A DNA stretch of 64,000 nt, taken from assembly GCF_006517175.1 (NCBI RefSeq), contig NZ_CP041186.1, forward strand, positions 3,623,074-3,687,073, written 5' to 3'. Of the stretch, positions 1 through 64,000 are shown piece after piece. Made by a program: the position numbers and the translations under genes. This DNA is from Persicimonas caeni. GTDB lineage: Bacteria; Myxococcota_A; Bradymonadia; Bradymonadales; Bradymonadaceae. The notes beneath the pieces are model-generated. The model worked only from the letters and a program-made list of their open reading frames with translations. It made no database searches and was not told the origin of the DNA. Within the stretch, counting starts at the first letter, position 1. Every line of letters starts with the position of its first letter.

Positions 1-52
1 GAGCACGCACAGTGATTGTTGCGCCTCGTCAAAGCGACGCTTCTGGCGCCGC

Positions 53-1855
53 ATGAGTGAGAAATTCAGTCCCTCGAAGGCGCGATCACCCAAATCTTCT
101 CGTGGTCGAACAGACGCCCAGCGCCGCGATCTTCCGGTGGCCCTCGGCAAGCCGGATATGCTGCGCCTGCTCGAGTTCGTCGAGGGCTTCTCGGAGCGTT
201 TTTCCCACGTGTTCAACACCGCCTCGGCCTGGCAGCGCGAGGCGTTCGGCGGCTATACGACCGCTCAGATCCTCGACCATCTCGAGATCTCTCCCGACCG
301 GCGGCTGACCACCGAGCGAGGCGTGCTCTTGCGCTCCTACGGCGTATTTCGCGCCCGTCGCCCTTACGGCGAAGGCGCCACCGACGAGATTGCCCGGCGA
401 GTCGGCCAGAAACACGGCGAGGCGAGCGCCGAGCTCCTCGAAGCCATGCAGCACGCTCGCCTGGGCGCCTGGCAGATCACCGAGGCGAGCGACGGCTTCG
501 AAGCGACCCGGATCGACGGCACCGACGCACCATTTCGTCGCGAGCTCGACGTTTTCACCGACTACCAGTGGGCGGCGATCACGGCTCCCGGGGTCTATGT
601 CGGCTGGCTCATCGAGCAGGACGAGACCTGCATGCTCTTCTTCGCCGCCGAGCTCGACGCCGCCGCCGTCGACTTTTTGAACCGGGTCGCCCAGCGCGCG
701 CCGTGGGGTTGGCCCGACGGGGACGCAGACAACGCGTTTCGACGCGTGCATTACGAAGAAGATATCTTGTCGCTGCTGGTTCGCGCCGACTGCATCAACA
801 CCGGCCGCGACGACATGCGCGTGATCTTGAGCCGCGAAATCCGGCAGGTGTGGTACCTGCGGCAGGCCAACCTCTTTGACGACGTCGAAAAGACGCTTCA
901 CAAGTACGGGCTTCGCTCGGGGGTCTACGTCGAAGACACCGGCGTCTTCGGCGAGTATGGCGCCGTCCACCCCGACCACTACCAGTGCCATATCTGCAAC
1001 GACTTTCACCGCAAAAACGCCCACCTGGCGCCGGGATGGTCGGTCGACGTCGCGCTGCTCGTCGAGGACCACGTCGAGGCCATCGTCAGCCAACTCGAGG
1101 CGATGCGCCTGTATGCGCTGCCCAAGAGCACCACCTGGCACTATTCGATTCCGGTCGGCCCCCACTCTCTCGAGTACGTCTTTCCCATCGCCGAGATGCT
1201 CGCGATGATCGCGCTCGATCCGTCGGGGCGCATCGAGCATCCGAGGCTCGGGCATGCCGAGGAGTATCCGCTATCGTCGCTCGATATCGACCTCGACGCC
1301 TTTCGCAACGCCGGCTTCGACCTGAACTGGAGCATCGGGCAGGCGAAGTCGTGGGCCGAGCGGCACGCCGCCGAGGAGTTGCAAGGGGCGCTCGAGGAGG
1401 CCGTCGAGCGGTATCATGCGGCCTTTCGGTGGGCGTGCTTGGTCGACCGCCACCGCCAAATGGACCCCAACCAGACCATCGGGATCGGTTACGAAGAGCT
1501 CTTCTGGGGCATCCGCAAACTCTTCCCCACCGCGGTCCTCGAGACGCCCCTGGCGGCGCTGCGAGATCGCCACAACGGCACGTGGAGGCGCATCGAGAAG
1601 GCCACGCGCGAAGACAAAGCGTTCGACACGCCCGTGTTGCGACTCGGGCACCTGCCCCCATGTATGCACACCTTGGGTTCTTTGAGCGGCATCGGCTCCA
1701 AGACCCTCATGGCCCTCGTCGACGGGCTGGTCGAGTATGTCGCCAACTGGCCCGACAGCGCTGGTTACGCGTCGAACGCCACTAGCCCGGAGATGCAAGA
1801 GGCCGCCTCGGCCGAATTGTCGTCCGGGCTCGACGCGCTCGACGACCTCTTTTGA
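53..1855 (+). CDS. Unrecognised 600-aa cytoplasmic protein
   Basis: I do not recognise the family. There is no signal peptide or membrane segment. The N-terminal 25 residues are basic and Ser/Arg-rich, and the rest looks like a soluble globular protein rich in Asp, Glu and Trp. A Cys-His-Ile-Cys motif (residues 312-315) followed by His could bind metal. Near the C-terminus the stretch [18 protein letters not shown] looks like a helix-hairpin-helix turn, which would suggest nucleic-acid contact, but this is only a resemblance. No Shine-Dalgarno sequence precedes the ATG, and the window begins only 52 bases upstream, so an earlier start cannot be excluded. Its last 91 bases overlap the 3' end of the convergent acetyltransferase gene. 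Confidence 0.75.
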
Positions 1856-2388
1856 TACGCCGTCCCGCACCGATCGCACTGCCAGGTCGGCCCGTCGCCG
1901 GCGAGTCGCTCACCGCACTGACACGCCCAGCCGAGCTGGCGCGCCGGGTTACCGACCACCAGCGCGTGGGCGGGCACGTCTTTGGTCACCACGCTACCGG
2001 CGCCCACGAACGCATATTCGCCGAGTCTCGTACCGCACACGATCGTGGCGTTCGCGCCGATGGTGGCGCCGCGGCCCACGCGCGTGGGCTCGTATTCGTC
2101 TTTGCGCGACACGTGGGCCCGCGGGTGGCGCACGTTCGTGAAGACGGCGCTGGGGCCCACGAAGACGTCGTCGTCGAGGCAGACGCCGTCGTAGACCGAC
2201 ACATTGTTCTGGACCTTGCAGCCGTCGCCGATCACTGCCGTGCCGCCCACGTAGACATTCTGGCCCAAGACGCAGCGCTCACCGATGCGCGCGCCGGACA
2301 TCACGTGGCAGAAATGCCAGATCTTGGTGTCGTCGCCGATCTCGGCGCCCTCATCGATAATAGCGGTGGGGTGGTGGTAAAAACTCAT
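1765..2388 (-). CDS. Hexapeptide-repeat N-acetyltransferase, WbpD/WlbB-like
   Basis: A left-handed beta-helix acyltransferase of 207 aa. Imperfect hexapeptide repeats (for example [28 protein letters not shown]) fill about residues 10-155. Family knowledge: WbpD/WlbB enzymes acetylate the 3-amino group of UDP-2-acetamido-3-amino-uronic acid during synthesis of surface polysaccharide sugars. After the helix comes a Cys-x-Cys (CQCGERL) and Cys-x-x-Cys (CDRCG) pair, the usual Zn-ribbon-like tail of this group. The start ATG overlaps the stop of the upstream oxidoreductase (ATGA), with GGAG eight bases before it, so the two are translationally coupled. The last roughly 25 residues are Ser/Ala-rich and are encoded antisense to the end of the convergent 600-aa gene. 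Confidence 0.88.
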
Positions 2389-3425
2389 AGAGGCAACTCC
2401 ACCCGCACGCCTTCTTGCGCCGATCGGTACCCGGCACAGATCACCTCCAACGACTCCAGCCCCGCGACCCCGTCGGTGTCGGGTTCGGCCTTACCGGCGA
2501 GCACGTCGAGCACGTTGGCGTAATACGACAGGTGACCGTCGCCATAAAACTCACGGGTCTCTTGGTTGAGCATGGCGATCTCGTCGGGCGTCTCGTAATC
2601 ATCGTCGAAGCGCCACACCTCGATTTCGTCGCACGCCTTGCCGCCCAGGACCGCGGTGCCACGGCTCCCGGCAATGGTCATCGAGGCGCGCAGGTTCTCC
2701 GGGTAGGTGAGCATGGTCACGCTCATCGAGCCCAGCGCGCCGCTCTGCCAGCGCAGGCTCAACGTGCCCGAGTCCTCGACCTCGATGTCGCGGCCGAGGG
2801 TGGCCATATATCCGTGCACACTTTCGACGGGGCCGAACAACCAGCACAACAGGTCGACGTAGTGACTCGTCTGGTTCAAAAACGCCCCGCCGTCCAAATC
2901 GCGGGTGCCGCGCCAGGCGTCTCGGTCGTAATAAGCCTGGGGGCGAGTCCAAAAGACGTCCACGTCGACCAGATGCACCTGTCCGAAGCGCTCTTCTTGG
3001 AGCGCGCGGTGCAACAGTCGCAGCGTGGGATTGTAGCGCAGCTGCTTGACCACGAAGAGCTCGACGCCGGCCTCCTTGCAGGCAGCGACCATGCGCGCGC
3101 CGTCTTCGAAGTGGGTGGCGATCGGTTTTTCGCACATCACGTGGCAGCCGGCGCGAGCGGCCATTTCGGCCTGCTCGGGGTGCAGCCCACTCGGCGAGGA
3201 GAGCACCACGACGTCGGGGGTCATCTCGGCCAGAAGCGCCTCGAGCGACTCGTAGCCGGCGGCGCCGGTCTGCCCGGTCGCCTCGGCGAGCTGGTCGGGA
3301 TCCGGATCACACACGGCGACGAGTTCGGCGCCCCCGGCGTGGTGGTCCAGCGCGCGCAGGTGGTGGCGTGCGACGCGGCCGCAGCCGACGAGGGCGAAGG
3401 TGGCTTTTTTGTGAACTTGGTTCAT
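2385..3425 (-). CDS. Gfo/Idh/MocA-family oxidoreductase, WbpB/WlbA-like
   Basis: 346-aa NAD(P)-dependent sugar oxidoreductase. The N-terminal Rossmann fold has the motif [12 protein letters not shown], and the family Glu-Lys-Pro signature (MCEKPIATH, catalytic Lys100) is present. A C-terminal alpha/beta substrate domain follows ([10 protein letters not shown] region). WbpB/WlbA enzymes oxidise UDP-GlcNAc-uronate at C3, the step before transamination and acetylation by WbpD. The direct fusion of reading frames with a WbpD-like gene (4-base overlap) strongly supports this pathway role. A matching aminotransferase (WbpE) is not in the window. The start is an ATG with no clear Shine-Dalgarno sequence. 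Confidence 0.88.
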
Positions 3426-3445
3426 TTTGCTACACGTTGCTTCTT

Positions 3446-3600
3446 GTCGCCCCCCATCCGCCTCGCGCTGTACTTCGCGCTCGGCACCTTCCCCCAGGGG
3501 AAGGGATGCTGTTGCGAAAAGCTACGCGTGTGCCTTTAGCTAAGGAAGCCCTTCCCCTGGGGGAAGGTGCCCGTAGCGAAGCGAAGGGCGGATGGGGGGC
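3446..3600. repeat. Long intergenic inverted repeat
   Basis: A perfect 22-base inverted repeat occupies 3484-3505 and 3549-3570 (arms begin GCACCTTCCCCCAGGGG), separated by 43 bases. Weaker outer arms (CCCCCATCCGCC near 3447; GGCGGATGGGGG near 3588) extend the dyad over about 150 bases. It lies between two minus-strand genes. It has no U-tract after the stem, so a mobile or palindromic repeat unit is as likely as a terminator. Similar purine/pyrimidine-skewed dyads lie at 23389-23489 and 37135-37310. Confidence 0.75.
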
Positions 3601-3618
3601 CGCAGAAACCCGAACGCT

Positions 3619-4353
3619 TCACCGACTCCACCCCCGCCACACCCTGGCCAACACGTCCTCCGACACGCCAGCGCGGTGCGCGGCGCGTATGCCATACATG
3701 AAAACCATCGTGCGCAACACCCCGTTCTTCTCCCATCGGCGGCCCGAAATCCGAAGCTCGGGCGCCAAAATTTCGATCGATCCGTGGCCGCGCAGGGATC
3801 GTGCGCATAGGTTTCCTTCCATCAGCGGAACATCGGGCACGCCGCCGATGGCCTCGAAGGCGTCGCGGCGGCAAAAAATGCATTGGTCGCCGGTGGCGGT
3901 GCGAAAGAGGCGGGTGCGCAGGTTGATGCCCCAGGCCATCCAGCCCAGATGCAGGTGGCGGTGACCGACTTGCAAATCGGGGATGATGTCGATCTGGAAC
4001 CAACCGCCCACGGCGCCACGCTCGACCGCGGCGACCATCGCCTCGACCGCGCGCGGGGTCAAAAGCGAGTCGGCGTGAAGCATCACGAGTACGTCGCCCA
4101 CGGCGACCCGAGCCCCGGCGTTGAGCTGGGCGGGGCGGCCCGGAGCGCACTCGACGACCCGATCGGCGAAGCGGCGCGCCTCGACGACGGTGGCGTCTTG
4201 GCTGCCGCCGTCGCACACGATTACCTCGCCGTCGACGTCCGCCGCACGTAAGCTGGCGCGGGCGCAGCGCACCGAATGAGCGATCCAGGCGGCCTCGTCG
4301 AGGGTGGGGATCAGAACGCTGAGGGAATGTGACTGACTTGAATCGTGCTTCAA
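3619..4353 (-). CDS. Glycosyltransferase family 2, TIGR04283-like
   Basis: 244-aa GT-A-fold glycosyltransferase. The N-terminus SVLIPTLDEAAWI and the motif VIVCDGGSQDAT match the nucleotide-sugar-binding part, and MLHADS is the Asp-x-Asp-like metal site. The C-terminal half contains the GDQCIFCRRDAFEAIGG acceptor-side motif typical of the rSAM/selenodomain-associated transferase 2 group. No membrane segment is visible apart from a weak hydrophobic stretch. The only workable start is TTG at 4353, because no ATG or GTG exists before the conserved SVLIP strand, and the Shine-Dalgarno is weak. It sits upstream of the WbpB/WbpD pair, so a surface-glycan role is likely but not proven. Confidence 0.85.
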   Translation of the reverse strand: MKHDSSQSHSLSVLIPTLDEAAWIAHSVRCARASLRAADVDGEVIVCDGGSQDATVVEARRFADRVVECAPGRPAQLNAGARVAVGDVLVMLHADSLLTPRAVEAMVAAVERGAVGGWFQIDIIPDLQVGHRHLHLGWMAWGINLRTRLFRTATGDQCIFCRRDAFEAIGGVPDVPLMEGNLCARSLRGHGSIEILAPELRISGRRWEKNGVLRTMVFMYGIRAAHRAGVSEDVLARVWRGWSR

Positions 4354-4430
4354 AGTCTTCTAAAGTCCGCTAATTGGAACCTTCGCCAAGCGCAGGGATC
4401 TCGGGTAGTAGCCCTACCAACGCAGGGTCT

Positions 4431-5123
4431 ATGAGGCAATCGGGCCATTCACAACTGACGGGTTTTCTCGCCCAAGCCGCCATCGTGTGCGGGCTCGTGC
4501 TGCTATTGTGGCCGACGAGCGCCCACGCCGATGTGGGTCGGTGCGTGGAGCATACCGTCTCCGATCTTGCCGAGCAGGGCGTGGCGTCGCTTCTGACGAT
4601 GACGCCGGCCGACGCCCCGTCGACCCCCGCCCTGAGCTTGTACGACACCGAAGAAGTCGCCAACGAAACGCCCTGCGGTGACGATCCCGACACCGACCCC
4701 TCGTCGAATTTTTGTTTCGAGGATGCGCAAGGCCAGATCTCGACGCTTCCGAGCCTGCTGGCCAAGTGGCGAGGAGAGCAAGCGGCCAACGCGGTCATCG
4801 ACTCGATGTTCGCCGCCGTGGAGCCAGCCGACGATGAGGCTGACGCTGCCCCTGTGGTCGTCGCCGAGTCGGTGGAGGTCGAGCCCGAACCGGCCGACTC
4901 CGAGGGCCAGAGCTGCCGCAGCAATCCCGACGAATGTCGCTCGCTTCCGCCGGCACCGCCGACGTTGACCGTCGACGTGTCCACGGCCAGTGCGCGTCAA
5001 CTCCTCTACGAGCTTCAACTTCCACCCAGCCTCTCCGAAGACAACCCCCGCGCGTGGGCCCAGCTTCGCATCGGGCCCCTCCACGGCCATCGCGATCCCC
5101 CCGAAGAGCCTCCGCGCGCCTGA
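4431..5123 (+). CDS. Secreted protein of unknown function
   Basis: About 230 aa from the ATG at 4431. This start is preferred over a TTG at 4374 because it places a clean signal peptide first (basic start, hydrophobic core IVCGLVLLLW, cleavage after SAHA). The mature part has an acidic linker (PADDEADAAP... EVEPEPADSEG) and about six cysteines, compatible with disulfide bonds made outside the cytoplasm. I do not recognise a domain. It stands immediately before the cluster of DsbA-like proteins, separated by a structured 210-base leader region, which is consistent with it being a client, though this is only positional. Confidence 0.6.
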   Translation: MRQSGHSQLTGFLAQAAIVCGLVLLLWPTSAHADVGRCVEHTVSDLAEQGVASLLTMTPADAPSTPALSLYDTEEVANETPCGDDPDTDPSSNFCFEDAQGQISTLPSLLAKWRGEQAANAVIDSMFAAVEPADDEADAAPVVVAESVEVEPEPADSEGQSCRSNPDECRSLPPAPPTLTVDVSTASARQLLYELQLPPSLSEDNPRAWAQLRIGPLHGHRDPPEEPPRA

Positions 5124-5241
5124 TCGCAGCACCACATTGCAGGGGAGTTGGCTCGTCTTGAAATGCCAGGCGGCGTTTCTGCGTTGCTCGTTTGCCGAGA
5201 ACCGGCTTGCGCATTACTTGCGCTCGGGACGCGTTCGGGCT

Positions 5242-5306
5242 AACTCCACCGTGTCTGATACACGACAGAAGTAAAACCATTAGGCAACTCCGTATGGTGG
5301 AGTTGC
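5242..5306 (+). promoter_or_regulatory. Leader with two mutually exclusive hairpins
   Basis: The arm GGTGGAGTT (5296-5304) can pair with AACTCCACC (5242-5250). The overlapping arm GGAGTTGC (5299-5306) can pair with GCAACTCC (5284-5291). Both pairings cannot form together. A third small hairpin CGTGT-ctgat-ACACG (5250-5264) lies between them. This sits 28 bases before the start of the first triple-DsbA gene, whose Shine-Dalgarno (GAGGA) follows directly, so the arrangement could act as an RNA switch. That function is an inference. Confidence 0.4.
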
Positions 5307-5333
5307 GGATCCTTTTAGTGAGGAATTGAACAC

Positions 5334-7355
5334 ATGGCACAAGAGAGTAATGGAAATATGACGGCACGACTTTTGTCGTACGTCTTTGTGGCCCTCATCG
5401 CCTTTGCGGGCGGCTTCATGGTGGGCAACTGGAACACCGACGGCTCGGCCGGCTCCGACGAGAACGCCGGCGCGGCTGCCAAGATGGACGACGGCGGCCA
5501 GGTCGATGGCGACAGCGCCATTCCCATCGGCGACAGCGCCGTGCTCGGAAAAGACTCGGCGATCATCACCGTGGTCGAATTCTCCGACTTCCAATGCCCG
5601 TTCTGCCAGCGCGGCGCGAACACCATGAAGGAGCTCGTCGAGAAGTACCCCAACGACGTGCGCGTGGTCTTCAAGCACTACCCGCTGCCGTTCCACAAAG
5701 AGGCGCCGGCCGCCTCGAAGGCCGCCATCGCTGCCGGCAAGCAGGGCAAGTTCTGGGAGATGCACGACTGGTTGTTCGAAAACCAAAAGCAGCTCAAGCA
5801 GCACTCTGGCGACATGAAAGAGTGGACCGCTGGCCACGCCAAGGAGCTGGGCCTCGACGTCGCCAAGTTCAAGAAGGACTTCGACGCCCCCGAGACCCAA
5901 AAGCAGATCGACGAAGACATGAAGCTCGGCCAGGAAGTCGCCGTGCGCGGCACGCCGCACTTCTTCGTCAACGGTGAGCGCGTCAAAGGCGCCAAGCCGA
6001 TTTCGGCTTTCGAAGAGATCGTCAAGCGTCAGATCAAAGAGGCCAAAGGCATGCTCGGCCAGGCCGGCGTGACCCGCGCGAACCTCTACGAGAAGATGGT
6101 CGCCAAGAACTTCGACGGCGGCAAAGAGAAGCCGCAGCAGAAGCCCAACAAGCCGGCCCAGAAGGTCGAGTTCGTCCCCGTCGAAGAGGGCGACCCGATG
6201 TTCGGCAACGCCAAGGACCCGCTCGTGACCATCGTCGAGTTCTCGGACTTCCAATGCCCCTTCTGCGGCAAGGTCCTGCCGACCCTCGACAAGATCAAAG
6301 AAGAGTACGGCGACCAGGTACGCGTGGTCTTCAAGCAGCTTCCGCTGGGCATGCACGCCCAGGCCAAGCCGGCCGCACAGGCCGCTCTCGCCGCTCACAA
6401 GCAGGGCAAGTTCTGGGAGATGCACGACAAGCTGTTCGAAAAGCAGCGTGAGATGCGCGCCAACGCCAACAACTTCGAAGAATGGGCTGCCGGCCTGGCC
6501 AAAGAGCTCGGCCTGAACGTGGCCAAATTCAAGAAGGACTACAACGACCCGGCGATCGCCGCCAAGGTCGAGCGTGACCTGAAGCTGTCGCAGAAAGTCG
6601 GCGCCCGTGGCACCCCGAACTTCTGGATCAACGGCGTCAACCTGCGCGGCGCTCAGCCCTTCCCGAGCTTCAAGGCCGAGATCGACAAGCAGATCAAGCT
6701 GGCCAAAGAGCTCAAGAAGAAAGGCCTGTCGGGCGAAAAGCTCTACAAAGCCGCCGTGGCTGAGAACAAGAAGAACGCGCCCAAGGCCGCTCCGCAGCCC
6801 AAGCGCGACCAGCCGGCCCCGAAGGTCGACGTCAAGGACCTGGCCACCGGTGATGCCTACACCAAAGGCCCGGACAACGCTCCGGTCAAAATCGTCGAGT
6901 TCACCGACTTCCAATGCCCCTACTGCAACCGTGGTGGCAAGAACATGAAGGAAGCTGCCAAGGAGTTCGGCGACAAGGTCCAGATCATCGTCAAGAACTA
7001 CCCGCTTCCGTTCCATAAAGAGGCTCCGGCCGCCGCCAAAGCAGCCATGGCTGCCGGTGAGCAGGGCAAGTACTGGGAGATGTACGACCTGCTCTTCCAG
7101 AACCAGCGTCGCCTCAAGGAAGACGGCATCTTCAAGGAGCTGGCCAAGCAGCTGGGCCTGAACATGGCCAAGTTCAACAAGGACATGCAGAATCCTGAGT
7201 ATGACAAGATCATCAAGCAGGATATGGCCCAGGGCCAGAAGGTCGGCGTGCGCGGCACCCCCGCCTTCTTCATCAACGGACGTCGCGTCGTCGGTGCTCA
7301 GCCGCCGTCGAAGTTCAAGTCCGAGATCGAAGCCGCTCTCAAAGAAGCCAAGTAA
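5334..7355 (+). CDS. Membrane-anchored triple DsbA-like thioredoxin protein A
   Basis: 673 aa. An N-terminal transmembrane anchor (residues 11-30, LLSYVFVALIAFAGG) is followed by three DsbA-like thioredoxin domains (DSBA_Thioredoxin_4 type). Active sites are CPFC at 88-91, CPFC at 308-311 and CPYC at 528-531, an exact 220-residue period. Each is followed by KxYPLPFHKEAPA- or KQLPLGMHAQ-type helices and by a cis-Pro loop (RGTPHFFVNG, RGTPNFWING, RGTPAFFING). Family members oxidise or isomerise disulfides outside the cytoplasm. Domains are joined by Lys/Pro-rich linkers ending in LYxxxVAxN. The start is the ATG with GAGGA upstream; an internal ATG at 5358 is possible. It is the first of three tandem paralogs and is followed by a strong terminator. 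Confidence 0.92.
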   Translation: MAQESNGNMTARLLSYVFVALIAFAGGFMVGNWNTDGSAGSDENAGAAAKMDDGGQVDGDSAIPIGDSAVLGKDSAIITVVEFSDFQCPFCQRGANTMKELVEKYPNDVRVVFKHYPLPFHKEAPAASKAAIAAGKQGKFWEMHDWLFENQKQLKQHSGDMKEWTAGHAKELGLDVAKFKKDFDAPETQKQIDEDMKLGQEVAVRGTPHFFVNGERVKGAKPISAFEEIVKRQIKEAKGMLGQAGVTRANLYEKMVAKNFDGGKEKPQQKPNKPAQKVEFVPVEEGDPMFGNAKDPLVTIVEFSDFQCPFCGKVLPTLDKIKEEYGDQVRVVFKQLPLGMHAQAKPAAQAALAAHKQGKFWEMHDKLFEKQREMRANANNFEEWAAGLAKELGLNVAKFKKDYNDPAIAAKVERDLKLSQKVGARGTPNFWINGVNLRGAQPFPSFKAEIDKQIKLAKELKKKGLSGEKLYKAAVAENKKNAPKAAPQPKRDQPAPKVDVKDLATGDAYTKGPDNAPVKIVEFTDFQCPYCNRGGKNMKEAAKEFGDKVQIIVKNYPLPFHKEAPAAAKAAMAAGEQGKYWEMYDLLFQNQRRLKEDGIFKELAKQLGLNMAKFNKDMQNPEYDKIIKQDMAQGQKVGVRGTPAFFINGRRVVGAQPPSKFKSEIEAALKEAK

Positions 7356-7385
7356 GCTGAGGCTTCTTAGCTGATTAACAACAAA

Positions 7386-7418
7386 CCCCGCCGGTCCTCG
7401 TGGCCGGCGGGGTTTTTT
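7386..7418 (+). terminator. Rho-independent terminator after paralog A
   Basis: The stem CCCCGCCGG (7386-7394) pairs with CCGGCGGGG (7404-7412), with a 9-base loop and a run of six T (7413-7418). It lies 31 bases after the stop, so the first triple-DsbA gene is probably transcribed separately from the next. Confidence 0.9.
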
Positions 7419-7491
7419 GTTGCCGCTTGCGACTCTTCACTGCCTGCCGCTAAGGTCGCCGCACCAGACAGATACTTTTTGCGGAGAACCT

Positions 7492-9513
7492 ATGAAGTTT
7501 CGATTGTTTCGAGTCGTCGTGATGCTTTCGAGCCTGTGGATGGCGAGTTGTTCTAGCAGCCCACCGCAAGAGACCGACCAAGCACCGGTGGAGCAAACCG
7601 CCGACAAGGCGGGCACCGAAGAGCAAGAGAATCCCAACGAGGCCGAAAGCGACATCCTTCCCGTCGGCGACAGCCCGGTGCTGGGCAAGGCCGACGCCCC
7701 GGTGACCATCGTCGCCTTCTCCGACCTGCAGTGCCCATTCTGCGCACGTGGCGCCACCACGATGCACCGCCTCGTCGACAAATACCCCAACGACGTGCGC
7801 GTGGTCTTCAAGCACTACCCGCTGCCGTTCCACCAGCAGGCCGACGAGGCCGCCAAGGCGACCATCGCCGCCGGCAACCAGGGCAAGTTCTGGGAGATGC
7901 ACGACTGGCTGTTCGAAAACCAGCGACAGTTCAAGGTCCACCAAAACGGCTTCAAGGAGTGGACCTCCCAGCGCGCCAAAGAGATGGGCTTGAACGTCGA
8001 GCAATTCGAGGCCGACTTCGACGCCCCCGCCACCCAGAAGCAGATCGACGACGATATGAAGCTCGGCCAAGACGTCGCCGTGCGCGGCACGCCGCACTTC
8101 TTCGTCAACGGCGAGCGCGTCCGGGGCGCCAAGCCGCTGGCGGAGTTCGAGGCGGTGGTGAAACGCAAGCTGAAGCAAGCCAACGAGTTGCTCTCGGAGG
8201 ACGGCGTGAGCCGCGAGGCGCTCTACAAAAAGGCCGTGGCCGAAAACTACACCAAGCCCGAGCCGCCCAAGCGCAGAAAGTCGCACAAGCCAAAGACCAG
8301 AGTCGAGTATGTGCCGGTCAGCGACCAGGACCCGATGTTCGGCAACACCAAAGACCCGCTAGTGACCATCGTCGAGTTCAGCGACTTCCAATGTCCCTTC
8401 TGCGCGAAGGTGACTCCGACGCTCGACCAGATCAGCAAAGAGTACGGCGACCAGGTACGCGTGGTCTTCAAGCAGCTTCCGCTGGCCATGCACGCCCAGG
8501 CCAAGCCGGCCGCGCGCGCCGCGCTCGCCGCCCACGAGCAGGGCGCGTTCTGGGAGATGCACGACAAGCTGTTCGAGAAGCAGCGCGAAATGCGCGCCAA
8601 CGCCGACAACTTCGACGCGTGGGCGATTGATGTCGCCCAAGAGATCGGTCTGGACGTGGCCAAGTTCGAGAAGGACTACAACTCCGACGCCATCGCCCAG
8701 AAGGTCGAAGACGACCTGGAACTGGCGCAGAAAGTCGGCGCCCGCGGCACGCCCAACTTCTGGATCAACGGCGTCAACCTGCGTGGCGCTCAGCCTTTTC
8801 CGGAGTTCAAAGCCGAGATCGACAAGCAGATCAAACTCGCCGAGCAGCTTCGCGACGACAAAGGCCTCGAGGGGGAGGCGCTCTATAAGGCCGCCGTCGC
8901 CAAAAACGAAGCGGACAACCCGCAAAAAGATGACAAGCCGGCCGTGCGTAAAAAGCCCGAGCCCAAGATCGACACCAGCAAGCTCGTGGTCGGTCAGGCT
9001 CCCATCTTGGGCCCGAAGGACGCTCCGGTGACCATCTTCGTCTTCTCCGACTTCCAGTGCCCCTACTGCAAGCGGGGCATTCAGAACGCCGAAGCTGCCC
9101 TCAAGAAGCACCCGGACGAGGTGCGTCTGGTCTACAAGCACTACCCGTTGCCGTTCCACAAGGAGGCCAAGCCGGCTGCCAAGGCGGCCATGGCTGCCGG
9201 TGAGCAAGGCAAGTTCTGGGAGATGCACGACAAGCTGTTCGAAAAGCAGCGCGAGATGAGGAAGCACAGCGCCGACTTCGACGCGTGGGTCGCGGGACTC
9301 GCCAAGGAGATGGGCCTCGACGTCGCTCAGTTCAAAGAGGACATGAAGAAGCCCGAGTACGACAAGATTATCGAAGCCGACATGAAGATGGGTCGAGAAG
9401 TGGGCGTGCGAGGCACCCCGGTATTCTTCGTCAACGGCGTGCGCGTGGTCGGCGCCCAGCCCACCTCGAAGTTCGACAGCACCATCAAAGAGGAACTCGA
9501 CGAGGCGAAGTGA
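7492..9513 (+). CDS. Lipoprotein with three DsbA-like thioredoxin domains, paralog B
   Basis: 673 aa from the ATG at 7492, chosen because GGAG lies seven bases upstream and because it gives a lipoprotein signal (MKFRLFRVVVML... WMASC, lipidated Cys about residue 19). Three DsbA-like domains carry CPFC (81-84), CPFC (301-304) and CPYC (523-526), with cis-Pro loops RGTPHFFVNG, RGTPNFWING and RGTPVFFVNG. Domains 1 and 2 match the same-numbered domains of paralog A more closely than they match each other, so the domain triplication came before the gene duplication. Where A has a membrane helix, B has a lipid anchor. The anchoring residue at -3 of the lipobox is Met, a little unusual. Confidence 0.92.
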   Translation: MKFRLFRVVVMLSSLWMASCSSSPPQETDQAPVEQTADKAGTEEQENPNEAESDILPVGDSPVLGKADAPVTIVAFSDLQCPFCARGATTMHRLVDKYPNDVRVVFKHYPLPFHQQADEAAKATIAAGNQGKFWEMHDWLFENQRQFKVHQNGFKEWTSQRAKEMGLNVEQFEADFDAPATQKQIDDDMKLGQDVAVRGTPHFFVNGERVRGAKPLAEFEAVVKRKLKQANELLSEDGVSREALYKKAVAENYTKPEPPKRRKSHKPKTRVEYVPVSDQDPMFGNTKDPLVTIVEFSDFQCPFCAKVTPTLDQISKEYGDQVRVVFKQLPLAMHAQAKPAARAALAAHEQGAFWEMHDKLFEKQREMRANADNFDAWAIDVAQEIGLDVAKFEKDYNSDAIAQKVEDDLELAQKVGARGTPNFWINGVNLRGAQPFPEFKAEIDKQIKLAEQLRDDKGLEGEALYKAAVAKNEADNPQKDDKPAVRKKPEPKIDTSKLVVGQAPILGPKDAPVTIFVFSDFQCPYCKRGIQNAEAALKKHPDEVRLVYKHYPLPFHKEAKPAAKAAMAAGEQGKFWEMHDKLFEKQREMRKHSADFDAWVAGLAKEMGLDVAQFKEDMKKPEYDKIIEADMKMGREVGVRGTPVFFVNGVRVVGAQPTSKFDSTIKEELDEAK

Positions 9514-9565
9514 CCACCGCCGGACTTTTGTGGCCAGAAGCGAAGTTGTCCTCTTGATGCACACT

Positions 9566-9598
9566 GCGGCGAGCACTATGTTCGCCGCATCTGTTTTA
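9566..9598 (+). terminator. Hairpin between paralogs B and C, terminator-like
   Basis: GCGGCGA (9566-9572) pairs with TCGCCGC (9582-9588). It is followed by ATCTGTTTT. The T-run is short, so termination may be partial. It sits 20 bases before the Shine-Dalgarno (GAGGAAC) of the third paralog. Confidence 0.5.
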
Positions 9599-9617
9599 CC
9601 TCCGAGGAACAACGCTC

Positions 9618-11639
9618 ATGCTAAATAAGTCGCTTGTCGCGCTTCTGGCCGCTCTCTCCCTTTTCGCCGCCGCCTGCTCTGGCGGCGAAGCCACCCGCAA
9701 AGACAACGGCGAGCCCAGCGATTCGCTGACCGCTCAGTCCGACAAGACCGCCCAGGAGGCTCGCGCCAAGAGGGTCGACGTCGCCGACAGCAAGATCATT
9801 CCCGTGGGCGACTCGCCGCAGCAGGGGCCGGCCGACGCGGCCGTGACCATCGTGGCGTTCTCGGACTTCCAGTGCCCCTTCTGCTCGCGGGGCGCGGCCA
9901 TCGTCGACGAGCTCCTCGCCGACGACGACTACAAGGGCAAGGTTCGGGTGGTCTTCAAGCACTACCCGCTGCCGTTCCACCGCCAGGCCAAAGACGCCTC
10001 GCGTGCGGCCATGGCCGCCGGTGAGCAGGGCAAGTTCTGGGAGATGCACGACCTGCTCTTCGACAACCAGCGCGAGTTTCGCGGCAAAGACACCGCCCAG
10101 ATGAAGGAGCTGACCGCCGGTTATGCCGAGCAGCTCGGCCTCGACGTCGAGCAGTTCAGAGCCGACTTCGACAAGCCCGCCTACGCCGCCGAGATCGAAG
10201 AGGATCTCGAGCTCGTCGAAAAGCTCGACGTGCGCGGCACCCCCAACTTCTACATCAACGGCGTCAACATCGTCGGCGCCCAGCCGCTCGACCGCTTCCA
10301 AGAGATCGTCGACGAACAGCTCGAGATGGCCGCCCGAAAGAAGAAGGAGGGCGTCTCCGCCGACCAGATGTACCAGACGCTGGTCGCCGCTAACTACGCA
10401 GAGGCCCAGGCCCGCGGTGAGGTCGACGCCAAGCCGCCCGAACCCGAGCAGATCGTCGAGATGGTCCCCGTCGACAAAGACGACGCCGTCAAAGGCTCGG
10501 CCGACAAGGCGTTGGTCACCGTCGTCGAATTCAGCGACTTCCAGTGCCCTTTCTGCAGCAGAGCTGCGTCGACCGTCGACCGGATCGAGGAGAAGTACGG
10601 TGACAAGGTGCGCGTGGTCTTCAAGCACCTGCCGCTGCCGTTCCACCAGGAGGCCGACGAGGCCGCCAAGCTAGCCATGGCCGCCCAAAAAGAGGGCAAG
10701 TTCTGGGAAATGCACGACCTGCTCTTCGAACATCAGAGCGCGCTTCGTGAAGAGGGGACCTTCGTCGACCTGGGCAAAAAGGTCGGCCTGAGCGAGCGCC
10801 AGGTCGAGCGCGCCCTCGCCAGCGACACCTACCAGAAGCGCCTCGAAGAGGACATCAAGCAGGCCCAGAAGGTGGGCGCGCGCGGCACGCCGACCTTCTT
10901 CATCAACGGCGTGCAGCTCGTGGGCGCCCAGCCGTTTTCGGCCTTCGAGGCCGTGATCGACGAGCAAATTGAGGTCGCCGAGAAGCTTCAAAAAGACAAG
11001 AAAGTCTCCGGCGAGAAGCTCTACGAGGCGGCCGTGGCCTACAACAAGGCCAACGCCCCCAGCCCCGAAGCCGGCGCCGGCGCCGGCGACGAGGAGCCGG
11101 CGCCGCGCGTCGACACCAGCAAGCTGAGCGTCGACAAGGATCAGGTCAGAGGCCCGGCCGACGCCAAGGTCACCGTCTTCGTCTTCTCCGATTTCCAGTG
11201 CCCCTACTGCCGCATGGGCGCCCAGCGCTTCGACGAGGCGCTCGAGAACGTCAAAGACGAGGTCAAGGTGGTCTACAAGCACTACCCGCTGCCGTTCCAC
11301 AAAGAGGCCGAGCCCGCCGCCAAGGCGGCCATGGCCGCCGGCGAGCAGGGCAAGTTCTGGGCGATGCACGACCTGCTCTTCCAGAATCAGCAGCGCCTGA
11401 CCGAAGAGGGCATCTACGCCGAGCTGGCTAAAAAACTCGGCCTCGACGTCGAGAAGTTCGAAAAGGACATGGGTAAAAAGGCCTACGACGAGCAGATCGC
11501 CGCAGACATGAAGCAAGGTGACGCCATCGGCGTGCGCGGCACCCCGTCGTTCTTCATCGACGGCACCCGCGTCGTCGGCGCCCAGCAGCCCGAGACGTTC
11601 GAGAAGGCCATCAAAGAGGCGCTCTCGGAAAAGCAGTAA
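9618..11639 (+). CDS. Lipoprotein with three DsbA-like thioredoxin domains, paralog C
   Basis: 673 aa. A lipoprotein signal (SLVALLAALSLFAAAC) leads into a short acidic spacer and three DsbA-like domains with CPFC (86-89), CPFC (310-313) and CPYC (528-531). The cis-Pro loops are RGTPNFYING, RGTPTFFING and RGTPSFFIDG. The second domain has diverged most from A and B: the PLGMHAQAKPA helix of their domain 2 is here PLPFHQEADEA, like domain 1, which suggests domain replacement or conversion. A good Shine-Dalgarno (GAGGAAC) precedes the ATG. The role is presumably oxidation or isomerisation of exported proteins such as the Cys-rich lipoproteins of this region. Confidence 0.92.
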   Translation: MLNKSLVALLAALSLFAAACSGGEATRKDNGEPSDSLTAQSDKTAQEARAKRVDVADSKIIPVGDSPQQGPADAAVTIVAFSDFQCPFCSRGAAIVDELLADDDYKGKVRVVFKHYPLPFHRQAKDASRAAMAAGEQGKFWEMHDLLFDNQREFRGKDTAQMKELTAGYAEQLGLDVEQFRADFDKPAYAAEIEEDLELVEKLDVRGTPNFYINGVNIVGAQPLDRFQEIVDEQLEMAARKKKEGVSADQMYQTLVAANYAEAQARGEVDAKPPEPEQIVEMVPVDKDDAVKGSADKALVTVVEFSDFQCPFCSRAASTVDRIEEKYGDKVRVVFKHLPLPFHQEADEAAKLAMAAQKEGKFWEMHDLLFEHQSALREEGTFVDLGKKVGLSERQVERALASDTYQKRLEEDIKQAQKVGARGTPTFFINGVQLVGAQPFSAFEAVIDEQIEVAEKLQKDKKVSGEKLYEAAVAYNKANAPSPEAGAGAGDEEPAPRVDTSKLSVDKDQVRGPADAKVTVFVFSDFQCPYCRMGAQRFDEALENVKDEVKVVYKHYPLPFHKEAEPAAKAAMAAGEQGKFWAMHDLLFQNQQRLTEEGIYAELAKKLGLDVEKFEKDMGKKAYDEQIAADMKQGDAIGVRGTPSFFIDGTRVVGAQQPETFEKAIKEALSEKQ

Positions 11640-11684
11640 CCCCCCAACTCAAACCCAAAACCCTCTAAAAACCCCTAACAAACC
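11640..11684 (+). promoter_or_regulatory. G-free A/C-rich leader before the DUF1015 gene
   Basis: The 45 bases between the stop of paralog C and the DUF1015 start contain no G and consist of AACCC/AAAACCC-type repeats. There is no Shine-Dalgarno sequence. Similar A/C leaders precede pgk and tpiA in this window. Unstructured A/C-rich leaders can support SD-independent initiation through ribosomal protein S1; that is an inference here. Confidence 0.5.
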
Positions 11685-13013
11685 ATGGCAGAAATCAAAG
11701 GCTTTCGCGCAATTCGCTACAACCTCGATGAACTCGACGAGCCGGCCGACGTACTCGCGCCGCCGTACGACGTCATCGACGCCGACGAGCAAGCCGAGCT
11801 CTACGAGAAGCATCCGGCGAACGTGATTCGGCTCGTGCTCAACCGTCAGCATGACAGCGACACGGCCGAGAATAGTCGGTACACCCGCGCCCGTCGCCAC
11901 CTGATGGACTGGCTGGCGCGCGGCCTCCTGCGCCAGGACAACCAGCCGGGCCTGTACGCGCATCACCAGACCTTCACCGACGCACACGGCAACGAGCATA
12001 CCCGCAAGGGCTTTTTGGGCGCGGTGCGCCTGGCGACGTACGACGAAGAGGTCGTGCTCCCTCACGAGCGCACCCTTCGGGGCCCCAAGGTCGATCGTCT
12101 CGAGCTGATGAAAGCTTGTGACGCGAACATGAGCCCGATCTTCTTCTTGTACGACGACCCCGAGCGCAAGGTCGACGCGCTTCTGGAGGCGAATCTCGAG
12201 GAGAGCCAAGAACTCGACGTGACCACCGATCACGACGGCATCCGCCACCGCACCTGGCCCGTCTTCGACGCCGACGCGCAGGCCGAAATCGCCCGCGTGC
12301 TCGAAGACTCCCAGCTCCTGATCGCCGACGGTCACCACCGCTACGAGACCGCGCTGGCCTACCGCGACTTCCGCCGTGAGGTCGCCGAAGAATCGGTCGA
12401 AAACGCCCCGTACGAGTACGTCATGGCGTTCATGGTCAATATCCACGACCCCGGCCTGCAGGTCTTCGGAACCCATCGAGTGGTCCACGGCGTCGAAGAC
12501 TTCGACATGGGCGAGCTTCTGAGCGCACTCGAAGACTCCGAGGTCTTCAAAGTGCGTCGCCTCTCCAAAGAGCACGTCGACGAGCCGCTTCACCTGAACG
12601 ACCAGCTCACCGAGGCCGGCGAGTCCGCGCCGAGCTTCATGCTGCTGTCCCAGGAGGCCGAAGGGCCGATCTTGGTGCAGTACACCGGCGACGAGTCCGC
12701 CGATATCTTCGATGAGGAGACCCCCGACCAGGTGCGCCGCCTCGACGTGGCCATCCTGCACGAGGGGATCATCGACCGGATGCTGGGCATCAACAAAGAA
12801 GCCCAGGAAGCCAAGACCAACCTGCGCTACATCAAAAAGCTCGACGGGGCTGTCGCCGCGCGCAAAGACGACGACGTCCAACTCGTCGTCTTGATGAACC
12901 CCACCCCCGTCGAGCAGGTCGTCGAGGTCTGCCAGTCGGGCGGCAAGATGCCCCAGAAGTCGACCTTCTTCTATCCGAAGATCCTGAGCGGCCTGACGAT
13001 CAACCCGCTCTAA
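11685..13013 (+). CDS. DUF1015 family protein
   Basis: 442 aa, soluble, with the family's characteristic opening (GFRAIRYN... VLAPPYDVID) and the conserved LIADGHHRYETAL motif in the middle. Length and motifs agree with full-length DUF1015/COG4198 proteins. Their biochemical function is not established, so none is assigned. The gene starts 45 bases after the third triple-DsbA gene with a G-free leader and no intervening terminator, so read-through co-transcription is possible. A small hairpin follows the stop. Confidence 0.88.
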   Translation: MAEIKGFRAIRYNLDELDEPADVLAPPYDVIDADEQAELYEKHPANVIRLVLNRQHDSDTAENSRYTRARRHLMDWLARGLLRQDNQPGLYAHHQTFTDAHGNEHTRKGFLGAVRLATYDEEVVLPHERTLRGPKVDRLELMKACDANMSPIFFLYDDPERKVDALLEANLEESQELDVTTDHDGIRHRTWPVFDADAQAEIARVLEDSQLLIADGHHRYETALAYRDFRREVAEESVENAPYEYVMAFMVNIHDPGLQVFGTHRVVHGVEDFDMGELLSALEDSEVFKVRRLSKEHVDEPLHLNDQLTEAGESAPSFMLLSQEAEGPILVQYTGDESADIFDEETPDQVRRLDVAILHEGIIDRMLGINKEAQEAKTNLRYIKKLDGAVAARKDDDVQLVVLMNPTPVEQVVEVCQSGGKMPQKSTFFYPKILSGLTINPL

Positions 13014-13028
13014 CCTTCTCCGACCCTT

Positions 13029-13048
13029 GACCCTGCTTCGGCAGGGTC
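13029..13048 (+). terminator. TTCG-loop hairpin after the DUF1015 gene
   Basis: GACCCTGC (13029-13036), loop TTCG, GCAGGGTC (13041-13048). It is a perfect 8-bp stem with a stable tetraloop, 16 bases after the stop. There is no T-run, so it may stabilise the transcript end and need not terminate by itself. Confidence 0.5.
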
Positions 13049-13587
13049 TACCTTCTCAACTAAGCAAGAAACTACAACACATCGAAAAACAAGCACTTTT
13101 TGACGCAGCGGAGCTGCTCCATGTCGGGGCGAGGAGTACCGCGCGACCGTTTTTGCTGGAGATGTGTGTGTTGGCGCTGGGGGTACTCTTTGGCTGGATC
13201 ATTGTGTGCTCGATGGAGCCCGGCCGGCGTCCTATTGATGCAGTAAACCCTTTCGCAGTTTTGGGGGAGGTGGCTCTTCCCCGACCGTGCCAGTGTGCGT
13301 GATGCCCGCCTCTGAAATCTGGGGGGATTCAGGGGGGAGGATCGCAGGGGGGACATGCTGGAGGCGGTCGGGGATTCCACCCGAATACTCCCCAGGCCGT
13401 TGATGGGTCTTTTTCTTGAAGACATCCTCGATGTGCCCACGTTGAGTTCAACCGTATTAATGGAAAACTCACTATCTGCCGTCGATTCTCGCGCCGAAGC
13501 TATGCGCTCGTATGGGTGCGACCAGATGGGCAGATACGAAGGCTGGGGGTCTGTAGGCAGCTTTCGGGCAGCTATCGGGGCATCAGC
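13049..13587. other. Intergenic stretch with no supported gene
   Basis: About 540 bases with lower GC than the flanks. Open frames here (for example plus 13027-13302, with one hydrophobic stretch LEMCVLALGVLFGWIIVC) lack a ribosome-binding site and recognisable domains. G-rich runs (GGGGGGATT, GGGGGGAGG, GGGGGGACATG, 13321-13356) are conspicuous. It may hold a degraded gene and the promoter of the downstream lipoprotein. Confidence 0.4.
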
Positions 13588-14721
13588 ATGACATCATGGG
13601 AGCGAACCGATCGTGGAGGGGTGCATCTGGCGGCGCTCGCGGCGCTGCTTTGTGCGCTGCAAGTCGTGGCGTGTGGCGAGCAGAACAACGAGCCGGCGCC
13701 AGGCAACCAGATCGGTACCAACGAACCGAATCCAACCGACGCAGGCACGACCGACAGCGGCGCTGACGCTCCTCTGGCAGACGCCACCGACCATGACACT
13801 GAGCCACAGGCTGGATGTGACGGTGCCCACGAAGATCTGGGCACCTTGTCGGTAGGCTCGCCGACGGTGGTTTCCCGCACGCTCAAAAGCACGCAGGGAG
13901 CGCCGACGAGTTGTGCACCCAATGGAGACAACCGGGGTGAGTACGTCTTTACCTTCCGCGCCGAGGAGTTGGCGATCGCTGAAGTCTTGGTCTCGGCGAG
14001 CACCACTGCTCCGATTTCGTTTGGCCTCTACGAAAACTCTTGCGAGGCCGACGCCGAACTCTTCTGCTCGCAACAGTCGCCGTGGCGCGCCATCGTCGAG
14101 CCACAGCACACCTACTATCTGAAAGTGCAGGCAGGCCAAGACACGCCCGATAAGGCGTTCAACATCTCCATCGGCTTGGAGCCGGCCGCGTGCATTCCCG
14201 GTGAGACGACCTGCAGTGATGGCGCCAGTGAGGCGTGCGTGCAGGGGACCAGCGTAGAGACATATAGCTGCGCCGGTGACTGCAGTTCCGGCGACGCCTG
14301 CAACGGCGACACCTGCGAGACGGCGCTGGTCGTCGAGCCGACGCCCAGTGGCCAAACGGTCGTCGTGCAGGGCGACCGTCGAGCCTACACGCACCGATGG
14401 AACGCCGCCGACTTCACTGGCTGTGAGGCCTCCGAGACACTCGAAAATGGAGACACCACGGCTATGGAGGTCTTCGCGCGGGTGCCCAGCCTGCTCGCCG
14501 GGCAGACTCTGACGGTCGCCGACGCCAGCGGGGCAGGCTCTTACTTGTACTACGTACTCGACGACTGTGCGGCGACATCGTGTCGCGAGGCCATGTTTAT
14601 CGACGACGGTGGGGAGAACCGTCTGGTCTGGGACGTGCCGGCGGATGGCGACTATATCGTCGTCATCGAAGCTTTGAGCTCGACCTCTCGACCGTTTCAG
14701 TTCGAGTTTATGCTGCAATGA
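13588..14721 (+). CDS. Lipoprotein of unknown function
   Basis: About 377 aa from the ATG at 13588, chosen because it places a lipoprotein signal first (AALAALLCALQVVAC). A Thr/Asp/Ala-rich spacer follows. After it come a beta-rich domain of about 110 aa (CDGAHEDLGTLSVGSP ... YYLKVQAG), a Cys-rich connector (CIPGETTCSDGASEACVQG ... CSSGDACNGDTC), and a second copy of the same type of domain. The beta-rich parts resemble bacterial pre-peptidase-C-like (PPC) domains, but this is only a resemblance. The next gene also encodes an exported Cys-rich protein and follows after about 96 bases. Confidence 0.75.
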   Translation: MTSWERTDRGGVHLAALAALLCALQVVACGEQNNEPAPGNQIGTNEPNPTDAGTTDSGADAPLADATDHDTEPQAGCDGAHEDLGTLSVGSPTVVSRTLKSTQGAPTSCAPNGDNRGEYVFTFRAEELAIAEVLVSASTTAPISFGLYENSCEADAELFCSQQSPWRAIVEPQHTYYLKVQAGQDTPDKAFNISIGLEPAACIPGETTCSDGASEACVQGTSVETYSCAGDCSSGDACNGDTCETALVVEPTPSGQTVVVQGDRRAYTHRWNAADFTGCEASETLENGDTTAMEVFARVPSLLAGQTLTVADASGAGSYLYYVLDDCAATSCREAMFIDDGGENRLVWDVPADGDYIVVIEALSSTSRPFQFEFMLQ

Positions 14722-14817
14722 TTCGCAGTGCCGCTTGTCGGCCGAGTCGGAGGGAGACGCTCGGCCCACACGCATCTGTTTGGGGACGCTCGCTTACTTG
14801 CAAATCGGGGACTTTCA

Positions 14818-16542
14818 ATGACGAAACAATGCCAACTGGCTGTGCATGGGCTCTGTATCTCTCTTCTGTTGCTGCTCGCTCCTGGCACGTTGTCGGCCGA
14901 ATGGCGCGCGCCCAACGTGCACTCGATCTTCTCGGGGAGCACCTTTGCCAACGGCCAATCGCAGAATATGGGCCCGGCGATTCGTCACACCGTCGAAGAG
15001 TATTGTGACACCCTGCGCTTCGGGCTGACGATGCACGCGGCGGTCGACGGCCGACGCACGCAATGCGGCTGGGGAGATCGAGCGGCCAACCAGGTCGTCG
15101 CCCCTGCCGCCGGCTCCTGCCGGCAAGTCGGCCGAGAACTCCAAGGTATGCAGAATCAATCCGGCCGCGAGTATTGCGACCAATCGGGCGACGGCTGGCA
15201 ATATGAGCCGCTCGACCAGGTCCTGCGCGTCGAGCGCGAGATGACTTTTCCAGAAGCCTATGACTCCAACCTCTCGGTCGACACCAACGTCTTGTCTCGC
15301 TGGTGGGAGCGGGCCAACCTCAACCTGATCATGCTCGAGCGCATGCCCCAGACGGACAACGGCGACCACGGCGACCGCCTCATCACCTCGCTGCGCGAAG
15401 CGTGCCGAAGCTACGACGGCCACGGCGGCCAGTTTCCGTCGATGCCCACCTTCGTGCTCGGCATGAAGCACAACCCGGACGACGTCTCACTATACGGCGG
15501 GTTGTTGGCGGCTGCCGGCGGCACCGGCCAATGCTGCTACGATGAAGACGGCTGCGATATCGAGACCGATCCGGCCATCGACATCTGCACGCATATCGAA
15601 GACGGCCGTGACGAAGACAAGATCCGCTACGATATCGCCGCCCAACGCTACGACTGCGGTGGCTCGGCCAAGCTCACCGAGACCGGCGCTCCGGACTCTA
15701 CGACGCTGCCCAACCTCGAGTGCGCCTTGGCCGGCAAAAAGTGTAGCGGAGCGTTCGCGCCCGATCCGCCCACCAACTTCTTCGGCATCTTTGCCTGCAT
15801 CCAAGTGCGCCCCAAGGACGTGCCGCCCGAAGACTTCGCCGTGCGGTATTGCCACGACGACGAGCTGAACTGCCATATTTTGACCGAAGGCAGCGGCCTC
15901 GAGTACGTCGACGAGAACAAGACGCTGTACTACCTCGAGGGGGTCAACCAAAACGGCACCAGCTACTGCTCGGCCCTCGGCGAGGGCGACGCCACCTTCG
16001 AGCATTGGGATTGTCCCAACGAAGGAAATCCATGCGATACGGGCCTGCCGGGCCGGTGCGGCCAAGGCAAGATCTCGTGCGACAGCGGCACCGAAGAATG
16101 TGTGCAGACGCTCGCGCCGATGCCCGAGATCTGCAACGGCCTCGACGACGACTGCAACGGCCAGGTCGACAACTTGTCGACGAGTTGGGACAACCAGCTC
16201 TTCTCGGTCTACGACCCCACCAAACTCGGTGACTACGACGACGACGGCGTCGACCGCGAGGCGATCCACTGCATGGAGCGCGACGTGTGCACCTGCCAGG
16301 GCGGCACGCTCGACTACGGCGGGCCGGGCTACGAAGCCCACATCATGAGCTGGGTGCCCGGCACGTGCGTGTGCGGCGAGGGTATGGCCGGCGAGTCGGC
16401 CGGCTACACGCCCGCGCCCTCGTCCGATCAGCAGACGCAGCCGCGCGCCGGCTGCTCGTCGGCGACCAACGGTTCGGCAACGATCGCCTGGATGGTCTTC
16501 GGGTTGCTGGGGCTGATGGGATTGCGCCGCAGAGGAGAGTAG
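14818..16542 (+). CDS. Secreted MopE-like protein with MYXO-CTERM-type tail
   Basis: About 574 aa from the ATG at 14818 (GGGG upstream; signal peptide LCISLLLLLAPGTLSA). The mature protein is Cys-rich. Near residue 430-450 it has the MopE motif PEICNGLDDDCNGQVDN, a short repeat found in many deltaproteobacterial surface proteins and linked to metal binding in MopE. The C-terminus has a Cys, a hydrophobic helix (IAWMVFGLLGLMGL) and a final RRRGE. This is the architecture of MYXO-CTERM sorting signals, by which proteins are processed and anchored at the cell surface. The central part is unrecognised. The many cysteines make it a plausible client of the DsbA-like proteins upstream. Confidence 0.82.
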   Translation: MTKQCQLAVHGLCISLLLLLAPGTLSAEWRAPNVHSIFSGSTFANGQSQNMGPAIRHTVEEYCDTLRFGLTMHAAVDGRRTQCGWGDRAANQVVAPAAGSCRQVGRELQGMQNQSGREYCDQSGDGWQYEPLDQVLRVEREMTFPEAYDSNLSVDTNVLSRWWERANLNLIMLERMPQTDNGDHGDRLITSLREACRSYDGHGGQFPSMPTFVLGMKHNPDDVSLYGGLLAAAGGTGQCCYDEDGCDIETDPAIDICTHIEDGRDEDKIRYDIAAQRYDCGGSAKLTETGAPDSTTLPNLECALAGKKCSGAFAPDPPTNFFGIFACIQVRPKDVPPEDFAVRYCHDDELNCHILTEGSGLEYVDENKTLYYLEGVNQNGTSYCSALGEGDATFEHWDCPNEGNPCDTGLPGRCGQGKISCDSGTEECVQTLAPMPEICNGLDDDCNGQVDNLSTSWDNQLFSVYDPTKLGDYDDDGVDREAIHCMERDVCTCQGGTLDYGGPGYEAHIMSWVPGTCVCGEGMAGESAGYTPAPSSDQQTQPRAGCSSATNGSATIAWMVFGLLGLMGLRRRGE

Positions 16543-16553
16543 GCCTTGCAGGG

Positions 16554-16700
16554 CGCGTAACGCCTGCTATTAGGGGCGAGGGCTGAACAGCGCCCTCGCG
16601 GAACAGCAACTTGGGGGTCGTTTCAATGCGGCTCATGTGGTGATTGACACGACCCTCAAATTGTAGTTTGCGCCGCCGTTCAGGCGCCCCAAATAGCCGG
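16554..16700. repeat. Dispersed hairpin element, CGACCCTCAAATTGTAG family, copy 1
   Basis: A nested dyad. Inner arms are TTGGGGGTCGT (16611-16621) and ACGACCCTCAA (16649-16659). A GCGAGGGC/GCCCTCGC hairpin lies on the left side, and outer arms are CTATTAGGGGCG and CGCCCCAAATAG. The right arm contains CGACCCTCAAATTGTAGTTT (from 16650), shared with the copies at 20239-20400 and 38125-38276. It lies between the MopE-like gene and dnaX. Confidence 0.8.
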
Positions 16701-16861
16701 AGCCACAACTCCAGCAAGGCGACCACCTCGCTATTCGATCACCTCAATCACCTCAATCACCACATACGCCCCATCGAAACGACCCACTAATAGCCGTTCA
16801 GCGCCGCCGTTCAGGCGCCCCTAATAGCCGGAGCCACAACTCCAGCAAGGCGACCACCTCG
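16671..16861. repeat. 60-base direct repeat upstream of dnaX
   Basis: The segments 16671-16730 and 16802-16861 match at 59 of 60 positions (both begin CGCCGCCGTTCAGGCGCCCC). The first is the right end of the hairpin element just described; the second is a detached copy. Between them is a T/A-richer stretch with CACCTCAATCACCTCAATCA. The intergenic region 16543-16970 holds nothing else that I can call, apart from the presumed dnaX promoter. Confidence 0.85.
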
Positions 16862-16970
16862 AGAGAGAGCCTCCCACGAAATTTTCGCCTCAGCCTTTGC
16901 GCTCTACAGGGGTAATGAAGTACAACGGGCTGGCAGTTCGCAGCCCGTTTCTCAAGCCCCCCGGCAAGCG

Positions 16971-19049
16971 ATGTCCTACGTAGTCCTCGCCAGAAAGTGG
17001 CGCCCAAAATACTTCGAAGAAGTCGTCGGCCAGGAGCATGTGGCGCGCACGCTCAAGAACTCTCTCGAGCAAGACCGCGTGGCGCATGCTTACCTGTTCT
17101 GCGGCACGCGCGGCGTCGGCAAGACGACCACGGCGCGTATCCTCGCGAAGGCGCTCAACTGCGAGAAGGGGCCCACGCCGACGCCGTGCTACGAATGCTC
17201 GTCGTGCAAAGAGATCCACGAGGGCCAGTCGGTCGACGTCTTCGAGATCGACGGTGCGTCGAACCGTGGCATCAACGAGATCCGCGAGCTTCGCGAGGGT
17301 GTGCGCTATGCGCCCAGCCGCGACCGCTACAAGATCTACATCATCGACGAAGTCCACATGCTCACCAACGAGGCCTTCAACGCCCTGTTGAAGACCCTCG
17401 AGGAGCCGCCCGAGCACGCGCACTTCATCTTCGCGACCACCGAGCCGCAGAAGATCCCGGTGACCATCCTGAGCCGGTGCCAGCGCTTCGACTTCAAACG
17501 CATCAGCCAGCACGACATCGTCGATCACCTCACCCACCTGTGTGAGGCCGAGGAGATCGACTCGGAGAAGGCCGCCCTGCAGCTCATCGCCCGCCAGGCC
17601 AACGGCGGCATGCGCGACGCGCTGAGCCTGATGGACCAGGTCATCAGCTTCGCCGGCGACTCGTTCGACGAGGCGCAGGTCGCCCAGATCTTGGGCGTGG
17701 CCAACCGCAAGCACCTCTTCGAGCTGAGCGAGGCGATCATCTCGCGCAACGCCGAGGCCGCGCTCGAGGTCCTCGACGAGGTCAACCGCTACGGCTACGA
17801 CCTGCAGCAATTCGCCAGCGAATTGGTCACCCACTTTCGCGACCTGGTGGTCACCGCCGTGGTCGAGAACCCCGACCGGGTCACCAACCTGACCGAAAGC
17901 GAGCTGGGCATCGCCCGAGAGCAGGTCGACGGCACGCCCACCGACCTGTTGCACCGTTACTTCTCGGTCATGGCCGACGGCGCCCAGGAGATGACGCGCT
18001 CGCCGTACCCGAAGCTGCTGTTCGAGATGACGCTGGTGCGTATGTCGAGCCTCGAGCCGCTCGTCGGCCTCGACCTGCTCGTCGACCGGCTGCAGTCGCT
18101 CGAGGGGACGCTCGAGGACGACGTCGACATGGACGCGGTGGCGGCGGCCGACGCGCAGCAGGCCCACCAAGCCAAAAAAAAAATTCCGCGGCGGAATGAA
18201 GTAGAGAAGACGCCGGCGGAAACCGCCAATGATGGTGGTGAGTCGATAAAGCCGGAGCCGGTCACGAAGCCGGAGCCGGTCACGGCCACGGAGCCGGATC
18301 CGGAGCCCGGCACCCGGCACCCGGAGCCCGGCACCCGGCACCCGGAGACCGGAGACCGGCACCCGGAGCCCGGAGACCGGCACCCGGAACCCGGCACCCG
18401 GCACCCGGAGACCGGAGCTCGGCACCCGGAGCCCGGCACCCGGCACCCGGAGCCCGGCACCCGGCACCCGGAGCCCGGCACCCGGAAACCGGAAACGGTC
18501 ACGAAGCCGGAGCCGGTCACGAAGCCGGAGCCGGTCACGGAGCCGGAGCCGGTCGCGGAGCCGGAGCCGGTCGCGGAGCCGAAGCCTTCCACGGACACCA
18601 ACGAGCGCGACGCGCTCCTCGCCGAGCCGCCCCGTGAGCGTTGGCGCGCGCTGGTCGAGCATATTCGCAAGGATACGCAGCCGGTGGCCGCCACCTGCGA
18701 GCACGCCCGACTCCATCAATTCGACGACGGCAAGGTCGTCATCGAGATCAAGCCCAACTACATCGAGCTGTTCCGTGAGGGCGATCGTCCCGAGCGCGTC
18801 GCCGACGCCATCAAAGACGCCCTGGCCGACCTGTTCAGCGGTGAGTGGTCCCTCGAGATCAAGCTGCCCGAGCTCGACGAGCCCGTCTCTCCCGAAGAGC
18901 TGACGCTGTATGAGGAGCGCGAGGCCGACCGCGTCGCGCGCAAGCAGCAGCTCGAAGAAGATCTCAAGCATCACCCGACCGTCGAAGCCGCGCGCGAGCT
19001 CTTCAATCCCGAGAAAGAGCGCGTGGCGGTGGAGTTGCACGACGAGTAG
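16971..19049 (+). CDS. dnaX: DNA polymerase III subunit gamma/tau
   Basis: 692 aa. The AAA+ clamp-loader domain is complete: Walker A GTRGVGKTT (about residues 43-51), a zinc module (C... CYECSSC), DEVHML Walker B and the SRC sensor (LSRCQRF). Domain III runs to about residue 390. After a K-K-K run (402-404) comes a low-complexity linker of about 115 residues (KPEPVT, PEPGTRH units), then a tau-type C-terminal domain (about 555-692, with WRALVEHIRKDTQP and a helical tail) expected to bind the polymerase alpha subunit and DnaB. The protein assembles the sliding clamp at the replication fork. An A10 run at codons 402-405 is a probable slippage site giving a 409-residue gamma form. The start ATG has only a weak Shine-Dalgarno. 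Confidence 0.97.
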   Translation: MSYVVLARKWRPKYFEEVVGQEHVARTLKNSLEQDRVAHAYLFCGTRGVGKTTTARILAKALNCEKGPTPTPCYECSSCKEIHEGQSVDVFEIDGASNRGINEIRELREGVRYAPSRDRYKIYIIDEVHMLTNEAFNALLKTLEEPPEHAHFIFATTEPQKIPVTILSRCQRFDFKRISQHDIVDHLTHLCEAEEIDSEKAALQLIARQANGGMRDALSLMDQVISFAGDSFDEAQVAQILGVANRKHLFELSEAIISRNAEAALEVLDEVNRYGYDLQQFASELVTHFRDLVVTAVVENPDRVTNLTESELGIAREQVDGTPTDLLHRYFSVMADGAQEMTRSPYPKLLFEMTLVRMSSLEPLVGLDLLVDRLQSLEGTLEDDVDMDAVAAADAQQAHQAKKKIPRRNEVEKTPAETANDGGESIKPEPVTKPEPVTATEPDPEPGTRHPEPGTRHPETGDRHPEPGDRHPEPGTRHPETGARHPEPGTRHPEPGTRHPEPGTRKPETVTKPEPVTKPEPVTEPEPVAEPEPVAEPKPSTDTNERDALLAEPPRERWRALVEHIRKDTQPVAATCEHARLHQFDDGKVVIEIKPNYIELFREGDRPERVADAIKDALADLFSGEWSLEIKLPELDEPVSPEELTLYEEREADRVARKQQLEEDLKHHPTVEAARELFNPEKERVAVELHDE
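18174..18204 (+). promoter_or_regulatory. A10 slippage/frameshift site in dnaX
   Basis: Ten consecutive A (18174-18183) in the register GCC AAA AAA AAA ATT, followed at once by the dyad TTCCGC-G-GCGGAA (18184-18196). A shift to -1 reads AAT TCC GCG GCG GAA TGA (stop 18197-18199). A shift to +1 reads TTC CGC GGC GGA ATG AAG TAG (stop 18202-18204). Either slip ends translation within about ten codons, exactly at the end of the gamma portion, as in the known dnaX frameshifts of E. coli and Thermus. Confidence 0.8.
18250..18590 (+). repeat. In-frame minisatellite in the dnaX linker
   Basis: The linker is built from short in-frame repeats. Units of 18 bases encode KPEPVT or EPEPVA at both ends. 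Units of 21 bases, such as GAGCCCGGCACCCGGCACCC, encode PEPGTRH, PETGDRH or PETGARH in the middle. The repeats are close to identical, so recent expansion or contraction is likely. All keep the reading frame open, giving a Pro-rich disordered spacer between the clamp-loader core and the tau domain. Confidence 0.9.
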
Positions 19050-19117
19050 GACGCGCTGCAACTCTGCAGCGCCTCCATCTTGCAACGCCTCCACCCGAGA
19101 CATTCGGCGCTTCCCCA

Positions 19118-19145
19118 TTGACACTCGCGCTGTGGCAACTATTTA
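19118..19145 (+). promoter_or_regulatory. Predicted sigma-70-type promoter for gapA
   Basis: TTGACA (19118-19123), a 16-base spacer and TATTTA (19140-19145). It is a perfect -35 with a fair -10, about 70 bases before the gapA start, in a locally AT-richer stretch after the dnaX stop. It would drive the gapA-pgk-tpiA run. Confidence 0.6.
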
Positions 19146-19214
19146 GTTACTCGCCGCACACAGCATTGTGTTACCTATCGAGCACCCATCGAACTAAACA
19201 AAGAAGGAACTCCC

Positions 19215-20222
19215 ATGGCCATTCGCATCGGAATTAACGGTTTTGGTCGCATTGGACGCTGCGTCGGACGCATCCTCATGGACGATCCGGACGTCGAACT
19301 GGTGGCGGTCAACGATCTGACCAGCCCCGAACAGCTCGCCTACCTGTTCAAGTACGACACGGTCCACCGCAAGTATGACGGCAACGTCGAAGTGACCGAG
19401 GACGGCCTGAATATCGGCGGCACCGACGTCAAAGTGATGTCGGAGCGCGACCCGGCGAACCTGGGCTGGGGCGACCTGGGCGTCGACTACGTGTTCGAAT
19501 GCACCGGCTTTTTCCGAAAGCGCGAAGACGCCCAGAAGCACCTCGACGCCGGCGCCGACTTCGTGCTGGTCTCGGCACCGGGCAAAGGCCTCGACCTGTC
19601 GGTGGTCTACGGGGTCAACCACAAGGACATCGACGTCGACAACATGCAGATCATCGACGTGGCCAGCTGCACGACCAACTGCCTGGCCCCGGTCGCCAAG
19701 GTGCTCAACGACACCTTCGGCATCGAGAACGGCCTGATGACGACCGTGCACGCCTACACCAACAACCAGGCGCTGCTCGACTCGCCGCACAAGAAGGACT
19801 TCCGCCGCGGCCGCGCCGCCGCCCAGAACATGGTGCCGACGTCGACCGGCGCTGCGGTGGCCGTCAGCCGCGTCATCCCCGAGCTCGAGGGCAAGCTCAA
19901 CGGCATGGCCGTGCGCGTGCCCACCCCGGACGTCTCGCTCATCGACCTGGTCTGCCAGTTCGAAAAGAGCGTCAGCGTCGACACGGTCAACGACGCACTG
20001 ACCGAAGCGGCCAACGGCGACCTCAAGGGCGTGCTCGGCGTCACCTCCGATCCGGTGGTCAGCACCGACCTGATGGGCGACCCGCACTCCTCGGTCGTCG
20101 ACCTCGAGTCGACGATGTCCTCGGGCGACAAGATGGCCAAAGTCGTCAGCTGGTACGACAACGAGTGGGGCTTCTCCAACCGCATGGTCGACGTGGTCAA
20201 GTACGTCGCTTCGCAGAAGTGA
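19215..20222 (+). CDS. gapA: Type I glyceraldehyde-3-phosphate dehydrogenase
   Basis: 335 aa, full length. Catalyses NAD-linked oxidation and phosphorylation of glyceraldehyde-3-phosphate to 1,3-bisphosphoglycerate in the cytoplasm. The Rossmann motif INGFGRIGR is at the N-terminus; the catalytic Cys152 lies in SCTTNCLAP. The phosphate-site loops HAYTNNQ, RRGRAAAQNMVPTSTGAA and the WYDNEWGFSNR tail are all intact. Asp34 (VNDL) after strand 2 fits NAD preference. The Shine-Dalgarno AAGGAA and a TTGACA promoter precede it. It begins the order gapA-pgk-tpiA, three consecutive glycolytic steps, although a hairpin repeat element of about 160 bases separates it from pgk. Confidence 0.97.
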   Translation: MAIRIGINGFGRIGRCVGRILMDDPDVELVAVNDLTSPEQLAYLFKYDTVHRKYDGNVEVTEDGLNIGGTDVKVMSERDPANLGWGDLGVDYVFECTGFFRKREDAQKHLDAGADFVLVSAPGKGLDLSVVYGVNHKDIDVDNMQIIDVASCTTNCLAPVAKVLNDTFGIENGLMTTVHAYTNNQALLDSPHKKDFRRGRAAAQNMVPTSTGAAVAVSRVIPELEGKLNGMAVRVPTPDVSLIDLVCQFEKSVSVDTVNDALTEAANGDLKGVLGVTSDPVVSTDLMGDPHSSVVDLESTMSSGDKMAKVVSWYDNEWGFSNRMVDVVKYVASQK

Positions 20223-20238
20223 TGAGAGTCGAAGCGTA

Positions 20239-20400
20239 GGCCTTGCCAGGGCGAAGCGCCTGCTATTAGGGGCGAGGGCTGAAAAACGCCCTCGCAGATA
20301 ACAATTTGAGGGTCGTTTCAATCACCACATATGCTGCATTGGGACGACCCTCAAATCGTAGTTCTGCGCCGCAGTTCAGGCGCCTTTAATAGATGGCGTC
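20239..20400. repeat. Dispersed hairpin element, CGACCCTCAAATTGTAG family, copy 2
   Basis: Inner arms ACAATTTGAGGGTCGT (20301-20316) and ACGACCCTCAAATCGT (20344-20359) pair with one mismatch. A CGAGGGC/GCCCTCG hairpin lies to the left, and outer arms are CTATTAGGGGCG (near 20262) and GGCGCCTTTAATAG (near 20379). The order of parts is the same as in copy 1 (16554-16700). It fills the gapA-pgk gap and could affect expression of the downstream genes. Confidence 0.85.
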
Positions 20401-20462
20401 GCATGCTCTGCTAAGGCCTACACCCTCGCCACGAACCAAGAACCAAGAACCAAGAACAAAAA

Positions 20463-21680
<1,218 letters not shown>

Positions 21681-21709
21681 CCCATAACCCACAACAACCG
21701 ACAAAACCC

Positions 21710-22474
21710 ATGCGTAAACCGATCGTCGCTGGCAATTGGAAGATGAACAAGCATATCGGCGAGGCTCAAGAGCTCGCCGCAGGCGTCGCCGAGGGCACCA
21801 ACGGCTTCGACGACGTCGAGGTCGTCGTCGGCCCCACCGCCATCTGTCTGGCGCCGGTGGCGGCGGTCATCGAGGGGTCGAACCTCGGCCTCGCCGCTCA
21901 GAATATGCACTGGGCCGACAGTGGCGCGTACACCGGTGAGGTGTCGCCCACGATGATCAAGGACGCCGGCTGTGACTGGGTCATCCTCGGCCACAGCGAG
22001 CGCCGCGAGTATTTCCACGAGTCCGACAAGGACATCAACCACAAGACCCACGTCGCCATCGAGCACGATCTCAAGCCGATCGTGTGCATCGGCGAGACCC
22101 TCGAGGAGCGCGAGGACGAGCGCACCCTGCAGAAGGTCGAGTTCCAGGTGCGCGCCGCGCTGGCCGGGGTCAACAAGAGCGACATCAAGAATATCGTCAT
22201 CGCCTACGAGCCCATCTGGGCCATCGGCACCGGCAAGACGGCCAGCCCCGAGCAGGCTCAGGAGGTCCACGCCGACATCCGCTCGATGATCGCCGACATC
22301 TACGGCCAAGAGGCCGCCGACGCGATCCGTATCCTGTACGGAGGCAGCGTCAAGCCGCACAATATCGCCGAGATCATCGCCCAGCCCGACGTCGACGGCG
22401 CGCTCGTCGGCGGCGCCAGCCTCGAGGTCGACTCGTTCGTCTCCATCGCCGAGACGGTCAACTCGAAGCAGTAA
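21710..22474 (+). CDS. tpiA: Triose-phosphate isomerase
   Basis: 254 aa, full length. Interconverts dihydroxyacetone phosphate and glyceraldehyde-3-phosphate. The catalytic residues Lys11 (GNWKMN), His95 (ILGHSERR) and Glu167 (YEPIWAIGTG) are all present, as is the phosphate-gripping loop after Glu167 and the ILYGGSVKP motif. The gene follows pgk after 29 bases whose sequence is A/C-rich (AACCCATAACCCACAACAACC) with no Shine-Dalgarno, so it is surely co-transcribed. A long perfect hairpin follows the stop and closes the operon. Confidence 0.97.
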   Translation: MRKPIVAGNWKMNKHIGEAQELAAGVAEGTNGFDDVEVVVGPTAICLAPVAAVIEGSNLGLAAQNMHWADSGAYTGEVSPTMIKDAGCDWVILGHSERREYFHESDKDINHKTHVAIEHDLKPIVCIGETLEEREDERTLQKVEFQVRAALAGVNKSDIKNIVIAYEPIWAIGTGKTASPEQAQEVHADIRSMIADIYGQEAADAIRILYGGSVKPHNIAEIIAQPDVDGALVGGASLEVDSFVSIAETVNSKQ

Positions 22475-22508
22475 GAAGAGCGCAACAAGAAGCAGGAAAA
22501 GAGCGCAT

Positions 22509-22550
22509 CAACAGCAAAGGGCGCCGCCCACGCGGCGCCCTTTGCTGTTG
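22509..22550 (+). terminator. 19-bp perfect hairpin closing the gap-pgk-tpi operon
   Basis: The left arm 22509-22527 and right arm 22532-22550 are perfectly complementary over 19 bp (core AAAGGGCGCCGC / GCGGCGCCCTTT) with a 4-base loop CCAC. The TTTGCTGTTG at the 3' end serves as an interrupted U-tract. It starts 35 bases after the tpiA stop. Confidence 0.8.
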
Positions 22551-22661
22551 TACAGGGGGCTTGCTGGAATCACAGCAGCATTGTGTGCATTATTAATAAT
22601 GCGGGAGTCATCAGGGTCTTCCGCCCCTTGGGGGAGTCGTACCACACCTGCCCACAACGCC

Positions 22662-23339
22662 ATGCTATCCCACACTTATCGTAGTTTTGATGATGGCGAC
22701 ACCGTCACCGCGCTCGGCTATGACATCGTCATTCGCCGCCGAAACGTGGGTCTGCTCGACTTCCCCAGCGGGGAATTAGTCGCCTGCGACCCCCTCAAAT
22801 ACTTGGAGACAGAACCGTTCGACGTGATGCTCGCGCCGGGCAGCTACCCGGTCATCCTCATCATCGCCGAGTTGCGCGACGAGAACCGGGTGGCCTACGC
22901 CACCTTGGAGGTCAGCGACAAAGAGGCGGTGCGTTGGCAGCGCGCGCGCCTGCAAGAAGACGAGCAGAGCAACCTGTTGCACTTCGACGCCGGCTACCCG
23001 GTCGACTCCTCGGTGGGCTGCTTCATCGACGCCCACACCGCCGGCGTGCTGATGAACTACACCCACACGGTGCTGCCCGACGAGGACGAGTTCAAGCGCG
23101 CCCTGCACTACAAGTTCAACCGCCACCGCAAGCAGGGCTACTCGTGGGCGAACGTCAACCTGGGCCGCGACCTGAAGATCCCCGGCGCCGAGAGCCTGAA
23201 CCTGATCGCCTTCGAGACCGGCTTCGGCCCGGGACTCTACGAGACCTGGATCGGCTTCGACGACGACGACCGGGTCTGCCGCGTGGTCACCGACTTCCAG
23301 GTCCTCGACCTGAAGTTCAACACCTTCCGGTTCCGCTAG
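22662..23339 (+). CDS. DUF4241 domain protein
   Basis: 225 aa from the ATG at 22662; an upstream extension to 22542 would run through the terminator stem and is unlikely. The sequence fits DUF4241 over its whole length. It has the GSYPVILIIAEL strand and the CFIDAHTAG turn, and ends with the pair FETGFGPGLYETWIGFDDDDRV and VTDFQVLDL. Members are small soluble beta-rich proteins of unknown function, in some bacteria linked to toxin/immunity loci, but nothing here supports such a role. No clear Shine-Dalgarno is visible, so the start is uncertain. Confidence 0.8.
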   Translation: MLSHTYRSFDDGDTVTALGYDIVIRRRNVGLLDFPSGELVACDPLKYLETEPFDVMLAPGSYPVILIIAELRDENRVAYATLEVSDKEAVRWQRARLQEDEQSNLLHFDAGYPVDSSVGCFIDAHTAGVLMNYTHTVLPDEDEFKRALHYKFNRHRKQGYSWANVNLGRDLKIPGAESLNLIAFETGFGPGLYETWIGFDDDDRVCRVVTDFQVLDLKFNTFRFR

Positions 23340-23353
23340 ACGCGGGTCGCATA

Positions 23354-23377
23354 GGAGGCAGTGCTTCTAGCGCTGGT
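23354..23377 (+). repeat. Structured repeat, GGAGGCAG-hairpin family, copy 1
   Basis: AGGAGG followed by the hairpin CAGTGCT-TCT-AGCGCTG (23359-23375) and GGT. The 7-bp stem contains one T-G pair. It matches the elements at 25383-25458, 25470-25543 and (minus strand) 50064-50088 in the fixed positions GGAGGCAG, CTTC, AG, CTGG, while the variable stem positions change in a pairing-preserving way. Confidence 0.7.
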
Positions 23378-23388
23378 CGCAAACTCTT

Positions 23389-23489
23389 CCTCTCCGCCCG
23401 CAGCGAAGCAAAGGGAAGGAGAGGACCGAGGAGAGGCCCCCCTCTCCACCCGAAGCGAAGCGAGGGAAGGAGAGGGAGCGAGGGAGAGG
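23389..23489. repeat. Tandem 50-base repeat, each unit a dyad
   Basis: Two neighbouring copies (23389-23436 and 23441-23489) of a unit that begins CCTCTCC and ends GGAGAGG, with GCGAAGC and AGGGAAGGAGAGG inside. Each unit can fold on itself. It lies between the converging ends of the DUF4241 and cysteine desulfurase genes. Confidence 0.7.
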
Positions 23490-23509
23490 CCAGCGACACG
23501 GAGGAGGAT

Positions 23510-24649
23510 TCAGGAGGAGGCACTCACCCCTCTCCAAGCCCCCACCAACGCCTCCGCCGCCCGCTCCACCTCGTCCATCGTCGTCTGCCGCCCCAACGAC
23601 AACCGCACCGACCCCACCGCCTCGTCTTCCGCCACGCCCATCGCCTCGAGCACCCGCGAGATCGTCACCTCGCCCTCGTGACACGCCGACCCGGTCGACG
23701 CCGCGACCTCGTCGGCCGCCGCGAGCACGTCCTGGCCCATCACGCCGGGGAACCGCACGTTGAGCGTGTTCGGCAAGCAGTTGTCGAGGTCGCCGTTGAC
23801 CGTAATCCCCGACACCGCCCCCGAAAGCCGCGCCCACAGCGCGTCGCGCAGCCGACGCATCTCGTCGGCCGCCTCGTCGAGGCTCTTGTGGGCCAGCTCG
23901 CACGCCTTGCCCAGCCCCACGATCGAGGCGACGTTCTCGGTGCCCGGCCGCAGCCCACCTTCGTGGTCGGCCCCGAAGGTCACCGCCTCGAGCGGCGTCA
24001 TCTCGCGCACGAACAGCGCGCCGACGCCCTTGGGGGCGTACAGCTTGTGGCCGGCGATCGTCATCAGGTCGAGGCCGAGGTCTTCGACCCGCACCCAGAT
24101 CTTTCCGAGCGACTGCGCCGCGTCCGTGTGGAACACCGCCCCGTGCGCGTGGGCGAACTCGGCGAGCTCGTCGACCGGCTGGATGGTGCCCACCTCGTTG
24201 TTCGCGTGCATCACGGTCACCAGCGCGCACTCGTCGTCGATCACCTCGGCGGCGTGGCCCAGGTCGACGCAGCCGGTGGCGTCGACCTCCAGGCGGGTGA
24301 CCCGCCAGCCCTGGCCTTCGAGCCAGGCGCACGGCTTTTCGACCGCCGGATGCTCCACCGACGAGGTCACGATATGCCGCCGCCCCTCGGCGGCCGCGCG
24401 CGCCGCGCCGCGGATCGCCAGGTTATTCGCCTCGGTGCCGCCCCCGGTGAACACGACCTCCTCGGGCCAGCAGCCGATAAACTCGGCGACCTGCTCGCGC
24501 GCCTGGTCGACCGCCCGACGCGCGCGCTTTCCATACACGTGGCTGCTCGACGGGTTGCCGAAATGCTCGCGCAGGTACGGGAGCATCGCGTCGACGACCT
24601 CCGGCAAGAGCGGGGTGGTGGCGTTGTAGTCGAGGTAGATGGGGTTCAT
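23510..24649 (-). CDS. Cysteine desulfurase (NifS/IscS-like)
   Basis: 379 aa from the ATG at 24649 (AAGGAT eight bases before it). PLP enzyme that removes sulfur from cysteine as a persulfide for Fe-S cluster or thio-cofactor assembly. Visible features: the opening IYLDYNATTP, the GGTEANN PLP loop, the His stacking residue in SSVEHPAV, HTDAAQSLGK with the PLP Asp, the Schiff-base Lys202 in IAGHKLYAPKG, and the mobile catalytic Cys in STGSACHEGE. It belongs to the group with a short catalytic loop, nearer NifS than SufS. No iscU or other Fe-S assembly gene is next to it, so the dedicated acceptor is unknown. Confidence 0.93.
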   Translation of the reverse strand: MNPIYLDYNATTPLLPEVVDAMLPYLREHFGNPSSSHVYGKRARRAVDQAREQVAEFIGCWPEEVVFTGGGTEANNLAIRGAARAAAEGRRHIVTSSVEHPAVEKPCAWLEGQGWRVTRLEVDATGCVDLGHAAEVIDDECALVTVMHANNEVGTIQPVDELAEFAHAHGAVFHTDAAQSLGKIWVRVEDLGLDLMTIAGHKLYAPKGVGALFVREMTPLEAVTFGADHEGGLRPGTENVASIVGLGKACELAHKSLDEAADEMRRLRDALWARLSGAVSGITVNGDLDNCLPNTLNVRFPGVMGQDVLAAADEVAASTGSACHEGEVTISRVLEAMGVAEDEAVGSVRLSLGRQTTMDEVERAAEALVGAWRGVSASS

Positions 24650-24689
24650 CGGGGGATCCTTTTTGACAGTGATCGAGCTGCGACCTTCT

Positions 24690-24853
24690 CCGAGGGTGCG
24701 CCTCGCCGAGTGCGCGAAGCGCACATCGGCTGGGCTTACCCCCGGTGACGAGGGGTCTCAGCTCTAGCATACGAAGAAGCAAGATTCCCCCTAGTCACCG
24801 GGGGTAAGCGTAATCGAGGCGCCCTCAGGCGCGCTCGATGAGCGCACCCTCGG
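24690..24853. repeat. Nested inverted repeat in the promoter region of the cysteine desulfurase gene
   Basis: Outer arms CCGAGGGTGCGC (24690-24701) and GCGCACCCTCGG (24842-24853) are perfect over 12 bp. Inner arms GCTTACCCCCGGTGAC (24733-24748) and GTCACCGGGGGTAAGC (24794-24809) are perfect over 16 bp. Flanks continue an imperfect match (GAGCTGCGACC versus GGGACGCAGCTC). The unit could be a small non-autonomous mobile element or a long cruciform-forming regulatory block. It occupies most of the gap between two minus-strand genes. Confidence 0.8.
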
Positions 24854-24891
24854 GAAGGGACGCAGCTCGTCAAGTCATCACCCCTCGATCC

Positions 24892-25356
24892 TCAAACCGG
24901 CAGCTCATCGAGCCACCCCAGCTCCCACACACCCCACAGCCCAATCAAAATCGCCTCCGCCGCATCGTGCCGAAGCGACGTCGGCCGGTCCGCCCCCGAC
25001 CACTCGATGACCTCGCGGGCGAGCTCGTCGGCCGCCTCCTTCGCGTCGGCCCCGCTGCGGCGCTGACGCTTCAGCAAAATATCCGGGCGCCACGCCTCCG
25101 CCCCGATGACCTCGAAGCTCAAGCCCTGCTTTTTGGCCGCCTTCTCCCAGGCCTGCGCCAAGTTGCGGTCGCCCTCGGCGACGATGTGGGTGAGCCCGTC
25201 GACGCCGCGCAAAATCCCCCACACGGCGTTCTTCATCGTGCGCGCGCTGCCGAAATTGGTCGACCGGTAGCTCTCGAGGCGTCCGTTGCGCCCGTAGACG
25301 GCCAGCCCGCAACGCACGCCCAGGTCGACGGCGAGGAGTTTGGATGGATCGTTCAT
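24892..25356 (-). CDS. RuvC-like RNase H-fold protein
   Basis: 154 aa. The first strand LLAVDLGVRCGLAVY (Asp11), Glu61 in HIVAEGDRN, and the closing pair Asp131/Glu134 in LRHDAAEAILIG reproduce the acidic catalytic pattern of RuvC-fold nucleases. Length also fits. True RuvC resolvases are slightly longer and differ in the middle, and no ruvA/ruvB is near, so it may be a relative acting on branched DNA, not RuvC itself. The start is ATG with a weak Shine-Dalgarno (GTGAG). It sits between two repeat-rich intergenic regions. Confidence 0.7.
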   Translation of the reverse strand: MNDPSKLLAVDLGVRCGLAVYGRNGRLESYRSTNFGSARTMKNAVWGILRGVDGLTHIVAEGDRNLAQAWEKAAKKQGLSFEVIGAEAWRPDILLKRQRRSGADAKEAADELAREVIEWSGADRPTSLRHDAAEAILIGLWGVWELGWLDELPV

Positions 25357-25382
25357 GAGCTACTCACTTGCGAGCCGCCTTC

Positions 25383-25543
25383 TTTGGAGGCAGACCTTCC
25401 AGGTCTGGTGGCAGAAGCGTGCAGCCTTGCGCCCAGGGCAAGATGCCCTGCCTCCAAAGGCCGCTGTGGTTTGGAGGCAGACCTTCCAGGTCTGGTGGCA
25501 GAAGCGTGCAGCCTTGCTCCCAGGGCAAGATGCCCTGCCTCCT
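25383..25543 (+). repeat. Two tandem copies of a three-way-junction structured repeat
   Basis: Copy 1 (25383-25458): outer stem TTTGGAGG/CCTCCAAA, hairpin CAGACCT-TCC-AGGTCTG (25391-25407), a 26-base linker, and hairpin CAGGGCA-AGA-TGCCCTG (25434-25450). The two hairpins are flush against the outer stem, so a three-way junction forms. Copy 2 (25470-25543) repeats the order with a shorter outer stem (TTTGGAGG versus CCTCCTAT). The period is 87 bases. The first hairpin is the same family as the ones at 23354 and before recD, with compensatory base changes. Confidence 0.85.
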
Positions 25544-25550
25544 ATGGTCT

Positions 25551-26075
25551 TTAAAACTCGACGCGAAGCATCGCTCCGTTACCCGTCAGCCCCACCGACC
25601 ACTTCAGCTTGCTCGCCTGGCCGTCGGAGACGTCCTCGGGCAGGCCCAGCTCCTTGCGAAGCTTGCGGTTGTGCTTGTCGGCCACCTGGCTCACGGGCAG
25701 GTGCTCGGCCTTCCCCACGATGGTCTCGTCGTCGACCTTCGCGTTGTCGGCGAGCACGTCGTCGTTCATCACCAGCTCGAACCGGCCGCTTTGGCGCAGC
25801 GCCTTCTCGAGGGTGTCGGCGGCCATCTCGGCCTCGGCGTGGCCGCCGGCGGCCACCACGATGACGCTGGCGTTGTCGCCGGTCGCAAAGTAGCTCGCCG
25901 CCGCGTCGCCCGGGAAGGTCGCGACCCACTCGCCGAGCGGGTCGGGTTGTTCCTGGTTTGCCGATTCCGGGTCGGCCGTCTCTTCCTCAGGACTCGGCGC
26001 CTCCTGGGCGAAGCTCGACGAGGGAATCAGTAGAGAAGCGACCAAAAGGGCGACGGACGTGCGGCGACAAAACAT
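25551..26075 (-). CDS. Short internally deleted paralog of the secreted TolB/CsgG-like family
   Basis: 174 aa with a signal peptide (ALLVASLLIPSSSFA). Its N-terminal half (EWVATFPGDAAASYFATG ... VMNDDVLADNAKVDDETI) matches the two downstream-numbered paralogs at 26124-27407 and 27793-28992. It then jumps from KAEHLPVSQ directly to VADKHNRKLRKELGLPED and the common C-terminus (MLRVEF). About 250 residues, including both membrane segments of the longer paralogs, are missing, with the frame kept. It is therefore an in-frame deletion derivative. Whether it is still functional cannot be told from sequence. GAGG lies before the ATG. Confidence 0.8.
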   Translation of the reverse strand: MFCRRTSVALLVASLLIPSSSFAQEAPSPEEETADPESANQEQPDPLGEWVATFPGDAAASYFATGDNASVIVVAAGGHAEAEMAADTLEKALRQSGRFELVMNDDVLADNAKVDDETIVGKAEHLPVSQVADKHNRKLRKELGLPEDVSDGQASKLKWSVGLTGNGAMLRVEF

Positions 26076-26123
26076 ACAAACAGCCTCGAATCAGAATCAC
26101 AGATAAAATCAATCGGCCACGAT

Positions 26124-27407
26124 CTAGAACTCGACGCGCAGCCGCAGTCCGCCGCCGTCGGCATTGCCGGTGGCGTCGATCGACCAACTGTAGTTGCTCG
26201 CCTGCTCGTCAGCCAGCGCGTCGGCCAGGCCCAGGCGCCGCTTGAGTCGCTGGTTGTGCTTGTCGGCCAGGCGCTTCGCCTCGCTGAGCTCGACGGGGTG
26301 CGGGTTGATCAACAGCGAGCCGAGGTAGACCAGCGAGCCCGCCCCGAACAGAATCCAACCGTTGCGCTGGCGCGTATCATAGATCTCCTGGTCTTTCTCG
26401 ATCGCCGCCTCCACACGGTCCTGGCAGGCATTGTACTGCGCCTCCTGCTCGTACCAGTCGTACTTGGCGTCGCAATCCACGTAGTCGATATCGAGCCACG
26501 GGTCTTTGGCCGTCATGCCGTAGGCCGCACCTCCGATGGCCACGGCGACCCCGACCCCGAAGAGGCCATATTTCAAAGCGCGCTTTTTGTTGTAGTCGTC
26601 GGCCAAGTCCGACCGCCCGATCTCCTCGTAGAACTCGTCGACCGCGAGCGGCTTTTTGTACTTGCCGCGATACACGTTGCTCCACTGCCCCACCACGCTG
26701 CCGTACTGATTGACGGCGGTGACGTCCTCGAACCAGATATAGTTCTCGAGGTACTCCTGCTTGGCCCGCGCGAGCTCGCGGTCGCTGAGGCTCGGATCGT
26801 CAGCCTCGGCCTGCTCGACCTGCTCCTCGGTCGTCTCGGCGACGGCCTCGGCGGCCTTCTTGCTCACTCCCGAGCCCGGGCTGGAGGCCACCTCGGCGCT
26901 CGCCTCGACGGGCACACCGCGGGTGGCCGACATCGCCGCGACCGCCTCGCTCGACACCTTGTCGTAGATCGTGACCACCGCCGTGGGCGGCTGGCCCGCG
27001 CCGGCGTCGAACACGCGCACGATCGCCATGTAGCGCACCGGCAGATGCTTGGCCTTCGCAAAGATCTGCTCGTCGTCGAGCTTCGAATTGTCGGCGAGCA
27101 TGTCGTCGTTCATCACCAGCTTGAACTTGCCGGTGTTGCGAAGCGCCTCCTCGAGCACGTCGGTCGCCATGTCGACCTCGGCGTGCTCGCCGGCGGCCAC
27201 CACGACCGTGCGAACCTTGCTCGACGTGGGAAAGTAGCTCGCCGCCGCGTCGCCCGGGAAGGACTTGGTCCACTCGCTCCGAGCGTCGGGCTGTTCGGCG
27301 TCTTGGGGCTCGGTCTCGGTCGAGCCGGGGTCTTGGGCGAGGACCGCGGTCGGTGTGCTCGCAAGCGAGAGGGTGAGCAACGAGGCGATTAATCGTCGAT
27401 TTGGCAT
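26124..27407 (-). CDS. Secreted/membrane protein with TolB/CsgG-like N-terminal domain, paralog 2
   Basis: 427 aa. A signal peptide (SLLTLSLASTPTAVLA) is followed by an acidic spacer and a domain of about 110 aa (VVVAAGEHAEVDMATDVLEEALRNTG... FKLVMNDDMLADN... VVTIYDKVSSEAVAAM). Its pattern, a strand, a helix of the type LxxALrxtgkF, and later strands, resembles the TolB N-terminal/FlgO/CsgG fold; the similarity is a judgement by eye. Two hydrophobic segments (about residues 285-300 and 348-368) flank a Cys-containing loop (YVDCDAKYDW... YNACQDR). The end is NPHPVELSEAKRLADKHNQRLKRRLGL plus a beta-strand tail. Tandem arrangement with two paralogs implies local duplication. Confidence 0.8.
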   Translation of the reverse strand: MPNRRLIASLLTLSLASTPTAVLAQDPGSTETEPQDAEQPDARSEWTKSFPGDAAASYFPTSSKVRTVVVAAGEHAEVDMATDVLEEALRNTGKFKLVMNDDMLADNSKLDDEQIFAKAKHLPVRYMAIVRVFDAGAGQPPTAVVTIYDKVSSEAVAAMSATRGVPVEASAEVASSPGSGVSKKAAEAVAETTEEQVEQAEADDPSLSDRELARAKQEYLENYIWFEDVTAVNQYGSVVGQWSNVYRGKYKKPLAVDEFYEEIGRSDLADDYNKKRALKYGLFGVGVAVAIGGAAYGMTAKDPWLDIDYVDCDAKYDWYEQEAQYNACQDRVEAAIEKDQEIYDTRQRNGWILFGAGSLVYLGSLLINPHPVELSEAKRLADKHNQRLKRRLGLADALADEQASNYSWSIDATGNADGGGLRLRVEF

Positions 27408-27500
27408 GGGTCCGCCCAGGCTAAACAGGGGAAATAGAGCGCGGCGAGTTTAGGCGGGCGTCGATCCCGCGTCAACGTGGCTTCGGGCGTTGCGAAACGT

Positions 27501-27766
27501 GCGTCGGTCGCTCCGATGGCCGTTTCTCATTTGCGAAACGCGCGTCGGTCGCTCCGAGGCGACCTCTCGCAAGTGCATAAGGCGCGTCGGTCGCTCCGAC
27601 GGGCTTTTTTCATTTGTAAAACGCGCGTCGGTCACTCCGATGCGGCCTCTCGCAAGTGCATAAGGCGCGTCGGTCGCTCCGTTCGCCGGTTCGCATTTGC
27701 CAAGATGCCCGTCGGTCGCTCCGACGCGACTTCTTCTGCCGCAAAAACGCGCGTCGGTCGCCCCGA
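27501..27766. repeat. Seven-copy phased array of a 16-bp dyad-containing repeat
   Basis: Cores GCGTCGGTCGCTCCGA (or close variants) start at 27501, 27542, 27584, 27625, 27667, 27709 and 27751, spacings of 41, 42, 41, 42, 42 and 42 bases. Each core has the dyad TCGG-n5-CCGA, extended to CGTCGG/CCGACG in copies 3 and 6. The 25-26-base segments between cores are related to each other (CATTTGCGAAACGC, CTCGCAAGTGCATAAGGC types alternate), so this is not a CRISPR array. The spacing equals about four helical turns. It fills the 385-base gap upstream of the 26124-27407 gene. Confidence 0.9.
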
Positions 27767-27792
27767 ACGCCGTTTTACACCTTCGAGACGTG

Positions 27793-28992
27793 TCAGAACC
27801 CGACCCGCACGCTCATCCCACGCGGGCTCACGCCCACCGACCACTCCCACGCGCTCGCGTGCTCGTTGGCCGCGGCCTCGGGCAGGCCGAGCTCGTCGCG
27901 GATCTCTTGGTTATGCTCGCCGGCGAGTTGCTTGGCCTCGTCGAGCTCGATGGGGTGCGGGTTGTAGAGCATCCCGACGAACACCGACGACACGAACAGG
28001 CCGCCGCCGACCACGCCGGCGGTCACCAGGCGCGTCTCGTCGCCCGGCTCGCCGGTGAGCAACAGCGCGGCCGCCGAGCCGGCGCCCAGCGTGGCCAGGC
28101 CTGCCACCGTCGTCCACTTGATCGTGCTGTGCGTGTCGTACGCCTCGGCCAGATCGGGCCGGCCGATCTCGCGGTAGAACGCCTCGCCCTCGAGCGACTC
28201 CTTCTGGTCGCCGCGGTAGACGCGCTTCCACTGGCTGAGCGGCGCCTCGTTGCCCGCCTCGTCGAACCAAACATAGCGCGCCAGGTACGCCCGGCGCGCC
28301 GGGTCGGCCGCGCGCTCGGCCGTCTCGACGGCCCCCGCCGCCGCGTCGGCGCCGGCTCGTTCGGCGTCTTGTTTGCCCTGCTCGGTTTGTTGGCTGGCGT
28401 TGTCGGTCTTCTCGGTCTCCTCAGTCTGCGCAGGCGCGCTGTCCGCCGGCGGCCGGTCGCTCGGCTTGGGCTCCGCCCCGCGGGTCACCGACAGCGCCGT
28501 GGCCGCCTCGCCGGTCGCCTTGTCGTAGACGGTCACCACCGCCGTGGGCGGCTTGCCCGCCGCCCCGGCATACACGCGCACCACGGCGACCTGCCCGACG
28601 GGCAGGTGCTTGGCCTTCGCGACAATCTTGGCGTCGTCGACCGCCGAGTTGTCGGCGAGCGCGTCGTCGTTCATGACGAAGTGAAACGCGTCGCTGTCGC
28701 GCAGCGCGCCCTCGAGCGTATCGGCCGTCAACTCAACCTCGCTGTGTTCGCCCGCGGCGACCACGATGACCGCGGCGTCGTCGCCCCGACGAAAGTAGGT
28801 CAACGTCGCGTCCGCGCCGAACGAGGCGCGCCAGGCGCCCGCGGCCGTGCTCGACTGCGCGTCGGGCCCCTCGGCCGCGCCCATCGGGCCGCGCGGTTCG
28901 TCGGAGGGTGCATCGTCCTGGGCGAAGGCGGCGCCAGGGGCCAGGGTGAGGGTGGCGATAATGAGTAGAAGCGTCAGGGGGCGGTACGGCAT
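27793..28992 (-). CDS. Secreted/membrane protein with TolB/CsgG-like N-terminal domain, paralog 1
   Basis: 399 aa. Signal peptide (LLLIIATLTLAPGAAFA), acidic spacer, then the same domain as its two neighbours (VIVVAAGEHSEVELTADTLEGAL, VMNDDALADNSAVDDAKIV, KAKHLPVGQVAVVRVYAG, PPTAVVTVYDKATGEAATAL). The middle is rich in Ala, Glu and Gln and probably disordered. Two hydrophobic segments follow (about 290-312 and 320-345). The C-terminus is NPHPIELDEAKQLAGEHNQEIRDELGL and a strand ending VRVGF. The cysteines of paralog 2's loop are absent. A role in the envelope is likely; no specific function can be given. Confidence 0.8.
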   Translation of the reverse strand: MPYRPLTLLLIIATLTLAPGAAFAQDDAPSDEPRGPMGAAEGPDAQSSTAAGAWRASFGADATLTYFRRGDDAAVIVVAAGEHSEVELTADTLEGALRDSDAFHFVMNDDALADNSAVDDAKIVAKAKHLPVGQVAVVRVYAGAAGKPPTAVVTVYDKATGEAATALSVTRGAEPKPSDRPPADSAPAQTEETEKTDNASQQTEQGKQDAERAGADAAAGAVETAERAADPARRAYLARYVWFDEAGNEAPLSQWKRVYRGDQKESLEGEAFYREIGRPDLAEAYDTHSTIKWTTVAGLATLGAGSAAALLLTGEPGDETRLVTAGVVGGGLFVSSVFVGMLYNPHPIELDEAKQLAGEHNQEIRDELGLPEAAANEHASAWEWSVGVSPRGMSVRVGF

Positions 28993-29084
28993 GGGAGGCT
29001 CTCGAGTCGCTGCGGGTTGGCAATGCGCGGCGAGTCTAGCAGGTGGGGGAGGGGCGTCAAATCGGAGTCAGGGAGGGGACGAAG

Positions 29085-29212
29085 GAGGCGGATAAAGACC
29101 GATCACGATCACGACGACGATCACGCCACGATTGACCGTGAGCGTACATTTCGGTCGTGATCGTGATCGTCGTCGTGATCGGCAGTTCCATATCGGCAGT
29201 TCTATCCGCCTC
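29085..29212. repeat. GATCAC/GTGATC hairpin element, copy A
   Basis: Bounded by the perfect terminal inverted repeat GAGGCGGATA (29085-29094) and TATCCGCCTC (29203-29212). Inside, the left arm CCGATCACGATCACGACGAC (from 29099) faces the right arm GTGATCGTGATCGTCGTCGT (from 29157), imperfect because the GATCAC and GAC units are in slightly different order. It lies just after the end of the minus-strand lipoprotein gene. Related copies are at 30601, 31253 and 31554. Confidence 0.85.
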
Positions 29213-29229
29213 TCAGCAAATCCGCGTCA

Positions 29230-30513
29230 TCAAGCTCCGTCGCACATAGCGCCGTCGGTCGAGCCGTCGGACTGGCACGTATTACCCGCCTCCGGGTTAC
29301 TGGCCGACGTCCCGCACCAACTACTCATGCACTCGTCCGAGCTCTCGCACGGCTCGCCTGCGGCCTTCAAGGCCGTGCACGTGCCCGAGAAACTGCCCGA
29401 CGAGCCGTCCTCGGCGACCTTGCAGTAGGTGCTCTCGTTGCATTGGCCGTAGTTGCAGCCCTCGCCCTCGCCCTTGCGCGCCTTGCACACGTTGGGCGAC
29501 TCGCCGGTTTCGGGGTCGTAGGTCTCGCAGTAGGCGCCGTCGACGCACCCGCCCGAGTCGCACGACTCGCCCACGGCGCTGGGCGCCTTGCACGTGCCCA
29601 CGGTCTGACCGGTGTCCGAGTCGTACTGCTGGTCGCAGAACAGCCCGTCTTTGCACGACTGCGAGCTGCCGCCGCACGCGTCGCCCACGTCGCCGATCTT
29701 CTCGCAGGTGCCCACGAATTCACCGGTGTCCTCGTCGTACTCCTGGTTGCAATAGGTTCCCTCGACGCACTCGTCCGACCACTCGCACGCCTCGCCGATC
29801 GCAAAGCCCGTCGAGCAGGTGCCCGGCTGGGTGACCTCACCGTTCTCGCTCCACTCCTGGCCCATGCACTCGCCGACGACGCATTCTTCGTCCGAGTAGC
29901 ACTCCCCGCCGTCCTCGACCTGGCCCTCGAGCGTCTTCTCGCAGACCTCCGGCTCCGCTGCGCCATCCGGGAAGACGCCGTAGGAGCAGTCGAGCGACTC
30001 CATGGTCGCCAGGCAGTCGCCGGCGTTGTCGGCGCTATACGTCGCGCGCCCCGACTCGACGCTGTCGTTCATCTGCCCGAGCAGGTTGCCGAACAACGCC
30101 TGCGCCTTGGTCTGGCACTCCGCCTCGTTGGCCGCCCCACCGAACTCCGAGAGCACCTCCTGCTTCTCGGCCTCGTCGCAGCAACCGAAGATCCGCCCAC
30201 ACACGATCTCGGCGTATTTTTGCGGCAACTGGTCGAGAGCCACGGGCGGACCGTCGACGACGGGAATGTTACTGCCGCCATCGTATTTGCAGACCCTCGA
30301 CACGCCCGCGTCGCTCCCCTCGGCGGGTTCTTCGTCGCTGAGCTCGCAGGTGTAGTTAGAGGGACAATCGTCGTTCGTCTCACAGGAGATCGGGCTACTG
30401 CTGCCGCCCGAGGGGTCGCCGCAGCCGACGAAGAGACAGGTGCTCAGGCCGACCAGGACGACCCCGAGGGTGCGGGCGCCCAGTGGGCGGAATAGTTCGT
30501 GTAATTTTTTCAT
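29230..30513 (-). CDS. Cys-rich lipoprotein with Dickkopf-like repeats
   Basis: 427 aa. The lipoprotein signal (LGVVLVGLSTCLFVGC) gives a lipid-anchored Cys. A domain of about 130 aa (LPQKYAEIVCGRIFGCCDEAE...) is followed by at least five Cys-rich modules of about 35-40 aa. Each has the form GExCxxxxECVEGTYCNQ... TGTCEK or a close variant, reminiscent of Dickkopf N-terminal cysteine modules common in myxobacterial surface proteins. With more than 35 cysteines it must depend on periplasmic disulfide formation. The Shine-Dalgarno AGGAAG lies before the ATG. Substrate or partner unknown. Confidence 0.85.
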   Translation of the reverse strand: MKKLHELFRPLGARTLGVVLVGLSTCLFVGCGDPSGGSSSPISCETNDDCPSNYTCELSDEEPAEGSDAGVSRVCKYDGGSNIPVVDGPPVALDQLPQKYAEIVCGRIFGCCDEAEKQEVLSEFGGAANEAECQTKAQALFGNLLGQMNDSVESGRATYSADNAGDCLATMESLDCSYGVFPDGAAEPEVCEKTLEGQVEDGGECYSDEECVVGECMGQEWSENGEVTQPGTCSTGFAIGEACEWSDECVEGTYCNQEYDEDTGEFVGTCEKIGDVGDACGGSSQSCKDGLFCDQQYDSDTGQTVGTCKAPSAVGESCDSGGCVDGAYCETYDPETGESPNVCKARKGEGEGCNYGQCNESTYCKVAEDGSSGSFSGTCTALKAAGEPCESSDECMSSWCGTSASNPEAGNTCQSDGSTDGAMCDGA

Positions 30514-30600
30514 GGTGACTTCCTCAATTCATAGGTGAATAGCGACGGGGCTATCGTAGAGGAAGTTGGGGGTGGAGCCAAGAATTGGAGGATGGGGAGA

Positions 30601-30801
30601 CGCGGATAAAAGCCGATCACGATCACGACGACGATCACGGTCGAAGCCGACGTAAGCGGTCAATCAACCGTGATCGTGATCGTCGTCGTGATCGTGATCG
30701 GCCGTTCCCTCCGCAGTTCCCGATCAGAGAAATTCTGCCAATTTCCCGCTCAGCGCATCTTCTAGGCCGCCTCCGCTAAAAAAGGACGCAACAAATCGAG
30801 C
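30601..30801. repeat. GATCAC/GTGATC hairpin copy B with conserved 3' leader
   Basis: The left arm begins GCCGATCACGATCACGACGA (30612-30641) and the right arm ACCGTGATCGTGATCGTCGT (30667-30702). It is followed by a leader of about 100 bases (30703-30801, starting CGTTCCCTCCGC and ending CAACAAATCGAGC). That leader recurs almost unchanged after copy C. The unit precedes the four-helix-bundle gene; the remaining bases of the 30514-30904 gap hold the gene's Shine-Dalgarno AAGGAGA and nothing else I can call. Confidence 0.85.
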
Positions 30802-30904
30802 TCCTGCGCCGAAAACCGTAATGAGGCGACTCCTTGATGGTGGTCGCTCTCATGATCGTTCTGTTTCAACTATCAACCTCGAGGAGACTCGAGAAGGAGA
30901 TAAC

Positions 30905-31240
30905 ATGCTCGCTTATGAGAAACTCGATGTTTACCAGTGTTCCCTCGATTTTGTCGCCCTGAGCGCCCAAGTGATCGAGGCGCTACCGCGCGGCCATAGC
31001 GATGTCGCCAACCAATTTCATCGAGCAGCCTATTCAGTTCCACTTAATATCGCAGAAGGTAGCGGAAAGATGACCGCCAAAGACTCGCGTCGCTACCGCG
31101 CGATTGCGCGTGGTTCAGCTGCCGAATGCAACGCGATTCTCGATGTCCTCGATCGCCTTAATGTCATCGAGTCACAGCAGTACCGGAAGGGCAAAGAGTT
31201 GACGAAGCGGATGGTGCAGATGTTGACAAAGATGTGCTGA
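30905..31240 (+). CDS. Four-helix-bundle protein, S23/TIGR02436 (Avd-like) family
   Basis: 111 aa. The start at 30905 is fixed by AAGGAGA five bases upstream. The family signature is clear: YEKLDVYQCSLDFVALSAQV, the helix FHRAAYSVPLNIAEGSGK, and a third helix RYRAIARGSAAECNAILDVLDRL. These small basic proteins form pentameric helical bundles. Relatives occur in intervening sequences of 23S rRNA genes and, as Avd, in diversity-generating retroelements, where they bind nucleic acid. Here the gene is framed by copies of a GATCAC/GTGATC hairpin and its tail is duplicated downstream, so it looks like part of a repeated, possibly mobile unit. No reverse transcriptase is nearby. Confidence 0.9.
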   Translation: MLAYEKLDVYQCSLDFVALSAQVIEALPRGHSDVANQFHRAAYSVPLNIAEGSGKMTAKDSRRYRAIARGSAAECNAILDVLDRLNVIESQQYRKGKELTKRMVQMLTKMC

Positions 31241-31252
31241 TAGTCCGCAGAC

Positions 31253-31459
31253 GCGGATAAAAGCCGATCACGATCACGATCACGACGACGATCACGGTCG
31301 AAGCGAACGTAGGCCGTCAATCAACCGTGATCGTGATCGTCGTCGTGATCGTGATCGGCCGTTCCCTCCGCATTTCCCGATCAGAGAAATTCTGCCAATT
31401 TCCCGCTCAGCGCATCTTCTAGGCCGTCTCCGCTAAAAAGGGACGCAACAAATCGAGCC
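31253..31459. repeat. GATCAC/GTGATC hairpin copy C with leader
   Basis: The left arm (31263-31298) and right arm (31324-31359) are each 36 bases and start GCCGATCACGATCACGATCA and ACCGTGATCGTGATCGTCGT. The following leader (31360-31459) repeats 30703-30801 with few changes. Together they reproduce the unit that lies upstream of the intact gene. Confidence 0.85.
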
Positions 31460-31461
31460 CC

Positions 31462-31545
31462 AATGTCATCGAGTCACAGCAGTACCGGAAGGGCAAAGAG
31501 TTGACGAAGCGGATGGTGCAGATGTTGACAAAGATGTGCTGATAG
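31462..31545 (+). pseudogene. Truncated second copy of the four-helix-bundle gene (3' end only)
   Basis: From AATGTCATCGAGTCACAG to the TGATAG stop, this segment is essentially identical to 31160-31243, the last 27 codons of the intact gene, at an offset of 302 bases. The rest of the gene, about 250 bases, and its start are missing; the leader of copy C joins directly to this tail. It is a deletion remnant of a tandem duplication. Confidence 0.9.
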
Positions 31546-31553
31546 CCCGCAGA

Positions 31554-31672
31554 CGCGGATAAAAGCCGATCACGATCACGATGACGATCACGGTCGAAGC
31601 GAACGTAGGCCGTCAATCAACCGTGATCGTGATCGTCGTCGTGATCGTGATCGGCCGTTCCCTCCGCATTTC
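31554..31672. repeat. GATCAC/GTGATC hairpin copy D
   Basis: The left arm starts GCCGATCACGATCACGATGA (31565-31594) and the right arm ACCGTGATCGTGATCGTCGT (31620-31655), then CGTTCCCTCCGCATTTCC. The leader seen after copies B and C is cut short here, near the end of the aconitase gene. It closes the array of hairpin, gene, hairpin, gene tail, hairpin. Confidence 0.85.
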
Positions 31673-31686
31673 CGCCAATTAACACC

Positions 31687-33660
31687 TCACCGAAGCTTCT
31701 CCTGCATCACCTTAATTAAGCCACCGGCCAGCACCATCACCACCTGCCGCGCCGACAGGGAATGCACCGCCTCGAAGGTCTCGCCTTTGGTCACATTCTC
31801 CACCTCCACCGTGCACCCCTCCTGAATCTGCTCACGCACATCCGATATCCGCAGCGTGTCGCCTTGGTCGATCGCCTCGTAATCCTCGTCAGACTGGAAC
31901 TCGAGCGGCAAGACGCCGAAGTTGGCCAGGTTTTGCCAGTGGATGCGCGCATAGCCCTTGGCGATGGCGAAGCGCAGGCCCAGAAAGCGCGGGGCGAGGG
32001 CGGCGTGCTCGCGGCTCGAGCCCTGGCCGTAGTTGCAGCCGCCGACGACGCTGTGGCCGTCGACGTCGTCGTCTTCGTCGCGGTAGTGCAGGGCGCGGTC
32101 GTAGTACTCGGGGTCGACCACGTCGAAGGTGTACGTGGAGATCTCGGGGATATTGCTGCGAAGCGGCAGGACCTGGGCGCCGGCGCGCAAGATCTCGTCG
32201 GTGGAGATGTCGTCGCCCATCTTCAGGGCGACCGGGGCGCATAAGTTGTCGGGCAGGGGGTCGAAGTCGGGGATTTGGGTGACGTTGGGGCCCTTTTGGA
32301 GCTCGTAGGACTTCGCCTCGTCCTCCGGGAGCGGGGGGACGAGCATGTCCTCGTCGATGATGATGTCGTCGGGCTCGTCGAGGCGCGGGTAGTCCATGTC
32401 GAGGTCGCGTGGGTCGGTGATTTCGCCGCGCAAGGCGCTCGCCGCGGCCGTCTCGGGGCTGACCAGGTAGACCTCGTCTTCCTCGGTGCCCGAGCGGTTG
32501 GGGAAATTGCGCGGGACGGTGCGCAGGCTGATGCGGCCTTTGGCCGGCGCCTGGCCCATGCCGATGCAGCCGTTGCAGCCGGCCTGGTGGAGCCGGGCGC
32601 CCGACTGGATGAGGCTCAACAGGTGGCCGTCGCGGGTGAGGTTCTCCAAGATCTGGCGCGAGGTGGGGTTGATGTCGAAGGAGACGCGGTCGTGGACCTC
32701 TTTGCCGCGTACGATCTCGGCGACCACCGCGAAGTCGCGCCAGCCGGGGTTGGCCGAGGAGCCGACGTAGGATTGGTAGATGGGTCGGCCGGCGACCTCG
32801 CGCACGGGCACGACGTTGCCGGGGCTCGAGGGGAGGGCGCATAGCGGCTCGAGCTCGCCCAAGTCGATCTGCTCGTGGACGTCGTACTCGGCGTCGGCGT
32901 CGGCGACGAGCTCGGTCCAGTCGTCCTCGCGGCCCTGGCGGCGAAGAAAGCGCCGGACCTCCTCGTCGGACGGAAAGACCGTCGACGTCGCCCCGAGCTC
33001 GGTGCCCATGTTGGCGATGACGTGGCGGTCCATGGCCGACAGGCTGGCCAGCCCGGGCCCGTAATACTCGATGATGCGGTTTTTGCCGCCGTCGACCCCG
33101 TGGCGGCGGAGCATCTCGAGGATGACGTCCTTCGCGCTGACCCAGTCGGGCAGCTCGCCTGTGAGCTCGACGCCCCAAACTTGGGGCATCTTGATGTTGA
33201 GCGGCTCGCCGGCCATCGCCAGGGCGACCTCCAGGCCCCCCGAGCCGATCGCGAGCATGCCGATGGCCCCGGCGGCGGGCGTGTGGCTGTCCGAGCCCGC
33301 CAACGTCTTGCCCGGCACGCCGAAACGCTCCTGATGCACCGGGTGGCTCACCCCGTTGCCCGGCTTGCTGTACCAGATCCCCCACTTCTTGCAGGCGCTT
33401 CGCAAAAAGAGGTGGTCGTCGGGGTTCTTGTTGTCCTCCTGGATGAGGTTGTGGTCGACGTACTGCGCCGAGAGTTCGGTCTGCACCCGCTCCAACCCCA
33501 TCGCCTCCAACTCGAGCATCACCAGCGTGCCGGTGGCGTCCTGGGTGAGCGTCTGGTCGATCCTCAGCCCGATCTCTTCGCCGGGCTCCATCTCCCCGGT
33601 CCCCCCATCCCGCCGAACAAGGTGCGACTCGATCAGCTTCTGCGCGACATTCTGGCCCAT
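31687..33660 (-). CDS. Aconitate hydratase, Aquifex-type
   Basis: 657 aa. Isomerises citrate and isocitrate in the TCA cycle through a 4Fe-4S cluster. The length and the split order (catalytic alpha/beta domains, then the swivel domain with DDISTDEIL and GGCNYGQGSSREHAAL) match the compact TIGR01342 group. Substrate motifs GSDSHTPAAGAIG and the cluster motif HQAGCNGCIGMG (Cys362, Cys365) are present. The third cluster Cys of classical aconitases lies in GSCTN; here the equivalent stretch reads VGSSANPGW with Ser301. Whether this is a group feature or a change needs alignment. A strong Shine-Dalgarno (GGAGGG) precedes the ATG. Confidence 0.9.
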   Translation of the reverse strand: MGQNVAQKLIESHLVRRDGGTGEMEPGEEIGLRIDQTLTQDATGTLVMLELEAMGLERVQTELSAQYVDHNLIQEDNKNPDDHLFLRSACKKWGIWYSKPGNGVSHPVHQERFGVPGKTLAGSDSHTPAAGAIGMLAIGSGGLEVALAMAGEPLNIKMPQVWGVELTGELPDWVSAKDVILEMLRRHGVDGGKNRIIEYYGPGLASLSAMDRHVIANMGTELGATSTVFPSDEEVRRFLRRQGREDDWTELVADADAEYDVHEQIDLGELEPLCALPSSPGNVVPVREVAGRPIYQSYVGSSANPGWRDFAVVAEIVRGKEVHDRVSFDINPTSRQILENLTRDGHLLSLIQSGARLHQAGCNGCIGMGQAPAKGRISLRTVPRNFPNRSGTEEDEVYLVSPETAAASALRGEITDPRDLDMDYPRLDEPDDIIIDEDMLVPPLPEDEAKSYELQKGPNVTQIPDFDPLPDNLCAPVALKMGDDISTDEILRAGAQVLPLRSNIPEISTYTFDVVDPEYYDRALHYRDEDDDVDGHSVVGGCNYGQGSSREHAALAPRFLGLRFAIAKGYARIHWQNLANFGVLPLEFQSDEDYEAIDQGDTLRISDVREQIQEGCTVEVENVTKGETFEAVHSLSARQVVMVLAGGLIKVMQEKLR

Positions 33661-33720
33661 CTCGACCCTCCGGTGGTTGAATTTATCCCACCGAAAGCTC
33701 CCAACGAACCGGTAGAGGTC

Positions 33721-33749
33721 AAAGAAAAAAGCCCGCGAGTGCGGGCTTT
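33721..33749 (-). terminator. Rho-independent terminator for the redoxin lipoprotein gene
   Basis: On the minus strand AAAGCCCGC (33749-33741), a 4-base loop and GCGGGCTTT (33736-33728) are followed by TTTTTTCTTT (33730-33721). It lies downstream of the redoxin gene and upstream of the aconitase start, separating the two transcripts. Confidence 0.85.
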
Positions 33750-33762
33750 GGAGAGGGGGGAT

Positions 33763-33832
33763 TCACCACGGGGACACGGGGGACACGGGGATAAAAAGTC
33801 TTTCCCCGTGCTCTCTGTGCCCACCGTGGTGA
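33763..33832. repeat. Intergenic inverted repeat with internal direct repeats
   Basis: TCACCACGG (33763-33771) pairs with CCGTGGTGA (33824-33832). Inside, GGGGACACGG occurs twice and faces CCCCGTG and CTGTGCCC. It is immediately downstream of the redoxin gene stop. Confidence 0.6.
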
Positions 33833-33840
33833 TTGATCCC

Positions 33841-34599
33841 TTAGCTACCGTACTTGACGCTGCAGCCGTACGGCTTGGTCTCCGACTTGGGCACGTCTTT
33901 GCCCTCTTTGAGCGCCTGGACCGCTTGGGTCACGTAGTTGGTGCGCTCTTCGACCTTCTTCTTGCCGCGCGGGTCGTCGTCGATGGCGCCGCGGTAGCGA
34001 AGCACGCCCTCTTTGTCGACCACGTACATGTGCGGGGTGGTCTTGGCGTCATACATCTTGCCGACTTTGCCGTCGGCGTCGAGGAGCACGGGCATGTCGA
34101 AGCCCCACTCTTCTTTCGACTTCTTGGCGCTCTCCGCGGTCACCGTGTTGGTGGTGTCGACGGCCAGCCACACGACCTCTTCGGCACCGCCGACGGCTTC
34201 GTGGGTCTTGGTCATCGTCTTCTCTTCCTCTTTGTGGCGCACCACGTACGGGCAGCCCGGGTTGGTCCACTCGAGCACGACGATCTTGCCCTTGTAGTCG
34301 CTCAGCTTGTGCGTCTTGCCGCTGGCGTCTTTGAGCTCGAAGTCGGGGGCCGGCTCGCCCACGGTCGCCGTGGCGGTCTCTTCGCCCTCGGCTTTGTCGG
34401 CTTCTTCGCCCTCTTTGGCGGCCGCGCCTTCGTCGGCCTCTTCGGCCTTCTCGGCGGCTTCTTCGCCTTCTTTGGCCTCACCTTCGGCCTCGACGGCCTC
34501 GGCCTGGTCGCCCGTGGCGGCTTCTTCTTTCTTCTCGCAGGCGACGCCCAGGGCGAGCACGCCGGTCAGGATCAACGACAGAATCGTCTTGGTCTTCAT
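33841..34599 (-). CDS. Redoxin-domain lipoprotein
   Basis: 252 aa. Lipoprotein signal (LILTGVLALGVAC, lipid on Cys21), then about 55 residues of Glu/Ala-rich acidic spacer, then an AhpC/TSA-redoxin domain. It opens VGEPAPDFELKDASGK and has LEWTNPGCPYVVRH with a single Cys116, followed by WLAVDTTNT, DADGKVGKMYDAKTTPHMYVVDKEG and RYRGAIDDDPR. One Cys in the thioredoxin position points to a peroxiredoxin-like or thiol-dependent reductase activity in the periplasm. It shares the thiol-redox theme with DsbD, the next gene upstream, and could be one of its electron acceptors. AGGAG precedes the ATG. Confidence 0.88.
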   Translation of the reverse strand: MKTKTILSLILTGVLALGVACEKKEEAATGDQAEAVEAEGEAKEGEEAAEKAEEADEGAAAKEGEEADKAEGEETATATVGEPAPDFELKDASGKTHKLSDYKGKIVVLEWTNPGCPYVVRHKEEEKTMTKTHEAVGGAEEVVWLAVDTTNTVTAESAKKSKEEWGFDMPVLLDADGKVGKMYDAKTTPHMYVVDKEGVLRYRGAIDDDPRGKKKVEERTNYVTQAVQALKEGKDVPKSETKPYGCSVKYGS

Positions 34600-34731
34600 T
34601 CTAGACTCCTAGCACGGTTGAGTAGTGATTCGCGCAGATCTTGGCAGAAGGGGGGAGGGGTTGGCAAGGGGGCCTCCTCCTCGATCCTCCTCCACTTCGC
34701 TTCGCTCGCGGAGGAGGGGACCCCTCCTTGG

Positions 34732-34765
34732 TCCTCCCCACTTTGGGACTGCAAAGTGGGGAGGA
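34732..34765 (-). terminator. 14-bp hairpin after dsbD
   Basis: TCCTCCCCACTTTG (34732-34745) pairs perfectly with CAAAGTGGGGAGGA (34752-34765), with a 6-base loop. It is 32 bases beyond the dsbD stop. No U-tract follows on the minus strand, so it may be a terminator needing Rho, or a repeat. Neighbouring GGAGGAGG/CCTCCTCC tracts (34671-34727) form further weak dyads. Confidence 0.45.
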
Positions 34766-34797
34766 AAATGTCGGTCTGTTGCGCCAATTAGCCGAAA

Positions 34798-37101
34798 CTA
34801 TTTGCTCAGCGCCTCGACCAACAACTCCACCGTCAACACCTCCGGCAACACCTGCGGGTCGTTAGGATGCTCCGGGTGGTACACCAGATACATCGGCACG
34901 CCGCCCTTGCCGTGCTCGGCGAGTTTTTGGCGGATGCGCTCGTCGGGGTTGGTCCAGTCGGCCTTGATGGTGACCACCTCGTTGTCGGCGATGGCCCCTT
35001 TGACCTCGGGGGTGTCGATGATGGTGCGCTCGTTGACCTTGCAGGTGATGCACCAATCGGCGGTGAAGTCGACGAAGACGACGTTGCCGTCGGCGAGCTC
35101 TTCTTGGACCGCCTCTTCGGTCCACTCGCGCCACTGGATGCCGTCGGCCGGCGCGGACTGCGCGCTCGCCGCCTTCTGGCGGTCGAAGTCGAGCACGTAC
35201 CAGCCGGTTGCGGCGACGACGAGCGCCGCCAGGAGGGTGAAGCCCCATTTGCGCACGCCCTCGAAGCGGTACTGAATCTTGCCGAAGAACCACGCCCACA
35301 GCGCGAGCACGCTCAAGAAGATGATGAGCTGGACGATACCGTCGGCGCCGGCCATCTGGCCCAGAATCCAGAAGAGCCACACGACCGTGCCGATGAGCGC
35401 GAAGCCCAAGACCTCTTTGAGGACGCTCATCCAGGCGCCGGGTTTGGGCAGGAGCTTGGCGGCGCCGGGGGTCAACGTGAGCACCACGAAGGGGGCGGCC
35501 AGCCCCAGGCCGAGCATCACGAAGATGGCGATGATCGTCCACGCGCTCGACGCCAAGGCGAAGCCGACCGCCGTGCCCAGAAAGGGCGCCGAGCAGGGCG
35601 TCGCCAAGATCACGGCGAGCACGCCCTCGGCGGCGCTTCGGCGCAGGCCGCTGGCCTGGTGGGTCTTCTCGGCCAGCTCGTTGGGGGCCACGCTCACCTC
35701 GAAGACGCCAAAGAGGTTGAGCGCGAAGAGCACCAAGATCGCGCACAGCGCGGCGATGAAGAGGGGCTCCTGGAACTGGAAGCCCCAGCCGACCTGCGTG
35801 CCGGCGGCGCGAAGGCCGACGACCACCAGCGCCAGCGCCAACAGTGAGCCGACCACCCCGCCGGTGTAGGCCATCCCGTGCGACAGAATGCTCTTCTTCG
35901 ACTCGTGGACGAGCTGGGTGAACGAGCTGACTTTGATGGCCAAGACCGGGAAGACGCACGGCATCAGGTTCAAGATCATGCCGCCGAAAAAGGCGAGCAG
36001 CAGGGCCTTCCACCAGGCGATCGGCTCGGCGGGGCCGGGCTTGGAGGGCCCAGGCTTGGAGGGCTTGGCTTCTGCTTTGTCCGCGCTCTCAGCGCCCGTC
36101 ACGGCTCCGAGCAACGGGCTGTCGATCTCTTCGACCTCGGCGCCTTTCGGCCCCCGCGGGAGCGGCTCGTCGACCAGAAGCTCGACCTTCTCGCCGTCGC
36201 GCTCCAGGTGAATCACCCCCGACAGGCGCTCGCCGTCCTTCGGCTCGTTGGACCCGGCTTTGCCCGCGAGCTCCAAAATCTGGCCGTGCTCGGCACTCGG
36301 ATGGGCGCGAACGCCCACCACCTCGAGCTTCGCCTGGGCGGTGGTGTCGGGGATGAACGCGTATTTGCGGATATCGTAGGCGACCGTGTACGGCTCGCAG
36401 TCCTCCGCGCGCTCGGGGCAGTAGTCGAGGGCGATGGCCGCGCGAAACTCGTCGCCGGGGCGAATCGGCTCTTGGGACAGGGCGGTGGCGACCGCGATGC
36501 CGAGCTCGTCGGCGGTCTCGGTCAGGTTCTTCTGGGCCCGCTCGAACAGCGCGCGCACCTCGTCGGGCGCGGGCGTCGTCTCGTCGGCCACGGGGATGGA
36601 GCGCTCGAGCTTGGAGTTGCCGGGGATGCACTCGACCTTGCAGGCCAGGTAGTCGACCTCGGCGCTGACGGTGAACTCGCCGCTCGCGTCTTGGGAGACG
36701 TTCGCGTCGGCAAAGAAGAGCACCTGCTCGCTGTAGCCGAAGGTGTAGACCTCGCCGGCCTTGTCGACGAAGACGTGCGGGGCGGGCCACTGCAACTCGC
36801 CCACGGTCGCGCTGTCGCTCGCCAAGTCGGTGTCGGTCGACAGCCCCGCGTCGCCGCTATTACGCCAGTAGATATGCCAGTCGGGATCGAGGGTGTAGAG
36901 CACCCCGACGCGCACGGTATCGCCCGCTTTGACCTGGCTGGCGTCGATCAGAAGGCGCGTCTCCACGCGCGGATCGTTGCCGTCGACCGCCCCTTCGCCG
37001 TAGGCGGAGTCGGGGACCTCGGGGACGGCGAAGGCGGTGCTGGTCACGAGGGTGAGCAGCAGGGCGGCGAGGATGGCGGGTATGTGGCGTGTGTGGGTCA
37101 T
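34798..37101 (-). CDS. dsbD: Thiol:disulfide interchange protein DsbD (ScsB-like)
   Basis: 767 aa, larger than E. coli DsbD. It carries electrons from cytoplasmic thioredoxin to periplasmic thiol proteins. In order: a signal peptide (AALLLTLVTSTAFA), a large periplasmic N-terminal domain (about residues 25-335, with YLACKVECIPG, of the ScsB/C47 type), and a Lys/Pro linker. Then come eight membrane helices with the redox cysteines MPCVFP (Cys382) and ATPCSAPF. The C-terminal thioredoxin domain has ADWCITCKVNE (Cys684, Cys687) and the cis-Pro loop GGVPMYLV. It is the obvious electron source for the DsbA-like proteins and redoxin in this window. Confidence 0.93.
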   Translation of the reverse strand: MTHTRHIPAILAALLLTLVTSTAFAVPEVPDSAYGEGAVDGNDPRVETRLLIDASQVKAGDTVRVGVLYTLDPDWHIYWRNSGDAGLSTDTDLASDSATVGELQWPAPHVFVDKAGEVYTFGYSEQVLFFADANVSQDASGEFTVSAEVDYLACKVECIPGNSKLERSIPVADETTPAPDEVRALFERAQKNLTETADELGIAVATALSQEPIRPGDEFRAAIALDYCPERAEDCEPYTVAYDIRKYAFIPDTTAQAKLEVVGVRAHPSAEHGQILELAGKAGSNEPKDGERLSGVIHLERDGEKVELLVDEPLPRGPKGAEVEEIDSPLLGAVTGAESADKAEAKPSKPGPSKPGPAEPIAWWKALLLAFFGGMILNLMPCVFPVLAIKVSSFTQLVHESKKSILSHGMAYTGGVVGSLLALALVVVGLRAAGTQVGWGFQFQEPLFIAALCAILVLFALNLFGVFEVSVAPNELAEKTHQASGLRRSAAEGVLAVILATPCSAPFLGTAVGFALASSAWTIIAIFVMLGLGLAAPFVVLTLTPGAAKLLPKPGAWMSVLKEVLGFALIGTVVWLFWILGQMAGADGIVQLIIFLSVLALWAWFFGKIQYRFEGVRKWGFTLLAALVVAATGWYVLDFDRQKAASAQSAPADGIQWREWTEEAVQEELADGNVVFVDFTADWCITCKVNERTIIDTPEVKGAIADNEVVTIKADWTNPDERIRQKLAEHGKGGVPMYLVYHPEHPNDPQVLPEVLTVELLVEALSK

Positions 37102-37134
37102 GATCTGAAGTTTTGAAATCCCTTGCTTTTTGGC

Positions 37135-37310
37135 GGGGCCCCTCCGTCGGCTCAGCTACGCTTCGCCGACACCTCCCCTGGGCCTGTAACGCGGCCCGGG
37201 GAGGGGGATTGCGCGTCTGAACCACTTTCCTTGCCTGCAATCCCCTTCCCCGGCGCGCTTTTCAGCGCCAGGGGAAGTGCCTCGCGCTGTCTGCGAGGCG
37301 AAGGGGCCCC
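37135..37310. repeat. Nested inverted repeats between rph and dsbD
   Basis: Outer arms share GGGGCCCC (37135-37142 and 37303-37310), with flanking CTCCG versus CGAAG. Two inner hairpins occur: CCTCCCCTGGGCC with GGCCCGGGGAGG (about 37171-37206), and CCCCTTCCCCGGCGCG with CAGCGCCAGGGGAAG (about 37241-37276). The composition and design recall the dyad at 3446-3600. The function is unknown; a terminator for rph read-through is possible. Confidence 0.65.
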
Positions 37311-37340
37311 GACAGTAAGCAAGGGAGCGCAGGTCCTTAC

Positions 37341-38090
37341 TCACCCAAACAACCCAGCATACATCTGATCTTCCGGCAACGCCGCCTGCTGCGCCTCCGA
37401 GAGCTCACGGATTCCTTTGTCGGCGACCTCCAGCAGCGCCAAGAGCTCTTTGTGCGAGAAGGTCGACTCCTCGCCGGTGCCCTGGATCTCGACGAACTCG
37501 CCCGAGCCGGTCATGACCACGTTCATGTCGACGTCGGCGGTGCTGTCCTCTTCGTAGGGCAGGTCGAGCAGGACCTGGTCGCCGAGCACGCCGGCCGAGA
37601 TGGCGGCGACGTTCTCGCGAAGAGGCATCTCCTCGATGGCGCCGCGCTCGACGAGGCGGCCGCAGGCGAGGGCGAGGGCGACGAAGGCGCCGGTGATGGA
37701 GGCGGTGCGGGTGCCGCCGTCGGCCTGCAGGACGTCGCAGTCGAGCCAGATGGTGTGGCCGGGGAGTTTTTCGAGGTCGCATACGGCGCGCAGGCTGCGG
37801 CCGATGAGGCGCTGGATCTCTTTGGTGCGTCCGCCCACGCGGCGACGCTCGCGGCGAAAACGCGGCGCGGTCGAGCCGGGCAGCAGGGCGTACTCGGCGG
37901 TGACCCAGCCGCGCTCGGGCTCGGCGTCGCGCATCCAACGCGGCACGCTCTCCTCGACGCTGGCGGTGCACATCACCTTGGTTTTGCCCATGCTGATGAG
38001 CACCGATGCCTCGGGCATCTCGGTGAAGTCGGTCTGGATGGTCACGGGGCGAAGTTCGTCGAGGTCACGGCCGTCGAAGCGATCTGTCAT
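37341..38090 (-). CDS. rph: Ribonuclease PH
   Basis: 249 aa, full length. Phosphorolytic 3'-5' exoribonuclease that trims tRNA and structured RNA ends. Motifs of the RNase PH family: [13 protein letters not shown] at the N-terminus, [13 protein letters not shown], the phosphate-binding [36 protein letters not shown], and [20 protein letters not shown] with the catalytic Asp residues. The ATG has GGAG just upstream. It is followed by a repeat-rich gap and dsbD, with no functional link to the neighbours. Confidence 0.96.
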
Positions 38091-38124
38091 GGGAGCTCCA
38101 GTTAAGAATGATTGATCAAAAAAG

Positions 38125-38276
38125 CTATTTGGGCCGACAAACTACAATTTGAGGGTCGAATTGGCCACCGCATCCGATGACACGACCCTCAAATTGTCGT
38201 CTGTCCGCCCAAATAGCGACTTGGCCACCGCATCCGATGACACGACCCTCAAATTGTAGTTTGTCCGCCCAAATAG
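38125..38276. repeat. Dispersed hairpin element, CGACCCTCAAATTGTAG family, copy 3
   Basis: The left arm 38125-38158 pairs with either of two tandem right arms, 38183-38216 and 38243-38276. The match to the second is 33 of 34 bases (arm starts CGACCCTCAAATTGTAGTTT). The two right arms are part of a 60-base direct repeat (TTGGCCACCGCATCCGATGA shared from 38161 and 38221). A stem with a choice of partner at 60-base spacing is unusual. It fills the gap between the rph start and the end of the amidase gene. Confidence 0.9.
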
Positions 38277-38305
38277 GCGACAATTCTTGCAAGCAAGGCC
38301 AAGGC

Positions 38306-39229
38306 TTACTTCTTGGAGCGCTCGACCAGCTTGGCGTCGAAGTCCTCGACCGATTTGATCAGCGCTTTGACGACCTTTTCGCGGTGGTTCTTCTCGACGA
38401 CCTTCTGGCCCTCTTTGGGGTGGGTCAAAAAGCCCGCCTCGACGACCACGGCGGGCATCAACGCCCCGCGCAGCACGCCGAAATTGGCCTGCTTGACGCC
38501 GCGGTTGGTCGACTCGAGCTTCTTGGCGAGGTTGTTCTGGATCGTCTCGGCCAGCAGCCCGCTCTCCTTGTGCTGACGCTCGCGATCGAGGTCACGCTTG
38601 AGCTCGACGAGCGCGTCGTTGTAGACGCCGTCCTTCTTGGTCCCGATCGGCGTCTCGATGCCCGACACCACGTTCTTGGCGGTGGCGATGGGCTCGCCCT
38701 TTTTCTCCTCTTCGCCCGGCGTGGCTTCGCTGGCCAGCAGGAAGTAGGTCTCGTAGCCGACCGCGCGGTCGTGGACCGCCGCGTTGTAGTGCAACGACAT
38801 GAACATGTCGGCGCCCATCAGGTTGGCGAAGTGGACCCGCTCGGTCAGGCTCATGTCCTTGTCCCAGTAGCGGGTCAGGATGACTTTGACGTCGGGGTAT
38901 TTGCGGTGGATCTGGTCGCGCAGCCGGTAGGCCAGCGCCATGGTCAGGTATTTTTCTTTGATCTCGGCCACGCCCAGCGCGCCCGAGTTTTCGCCGCCAT
39001 GACCGGGGTCGATGACGATGGTGCGCACCTTTTGGAGCGACTTTTTGGGCGCCTTTTTCCCGTCGAGCTCGAAGGAGAAAGCGCGCGCGCGGTCGTCGAG
39101 GGTCAAAACGGTGGGGAGATCGATCCCAGTCAGCGTGCCCGGAGGAAACGCGGCCGCCGTGCCGGCCGTAGCGAGCACCGCTGCGAAGATGAGGATCGCG
39201 ACAATGGTGTGACTTCGAATGAACGACAT
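38306..39229 (-). CDS. N-acetylmuramoyl-L-alanine amidase (Amidase_3)
   Basis: 307 aa. A signal peptide (VAILIFAAVLATAGTAAA) precedes a zinc amidase domain that cuts the amide bond between MurNAc and the stem peptide of peptidoglycan. Zinc ligands are seen in IDPGHGGENSGALG (His), the Glu of LTERVHFAN, and SLHYNA (His), with the catalytic Glu in VVEAGFLTHP. A Lys/Glu-rich insertion (EATPGEEEKKGEP) lies mid-domain. There is no AMIN or SPOR targeting domain. It is likely a cell-division or recycling amidase in the periplasm. The ATG lacks a clear Shine-Dalgarno. Confidence 0.92.
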   Translation of the reverse strand: MSFIRSHTIVAILIFAAVLATAGTAAAFPPGTLTGIDLPTVLTLDDRARAFSFELDGKKAPKKSLQKVRTIVIDPGHGGENSGALGVAEIKEKYLTMALAYRLRDQIHRKYPDVKVILTRYWDKDMSLTERVHFANLMGADMFMSLHYNAAVHDRAVGYETYFLLASEATPGEEEKKGEPIATAKNVVSGIETPIGTKKDGVYNDALVELKRDLDRERQHKESGLLAETIQNNLAKKLESTNRGVKQANFGVLRGALMPAVVVEAGFLTHPKEGQKVVEKNHREKVVKALIKSVEDFDAKLVERSKK

Positions 39230-39336
39230 AGCGAGTTACATCGACTTCGTGGTCATGAAGTAGGGCGCCGTCCTTGGCTGCCCAATCCACCGTGACCGTA
39301 CCACGTTGTCCTACACGCGCAAATTTTTTGCGCGGC

Positions 39337-40863
39337 TTAGAAACGGAAGTTCAGGCCCAGGTTCAAATCGAAGTTGATGCCCGTCTCGGGCACCAACACG
39401 ATCAAGTAGCCGTCGGCGGCCAGCTCGACGTTCTCGTGGACCGGCCACATCGCGCCGGCGCCGACGCCGAAGTGAGCCCAACCGGGGCGCACCGTGTCGC
39501 GCACGTAGCAGAAGTCGCCCACGACCGGGTCTTCGACGCGGTCTTTGCCTTCACATTGCGGCGCGGGCGTCTGGCCGTCCTCGAGGTAGTACGACTCTTT
39601 GAGCCGCAGCCAGTGGCGCACGCGGCCGATGCCGGCGCCGGTGCTCGAGTACATGCGGAAGCGGCTGATGTCTTTGAAGAACCAGCGGTACTTGAAGCCC
39701 AACAGGCAGTCGCCGGGCATGCCCAACCCGAAGCACTCGTCTTTGGTGTCGAGGAACGAGTTGCCGCCCTTGGACTCGGCCGGGATGCGGCTGAAGTCCT
39801 GCGGCGGGGAGAACTGCCAGCGGAAGTACATGCCCAGGTGGGCGTTGTCGGTGATCATGTAGCCGGCGTCGAGCATGCCGTGGCCGAACGCCGGGGCCAG
39901 ACCGCCCGATACGGCGCGCTCGGGGTGCGCCGTGGGGTTGCCGCCCGGCAAGAAGCCGAGCCCGGAGCCACCGGTGACCATGACGTAGACTTTGTGACCG
40001 GAGGCGTCTGCCGGAACTTCCGGCTCCTCGGTGCCGCCGCCTCCACCCTGGCCTTTGCCCTTGCCCTGGCCGTCGACGACCTTCTGGTCATCGCTCGAGC
40101 CGAGCACGGTGGTGTTCATCGGCGAGGTCTGCGTGCCCGCCTGGCCGATGACGTTGCCGGCGCGGTCGACCGCCTCGATATAATATTCGATCTGGCTGGT
40201 GCGCACCTGCTCGGCGGGGATCTCCACCGCAAAGCGTGTGGTTCCGGTGGGCTTCATCTCGAGCTTCTCGAACTCGTTCTCACCGAAGCGCCGATGCAGC
40301 ACGAACACCCGGTAAACGGGCATGTCGGCGGGCACAAACGCCTCGAGCTCGAGCGGCTCGCCGGCCTTGGCGGTCGCCGGCGGGGTGTGCTCGAACTTGC
40401 CGCTGCCGGCCTGCGCGTTGCCCTGGCCCTGCTCGCTGCCCGAATCGTCCTTGGGCTCGGGCACCTGCTGGCGGGCCTGCGCCATCGCCTTCTCGAGGCT
40501 CGGGTTCTTGTAGTGCGGCGGGATGCTCACGTCGTAGTCGTGGCCCAGCGCCGAGACAAAGCGCTCCTTGGCCTTGGCTTCGTCACGCCCCTCGGCGAAC
40601 TCGACGATGGCCAGCATGACGTACAACTCGGCGACCACCGGGCTGCTGATGCCTTCGCTCTGGGCCAGCCCGATGGCGTTTTGGAGCTTGTTCTTGGCGT
40701 CGCCGATCATCAGGACGTCGTAGTCCTCGGTGGCCTGCTTGAGCATGCCCTCGAGCTTCGACTCGGTGTCTTGGGCGACGGCAACCGACGGCACGGACAT
40801 GACGGCGGTGCCGGAGGCAGCCATCATGAGCGCAACGAATGTAAGGCGTGTCAGACGCTTCAT
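39337..40863 (-). CDS. Outer-membrane protein with N-terminal helical repeat region
   Basis: 508 aa. A signal peptide (VALMMAASGTAVMSVPSVAVA) is followed by a helical, TPR-like region (about residues 30-135: KLEGMLKQATEDYDVLMIGDAKNKLQ). Next is an Ig-like beta domain (AFVPADMPVYRVFVLHRR... YYIEAVDRAGNVIG) and a Gly/Gln-rich linker. The C-terminal half looks like an outer-membrane beta-barrel, with alternating strands (MYFRWQFSPP, FKYRWFFKD) and a final Phe in LNLGLNFRF. This organisation is common in myxobacterial proteins of unknown role. It is the last gene of a set with the OmpA/TSP3 and DUF4398 lipoproteins, which suggests a joint envelope function. Confidence 0.8.
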   Translation of the reverse strand: MKRLTRLTFVALMMAASGTAVMSVPSVAVAQDTESKLEGMLKQATEDYDVLMIGDAKNKLQNAIGLAQSEGISSPVVAELYVMLAIVEFAEGRDEAKAKERFVSALGHDYDVSIPPHYKNPSLEKAMAQARQQVPEPKDDSGSEQGQGNAQAGSGKFEHTPPATAKAGEPLELEAFVPADMPVYRVFVLHRRFGENEFEKLEMKPTGTTRFAVEIPAEQVRTSQIEYYIEAVDRAGNVIGQAGTQTSPMNTTVLGSSDDQKVVDGQGKGKGQGGGGGTEEPEVPADASGHKVYVMVTGGSGLGFLPGGNPTAHPERAVSGGLAPAFGHGMLDAGYMITDNAHLGMYFRWQFSPPQDFSRIPAESKGGNSFLDTKDECFGLGMPGDCLLGFKYRWFFKDISRFRMYSSTGAGIGRVRHWLRLKESYYLEDGQTPAPQCEGKDRVEDPVVGDFCYVRDTVRPGWAHFGVGAGAMWPVHENVELAADGYLIVLVPETGINFDLNLGLNFRF

Positions 40864-40945
40864 AGGAGTGGCATCCAGTGGGTGCGAACGAACGGCGAGG
40901 CCGCTGGAGGGTGTCCAGCGGCCTCAGTCCCGGAGTCGCTCGTGA

Positions 40946-42091
40946 TCATCTCTCGGTGATGTGAATCTCCACGCGTCGGTTGGCCGCGCGTCCAGCCTTG
41001 GTCGCGTTGTCCTCGATGGGTCGGTCTTCGCCGAAGCCCTTCGAGAGCATGCGCGATGAGTCGATGCCTCGGCCGACCAGGTACTGCACGACGCTCGCGG
41101 CGCGCTCGTCGGACAGCTTCTGGTTGTACCTGTCGCTGCCGCGGCTGTCGGTGTGCCCTTCGATGCGCACCTTGATGGTCGGGTTGGCGGCGAGCACCTC
41201 GGCGACCTCGTTCAGGAGCGGGTAGCTCTGCGGGAGAATGTCGGATTTGGCCGTCTTGAAGTGAACTTTCTCGTTGAGCTTGATCTGGTCGCCTTCGACC
41301 TTGACCAGCTTGCGCTCCTCGGGGCAGCCGTCGTCATCGACGTCGCCGTCGTAATCTTCAGCCTCCAAGGGACACTTGTCGAGCATGTCGGCGATGCCGT
41401 CGGCGTCGTTATCCGTCTCCGGGCAGCCGTCTTCGTCCTGATAACCGTCGAAGTCTTCGGGCTTGCCGGCGCACTGGTCGTTGAGGTCGGCGATGCCGTC
41501 GAAGTCGTTGTCGAACTCGGGGCAGCCATCTTCGTCGCGGAAGCCGTCGACGTCCTCTTTGACGAACGGACACTGATCGGTCACGTCGGCGATGCCGTCG
41601 CCGTCGTTGTCATCATCGGGGCAGCCATCCTCGTCCTCGAACCCGTCGATGTCCTCGGGGTCCATCGGGCACTGGTCCTCGTTGTCGAGCAGCCCGTCGC
41701 CGTCCTGATCTTTGGGCTGAGGCTTGGCCTCGGCGACCTCGACGGTGGGGGTCTTCTCGACCTGCATGGCGACCGCCTGGTCACGACACTCGTCGAAGTC
41801 CGACATCTTGTCGGCCTTCTTGGCGTGCTCCTCGGCGCGGTAGATATGATTGCGCGCACGCACGAAGTCGCCCTGGTTGAGCTCGTAGAGGCCGAACTCG
41901 ACGCTCGACTCGGCGATGGCGATCTCGTGGGGCGCGCATCGGTAGGCGCGCTCGTGGATCGTCTCGTTGAGGGCCTGAATCTCTTTGGCCTGACCGCGAA
42001 GCTTGGCGCCCGTGCTGCAGCCGACCGTGCCCAAGGAGAGCAGGGCGACCATCATGCCGAGGGCCAGCGAAATATATTTTGTCCGGTTCAT
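40946..42091 (-). CDS. OmpA-family lipoprotein with thrombospondin type 3 repeats
   Basis: About 381 aa from the ATG at 42091; the codon before it is TTG, and GAGG lies further upstream. Lipoprotein signal (LGMMVALLSLGTVGC), a helical N-terminal part like DUF4398 (residues 30-110), then four Ca-binding thrombospondin type 3 repeats (DQDGDGLLDNEDQCPMDPEDIDG and similar, about 130-260). The C-terminal OmpA domain has the peptidoglycan-binding motif EGHTDSRGSDRYNQKLSDERA. It would tie the outer membrane to the cell wall. It sits 66 bases after the DUF4398 lipoprotein gene and 82 bases before the beta-barrel gene. Confidence 0.93.
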   Translation of the reverse strand: MNRTKYISLALGMMVALLSLGTVGCSTGAKLRGQAKEIQALNETIHERAYRCAPHEIAIAESSVEFGLYELNQGDFVRARNHIYRAEEHAKKADKMSDFDECRDQAVAMQVEKTPTVEVAEAKPQPKDQDGDGLLDNEDQCPMDPEDIDGFEDEDGCPDDDNDGDGIADVTDQCPFVKEDVDGFRDEDGCPEFDNDFDGIADLNDQCAGKPEDFDGYQDEDGCPETDNDADGIADMLDKCPLEAEDYDGDVDDDGCPEERKLVKVEGDQIKLNEKVHFKTAKSDILPQSYPLLNEVAEVLAANPTIKVRIEGHTDSRGSDRYNQKLSDERAASVVQYLVGRGIDSSRMLSKGFGEDRPIEDNATKAGRAANRRVEIHITER

Positions 42092-42157
42092 CAACGCGAA
42101 CCTCTTACGTCGTTACCGTCAGTAAATCATCGAAAGCGGCCGTGCCGCCTGCACTGC

Positions 42158-42589
42158 TTAGAACCCGCGAGGACCTGCCTCGGTGTCGGATTCTGCCTGC
42201 TTTTTCTGAGCCCCTTCGACCTCTTGGGTCTTGGCTTTGTCGACCGGGCTACCGGTCCAGGGGTCCTCTTTGGCCTTCAAGATCGCCGCACGCGCGGCCT
42301 GCTTGGCCTTGCGCGCGTAATCGTAAGCCGCCTCGAAGTCGGAGTAGCCCCACTCCTCTTTGGCTTTGTGCAGGTAATATTTGGCGCTGAAGTATTCGTA
42401 GGGCGCCTTTTCGTGCGCCTCGACCACTCGCGCGCGTTCGAAGTCGACTTCGGCTTCGCTGATGCGCTGGGTCGACTGGACGGGTCCACACCCGACGAGC
42501 AAAACAGTCACCAATACGAGCGTGGCAGCCACCAGGCCACCACGCGCCGTCGTGCCGAGGGTACGTACGGTGTCTCTCAAAACTTGCAT
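42158..42589 (-). CDS. DUF4398 lipoprotein
   Basis: About 143 aa from the ATG at 42589, which gives a lipoprotein signal (LVAATLVLVTVLLVGC). The mature part is a helical DUF4398 domain (RISEAEVDFERARVVEAHEKAPYEYFSAKYYLHKAKEEW) ending in a charged, Lys/Glu-rich tail. The same helical type occurs at the N-terminus of the OmpA/TSP3 protein encoded next, so the two may interact. A TTGACA promoter lies about 100 bases upstream. The Shine-Dalgarno is weak. Confidence 0.85.
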   Translation of the reverse strand: MQVLRDTVRTLGTTARGGLVAATLVLVTVLLVGCGPVQSTQRISEAEVDFERARVVEAHEKAPYEYFSAKYYLHKAKEEWGYSDFEAAYDYARKAKQAARAAILKAKEDPWTGSPVDKAKTQEVEGAQKKQAESDTEAGPRGF

Positions 42590-42687
42590 AGAACTTGTCG
42601 GCGAGAAAGTACTTTTGCGGCCTCCCCACAAGGAGAGCCAAACCGGCCTTCGCGTGCATCGCGCGGGTGTGAAAGCTGTTCGAACTC

Positions 42688-42716
42688 TACTACCAGAGTC
42701 TCAAAAACAGTGTCAA
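42688..42716 (-). promoter_or_regulatory. Predicted promoter of the envelope operon
   Basis: On the minus strand TTGACA (42716-42711) is followed by a 17-base spacer and GTAGTA (42693-42688). The -35 is perfect and the -10 weak. The region is AT-richer than its surroundings (AAAACAGTGTCAAGTTTTGA). It would serve the DUF4398-OmpA-barrel genes. Confidence 0.4.
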
Positions 42717-42826
42717 GTTTTGACCCACAAACACGCGTCTCTCAATGACAATAACACAAGCTGCGGCGAGATGGCAGAAAACAGAGCGGGTCGGTCGAAA
42801 TTGAGGTTTGACGAGCTGCGAGGCCT

Positions 42827-43531
42827 TTACCCTCGCCAGCGATCGAGTTTGGCGTGCGGGAAAAACCGGTCCATCACCTCGAAGAACGCCTCGGCGCCGT
42901 CGCCGTCGGTGTCTTCGGTGAGCAACCCTCGCCAGCCGTAGGTGCCGCGCGAGGTGAGCAGGCAGTCGAAATATTCGCGGAAGGTCAGCTCGAGCAGCTC
43001 GGAGGTGTGGCTGTCGAGATCGTGCACGAAGAGGTCGTAGGTGGGGTAATCCTCCTCGACGCACATCACCACCATCTTCGACGACTCGGGGCCCAGGTCA
43101 CGGTCGACGCCGCGAAGCGACCACAAAAAGTCTTGCTCTTCGTCGCTGTGCTCCGGAAGGCTGTGCCACAGCGAATCGAGCCAATTGTCGAAGACGGTGG
43201 CGAAGTCGAAGATATGCGCGCCACCGCCCGGCAGGAGCTGGCCGTCGTGCTCGTAGCTCCAGGAGAACTCGAGCCCGTCGGTGATCTGGTAGAACGACTT
43301 GATCCGGCTGGGCACCAAAATGCCCAGGCCGTGCTCGATGGTCTCGATGGTGAAGTTGGGCACGGGATCGTGCATCGTCGCCTCGACCTCGACGATGCCG
43401 TCGGTCTGGCGCAACTCACCGATCATCGCGTGAAAATCGAAGAGCAGATCCCAGTTGAACAACTCGCGTTGCTCTTCTTGCTGCTCTTCGGAAGAGCCCG
43501 GAGAATCGTCTCCGGGCCCCGGTATGACCAT
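42827..43531 (-). CDS. SMI1/KNR4-like (SUKH) domain protein
   Basis: About 234 aa. The start is either the ATG at 43531 or a TTG at 43543, which would be only 7 bases from the upstream stop. The segment from about residue 60 fits the SMI1/KNR4 fold: IETIEHGLGILVPSRIKSFYQITDGLEFSW, then HIFDFATVFDNW and a C-terminal FREYFDCLLTSRGTYGW. SUKH proteins are often immunity proteins to bacterial toxins, but many are housekeeping. No toxin gene is next to it. It follows the DUF4920 lipoprotein gene closely and is probably co-transcribed. Confidence 0.7.
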   Translation of the reverse strand: MVIPGPGDDSPGSSEEQQEEQRELFNWDLLFDFHAMIGELRQTDGIVEVEATMHDPVPNFTIETIEHGLGILVPSRIKSFYQITDGLEFSWSYEHDGQLLPGGGAHIFDFATVFDNWLDSLWHSLPEHSDEEQDFLWSLRGVDRDLGPESSKMVVMCVEEDYPTYDLFVHDLDSHTSELLELTFREYFDCLLTSRGTYGWRGLLTEDTDGDGAEAFFEVMDRFFPHAKLDRWRG

Positions 43532-43550
43532 CTTGTCGGTCAAAACGCGC

Positions 43551-44201
43551 TCAGCTCTTGTTGGTGATCTTGGCGGCGGTGATGAGCATCTCCCAGCGGA
43601 CCTGGTCGCCCTCGATCTTTTTGGCCTCTTTGCCGGTGCCGGCGACCTCGTCGTCGGCGTAGTGCTGGGCCTCTTTCTGCGGGACGACCCGCTTGATGAG
43701 CTTGCCTTCGACGATCGCTTCGCCTCCGGCGGAGTTGCGCGGCACGAAGAACCCGTAGTCCTTCATCTTCACGCGCACCGGCTGGTCGACGCCCTCGGCG
43801 GTCAGGGTGAACCAGCAGCCCTTCTTCTTGCACACCTTCTCGATGTTGGCGCTCACCTTGTACGGCCCTTCGCCCTCGGCAGCTTTTTCCATGGCTGCAG
43901 CCAAGGTCATCGGCTCGCCCTCGATGGTGAACTCGGCGCCGTAGGTGCCAGTCTCGCCGGCCGGCAGATCAGCTGCGAGCCCGTCCTGGGTCTTCTTGGC
44001 GCCCTCTTCGGCGGCAGAATCATCGGCCTCGGCCTTTTCGGCCGTCTCTTGCTGGGCCTTTTCCTGTTCCTGAGACTTCTCCGCTTGGGCCGCCTCTTGC
44101 GCACTCGCCTGCGAGGCGTCGTCCTTTTGAGGCTCCGAAGTCTCACAACCTGCCCCTGCTGCCAATGCGGCCACTGCCGCTGCTACCAACCACTTCTTCA
44201 T
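43551..44201 (-). CDS. DUF4920 lipoprotein
   Basis: About 216 aa from the ATG at 44201 (GAGAG upstream). Lipoprotein signal (KWLVAAAVAALAAGAGC), then a Gln/Glu/Ala-rich spacer, then the DUF4920 domain, an OB-like fold: YKVSANIEKVCKKKGCWFTL, VRVKMKDYGFFVP and AIVEGKLIKRVVP. The two cysteines in VCKKKGCW are a family feature and may bind metal or a cofactor. The function of the family is not established. Confidence 0.85.
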   Translation of the reverse strand: MKKWLVAAAVAALAAGAGCETSEPQKDDASQASAQEAAQAEKSQEQEKAQQETAEKAEADDSAAEEGAKKTQDGLAADLPAGETGTYGAEFTIEGEPMTLAAAMEKAAEGEGPYKVSANIEKVCKKKGCWFTLTAEGVDQPVRVKMKDYGFFVPRNSAGGEAIVEGKLIKRVVPQKEAQHYADDEVAGTGKEAKKIEGDQVRWEMLITAAKITNKS

Positions 44202-44345
44202 AAAACTCTCGCTCGTCGTATTCTCAGAAGGTGAGCTCATTCGTCTGTCCGGTTACGTTAGCGGGAGACGGTTCTGTGTCAACAGCGGCTCCACTGCGCT
44301 ATCTCGCCCGATCTCAAGGTAAAAGCGCGCATTTTCTTTGACCGT

Positions 44346-47273
44346 ATGCAATTCTTACTGATAAACTCGGGCCAAACACCGCGACAAATTTCGAGCGCGC
44401 GTGGGCGCGATTTGTCGAGGGGAGATAGCTGCGCCACACAGCGGGTTTTACCATTGGGTACCGAGACGCAATTGACTGAAAGTCTGCTCGACAACATCGA
44501 GATCGACCCCGAGCGGGTACAACGCGCACGTCAGCGCGCGCAAGATCTCGACAGCGACGTCGTTTCTCAGTTGTTGGTTGCCGGCGACCTTGCCGAAAAG
44601 GAGCTGCTCGAGGCTCTGTCGGAGCAGACCGGGCTGCCCGCCGCCGATCCAACCGACTACACGCAGGTCGACCGCGACGCCTTCGAGACCCTCGACGCCG
44701 ACCTGATTCGACAGCATTGCATCATCCCTTTTCGCAAGCACCGCCGAAGTTTGGCCGTCTTTGTGGTCGAGCCGCTCGACCAAGAACTCCTCGAGAACAT
44801 CGCCGACGAGCACAGCGTGACGCTGTCGCAGTTCGTCTGGCCGCGGCTGCGCTTCACCGAGGCGCTGCACACGCTGCTGGGCGATGCGGCCGACGGCTGG
44901 CTGGCCAATTTTATGAGCGAGACGAACCGCCGGGTCAGCTTTGGTGGCGGGGTCAGCTCCACCGGCGAGCACACCGAAATCGACCTCGATTCGCTGGGCG
45001 TAGGATGGAGCCGCGAAGATACCCTCGAGTTCCTGCGCAACTGCTACGATCGTGACGCGCTGTTGCACGCGCTGCTCGGCTTCTCGAGTAAGTGGCTCGA
45101 CAACCGCATGGTGCTCGTACTCGGCCACGAACGTGCCCAGCCGTACCTCGTGGCCGGGTGGCCCGAGCTGTCCGACGATTTTCGCGACATCCAGACCCTT
45201 CGGCGCGTCAACATCGACGTGCCTCCCGACGCCGTCCTGTTCGATGCAAATCATGTGGGTCACTCGATGGCCGAGATGCCCGAAGATGTCGGCCTCGGCC
45301 AGCTCTTCGTCGAGCTGACGCTCTTCCCGCCCGACAATTTGCTGGTGCAAACAGTGCGCATCGGCTCGCGGCCGTCGATGGCGGTCATCGGGGAGCCTCG
45401 CAGCGACTCGATTCCCTCGGCTGGCCCCCTCGAAGAGGTCGCTCGCGCCGTGGGCGACCAGCTCGAAGAACTGGTGCGACTGGCCAAAGCTCGCCAGCTT
45501 CCGCCGACCTCCGAGCGCATTCCGGCGTTGCCCGAGTCCTCCGAGCAAGCTGAAGCTCAGTCGGAAGACGACCCGTCGCCCGGGGCGATGCCGAGTTTGG
45601 CCGAGGCCGCTTCATCTGCCTCCGAACCCCACGAAGAGGTCCCGGACAGCCCTTCGGCGACCTCCTTTGGGATTCCGTTCGCCGACGCTGCGCCGAGCCT
45701 CGAAGAAGAGCCGGAAGAAGACAAGCCCGGCGCCACCGCATTCGGCATCCCGTTTGCCGACCAAGCCGACGGCGACAAGAGCAAGAGCTCGCAGCGATCG
45801 GCCGTCGAAGTCAGTTCACCGGGGGTCGGCGAGGAGAGCAGCGTCAGCATTATCCAACCTGTCGATCTCGATGAGGACGAAGCCGACGGCGATGGAGACG
45901 AAGCAGAAGTACCCGAGGCGTTCGAAGAGGCCGACGAGGATGTGCGCTCGACGATGAGCGGCGGATTTTCAGTCGCCGAGTTCGAGCAGAACCTCAACCC
46001 GGCGAGCAGCAGCGCGGCCTCCGCAGAAGCATCCGAGGCCGACGGAGATTTCCCTCCCTCCGAGGCCGAAGATGCCGACGACTCGGACGAGGACGACAAG
46101 GCGAACGCGCCGATGTTCCAGATCCTGAGGCCGGTTTCGCTCAAAGGAGGGCGCAAGTCCTCTAAAAAAAAGAGTAAATCGAGCCGTGCCGAAGAATCCG
46201 AACCCTTCGAACAGCCCGAAGTAGACGCGGAGGACGAGCCCGGTGCTGTGTTCGAGCCGGTGAAAGAGGCCGAAGCAGAGGCCCAACCGGCCGTCAGTCA
46301 ATCGACCGAGCAAGACGATTTGTTTGTCGAACGTGATATCGACGTCGAGCGCTTTCCCTCCATCGAAATCGAAGCGCCCATCCACGATGACAGCACAGGC
46401 TTCAGTGGCTCCGACACCTCCATCGTCGAAGAACTCGAGGAGGCCGCCGACAAACTCGACAACGCCCAGCCTCACGAAGCCTTCGTCGCCGCCGAGCAAA
46501 TCGCCGGCTTCGGCAAAGCTGCCATGGCGCTGCTCGAAGAGCGCTTTCCCGGCCGTCTGCTCGTCGATCGCTATCAGTTTACCATTGAGACGCTTCCTCC
46601 GGTCAGCGAGCACGGTCCGGTGCTGGCAGCTCTGGCACAGGCCGGTGAGCACGCCGTTCCCGTGGCCGCCTCATACTTGGGGCATACCAGCGTCGAGCTT
46701 CGGTTTTACGCCACGTACCTGTTCACCAAGCTGCCCATCGAGGACGTGCTCGACGACTTTATTCCGCGGCTCTTCGACCGCGACCAACAGACACGCTCCA
46801 TCGCCAAGATCGTGCTGCTGAGCCAGCGCCGCCAACCTTGGTTCACCAAACGCGTCCTGCCCGAGCTTTACGACGTTGTAGCCAGCGCCGCCGAGGACTT
46901 GAAGGTCGAGGTCTCCGCTCAACTGCTTGGCGCGCTTCGCGAGCGCGGCGCCGTGCCCTTGCTCATCGACTGCCTCGAGCGTTTCGAAGGCCGCGTCCGA
47001 GAAGATATCAACAAGGCGCTTCGCGAGATCACCTACAAGAACTTCGTCCCCTCGGCTTCCGAATGGAAAAACTGGTGGGTCGATGCCCAACATCAATCCC
47101 GCCACGACTGGCTGGTCGCCGCGCTCAACTCCACTTCCGAGGAGATGCGTTACCTGGTCTTCGACGAGGTCCAGGAGTTCGACGAGCTCGAGTTGAATTA
47201 CCACCCCGACCAACCCGCCAAGCTTCGCGGGCGCGCCCAACAAGAGCTTCGTCAGTGGCTCGAAGATAGTTGA
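44346..47273 (+). CDS. Large protein with MshEN-like N-terminus and C-terminal HEAT-like repeats
   Basis: 975 aa as read from the ATG. A TTG at 44472 (TESLLDNIEID) is an alternative start, and neither has a good Shine-Dalgarno. Residues 60-180 resemble the N-terminal domain of GspE/PilB ATPases (MshEN: LLVAGDLAEKELLEALSEQTGL, CIIPFRKHRRSLAVFVVEPLD), which binds cyclic-di-GMP in some proteins. No ATPase domain follows. A GAF- or sensor-like stretch (about 230-400) leads to a long acidic low-complexity segment with the repeated motif FGIPFAD, then from about 700 helical HEAT-like repeats (FYATYLFTKLPIEDVLDDFI, LGALRERGAVPLLIDCLE). Such proteins occur in Myxococcota; a role in motility or secretion regulation is only a guess. 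Confidence 0.75.
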   Translation: MQFLLINSGQTPRQISSARGRDLSRGDSCATQRVLPLGTETQLTESLLDNIEIDPERVQRARQRAQDLDSDVVSQLLVAGDLAEKELLEALSEQTGLPAADPTDYTQVDRDAFETLDADLIRQHCIIPFRKHRRSLAVFVVEPLDQELLENIADEHSVTLSQFVWPRLRFTEALHTLLGDAADGWLANFMSETNRRVSFGGGVSSTGEHTEIDLDSLGVGWSREDTLEFLRNCYDRDALLHALLGFSSKWLDNRMVLVLGHERAQPYLVAGWPELSDDFRDIQTLRRVNIDVPPDAVLFDANHVGHSMAEMPEDVGLGQLFVELTLFPPDNLLVQTVRIGSRPSMAVIGEPRSDSIPSAGPLEEVARAVGDQLEELVRLAKARQLPPTSERIPALPESSEQAEAQSEDDPSPGAMPSLAEAASSASEPHEEVPDSPSATSFGIPFADAAPSLEEEPEEDKPGATAFGIPFADQADGDKSKSSQRSAVEVSSPGVGEESSVSIIQPVDLDEDEADGDGDEAEVPEAFEEADEDVRSTMSGGFSVAEFEQNLNPASSSAASAEASEADGDFPPSEAEDADDSDEDDKANAPMFQILRPVSLKGGRKSSKKKSKSSRAEESEPFEQPEVDAEDEPGAVFEPVKEAEAEAQPAVSQSTEQDDLFVERDIDVERFPSIEIEAPIHDDSTGFSGSDTSIVEELEEAADKLDNAQPHEAFVAAEQIAGFGKAAMALLEERFPGRLLVDRYQFTIETLPPVSEHGPVLAALAQAGEHAVPVAASYLGHTSVELRFYATYLFTKLPIEDVLDDFIPRLFDRDQQTRSIAKIVLLSQRRQPWFTKRVLPELYDVVASAAEDLKVEVSAQLLGALRERGAVPLLIDCLERFEGRVREDINKALREITYKNFVPSASEWKNWWVDAQHQSRHDWLVAALNSTSEEMRYLVFDEVQEFDELELNYHPDQPAKLRGRAQQELRQWLEDS

Positions 47274-47896
47274 ATTTTCGATGCCATTATGACGGCATAA
47301 TGGTGCGTCTACCGACAGAATTTGCCGGCATGGGCGTTGCGGATTTTCTTGTGATGTCGACAGGTCAACGGGCTAGGCCCGCCCCGTTTTTAAGCCACCT
47401 CGGATAGGTCATACGCTGGGCGCATGCCTACCCCGACGCCACGACCTACAACGACGCCGCTGCGGCACTCCCATGGCACAGGCCCATCTTCGCGCCACGT
47501 CTAACTTCGGCGCATCAACAAACCCGCACCGGGCAAATCCGATAACTGCGCTCCGCCACAAGGGCGAAGCTACCGGCTCCACCTCCGCCGAGCGCGCCGA
47601 TGATGTACGGTCGCACATCCCATCGAAAATACGCTCGCTACGAAGGCTTTGTTTTGCGGATCGGGAAACCGTTCCGCCGCAAATGCCCTGAGCCCACCGG
47701 CTCAGCCACCAGGGAGTGAGCCAAGGCCAACTTCGACTCACCCGCCCGTTTCAAATTTGTGGGGAAATTCGTGCGCACGATACTTCCACCCCTCATTACG
47801 GTTTTCGGCAAAAACGCGATTTTGTTGCGTACTTTTTCTCGGGATCGGCCCGTGACGGGATGCACGGGGCGTATTTTTCTTGTTTCCGCTATTCGC
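47274..47896. other. Long intergenic region without a supported gene
   Basis: 623 bases of lower GC than the neighbours, between the convergent ends of the 975-aa protein gene and recD. Just after the stop is CCATTATG-acgg-CATAATGG (47284-47303), a perfect 8-bp hairpin. Short open frames exist on both strands but have no ribosome-binding site or recognisable domain. It may contain a decayed gene or mobile element. Confidence 0.5.
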
Positions 47897-50059
47897 CTAT
47901 CGAGAGGAGCCCAACTTCTGAGCCACCCCCGAAAACCGGCGCACCGGGTTGTTCGCGGCGGCCTCGATGCGCGCCTGCTCGCCGACGAGCACGACCGAGC
48001 GTTTGCTACGGGTCATGCCGGTATACAAGATCTCGCGGGTCAGGAGCGGGATGTCTTCCGTCGGCAGGACGACCGCCACGGTGTCGAACTCCGAGCCCTG
48101 CGCCTTGTGAACCGTCAGCGCGAAGGCGTGCTCGATGTGGCGGCGAATGGGTTGGATATTGAACGGGACGAACTCGCCGTCGCGCTCGAAGATGGCCATC
48201 TGTTGAACGCGCCTAAAGTCGCCATCGGTGCGCACGACGTCGAGGACGAGGCCCTGGTCGCCGTTGAACAGTCCGCGTCCGTAGTCGTTCTGGAGCATGA
48301 TGATCGGCTCGCCGACTTCCAGATCTCCAGCGTTCGTGCGGCCCAGGAGGCGCAAATGGCGGGCGTGGAAGGCGGCGTTGAGGCGCTCGGAGCCGGTGGC
48401 GAAGACGCGGGTGATCGCCAGCACGCGGAACTCGGCGAAGTGCTCGAAGAGTGCGCGAAGCTCGGCGGTGGCGTCGGCCGAGAATTCGGTGCCGTCGTAC
48501 TCGAAGGTCTGCAGGATGCGCTCGCGGAAATTCGTGAGCGATCCGATGAGCTTGGCGTACCACCAGTCGACGAAGCCGTTCATCAAGACCGGGTCGGGGG
48601 CGGGGGCGTCCTCGGCGGGTTCGATCAGCTCGACGCCCTCGCGCAGCATCTCGTCGAAGCCTGTGCGGCGGTCGACGAGCGGGCTGTCTTCGGTCGAGTC
48701 ACCAGTTGAGCCACCAGAAAAGAGCGGCGCGACCTCGCCGCGGTTCAGCGCCTGGGCGGCGCGCAGGATATTGGCGCCGGCAGGGTCGTTGGGGTCCATG
48801 CGGTAGCTCGTCTCCAGGCGCACTGCGAAGCCCGCGGTGGGCTCGTCGCTCGTGGTCTCGTCGAGCGACGGGCTCGACGTGGACTCCACGAGCTCGCGCC
48901 AGGGCGTGCGTGTGTCGACCTGCCAGGGGACGAGATCGCGAAAGACCGCGCCCGAGTCGACCGACGGGAGCTGCTCGGCGTCGCCTAGCAAGATGAGCCG
49001 CGCGCCGGGATCGACCGCGCTGATGAGCCGCTCCATCAAGAAGAGATCGATCATCGACGCCTCGTCGACGATGATCACGCGCTGCCGAAGGCGGTTATTC
49101 TCGTGGTAATAGAACCCGTTACGCGCCTGGGAGTAGCCGAGGAGCCGGTGGAGCGTGCGCGGCTCGTCGAGCTCGGCGAAGAGCGCCTGCTCGGGGGCGT
49201 CGCGCCCGTCGAGGGCCATGAGTTGGGCGTTGATCGACTCGCCCAGGCGGTTGGCTGCCTTGCCCGTGGGCGCGGCGAGCGCGATCTCGTCGGGGGCGAT
49301 GCCCAGGCGGACGAGCATGCGCATGAGTGAGACGACGATGGAGGTCTTGCCGGTGCCCGGGCCGCCCGAGATGATCGTCAGCGGGCGGTACACCGCGGTG
49401 AGCAGCGCGTATTGCTGCTCGGCGTTGAGCTGCATCGGCACGCCGTCGCCCACCAGCGGCATGGCGGCGAGGGTGTCGCCCAGGGCCTGTCGGACCGCGT
49501 CGAGTTCGAGGTCGGCGTTGCCAAGCGCCATGCGCTCGCGCACCGCGGCGACCAGGCGCGTCTCGTAGTGCAGCATGCGCTGGTGGTACAGGTGTCCGTC
49601 GTCGACGATGAGCGGGCAATAGTCGTCGGGCCCGCCGATGACCGTCGAGGCGATGCCCTGCTCGAGCAGGTTCTGAAGCGTCTCCAACATGGTGTCAGAC
49701 ACCGTGTCGTCGGCTTTTCGTGCAGGCCGATTTCGTGCGGGCAAGAGTTCTCGGATCAATTCGCGAAGGTGGCTCTCCTCGCCGGCGTCCAGCGGCAGCC
49801 GGGTCGACCCGTTTCGCTGCTCGACAATGGAGGCGAGCACGAGCAGCAACAGCGCGCGCCGCTCGTCGCGCGACAGCGCGTTCTCGAGGCTGACGAGCTC
49901 GCGGGCGTAATGGACGATTGCCGCCGACAGGTCGTGGTCGGCGGCGCGATCGGCCAGGCACGCCTCGAAGTCGGACAACAGGGCGTGGCGGCGCTTGGCG
50001 AGGCCCTTGGGCTTCTTGGTGGCCTGCTCGGCCGGTATGGAGAAGAGGTCTTGTTGCAT
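47897..50059 (-). CDS. recD: Exodeoxyribonuclease V alpha subunit (RecD)
   Basis: 720 aa. The fast 5'-3' helicase subunit of RecBCD, the enzyme that processes DNA ends for recombinational repair. An N-terminal RecC-contact region of about 200 aa is followed by Walker A (SGGPGTGKT, residues 231-239), the helicase motif II region (VIIVDEASMIDLFLMERL), the Gln/Asp motif LLGDAEQLPSVDSGAVF and, near the end, the UvrD-like motif ALTVHKAQGSEFDTVAVVLP and GMTRSKRSVVLVG. The protein is slightly longer than E. coli RecD, with an acidic insertion around 395-470. It starts 27 bases after the recB stop, behind an unusual folded ribosome-binding site. Confidence 0.95.
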   Translation of the reverse strand: MQQDLFSIPAEQATKKPKGLAKRRHALLSDFEACLADRAADHDLSAAIVHYARELVSLENALSRDERRALLLLVLASIVEQRNGSTRLPLDAGEESHLRELIRELLPARNRPARKADDTVSDTMLETLQNLLEQGIASTVIGGPDDYCPLIVDDGHLYHQRMLHYETRLVAAVRERMALGNADLELDAVRQALGDTLAAMPLVGDGVPMQLNAEQQYALLTAVYRPLTIISGGPGTGKTSIVVSLMRMLVRLGIAPDEIALAAPTGKAANRLGESINAQLMALDGRDAPEQALFAELDEPRTLHRLLGYSQARNGFYYHENNRLRQRVIIVDEASMIDLFLMERLISAVDPGARLILLGDAEQLPSVDSGAVFRDLVPWQVDTRTPWRELVESTSSPSLDETTSDEPTAGFAVRLETSYRMDPNDPAGANILRAAQALNRGEVAPLFSGGSTGDSTEDSPLVDRRTGFDEMLREGVELIEPAEDAPAPDPVLMNGFVDWWYAKLIGSLTNFRERILQTFEYDGTEFSADATAELRALFEHFAEFRVLAITRVFATGSERLNAAFHARHLRLLGRTNAGDLEVGEPIIMLQNDYGRGLFNGDQGLVLDVVRTDGDFRRVQQMAIFERDGEFVPFNIQPIRRHIEHAFALTVHKAQGSEFDTVAVVLPTEDIPLLTREILYTGMTRSKRSVVLVGEQARIEAAANNPVRRFSGVAQKLGSSR

Positions 50060-50086
50060 ATGTACCAGCGCTGGAAGCGCTGCCTC

Positions 50087-50088
<2 letters not shown>
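50060..50088 (-). promoter_or_regulatory. recD ribosome-binding site with a hairpin between SD and start
   Basis: On the minus strand AGGAGG (50088-50083) overlaps the recB stop TAG, but lies 23 bases from the recD ATG. The 17 bases after it fold into CAGCGCT-TCC-AGCGCTG (50082-50066), leaving 6 bases (GTACAT) before ATG. Folding would bring the SD to the ideal distance, as known for T4 gene 38. The same motif AGGAGG plus hairpin is a dispersed repeat in this window (23354, 25383, 25470), with compensatory stem changes. Confidence 0.75.
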
Positions 50089-53632
<3,544 letters not shown>

Positions 53633-53653
53633 GTCGTACCTCCCAGGCGGGTC

Positions 53654-53806
53654 GGTTCTTGGTTCTTGGTTCTTGGGTCTTGATGTCTGGGTTTATGCGA
53701 AGCGCTGCATGACTTCGACTTCAACAGCCTGCGCAGATCACCGCAGGCAGATCGAGCTGCGCCTTTCGGAAAGCAAGAACAAGAACCAAGAACTAAAAAC
53801 CAAGAG
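53654..53806. repeat. Inverted repeat with AAGAACC heptamers between recC and recB
   Basis: GTTCTTGGTTCTTG (53655-53668) pairs perfectly with CAAGAACCAAGAAC (53780-53793). An inner hairpin GCCTGCG/CGCAGGC (53727-53733, 53742-53748) lies in the loop. On the minus strand the heptamer AAGAACC recurs three to four times just upstream of the recB Shine-Dalgarno. The same heptamer array precedes pgk (20430-20455). Confidence 0.75.
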
Positions 53807-53824
53807 CCGCCGCAATAAGCCATA

Positions 53825-57412
<3,588 letters not shown>

Positions 57413-57508
57413 GCTTTTGTGTGTGCGAGAGAGGAGCCCGTGAGGGCATTCGGCGAAACTCTGGCATACTCGCAGGGTTGGGGCAACGGGGGAAATCGGG
57501 GGAATAGA

Positions 57509-57529
57509 TCGTGATGCGCGCGATCACGA
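57509..57529. promoter_or_regulatory. Palindrome in the recC-msrB divergent region
   Basis: TCGTGAT (57509-57515), 7 bases GCGCGCG, ATCACGA (57523-57529). It is a perfect 7-bp dyad of operator size between two divergent genes. The regulator, if any, is unknown. Confidence 0.4.
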
Positions 57530-57598
57530 ACTTTGCCTCCCCCCACCTGCATCCTATGTTTGAGACGCGTTACGTTTTGCTAAACGAGGAGCACCACC

Positions 57599-57994
57599 AT
57601 GAGCACCGACCGCGACAAACCCGAGTCCTACTGGCGCGAAAAGCTCACCCCCGAGCAGTACCGCGTGCTGCGTGAGGGGGGCACCGAACGCGCGTTCGCC
57701 GGCGATCTGTACGAGCACGACGAGGAGGGTGTCTACAAGTGCGCCGCGTGCGGCCAAGAGTTGTTCGACTCGGAGACGAAGTACAAGTCGGGTAGCGGCT
57801 GGCCGAGCTTCTATGAGCCGGCCGACGAGGACGCCGTCGACGAGAAGCAGGACCTGAGCCACGGTATGCGCCGCACCGAGGTGGTGTGCAGTAACTGCGG
57901 CTCGCATCTGGGCCACGTGTTCCCGGACGGGCCGGAGCCCACGGGGCTTCGCTACTGCATCAACTCGGTCGCTTTGGAGTTCGAGGCCGACTAA
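57599..57994 (+). CDS. msrB: Peptide methionine-(R)-S-oxide reductase
   Basis: 131 aa, single-domain MsrB. Reduces the R epimer of methionine sulfoxide in oxidised proteins. Structural zinc ligands are Cys48, Cys51, Cys97 and Cys100. The motifs SGSGWPSF and [10 protein letters not shown] are intact, and the catalytic Cys is residue 120 in [12 protein letters not shown] Ser or Phe usually replaces the second redox Cys in enzymes that use other recycling routes; here Leu62-region residues show no resolving Cys. No signal peptide, so it acts in the cytoplasm. A strong GAGGAG precedes the ATG. Confidence 0.96.
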
Positions 57995-58010
57995 AAACAA
58001 CCTCATCCGC

Positions 58011-58039
58011 TTGAGAAACGCTGATTTTCAATCTATAAC
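58011..58039 (+). promoter_or_regulatory. Predicted promoter for the Cys-rich lipoprotein gene
   Basis: TTGAGA (58011-58016), a 17-base spacer and TATAAC (58034-58039), about 95 bases before the start at 58134. The region 58021-58080 is the most AT-rich nearby. A second AT-rich block (TTTATATACTTTG) follows. Confidence 0.5.
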
Positions 58040-58133
58040 GCGCCGCGTTACACTGTTTATATACTTTGCGCGTTGAATAAATCGCGGCTCCAGAAGTCTC
58101 AACGACTGTGACTTCTGGACAATGGAGCGGATG

Positions 58134-60269
58134 ATGAGGAAGTGGACGACTCTGGTAATATTCGTATTGGTTGCGCTCGTCGCAGCCTGTGGCACGGACG
58201 ATCCCGGCCAGTCACGCAGTAACGGACAGGGCGTCGACGTCGGCACCGACACCACAGGTGGCGACGACGCGGGTACGGATACCTCCGACACAGCCCAAGA
58301 TACCGGTGACGACGGCGGGACGAACCCCGACGAGTGCGGCTCGGACGCCGACTGCACCGACCCGCAAATCTGCGTGGCGGATCGCTCGGGCAATACGGTC
58401 GAGTTCACCTGCCAAGACCCCTCCGGAAGCGGCCAAGTCGGCGATAGCTGCTCGGCCGACAGCGACTGCGCGTCGAACCTGTGCGTCGACGGCACCTGCT
58501 CCGCGCCGTGCGAGACGACGTCGGACTGCTCCGACGACGGCAGCATCATCTGCGATTCCACCGACGTCCAGACCGACGGCGGCGCGACCGAGACGGTCAA
58601 TATCTGCGTGCCCAAGCCGGCTTCGCAGTGCTCCTCGGACGCCGACTGCACCTCCCCCGAGCGCTGCATCGCGATCAAGGGCGCCACGGAAGTCACCTTC
58701 GAATGCGGCACGCCCAACTCGGGCGGCGGCGATGTCGGCGACACCTGCTCGACCGACGCCGACTGCGCCCAGAACCTGTGTCAGGACGGCACTTGCTCGG
58801 CACCCTGCGCCGCCAACGGCGACTGCGCCGCGGGCGACGACTTCTCGTGCGAGATCTCGCCGGTCGACCTGGGCAACGGCAGCACCGACAACGCCTCGGT
58901 GTGCACCCCGCCGCGCACCTGCTCGAGCAAGCGCGACTGCCCGACCGGCCAAGTCTGCTACGTCGACCGCGCCACCGGCGAGGCGCAGTGCGCCAACGGC
59001 AACAGCGGTGGCGGCGGTCTGGGCGAGATTTGCACCGACGACGGCGGCTGCGAATCGAACCTGTGCAACGAAGGTCGCTTCCGCGACGTGTGCACCGTGC
59101 CGTGCGAAAATGACAGCGACTGCCCGACCCCCGGCTACGAGTGTGGCACCACCTCGCTGGACGACGGCAGCGGCGGCACCAACGACGTGAGCGTCTGCGT
59201 CGCCAAGGACCCGACCGCGTGCACCTCGAACGACGACTGCGCCAGTGGCTTGACCTGCGCGATTGTGCCCGACGCCTCGGGCAACGCCCTCGAGTCGGTC
59301 TGCATCCCCAACGCCGGCGGTAACGCCACGGGCGTGCCGTGCACGAGCGACTCGGAGTGCGGCAGCCTCGTGTGCCTCAACGACCACTGCAGCGCCCCGT
59401 GCGACACCAGCAACCAGTGCGGAAACGGCCAGCTTTGCCAGTCGGCCAACGTCGCCAAGAGCGGCTTGGTTGGCACCTTCGAGGTCTGCGAGACGCTGCC
59501 CGATGACCGCTGCGACCAAGACGGCATCTGCTCGGATGGCGTGCGCATGTGCAACGATATCCGCGCCGGCACCAGCGACCCGCAGGCTCGCGAAGCCTAC
59601 TGCGGCATGCCCGACGCCAACGCCTCGGGCGCCCTGGGCGACACCTGCGAGCAGACGAGCGACTGCCGCTCGCGCATCTGCCTCAACGGCAACAGCGACG
59701 AGTGCTCGGTGATCTGCGCGGCCGACAGCCAGTGCGCGCAGGGCCAGGCATGCACGACCTTCAACGTCGGCACCAGCCAGCTCGGCTTCTGCAACACCGC
59801 CTGCGCCGACAACAGCGACTGCGGCGGCCTCGACTTCACCGACAGTAACGGCAATACGGTCGAGCACGTGTGCACGACCAACGAGAACACGCGTGAAGAC
59901 GCCGTCGACCAGATCTGCGTGCGCCGCAACATCGTCGACCCGAACGACAGCAACGTCGGTCTGCTTGGCGATACGTGCTCGAGTGGCTCGGACTGCCAGA
60001 GTGGCCTGTGCCTGACCAACACCATCTACGACGGCACCCCCTGCAGCTCGGCCAGCGACTGCCAGTCCGGCCAGGTCTGCCAGGTCGAGCCGCAGAGTGG
60101 CCAGCGTCAGTGCGGCGACCAGGCCAGCTACTGCACGCGCGTCTGCGACGACGGCGGCGACTGCTCCGGCGGCGTCTCCGGCAACGCGCTGACCGCCTGC
60201 GACTCCAATATCCGGGTGACGCTCAGCACCGGCACGGTGGACACCATTTCGGCCTGCTCGCCGAACTAA
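58134..60269 (+). CDS. Very Cys-rich lipoprotein with tandem Cys modules
   Basis: 711 aa from the ATG at 58134 (GGAG five bases before; ATGs at 58122 and 58131 are in frame). Lipoprotein signal (TLVIFVLVALVAAC), an Asp/Thr/Gly-rich spacer, then about a dozen modules of 45-60 residues. Typical motifs are CSxDxDCxSxxCxxGxCSAPC, as in GDSCSADSDCASNLCVDGTC, a type frequent in myxobacterial surface proteins. There are well over 70 cysteines. It would be one of the heaviest users of disulfide-forming enzymes in the window. Function unknown. A classical terminator follows the stop. Confidence 0.88.
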   Translation: MRKWTTLVIFVLVALVAACGTDDPGQSRSNGQGVDVGTDTTGGDDAGTDTSDTAQDTGDDGGTNPDECGSDADCTDPQICVADRSGNTVEFTCQDPSGSGQVGDSCSADSDCASNLCVDGTCSAPCETTSDCSDDGSIICDSTDVQTDGGATETVNICVPKPASQCSSDADCTSPERCIAIKGATEVTFECGTPNSGGGDVGDTCSTDADCAQNLCQDGTCSAPCAANGDCAAGDDFSCEISPVDLGNGSTDNASVCTPPRTCSSKRDCPTGQVCYVDRATGEAQCANGNSGGGGLGEICTDDGGCESNLCNEGRFRDVCTVPCENDSDCPTPGYECGTTSLDDGSGGTNDVSVCVAKDPTACTSNDDCASGLTCAIVPDASGNALESVCIPNAGGNATGVPCTSDSECGSLVCLNDHCSAPCDTSNQCGNGQLCQSANVAKSGLVGTFEVCETLPDDRCDQDGICSDGVRMCNDIRAGTSDPQAREAYCGMPDANASGALGDTCEQTSDCRSRICLNGNSDECSVICAADSQCAQGQACTTFNVGTSQLGFCNTACADNSDCGGLDFTDSNGNTVEHVCTTNENTREDAVDQICVRRNIVDPNDSNVGLLGDTCSSGSDCQSGLCLTNTIYDGTPCSSASDCQSGQVCQVEPQSGQRQCGDQASYCTRVCDDGGDCSGGVSGNALTACDSNIRVTLSTGTVDTISACSPN

Positions 60270-60290
60270 ACACGGCGCTGCAAACGTAAG

Positions 60291-60326
60291 AAAGCCCCGG
60301 CGAGTTCGATTCGCCGGGGCTTTTTT
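60291..60326 (+). terminator. Rho-independent terminator after the Cys-rich lipoprotein
   Basis: AAAGCCCCGGCGA (60291-60303), a 7-base loop, TCGCCGGGGCTTT (60311-60323), with a T-run 60321-60326. The stop codon is about 22 bases upstream. Confidence 0.92.
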
Positions 60327-60390
60327 GTGTTCGGTGTGTATTGGGTGGTTCGTGGCTCATTACCCCGCGGCAAGCCCCGGCTCCGCAACG

Positions 60391-60416
60391 AAAAAGGCGC
60401 CCCGGGGGGCGCCTTT
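60391..60416 (-). terminator. Rho-independent terminator after metK
   Basis: Read on the minus strand: AAAGGCGCC (60416-60408), a short C/G loop, GGCGCC (60401-60396) and TTTTT (60395-60391). It is about 45 bases beyond the metK stop. Confidence 0.85.
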
Positions 60417-60460
60417 CGCGAGGGCTAGAAGCCCCCGCACCGAAACGTGGTCGCGCGAGC

Positions 60461-61618
60461 TTAGAGCAGCGCGTCCTTGAGCACCTCGGCCTTGTCGGTC
60501 TTCTCCCAGTTGAAGGAGGAGCGACCGAAGTGGCCGTAGGCGGCGGTGTCGCGGTAGATCGGGCGCAGCAGGTCGAGGGTGCGGATGATGCCGGCCGGCT
60601 TGAGTTCGAAGAACTCGGGGACGGCGGCTTCGATCTTCTCCTCGGGGACCGCGGCGGTGCCGAAGGTGTTGACCATGACGCTGACCGGCTCGGCGACGCC
60701 GATAGCGTAGGCGAGCTGGACTTCGCAGCGGCGGGCGAGGCCGGCGGCGACGATGTTCTTGGCGATGTAGCGGGTCATGTAGGCGGCCGAGCGGTCGACC
60801 TTGCTCGGGTCCTTACCGCTGAAGGCACCGCCGCCGTGGCGGCCCATGCCGCCGTAGGTGTCGACGATGATCTTGCGGCCGGTCAAGCCGGCGTCAGCCA
60901 AGGGGCCGCCGGCGACGAAGCGGCCGGTCGGGTTGATGTGGAACTTGGTGCCCTCGTGCAGCAGCTCCTCGGGGAGGACCTTCTTGATGGTCGTCTCCAT
61001 GACCGCCTCGCGCACCTCGTCGATGCTCACGCGGTCGAGGTGCTGGGTCGACACGACGACCGCGTCGATGGCGACCGGCTCGTTGTCCTCGTAGCGCACC
61101 GTGACCTGGCTCTTGCTGTCGGGGCCGAAGAAGTCGACGACTTCCTGCTTTCGCACCTGCGCCAGATGGGCGACGAGCTTGTGCGAGTACATGATCGGCA
61201 TCGGCATCAGCTCTTCGGTCTCGTCGCAGGCGTAACCGAACATCAGGCCCTGGTCGCCGGCGCCCTGTTCTTCGACCACACCCATGTCGGTGACGACGCC
61301 CTGAGCGATGTCGGGGCTCTGCTCGTCGATGGCCGACTGGACCGAGCAGGAGCGGTAGTCGAATCCGAACTCGGGATTGGTGTAACCGATGCGCTTGATC
61401 GTGTTGCGCACGATCTCGGGCAGGTCGACGTAAGCCTTGGTGGTGATCTCGCCGAAGATCATGGCGAGGCCCGTGTTGACGATGGTCTCACAGGCGACGC
61501 GCGCGCTGGTGTCCTGCGCCAGAATGGCGTCGAGGACGCCGTCGGAGATCTGGTCGGCGACCTTATCGGGGTGGCCTTCGGAGACGGATTCGGAGGTGAA
61601 GACGAAGTTCTTGGACAT
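60461..61618 (-). CDS. metK: S-adenosylmethionine synthase
   Basis: 385 aa, normal length. Makes S-adenosylmethionine from methionine and ATP. Motifs: [22 protein letters not shown] with the ATP-binding His, the [16 protein letters not shown] segment, [13 protein letters not shown], and the Gly-rich P-loop-like [21 protein letters not shown], which binds the triphosphate. KIIVDTYGG and [19 protein letters not shown] are also intact. AGGAG lies 11 bases before the ATG. It is probably monocistronic, with its own promoter and terminator. I saw no SAM riboswitch in the 99 bases to the next gene. Confidence 0.97.
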
Positions 61619-61685
61619 GATGTATGGCTCCTGAATACTACATGACGGCCGAATGACGACCGCGAATGCTCTTTAACAGTGGAAA

Positions 61686-61714
61686 TTGGTACCGTAGTGG
61701 GGGCGTGTTGGCAA
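61686..61714 (-). promoter_or_regulatory. Predicted metK promoter
   Basis: On the minus strand TTGCCA (61714-61709), a 17-base spacer, TACCAA (61691-61686). Fair match; about 70 bases before the metK start, right after the miaB stop. Confidence 0.35.
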
Positions 61715-61717
61715 TTG

Positions 61718-63124
61718 TTACGCCAATTCACCCAACAACGTATGGCTCGTGCAGTCGGTCACCTTCACGTCGACCAGATCGCCGGCCTCGATGTCGCGGC
61801 CGTCGGCCTTCGGGAAGACCACCGTCTTGAAGTCGCCGGTGCGCCCACAAAGCTCGTTGGGGTCGCGGCGGCTCTCGCCTTCGACGAGCACCGTGTAGGT
61901 GCCGCCGACCTTCGACTTGAAGACCTCGGCGCTGATCGATTCCTGCAGCGCGATGATCTTTTTGAGGCGCTCGCCTTTGACTTCCTCGTCGATGTCGTCG
62001 GGGAGGTTGCGCGACGCGTAGGTGTTGCTGCGCTCGGAGTATTTGAACAGGTACGCGAAGTCGAAGCGCGTCGACTCCATCAGCTCCATCGTCTGCTCGA
62101 AGTCCTCTTCGGTTTCCCCCGGAAAGCCGACGATGATGTCGGTCGACAGGGCGATGTCGGGCACCGCCGCGCGAATGTCGTCGACGAGCTGGTCGTACTC
62201 TTCGCGCGTGTACTGGCGGCGCATCTCGTCGAGCATCCGGTTCGAGCCCGACTGCGCCGGCAGGTGCAGATAGTTGCAAATCTTGTCGTGCCGCGCAATC
62301 GTTTCGATCAATTTCGGAGTGAAATCAGTGGGATACGGCGACGTGAACCGGATGCGCTCGATGCCCTCGATGGGCACGATCTGCTCGAGCAGGTCAGCGA
62401 AGTCGACGTCCTCGTAGCGGTACGAGTTGACCGTCTGGCCCAGAAGGGTGACCTCTTTGTAGCCGCGCTCGGCCAAGTTTTCGACCTGGCGCAAGATCTC
62501 GTGAGGCGGCACGCCGCGCTCGCGCCCGCGCACGAACGGCACGATGCAGAAGGTGCAGAACTTGTCGCAGCCACGCTGCACGGTGACCCATCCGCCCACG
62601 CCCGGCTTTCGCTTGGGCGTCAGTCCCTCGTAGACCTCGGCCTTGTCGAGCTTGACGTCGATGACCGGATCGCGCGCCTCGCCGGTGGCCTTGTCGAGCA
62701 GGGCGGGCAGCCGACGGTAGGCGTCGGGGCCGATCACCAGGTCGACGTAAGGGGCCTGATCGGTGATCTTGTCGCGCAGGTGCTCGGCCATGCAGCCGGT
62801 CACACCGAGGACGAGCTCGGGCTTGTCGTTCTTGAACCGAAGCAGGTGTGAGAGCCGACCGAACACGCGATCCTCGGCGCGCTCGCGCACCGCGCAGGTG
62901 TTGATCAGGATCACGTCCGCCTCTTCGAGCGACTCGGCGGAGGAGTAGCCGGTGTCGGCCAACACGCCACCCATCAGCTCGCTGTCGGCGAGGTTCATCT
63001 GACACCCGTAGGTCTCAATGAAGACCTTCTTGCCCAGCGTGCCGTCGGCCTCGGGCATGGTGTTTTTTTCGCCGTCGTGGGCGTACGGGTTCTTTGTACC
63101 TTGAGTGGTCGGCTCGGAAGTCAT
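61718..63124 (-). CDS. miaB: tRNA-2-methylthio-N6-dimethylallyladenosine synthase
   Basis: 468 aa from the ATG at 63124; ATGs at 63175 (within a CCCCGARAC repeat) and 63058 are in frame, and none has a good Shine-Dalgarno. Radical SAM methylthiotransferase that thiomethylates A37 of tRNAs. The N-terminal UPF0004 domain holds three cluster Cys in ETYGCQMN, NTCAVRE and VTGCMAEH. The radical-SAM cluster motif is RGCDKFCTFCIVPFVRG; the TIM-barrel motifs LLGQTVNSY and LHLPAQSGSN follow. A C-terminal TRAM domain (about 405-468) binds tRNA. The end of the gene abuts the metK promoter, and the MiaB reaction consumes SAM. Confidence 0.95.
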   Translation of the reverse strand: MTSEPTTQGTKNPYAHDGEKNTMPEADGTLGKKVFIETYGCQMNLADSELMGGVLADTGYSSAESLEEADVILINTCAVRERAEDRVFGRLSHLLRFKNDKPELVLGVTGCMAEHLRDKITDQAPYVDLVIGPDAYRRLPALLDKATGEARDPVIDVKLDKAEVYEGLTPKRKPGVGGWVTVQRGCDKFCTFCIVPFVRGRERGVPPHEILRQVENLAERGYKEVTLLGQTVNSYRYEDVDFADLLEQIVPIEGIERIRFTSPYPTDFTPKLIETIARHDKICNYLHLPAQSGSNRMLDEMRRQYTREEYDQLVDDIRAAVPDIALSTDIIVGFPGETEEDFEQTMELMESTRFDFAYLFKYSERSNTYASRNLPDDIDEEVKGERLKKIIALQESISAEVFKSKVGGTYTVLVEGESRRDPNELCGRTGDFKTVVFPKADGRDIEAGDLVDVKVTDCTSHTLLGELA

Positions 63125-63296
63125 TGTTGCGTCGGGGTTTCGGGGTTTAGGGGTCTCGGGGTCTCGGGACTGCATTACAGCAAAGGCCCTGAGCCCAAAC
63201 GAAACGGGCGGGCGGTTTCTTTCCGCCAGCCCTTTCGAAACGTCGACGTAAGTTAGGTAAGTGCTGCAGTGGTGTCAATCAGACAGGGTCTGAGTG

Positions 63297-63752
63297 TCAA
63301 TCCGTGGCAGCGCCGGCGGGGAAGAGAATGGTCGAATAGAGGGTGTAGAAGTTGCGTTCGGCGTCGCGCTGGCGTCGGAAACAGGCGCAGAATTTTTGAA
63401 AACGCTCGCGGACCTCGTCGAGGGCAGCTTCGTCTCCGGAAATGGTCACCTGATCGAGCGCCTGCTTGAAGCTCTCGAAGCACTCCAAGAGCTCGGCGTT
63501 GTGCTCGTTGATCTCGGCGACCTCCTCGAGGGTCTCGCCGAGTACGCGAGTGGCTTGTTGCAAGAGCACGCGTTGCTCGTCTTCGACGTAACCGTGGAGC
63601 ATCTTGCCCATCTGTTCGGTCCACGGTTTGAGCTGAGCGAATAACTCGTCGTCGGTCTTATCCGTTTGTGCCGATTCGAGACGCCCGCGCATCAGCGAGA
63701 TATTGGCGTCGAGTTTGGCGTGCTGCGACGTAAGATTCGACGGTAGTGCCAT
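63297..63752 (-). CDS. Hemerythrin HHE-like helical protein
   Basis: 151 aa. The start at 63752 is set by the near-perfect Shine-Dalgarno AAGGAGGTG. A longer frame exists upstream but is not needed. Four helices carry hemerythrin-like residues: His11, His53-x-x-x-Glu57 (MLHGYVEDEQRVL), His84 (INEHNAELLECF). The last helix reads FRRQRDAERNFYTLYSTIL, where a diiron protein would have His-x-x-x-x-Asp. With this His missing the iron site may be incomplete. Possible functions are oxygen or metal sensing; without metal data this stays open. It precedes a terminator pair at the window's end. Confidence 0.65.
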   Translation of the reverse strand: MALPSNLTSQHAKLDANISLMRGRLESAQTDKTDDELFAQLKPWTEQMGKMLHGYVEDEQRVLLQQATRVLGETLEEVAEINEHNAELLECFESFKQALDQVTISGDEAALDEVRERFQKFCACFRRQRDAERNFYTLYSTILFPAGAATD

Positions 63753-63937
63753 GTCCCACCTCCTTGGTGAATTGGTCCGGCGAAGAGCGCGCTCGTATGG
63801 CGGCGCGTAGATGATTTCTACGCGGTGCCACTTAGAGATCGCACCACTCCAGAACCTCTTGTCTGGTCGATCGCCCCCATACAACGTTACTACGTAGGTG
63901 TGAAAGTCTAGTAAAAACGGAGCGTTTTTTCAACGAC

Positions 63938-63968
63938 AAAAGGCCTGCCGGAGATCGGCAGGCCTTTT
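63938..63968. terminator. Bidirectional terminator-type hairpin
   Basis: AAAAGGCCTGCCG (63938-63950), loop GAGAT, CGGCAGGCCTTTT (63956-63968). T- and A-runs at both ends allow termination in both directions. A second small hairpin AAAACG-GAG-CGTTTT lies at 63915-63927. They probably end a transcript that comes from beyond the window on the minus strand. Confidence 0.75.
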
Positions 63969-64000
63969 GAAATGTGTTCGTCGATGGATGCTTATTGCTT

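Follow-up and report, generated by a model that had tools for sequence, protein, structure and literature searches.

In the window, the 64,000-base stretch analysed here (bases 3623074-3687073 of the single-contig, 8.05-Mb genome of Persicimonas caeni), an array of hairpins encloses one intact gene of the 23S_rRNA_IVP family (IVP) and the tail of a second copy (Table 1). The ORF scored 83.9 bits against PF05635 (curated cut-off 33.8) and 75.9 bits against the NCBIfam model TIGR02436 (cut-off 24), while a profile of the genome's five full IVP proteins matched PDB 2gsc with an E value of 2.3e-30. A solved relative of IVP is a homopentameric four-helix bundle, and the protein is not known to carry a nuclease motif. 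The locus is bordered by a lipoprotein-like ORF (assigned by eye) on one side and an aconitase gene on the other. Elsewhere in the window, three paralogous-looking genes stand in a row on the minus strand (25551-28992), with a repeat-rich stretch between the second and third (~27450-27850).

Table 1. Features of the hairpin array, in window positions
Feature	Position	Strand	Remarks
Hairpin A, stand-alone	29085..29212	.	GATCAC/TGATCG hexamer arms; ends GAGGCGGATA/TATCCGCCTC
Hairpin B	30599..30720	.	5' arm of the IVP element: right arm, (TGATCG)n
Promoter-like motif	30787..30822 (genome 3653860-3653895)	+	1 mismatch to CGCAAC-N14-TGCCGAAAACCGTAAT
Intact IVP gene	30905..31240	+	111 aa; PF05635 23S_rRNA_IVP; TIGR02436 four helix bundle protein
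Hairpin C	31250..31377	.	3' arm of the intact copy: left arm, (GATCAC)n
Leader, second copy	31378..31460 (end approximate)	+	breaks off within the promoter-like motif
IVP tail, second copy	about 31461-31543	+	~350 bases of the unit gone
Hairpin D, array end	31552..31673	.	

All four hairpins have a forward-then-reverse arm pair, (GATCAC)n, loop, (TGATCG)n. Hairpins B, C and D are almost identical, although C carries one GATCAC hexamer more than the other two. Hairpins A and B folded as RNA with z scores of -6.35 and -7.86, and hairpin C folded as DNA with a z score of -7.09; in each case none of 200 shuffles folded as well. The first-pass annotation had placed hairpin B and a leader, the intact gene, hairpin C and a leader, a gene tail and hairpin D in this order, with hairpin A standing alone between clean ends, and the order, the coordinates and the ends of A were all reproduced. 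It had also proposed a tandem duplication of gene plus hairpin, followed by a loss of about 250 bases. Duplication and loss both hold, but the size does not: since the spacing is 651 bases from B to C and 302 from C to D, the second unit falls short of the first by about 350 bases. The local array goes back to a tandem duplication with subsequent internal loss. Around the intact gene, the order formed by the inner arms of B and C is reverse arm, gene, forward arm, as in other IVP elements of the clade described below, so that on one reading each hairpin would be the 3' arm of one unit joined to the 5' arm of the next. The forward-reverse hairpin also exists alone, as hairpin A.

Complementary arms and their repeat period

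To compare loci, we aligned the upstream flank of each IVP gene with the reverse complement of its downstream flank. Flank scores at the six IVP loci of this genome were 86 (window), 49 (L043), 44 (L044), 33 (L041), 30 (L019) and 21 (L042), with three of the six reaching 44. None of 58 mismatched pairs scored as high as the window locus, where the IVP ORF is thus enclosed by inverted repeats. The genome's two other IVP genes of the period-6 clade, L019 and L043, each lie between two hairpins; as DNA these folded with z scores of -5.04 and -2.08 (the latter weak) at L019, and of -4.54 and -6.31 at L043. L041 is placed between fliP and fliQ, and L044 is a truncated IVP remnant between trkH and trkA.

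We applied the same test to a named set of 80 loci, picked by protein similarity alone and carrying 23 phylum names by taxonomy, of which 70 were testable. Scores of at least 35 were obtained in 44 of the 70 loci, compared to 49 of 4830 mismatched pairs, and the remaining 26 scored below 35. In a same-contig control at this threshold, 34 of 56 loci scored positive compared to 1 of 112 positions. For a family set made up of 26 loci from related genomes and the six described above (30 of 32 testable), 20 of 30 loci reached at least 44, compared to 0 of 384 overlapping window positions. On Nostoc plasmids the arms, built of near-perfect heptamers (AGTAGGG and AACAGGG), directly border the ORF, and one of these plasmids carries its IVP gene antisense between nrdB and nrdA. 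Arms were absent at the plasmid locus L275, and arms of note were absent from one IVP subfamily (L114, L115, L116, L119 and L133; scores 19-29). IVP genes outside rRNA therefore commonly lie between mutually complementary arms of short tandem repeats. The link between hairpins and four-helix-bundle genes, first proposed from the window alone, extends to other genomes and phyla, where this kind of hairpin recurs beside IVP genes.

Of 109 loci, 84 had flanks more strongly periodic than their shuffles, mostly with a period of 7 or 6, while periodicity was found at 8/112 and 16/146 control positions. When 108 IVPs were placed on a tree, the period-6 label, carried by 21 rows, required three changes, compared to a mean of 18.9 after shuffling, and none of 500 shuffles gave a count as low. 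Twenty of the 21 period-6 loci, including the window locus, fell into one 25-row clade with support of 99/99 (bootstrap not fully settled), while most loci with another period had period 7. Named members of this clade belong to seven phyla: Myxococcota, Planctomycetota, Kiritimatiellota, Thermodesulfobacteriota, Verrucomicrobiota, Bacteroidota and Pseudomonadota. The Bacteroidota member (L173) has no significant period, and the outliers within the clade are L113, with period 7, and L123 and L129, with period 13. The 5' arms of the clade share the motif T[AG][AC]TC[GT] (5.80 bits, null maximum 3.80), and a TYAG-type heptamer was likewise found in 5' arms (3.66 bits, null maximum 3.23); the class-8 motif was at or below the largest null value. 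Repeat period, whether 6 or 7, tracks the IVP clade. It is not a host trait, because arms of period 6 (window and L043), 10 (L041) and 8 (L042) occur together in the genome of P. caeni.

Matched flanks also scored higher than mismatched flanks inside a single period class. Within period 7 the medians were 43 and 19, with 37 of 45 loci above the 95th percentile, and within period 6 they were 54 and 20, with 10 of 18 above it. The two arms of a locus are thus alike beyond their common motif.

Dispersed copies and gene-less hairpins

Two IVP copies in G004 occupy unrelated sites, and their similarity stops with the arms. In G056, a 3.4-kb query containing one copy gave 67 matches, some of which are not separate copies; among the matches fetched, 17 copies had both ends, GGGCGCGATGATCG...GGGGATCGCGCCC or close forms, and their flanks differed. 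In G056 copies of 532-575 bases, the length leaves space for the IVP ORF alone, and repeat numbers vary between copies. Nine copies (L277-L285) share one common internal deletion (~139 bases of gene) and sit at unrelated sites. This indicates that a gene-broken form has multiplied, and that a complete gene is not needed in the spreading copy. Nine-base direct repeats flanked 2 of 16 testable G056 copies (L253 and L283), and direct repeats of at least 5 bases were absent from the other 14. One copy, L289, is interrupted by a gene-less period-7 hairpin of ~171 bases with CCTAG on either side. When G070 was searched for the empty site of one G056 copy, the flanks were located on different contigs. 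Two IVP-carrying plasmids of Calothrix brevissima, compared for the same purpose, also have the genes beside IVP in common and so could not serve as an empty-site pair. Separately, G030 contains a multi-copy element of ~1 kb (L261-L264) with two diverged, convergent IVP-like genes and repeats at its ends, its copies being ~85-88% alike.

In the genome of P. caeni, a scan of stretches around exact 15-mer matches identified 41 hexamer-arm sites, 29 two-armed and 12 single. Twenty-five of the two-armed sites are reverse-forward hairpins, and the four forward-reverse ones are hairpins A to D. The 37 sites beyond A to D have the same hexamer arms without the window's IVP gene. The arms of the array are thus not unique to its locus. 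The first-pass proposal that hairpins can move or be copied without the gene agrees with these gene-less sites and with the multi-copy, gene-deleted derivatives in G056. At genome 3092872-3093797 (L016), four tandem units of ~285 bases each contain a TGATCG hairpin beside a GTGTCAGGC-type motif, and some arm sites have other simple repeats nearby.

A promoter-like motif and candidate partners

The motif CGCAAC-N14-TGCCGAAAACCGTAAT, which we take to be FliA-like from its appearance, occurs at 46 places in the genome with at most two mismatches. In five of the six IVP loci of P. caeni, the motif or a near form separates the 5' arm from the gene, so that the gene's own transcript would not include that arm. 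It was also found upstream of Y1_Tnp genes, two PDDEXK_3 genes (PF13366), three DUF559 genes, DprA and a UPF0102 gene; one example each of PDDEXK_3, DUF559, DprA and UPF0102 was assigned by family search and the rest by eye. Complementary flanks (score of at least 34) accompanied 16 of 20 motif-bearing Y1_Tnp genes, both PDDEXK_3 genes and one of three DUF559 genes, and 0 of 15 rows for other motif-bearing genes (two loci untestable). Since these sporadic small nucleic-acid genes have promoter and flank type in common, we infer that PD-(D/E)XK nucleases are candidate partners of IVP elements.

Examples of motif places are L085, L074, L033 and L040. As the motif is common to DprA, UPF0102, FliP, Y1_Tnp, PDDEXK_3, DUF559 and IVP genes, this group could represent an uptake/export regulon. 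At three genome places (window 47791-47837 on the minus strand, L037 and L038), a motif copy stands ahead of a conserved stretch that looks non-coding, GGGTGGAAGTATCGTGCGCACGAATTTCCCC...GGTGGCTGAGCCGGTGGGCTC or close forms, and that may encode a small RNA.

Two further partners were considered. The P. caeni genome has 26 Y1_Tnp genes, while a Y1_Tnp match was absent from 7 of 15 IVP-carrying genomes, including G056 (the seven are drafts, 91-100% complete). An RVT_1 match was absent from 6 of the 15, and none of the RVT_1 matches in P. caeni lies inside the window. Three of the 15 (G048, G101 and G107, all drafts) had neither. On the evidence of these genomes neither family is a general requirement, and we rejected both Y1_Tnp and a reverse transcriptase as obligatory partners. 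The window locus also lacks the neighbouring reverse transcriptase expected of an Avd gene of a diversity-generating retroelement.

Interpretation and comparison with known systems

The array probably represents a mobile, foldback-like DNA element, small and with IVP as its only gene, that has been copied locally in tandem. The basic unit would consist of a short-tandem-repeat arm, in some cases with its own promoter behind it, the IVP gene and the complementary arm. IVP would bind the arms of its own clade, most likely in the form of cruciform or folded single-stranded DNA, and may help in the copying or insertion of hairpins along with a further nuclease or with replication or uptake machinery. 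Gene-less hairpins would be mobilised in trans.

An alternative is that the arms act as RNA, forming a stem that RNase III excises from host transcripts, so that the element is tolerated in operons and rRNA and RNA-level selection maintains the arms. IVP and the ORFs of rRNA intervening sequences (IVSs) are one protein family, hairpins A and B fold strongly as RNA, and IVP insertions occur inside operons. For Coxiella burnetii, the 23S rRNA IVS is described as a selfish element of 428 nt that contains an S23p ORF, heptamer GACAGAT repeats upstream of that ORF, and an inverted-repeat stem of 28 bp at which RNase III cuts (PMC4990558). Selection on an RNA stem predicts that G.U mismatches outnumber A.C mismatches in the arms. 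However, there was no such excess in the pooled arms of 66 loci, which contained 83 G.U and 103 A.C mismatches (19 loci compared to 31), a result that fits a DNA-level role for the arms. The position of the promoter-like motif on the gene side of the 5' arm also argues against this reading, which we regard as unlikely. The hairpin core was absent from the single 23S gene found in this genome (others may be missed), conserved 23S motifs were found beside 0 of 106 IVP loci, and an Rfam search with the leader motif of 12 loci gave weak chance matches only, with no riboswitch or known RNA. As it is sited outside the 23S gene, we rejected the window locus as a 23S rRNA IVS. Of the original suggestion of a hairpin element that had left the rRNA gene, the part that holds is a hairpin element carrying an IVP gene; its RNA nature and its exit from rRNA find no support here.

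The hairpins could instead be REP-like sequences moved by the genome's HUH transposases (Y1_Tnp), with IVP as a passenger. In its favour are the 26 Y1_Tnp genes, the promoter-like motif they share with IVP genes, and the GTGTCAGGC-type motif, which is of a kind that also flanks Y1_Tnp genes and lies at most 60 bases from 18 of the 41 hexamer-arm sites. In contrast, none of hairpins A to D has such a motif nearby, the arm period tracks the IVP clade, and multi-copy G056 is among the IVP genomes without a Y1_Tnp match, which together make this explanation distinctly improbable. That intergenic simple repeats merely expand by replication slippage, with IVP genes landing nearby, would fit the variable repeat numbers and the simple repeats near some arm sites, but is very hard to reconcile with the excess of matched over mismatched flanks within a period class, the rarity of periodicity at control positions and the fixed ends of the elements.

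Beyond the window, the foldback-like DNA element leads us to a broader and more tentative proposal, which we put forward at somewhat less than even confidence. IVP proteins may constitute a hitherto unrecognised mobility class based on hairpin recognition, and IVP elements a ubiquitous equivalent of foldback transposons in prokaryotes, in which each clade reads a repeat length of its own (6 or 7), rRNA IVSs are members lodged in rRNA, and gene-less hairpins, those of P. caeni among them, are their MITEs. IVP elements would then offer an origin for rRNA IVSs and account for many of the orphan hairpins and tandem-repeat islands seen in bacteria. Genes annotated as IVP, 'four helix bundle' or 'S23' occur in many phyla without a function, and a defined DNA partner, in the form of arms whose repeat period and motif are particular to the clade, would make that function directly testable. 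The link of a protein clade to a repeat length across phyla was unexpected. In the open-access literature we found no account of repeat-armed IVP genes lying outside rRNA.

Among known systems, the 23S rRNA IVS has the same protein family and an ORF within inverted repeats, and the heptamer period of the Coxiella element is that of the majority class of IVP arms (PMC4990558). The elements described here differ in lying outside rRNA, in the lack of a G.U excess, in their own promoter-like motif and in their multi-copy, gene-deleted derivatives. REP/REPIN sequences and their RAYT (TnpAREP) proteins, which co-evolve, resemble them as dispersed hairpins linked to a small protein gene that they flank (PMC8266576). 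Unlike RAYT, IVP is not an HUH enzyme, its arms are tandem hexamers or heptamers, and it occurs in genomes without a Y1_Tnp match. Avd of diversity-generating retroelements resembles PF05635 proteins (PMC10053308), but IVP occurs without RVT_1, as noted above for the window and for six genomes. Terminal inverted repeats made of tandem short repeats, which mark foldback (FB) transposons, are present in IVP elements. The FB transposon Tm1 has composite terminal inverted repeats with a variable number of a short motif, MITE-like derivatives, nested copies and 9-bp target duplications (PMC3169594); the G056 elements are similar, with 9-bp duplications limited to the two copies above. Foldback transposons such as Tm1 are eukaryotic and some of them contain a putative transposase (PMC3169594), whereas the elements described here are bacterial and IVP is their sole gene. 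IVP was previously known mainly from rRNA insertions; the new points are this class of element and the correspondence between protein clade and repeat period.

Follow-up and report, generated by a model that had tools for sequence, protein, structure and literature searches.

In the predatory bacterium Persicimonas caeni, the end of recB and the start region of recD share a copy of a dispersed 22-nt REP-type repeat, which carries the only Shine-Dalgarno (SD)-like sequence of recD and puts a hairpin between it and the start codon. As judged from RNA folding predictions, the repeat very likely offers recD a ribosome-binding site (RBS) whose spacing is shortened by this hairpin, and ribosomes probably use its SD for recD. 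With about 200 copies in the genome, the location of this one is best read as a chance outcome that has been tolerated or co-opted, rather than as an evolved regulator.

The window, which is the whole 64,000-nt stretch of DNA that was analyzed, contains the exonuclease V genes on the minus strand in the order recC, recB, recD (recCBD; Table 1). The identities of recB and recD were confirmed with NCBIfam and Pfam profiles, and the start of recD is backed by an N-terminal (Q)xDLF motif that is conserved among relatives: the protein begins with MQQDLFS here, with MTQQDLFS in the nearest relative and with MSDGQQSLF, MTDAQTDLF or MAGQLDLF in other relatives. The minus-strand sequence of the junction is CGC TAC TAG GAGG CAGCGCT TCC AGCGCTG GTACAT ATG CAA CAA GAC CTC TTC. 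As the initial annotation had stated, and as can be read directly from these letters, an AGGAGG overlaps the recB stop codon and lies 23 nt before the recD ATG in linear spacing, a distance that is reduced to 6 nt when the perfect 7-bp hairpin folds.

Table 1. Features of the recCBD region and copies of the repeat in the window.
Feature	Position	Strand	Remark
recC (exodeoxyribonuclease V gamma)	53825..57412	-	PF04257
recB (exodeoxyribonuclease V beta)	50087..53632	-	best NCBIfam match TIGR00609, below the TIGR00609 cut-off
recD (exodeoxyribonuclease V alpha)	47897..50059	-	TIGR01447
recB stop codon TAG	50087..50089	-	repeat begins with the G of this TAG
AGGAGG, SD-like repeat head	50083..50088	-	only SD-like sequence of recD
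REP-type repeat copy GGAGGCAGCGCTTCCAGCGCTG	50066..50087	-	solitary, sense to recB and recD
Hairpin, 7 bp and 3-nt loop, between SD and start	50066..50082	-	-9.6 kcal/mol alone
Stem arms CAGCGCT and AGCGCTG; loop TCC	50082-50076 and 50072-50066; 50075-50073	-	
GTACAT, 6-nt spacer	50060..50065	-	remains once the hairpin folds
recD start ATG	50059-50057	-	
Repeat copy GGAGGCAGTGCTTCTAGCGCTG	23354..23375	+	starts 14 nt past a stop codon
Repeat copy GGAGGCAGACCTTCCAGGTCTG	25386..25407	+	first half of an inverted pair
Inverted repeat copy GGAGGCAGGGCATCTTGCCCTG	25434..25455	-	
Repeat copy GGAGGCAGACCTTCCAGGTCTG	25473..25494	+	first half of a second inverted pair
Inverted repeat copy GGAGGCAGGGCATCTTGCCCTG	25521..25542	-	

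A new family of REP-type repeats with a GGAG tag includes the junction block as an ordinary member. The pattern GGAGGCAGNNNNTNNNNNNCTG matched 197 times in the 8.05-Mb genome (103 forward and 94 reverse) and the reversed pattern, used as a control, only three times; therefore, the family is not a product of chance. The junction block had initially been described as the same as three other repeats in the window, which are the copies at 23354, 25386 and 25473. These copies do share the head GGAGGCAG, the loop region and the CTG(G) tail; they are not identical, however, because their inner stem bases vary, with covariation between the arms. Two inverted copies, at 25434 and 25521, had been overlooked, as had the genome-wide family of about 200 copies. 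Covariation was assessed on 158 copies (35 distinct sequences) that were retrieved without a pairing requirement at four inner stem positions; across the distinct sequences, 89% of the pairs were formed, compared with a mean of 59% and a maximum of 69% for shuffled partners. The tag of the repeat is GGAG(G); of 145 copies, 138 have a T at -2. Six sampled copies complete a TAG stop for a called gene. A search of the whole window against Rfam returned no match.

The copies were further surveyed in their genomic context over about 1.6 Mb, comprising contiguous sequence taken without bias (800 kb), the window with a right-hand extension and stretches picked around known copies; genes were called with a simple hexamer model, and their start positions are approximate. 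Nearly all copies were intergenic (157/166), mostly 3′ of genes, and they fell into 76 clusters, 50 of which contained at least two copies (exactly two in 38), many of them as inverted pairs. When labeled by their first copy, 5 of the 76 clusters lay in divergent and 28 in convergent gaps, which make up 29% and 15%, respectively, of the intergenic length in the unbiased blocks, so that clusters are fewer than expected from length in divergent gaps and more numerous in convergent ones. The family thus shows the properties by which REP/BIME elements are recognized, namely, a 22-nt palindromic unit at high copy number, extragenic 3′ placement, inverted pairs and a covarying stem. Further repeat arrangements were also seen. 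Two neighboring gaps at C1:3488927-3490393 hold head-to-tail arrays of the repeat, one of 11 and one of 3 copies with a period of 30 nt; inverted copies come after the arrays, and the arrangement suggests local tandem amplification. Directly after the copy at 23354, a second, different type of repeat with purine/pyrimidine-rich CCTCTCC...GGAGAGG inverted units occupies positions 23380-23490 of the window, and long modular repeats of ~660 bp occur at 5521-11424 in a run of large plus-strand open reading frames (ORFs).

We also looked for a transposase that could mobilize the repeat. The genome holds Y1_Tnp matches at 26 places, made up of about 20 multi-copy proteins in frames of roughly 320-520 aa and six short IS200-like ones. 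None of the 26 has a pattern-matching repeat copy within 1.5 kb, and the six single-domain proteins that were examined matched the IS200 model best, not REP_Tyr_transpos. The assignment as a RAYT-associated REP (REPtron) is not supported, as no cognate RAYT was found beside the repeats. The Y1_Tnp proteins of this genome are possible mobilizers of the repeat and may act in trans.

The repeat is nearly absent outside this genome in the phylum genomes that were searched. A stricter pattern matched 140 times here, but among the other 236 genomes of the phylum (237 searched) it matched once, in one genome, and a looser pattern gave 0-2 matches in each of 20 genomes of the same family, similar to the control; therefore, the family has expanded in this lineage. 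A scan of named genomes for close relatives returned one distant Myxococcales bin. recB and recD overlap by ATGA in many relatives, and in several they are separated by tens of nt, up to about 130; the nearest relative, whose RecD is 58% identical, has its recD ATG 66 nt past the recB stop with no SD of at least 4 nt before it. No repeat or hairpin was found between recB and recD in any relative with a readable junction, which indicates a lineage-specific insertion at the end of recB. Relatives with a normal, closely spaced SD and no hairpin had been named beforehand as the observation that would count against repeat-dependent initiation. What was found agrees with this only in part: the hairpin is absent, several relatives have tight ATGA overlaps, and some of these have a purine-rich, SD-like stretch just upstream, but from this it does not follow that the SD goes unused by recD in P. 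caeni.

The spacing of SD sequences in this genome bears on whether the site is usable. Over 902 well-scored genes, the mode of the SD spacing is 6 nt, which is the folded spacing of recD and not its linear spacing of 23 nt; for GGAGG alone upstream of starts, there are 24 sites at 6 nt and one at 23 nt. When called genes were scanned for an SD, a perfect stem of at least 6 bp and a start at a normal folded distance, recD alone of 1,056 genes had this layout, compared with 0.08 expected after shuffling. The junction hairpin was predicted in every context that was folded, with a pair probability of about 0.8-0.98. In prediction, the recD start therefore has what defines a split RBS: an SD beyond the working distance and a hairpin that restores normal spacing. 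A predicted long-range helix also encloses the repeat (50020-50130, minus strand), formed by the end of recB (GCCGGTA, GAAGAG) and codons of recD (CTCTTC, TACCGGC). Because a strong SD within 25 nt is lacking in 535 of the 902 genes, and the recD of the nearest relative likewise has none, recD may need no SD.

We propose a putative mechanism on this basis. The 3′ end of recB would have received a lineage-specific, GGAG-headed REP-type repeat by insertion or copying. This repeat forms the recB TAG, carries the AGGAGG of recD and places its palindrome between this SD and the ATG. Folding of the palindrome in the recB-recD mRNA would bring the SD to 6 nt from the AUG, and 30S subunits would start recD on the SD of the repeat, with the split site working like those of T4 genes 38 and 25. 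As a whole, this combination of REP insertion, a hairpin-folded split RBS for recD and a location due to chance is, in our judgment, somewhat more probable than not.

The position of the repeat is itself no evidence of selection because random placement alone yields about 0.8 such loci. When each repeat cluster was placed at random within its own gap and in random orientation, a start was preceded at 3-10 nt by a sense copy at 0.84 loci on average, and the probability of at least one such locus was 0.60; one was observed. Thus, shuffling indicates that the layout is not random sequence, and the placement test indicates that it is unsurprising given the repeats. recD is the only coding ORF that starts 2-16 nt after a sense copy. 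All other open frames of at least 40 aa that start within this interval score as non-coding, so that no further split site was found at the other sense copies, and the sampled sense copies gave no sign that the family is used generally as a start site. Selection for the arrangement is therefore not supported. Separately, an inverted repeat pair at C1:5967705-5967753 forms a large palindrome that stops 2 nt short of the called start of a gene for 438 aa, and no SD is visible there.

Initiation of recD might also be explained by coupled reinitiation, in which ribosomes that end recB at the TAG restart at the recD ATG 27 nt downstream, so that the SD and the hairpin are of minor importance and the repeat is incidental. 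The ATGA or near overlap of recB and recD in many relatives suggests that coupling is the usual state, and both the 66-nt gap of the nearest relative and the many genes here that lack a strong SD are consistent with it. However, a stable hairpin inside the 27-nt gap disfavors scanning, and ribosomes could hardly disregard an exact AGGAGG that stands at the modal folded spacing; we regard this account as possible but on the unlikely side. The original claim that the repeat supplied the RBS of recD accordingly holds insofar as the element is real and dispersed, contains the sole SD-like sequence and is predicted to form a hairpin that gives the modal spacing, but recB-coupled reinitiation is an equally simple route. 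The further suggestion that the repeat sets the RecD:RecB ratio is speculation.

The repeat may also act at the other end of the junction. Its hairpin starts 5 nt after the recB stop and could stall ribosomes there, with trans-translation and mRNA cleavage leading to lower RecB/RecD. In the sampled blocks, 26 sense copies start within 15 nt after a stop, and the 15-nt limit has a precedent in E. coli, where REPs this close to a stop cause ribosome stalling and affect the upstream gene, according to the account of Liang et al. (2015) cited in PMC12306157. However, the stem, at 7 bp, is shorter than in E. coli REPs and might just be melted by a ribosome that terminates, and the effect is compatible with the SD being used as well; as an explanation of the junction, we think it rather doubtful. 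Finally, folding might hide the SD, with AGGAGG pairing with CCUCUU (recD codons 4-6) around the hairpin and making recD initiation weak or conditional. Short local folds contain this pairing and leave the GAGG core only about 10-24% unpaired, and the minimum-energy fold of a 61-nt segment favors the paired SD (-15.5 versus -13.7 kcal/mol with the SD kept free). In contrast, in longer folds most SD bases are unpaired at 73-89% and one at 42%, ribosomes translating recB would break up the pairing, and the folding of the whole junction region is ordinary compared with shuffles (z = -0.70). A hidden SD thus seems improbable to us. Reinitiation and REP-induced stalling are real rivals of the split site, and they may act together with it.

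If the recD start uses the repeat, a dispersed bacterial palindrome would have donated a complete, structure-dependent RBS to a gene, and repeats would have a route to rewire translation within operons. The tag is GGAG rather than GTAG; therefore, every sense copy contains a latent SD, and the idea is directly testable. In its strongest form, a mobile repeat with a perfect-SD tag would be a transplantable split RBS that took over the recB stop and the recD start, its folding setting the amount of RecD per RecB; we put this forward tentatively and consider it unlikely. The evidence at present is one case among about 200 copies, at about the frequency expected by chance, that is, a neat accident that is probably used. 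Each component is already known, namely, TAG stops supplied by REPs, the presence of REPs in recBCD genes and SD spacers shortened by a hairpin; their combination is the new part. A literature search found no REP described as supplying an SD, which is no proof of absence.

Compared with known REP/BIME elements, the family is similar in being a short palindrome in more than 100 copies, with an unpaired tag at one end and inverted pairs, which lies mostly between tandem or convergent genes and 3′ of ORFs and sometimes provides a TAG stop. Di Nocera et al. (2013; PMC3733652) described GTAG- and CGTC-tagged REP superfamilies, for which TAG stops supplied by REPs and REPs within recBCD genes are known. 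However, the tag here, GGAG(G), is neither GTAG nor CGTC, which places the family outside these superfamilies, and the family is species-restricted in the genomes searched and has no copy near a RAYT-type transposase gene. The junction resembles the control by E. coli REPs, as represented in PMC12306157, in that, within an operon, the hairpin of a repeat follows a stop at no more than 15 nt, but the E. coli elements act on the upstream gene, whereas the copy here may be the start site of the downstream gene. Experimental precedent for such initiation is provided by T4 genes 38 and 25, in which a hairpin cuts the SD spacing from 22 to 5 nt and from 27 to 11 nt, respectively, and stem-destabilizing mutations reduce initiation (PMC3014915). 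recD similarly has a distant SD, at 23 nt, that a hairpin would bring to 6 nt. The T4 sites were demonstrated by mutation and, for gene 25, by probing, whereas the recD site is predicted, and here the SD and hairpin together are a copy of a dispersed repeat.
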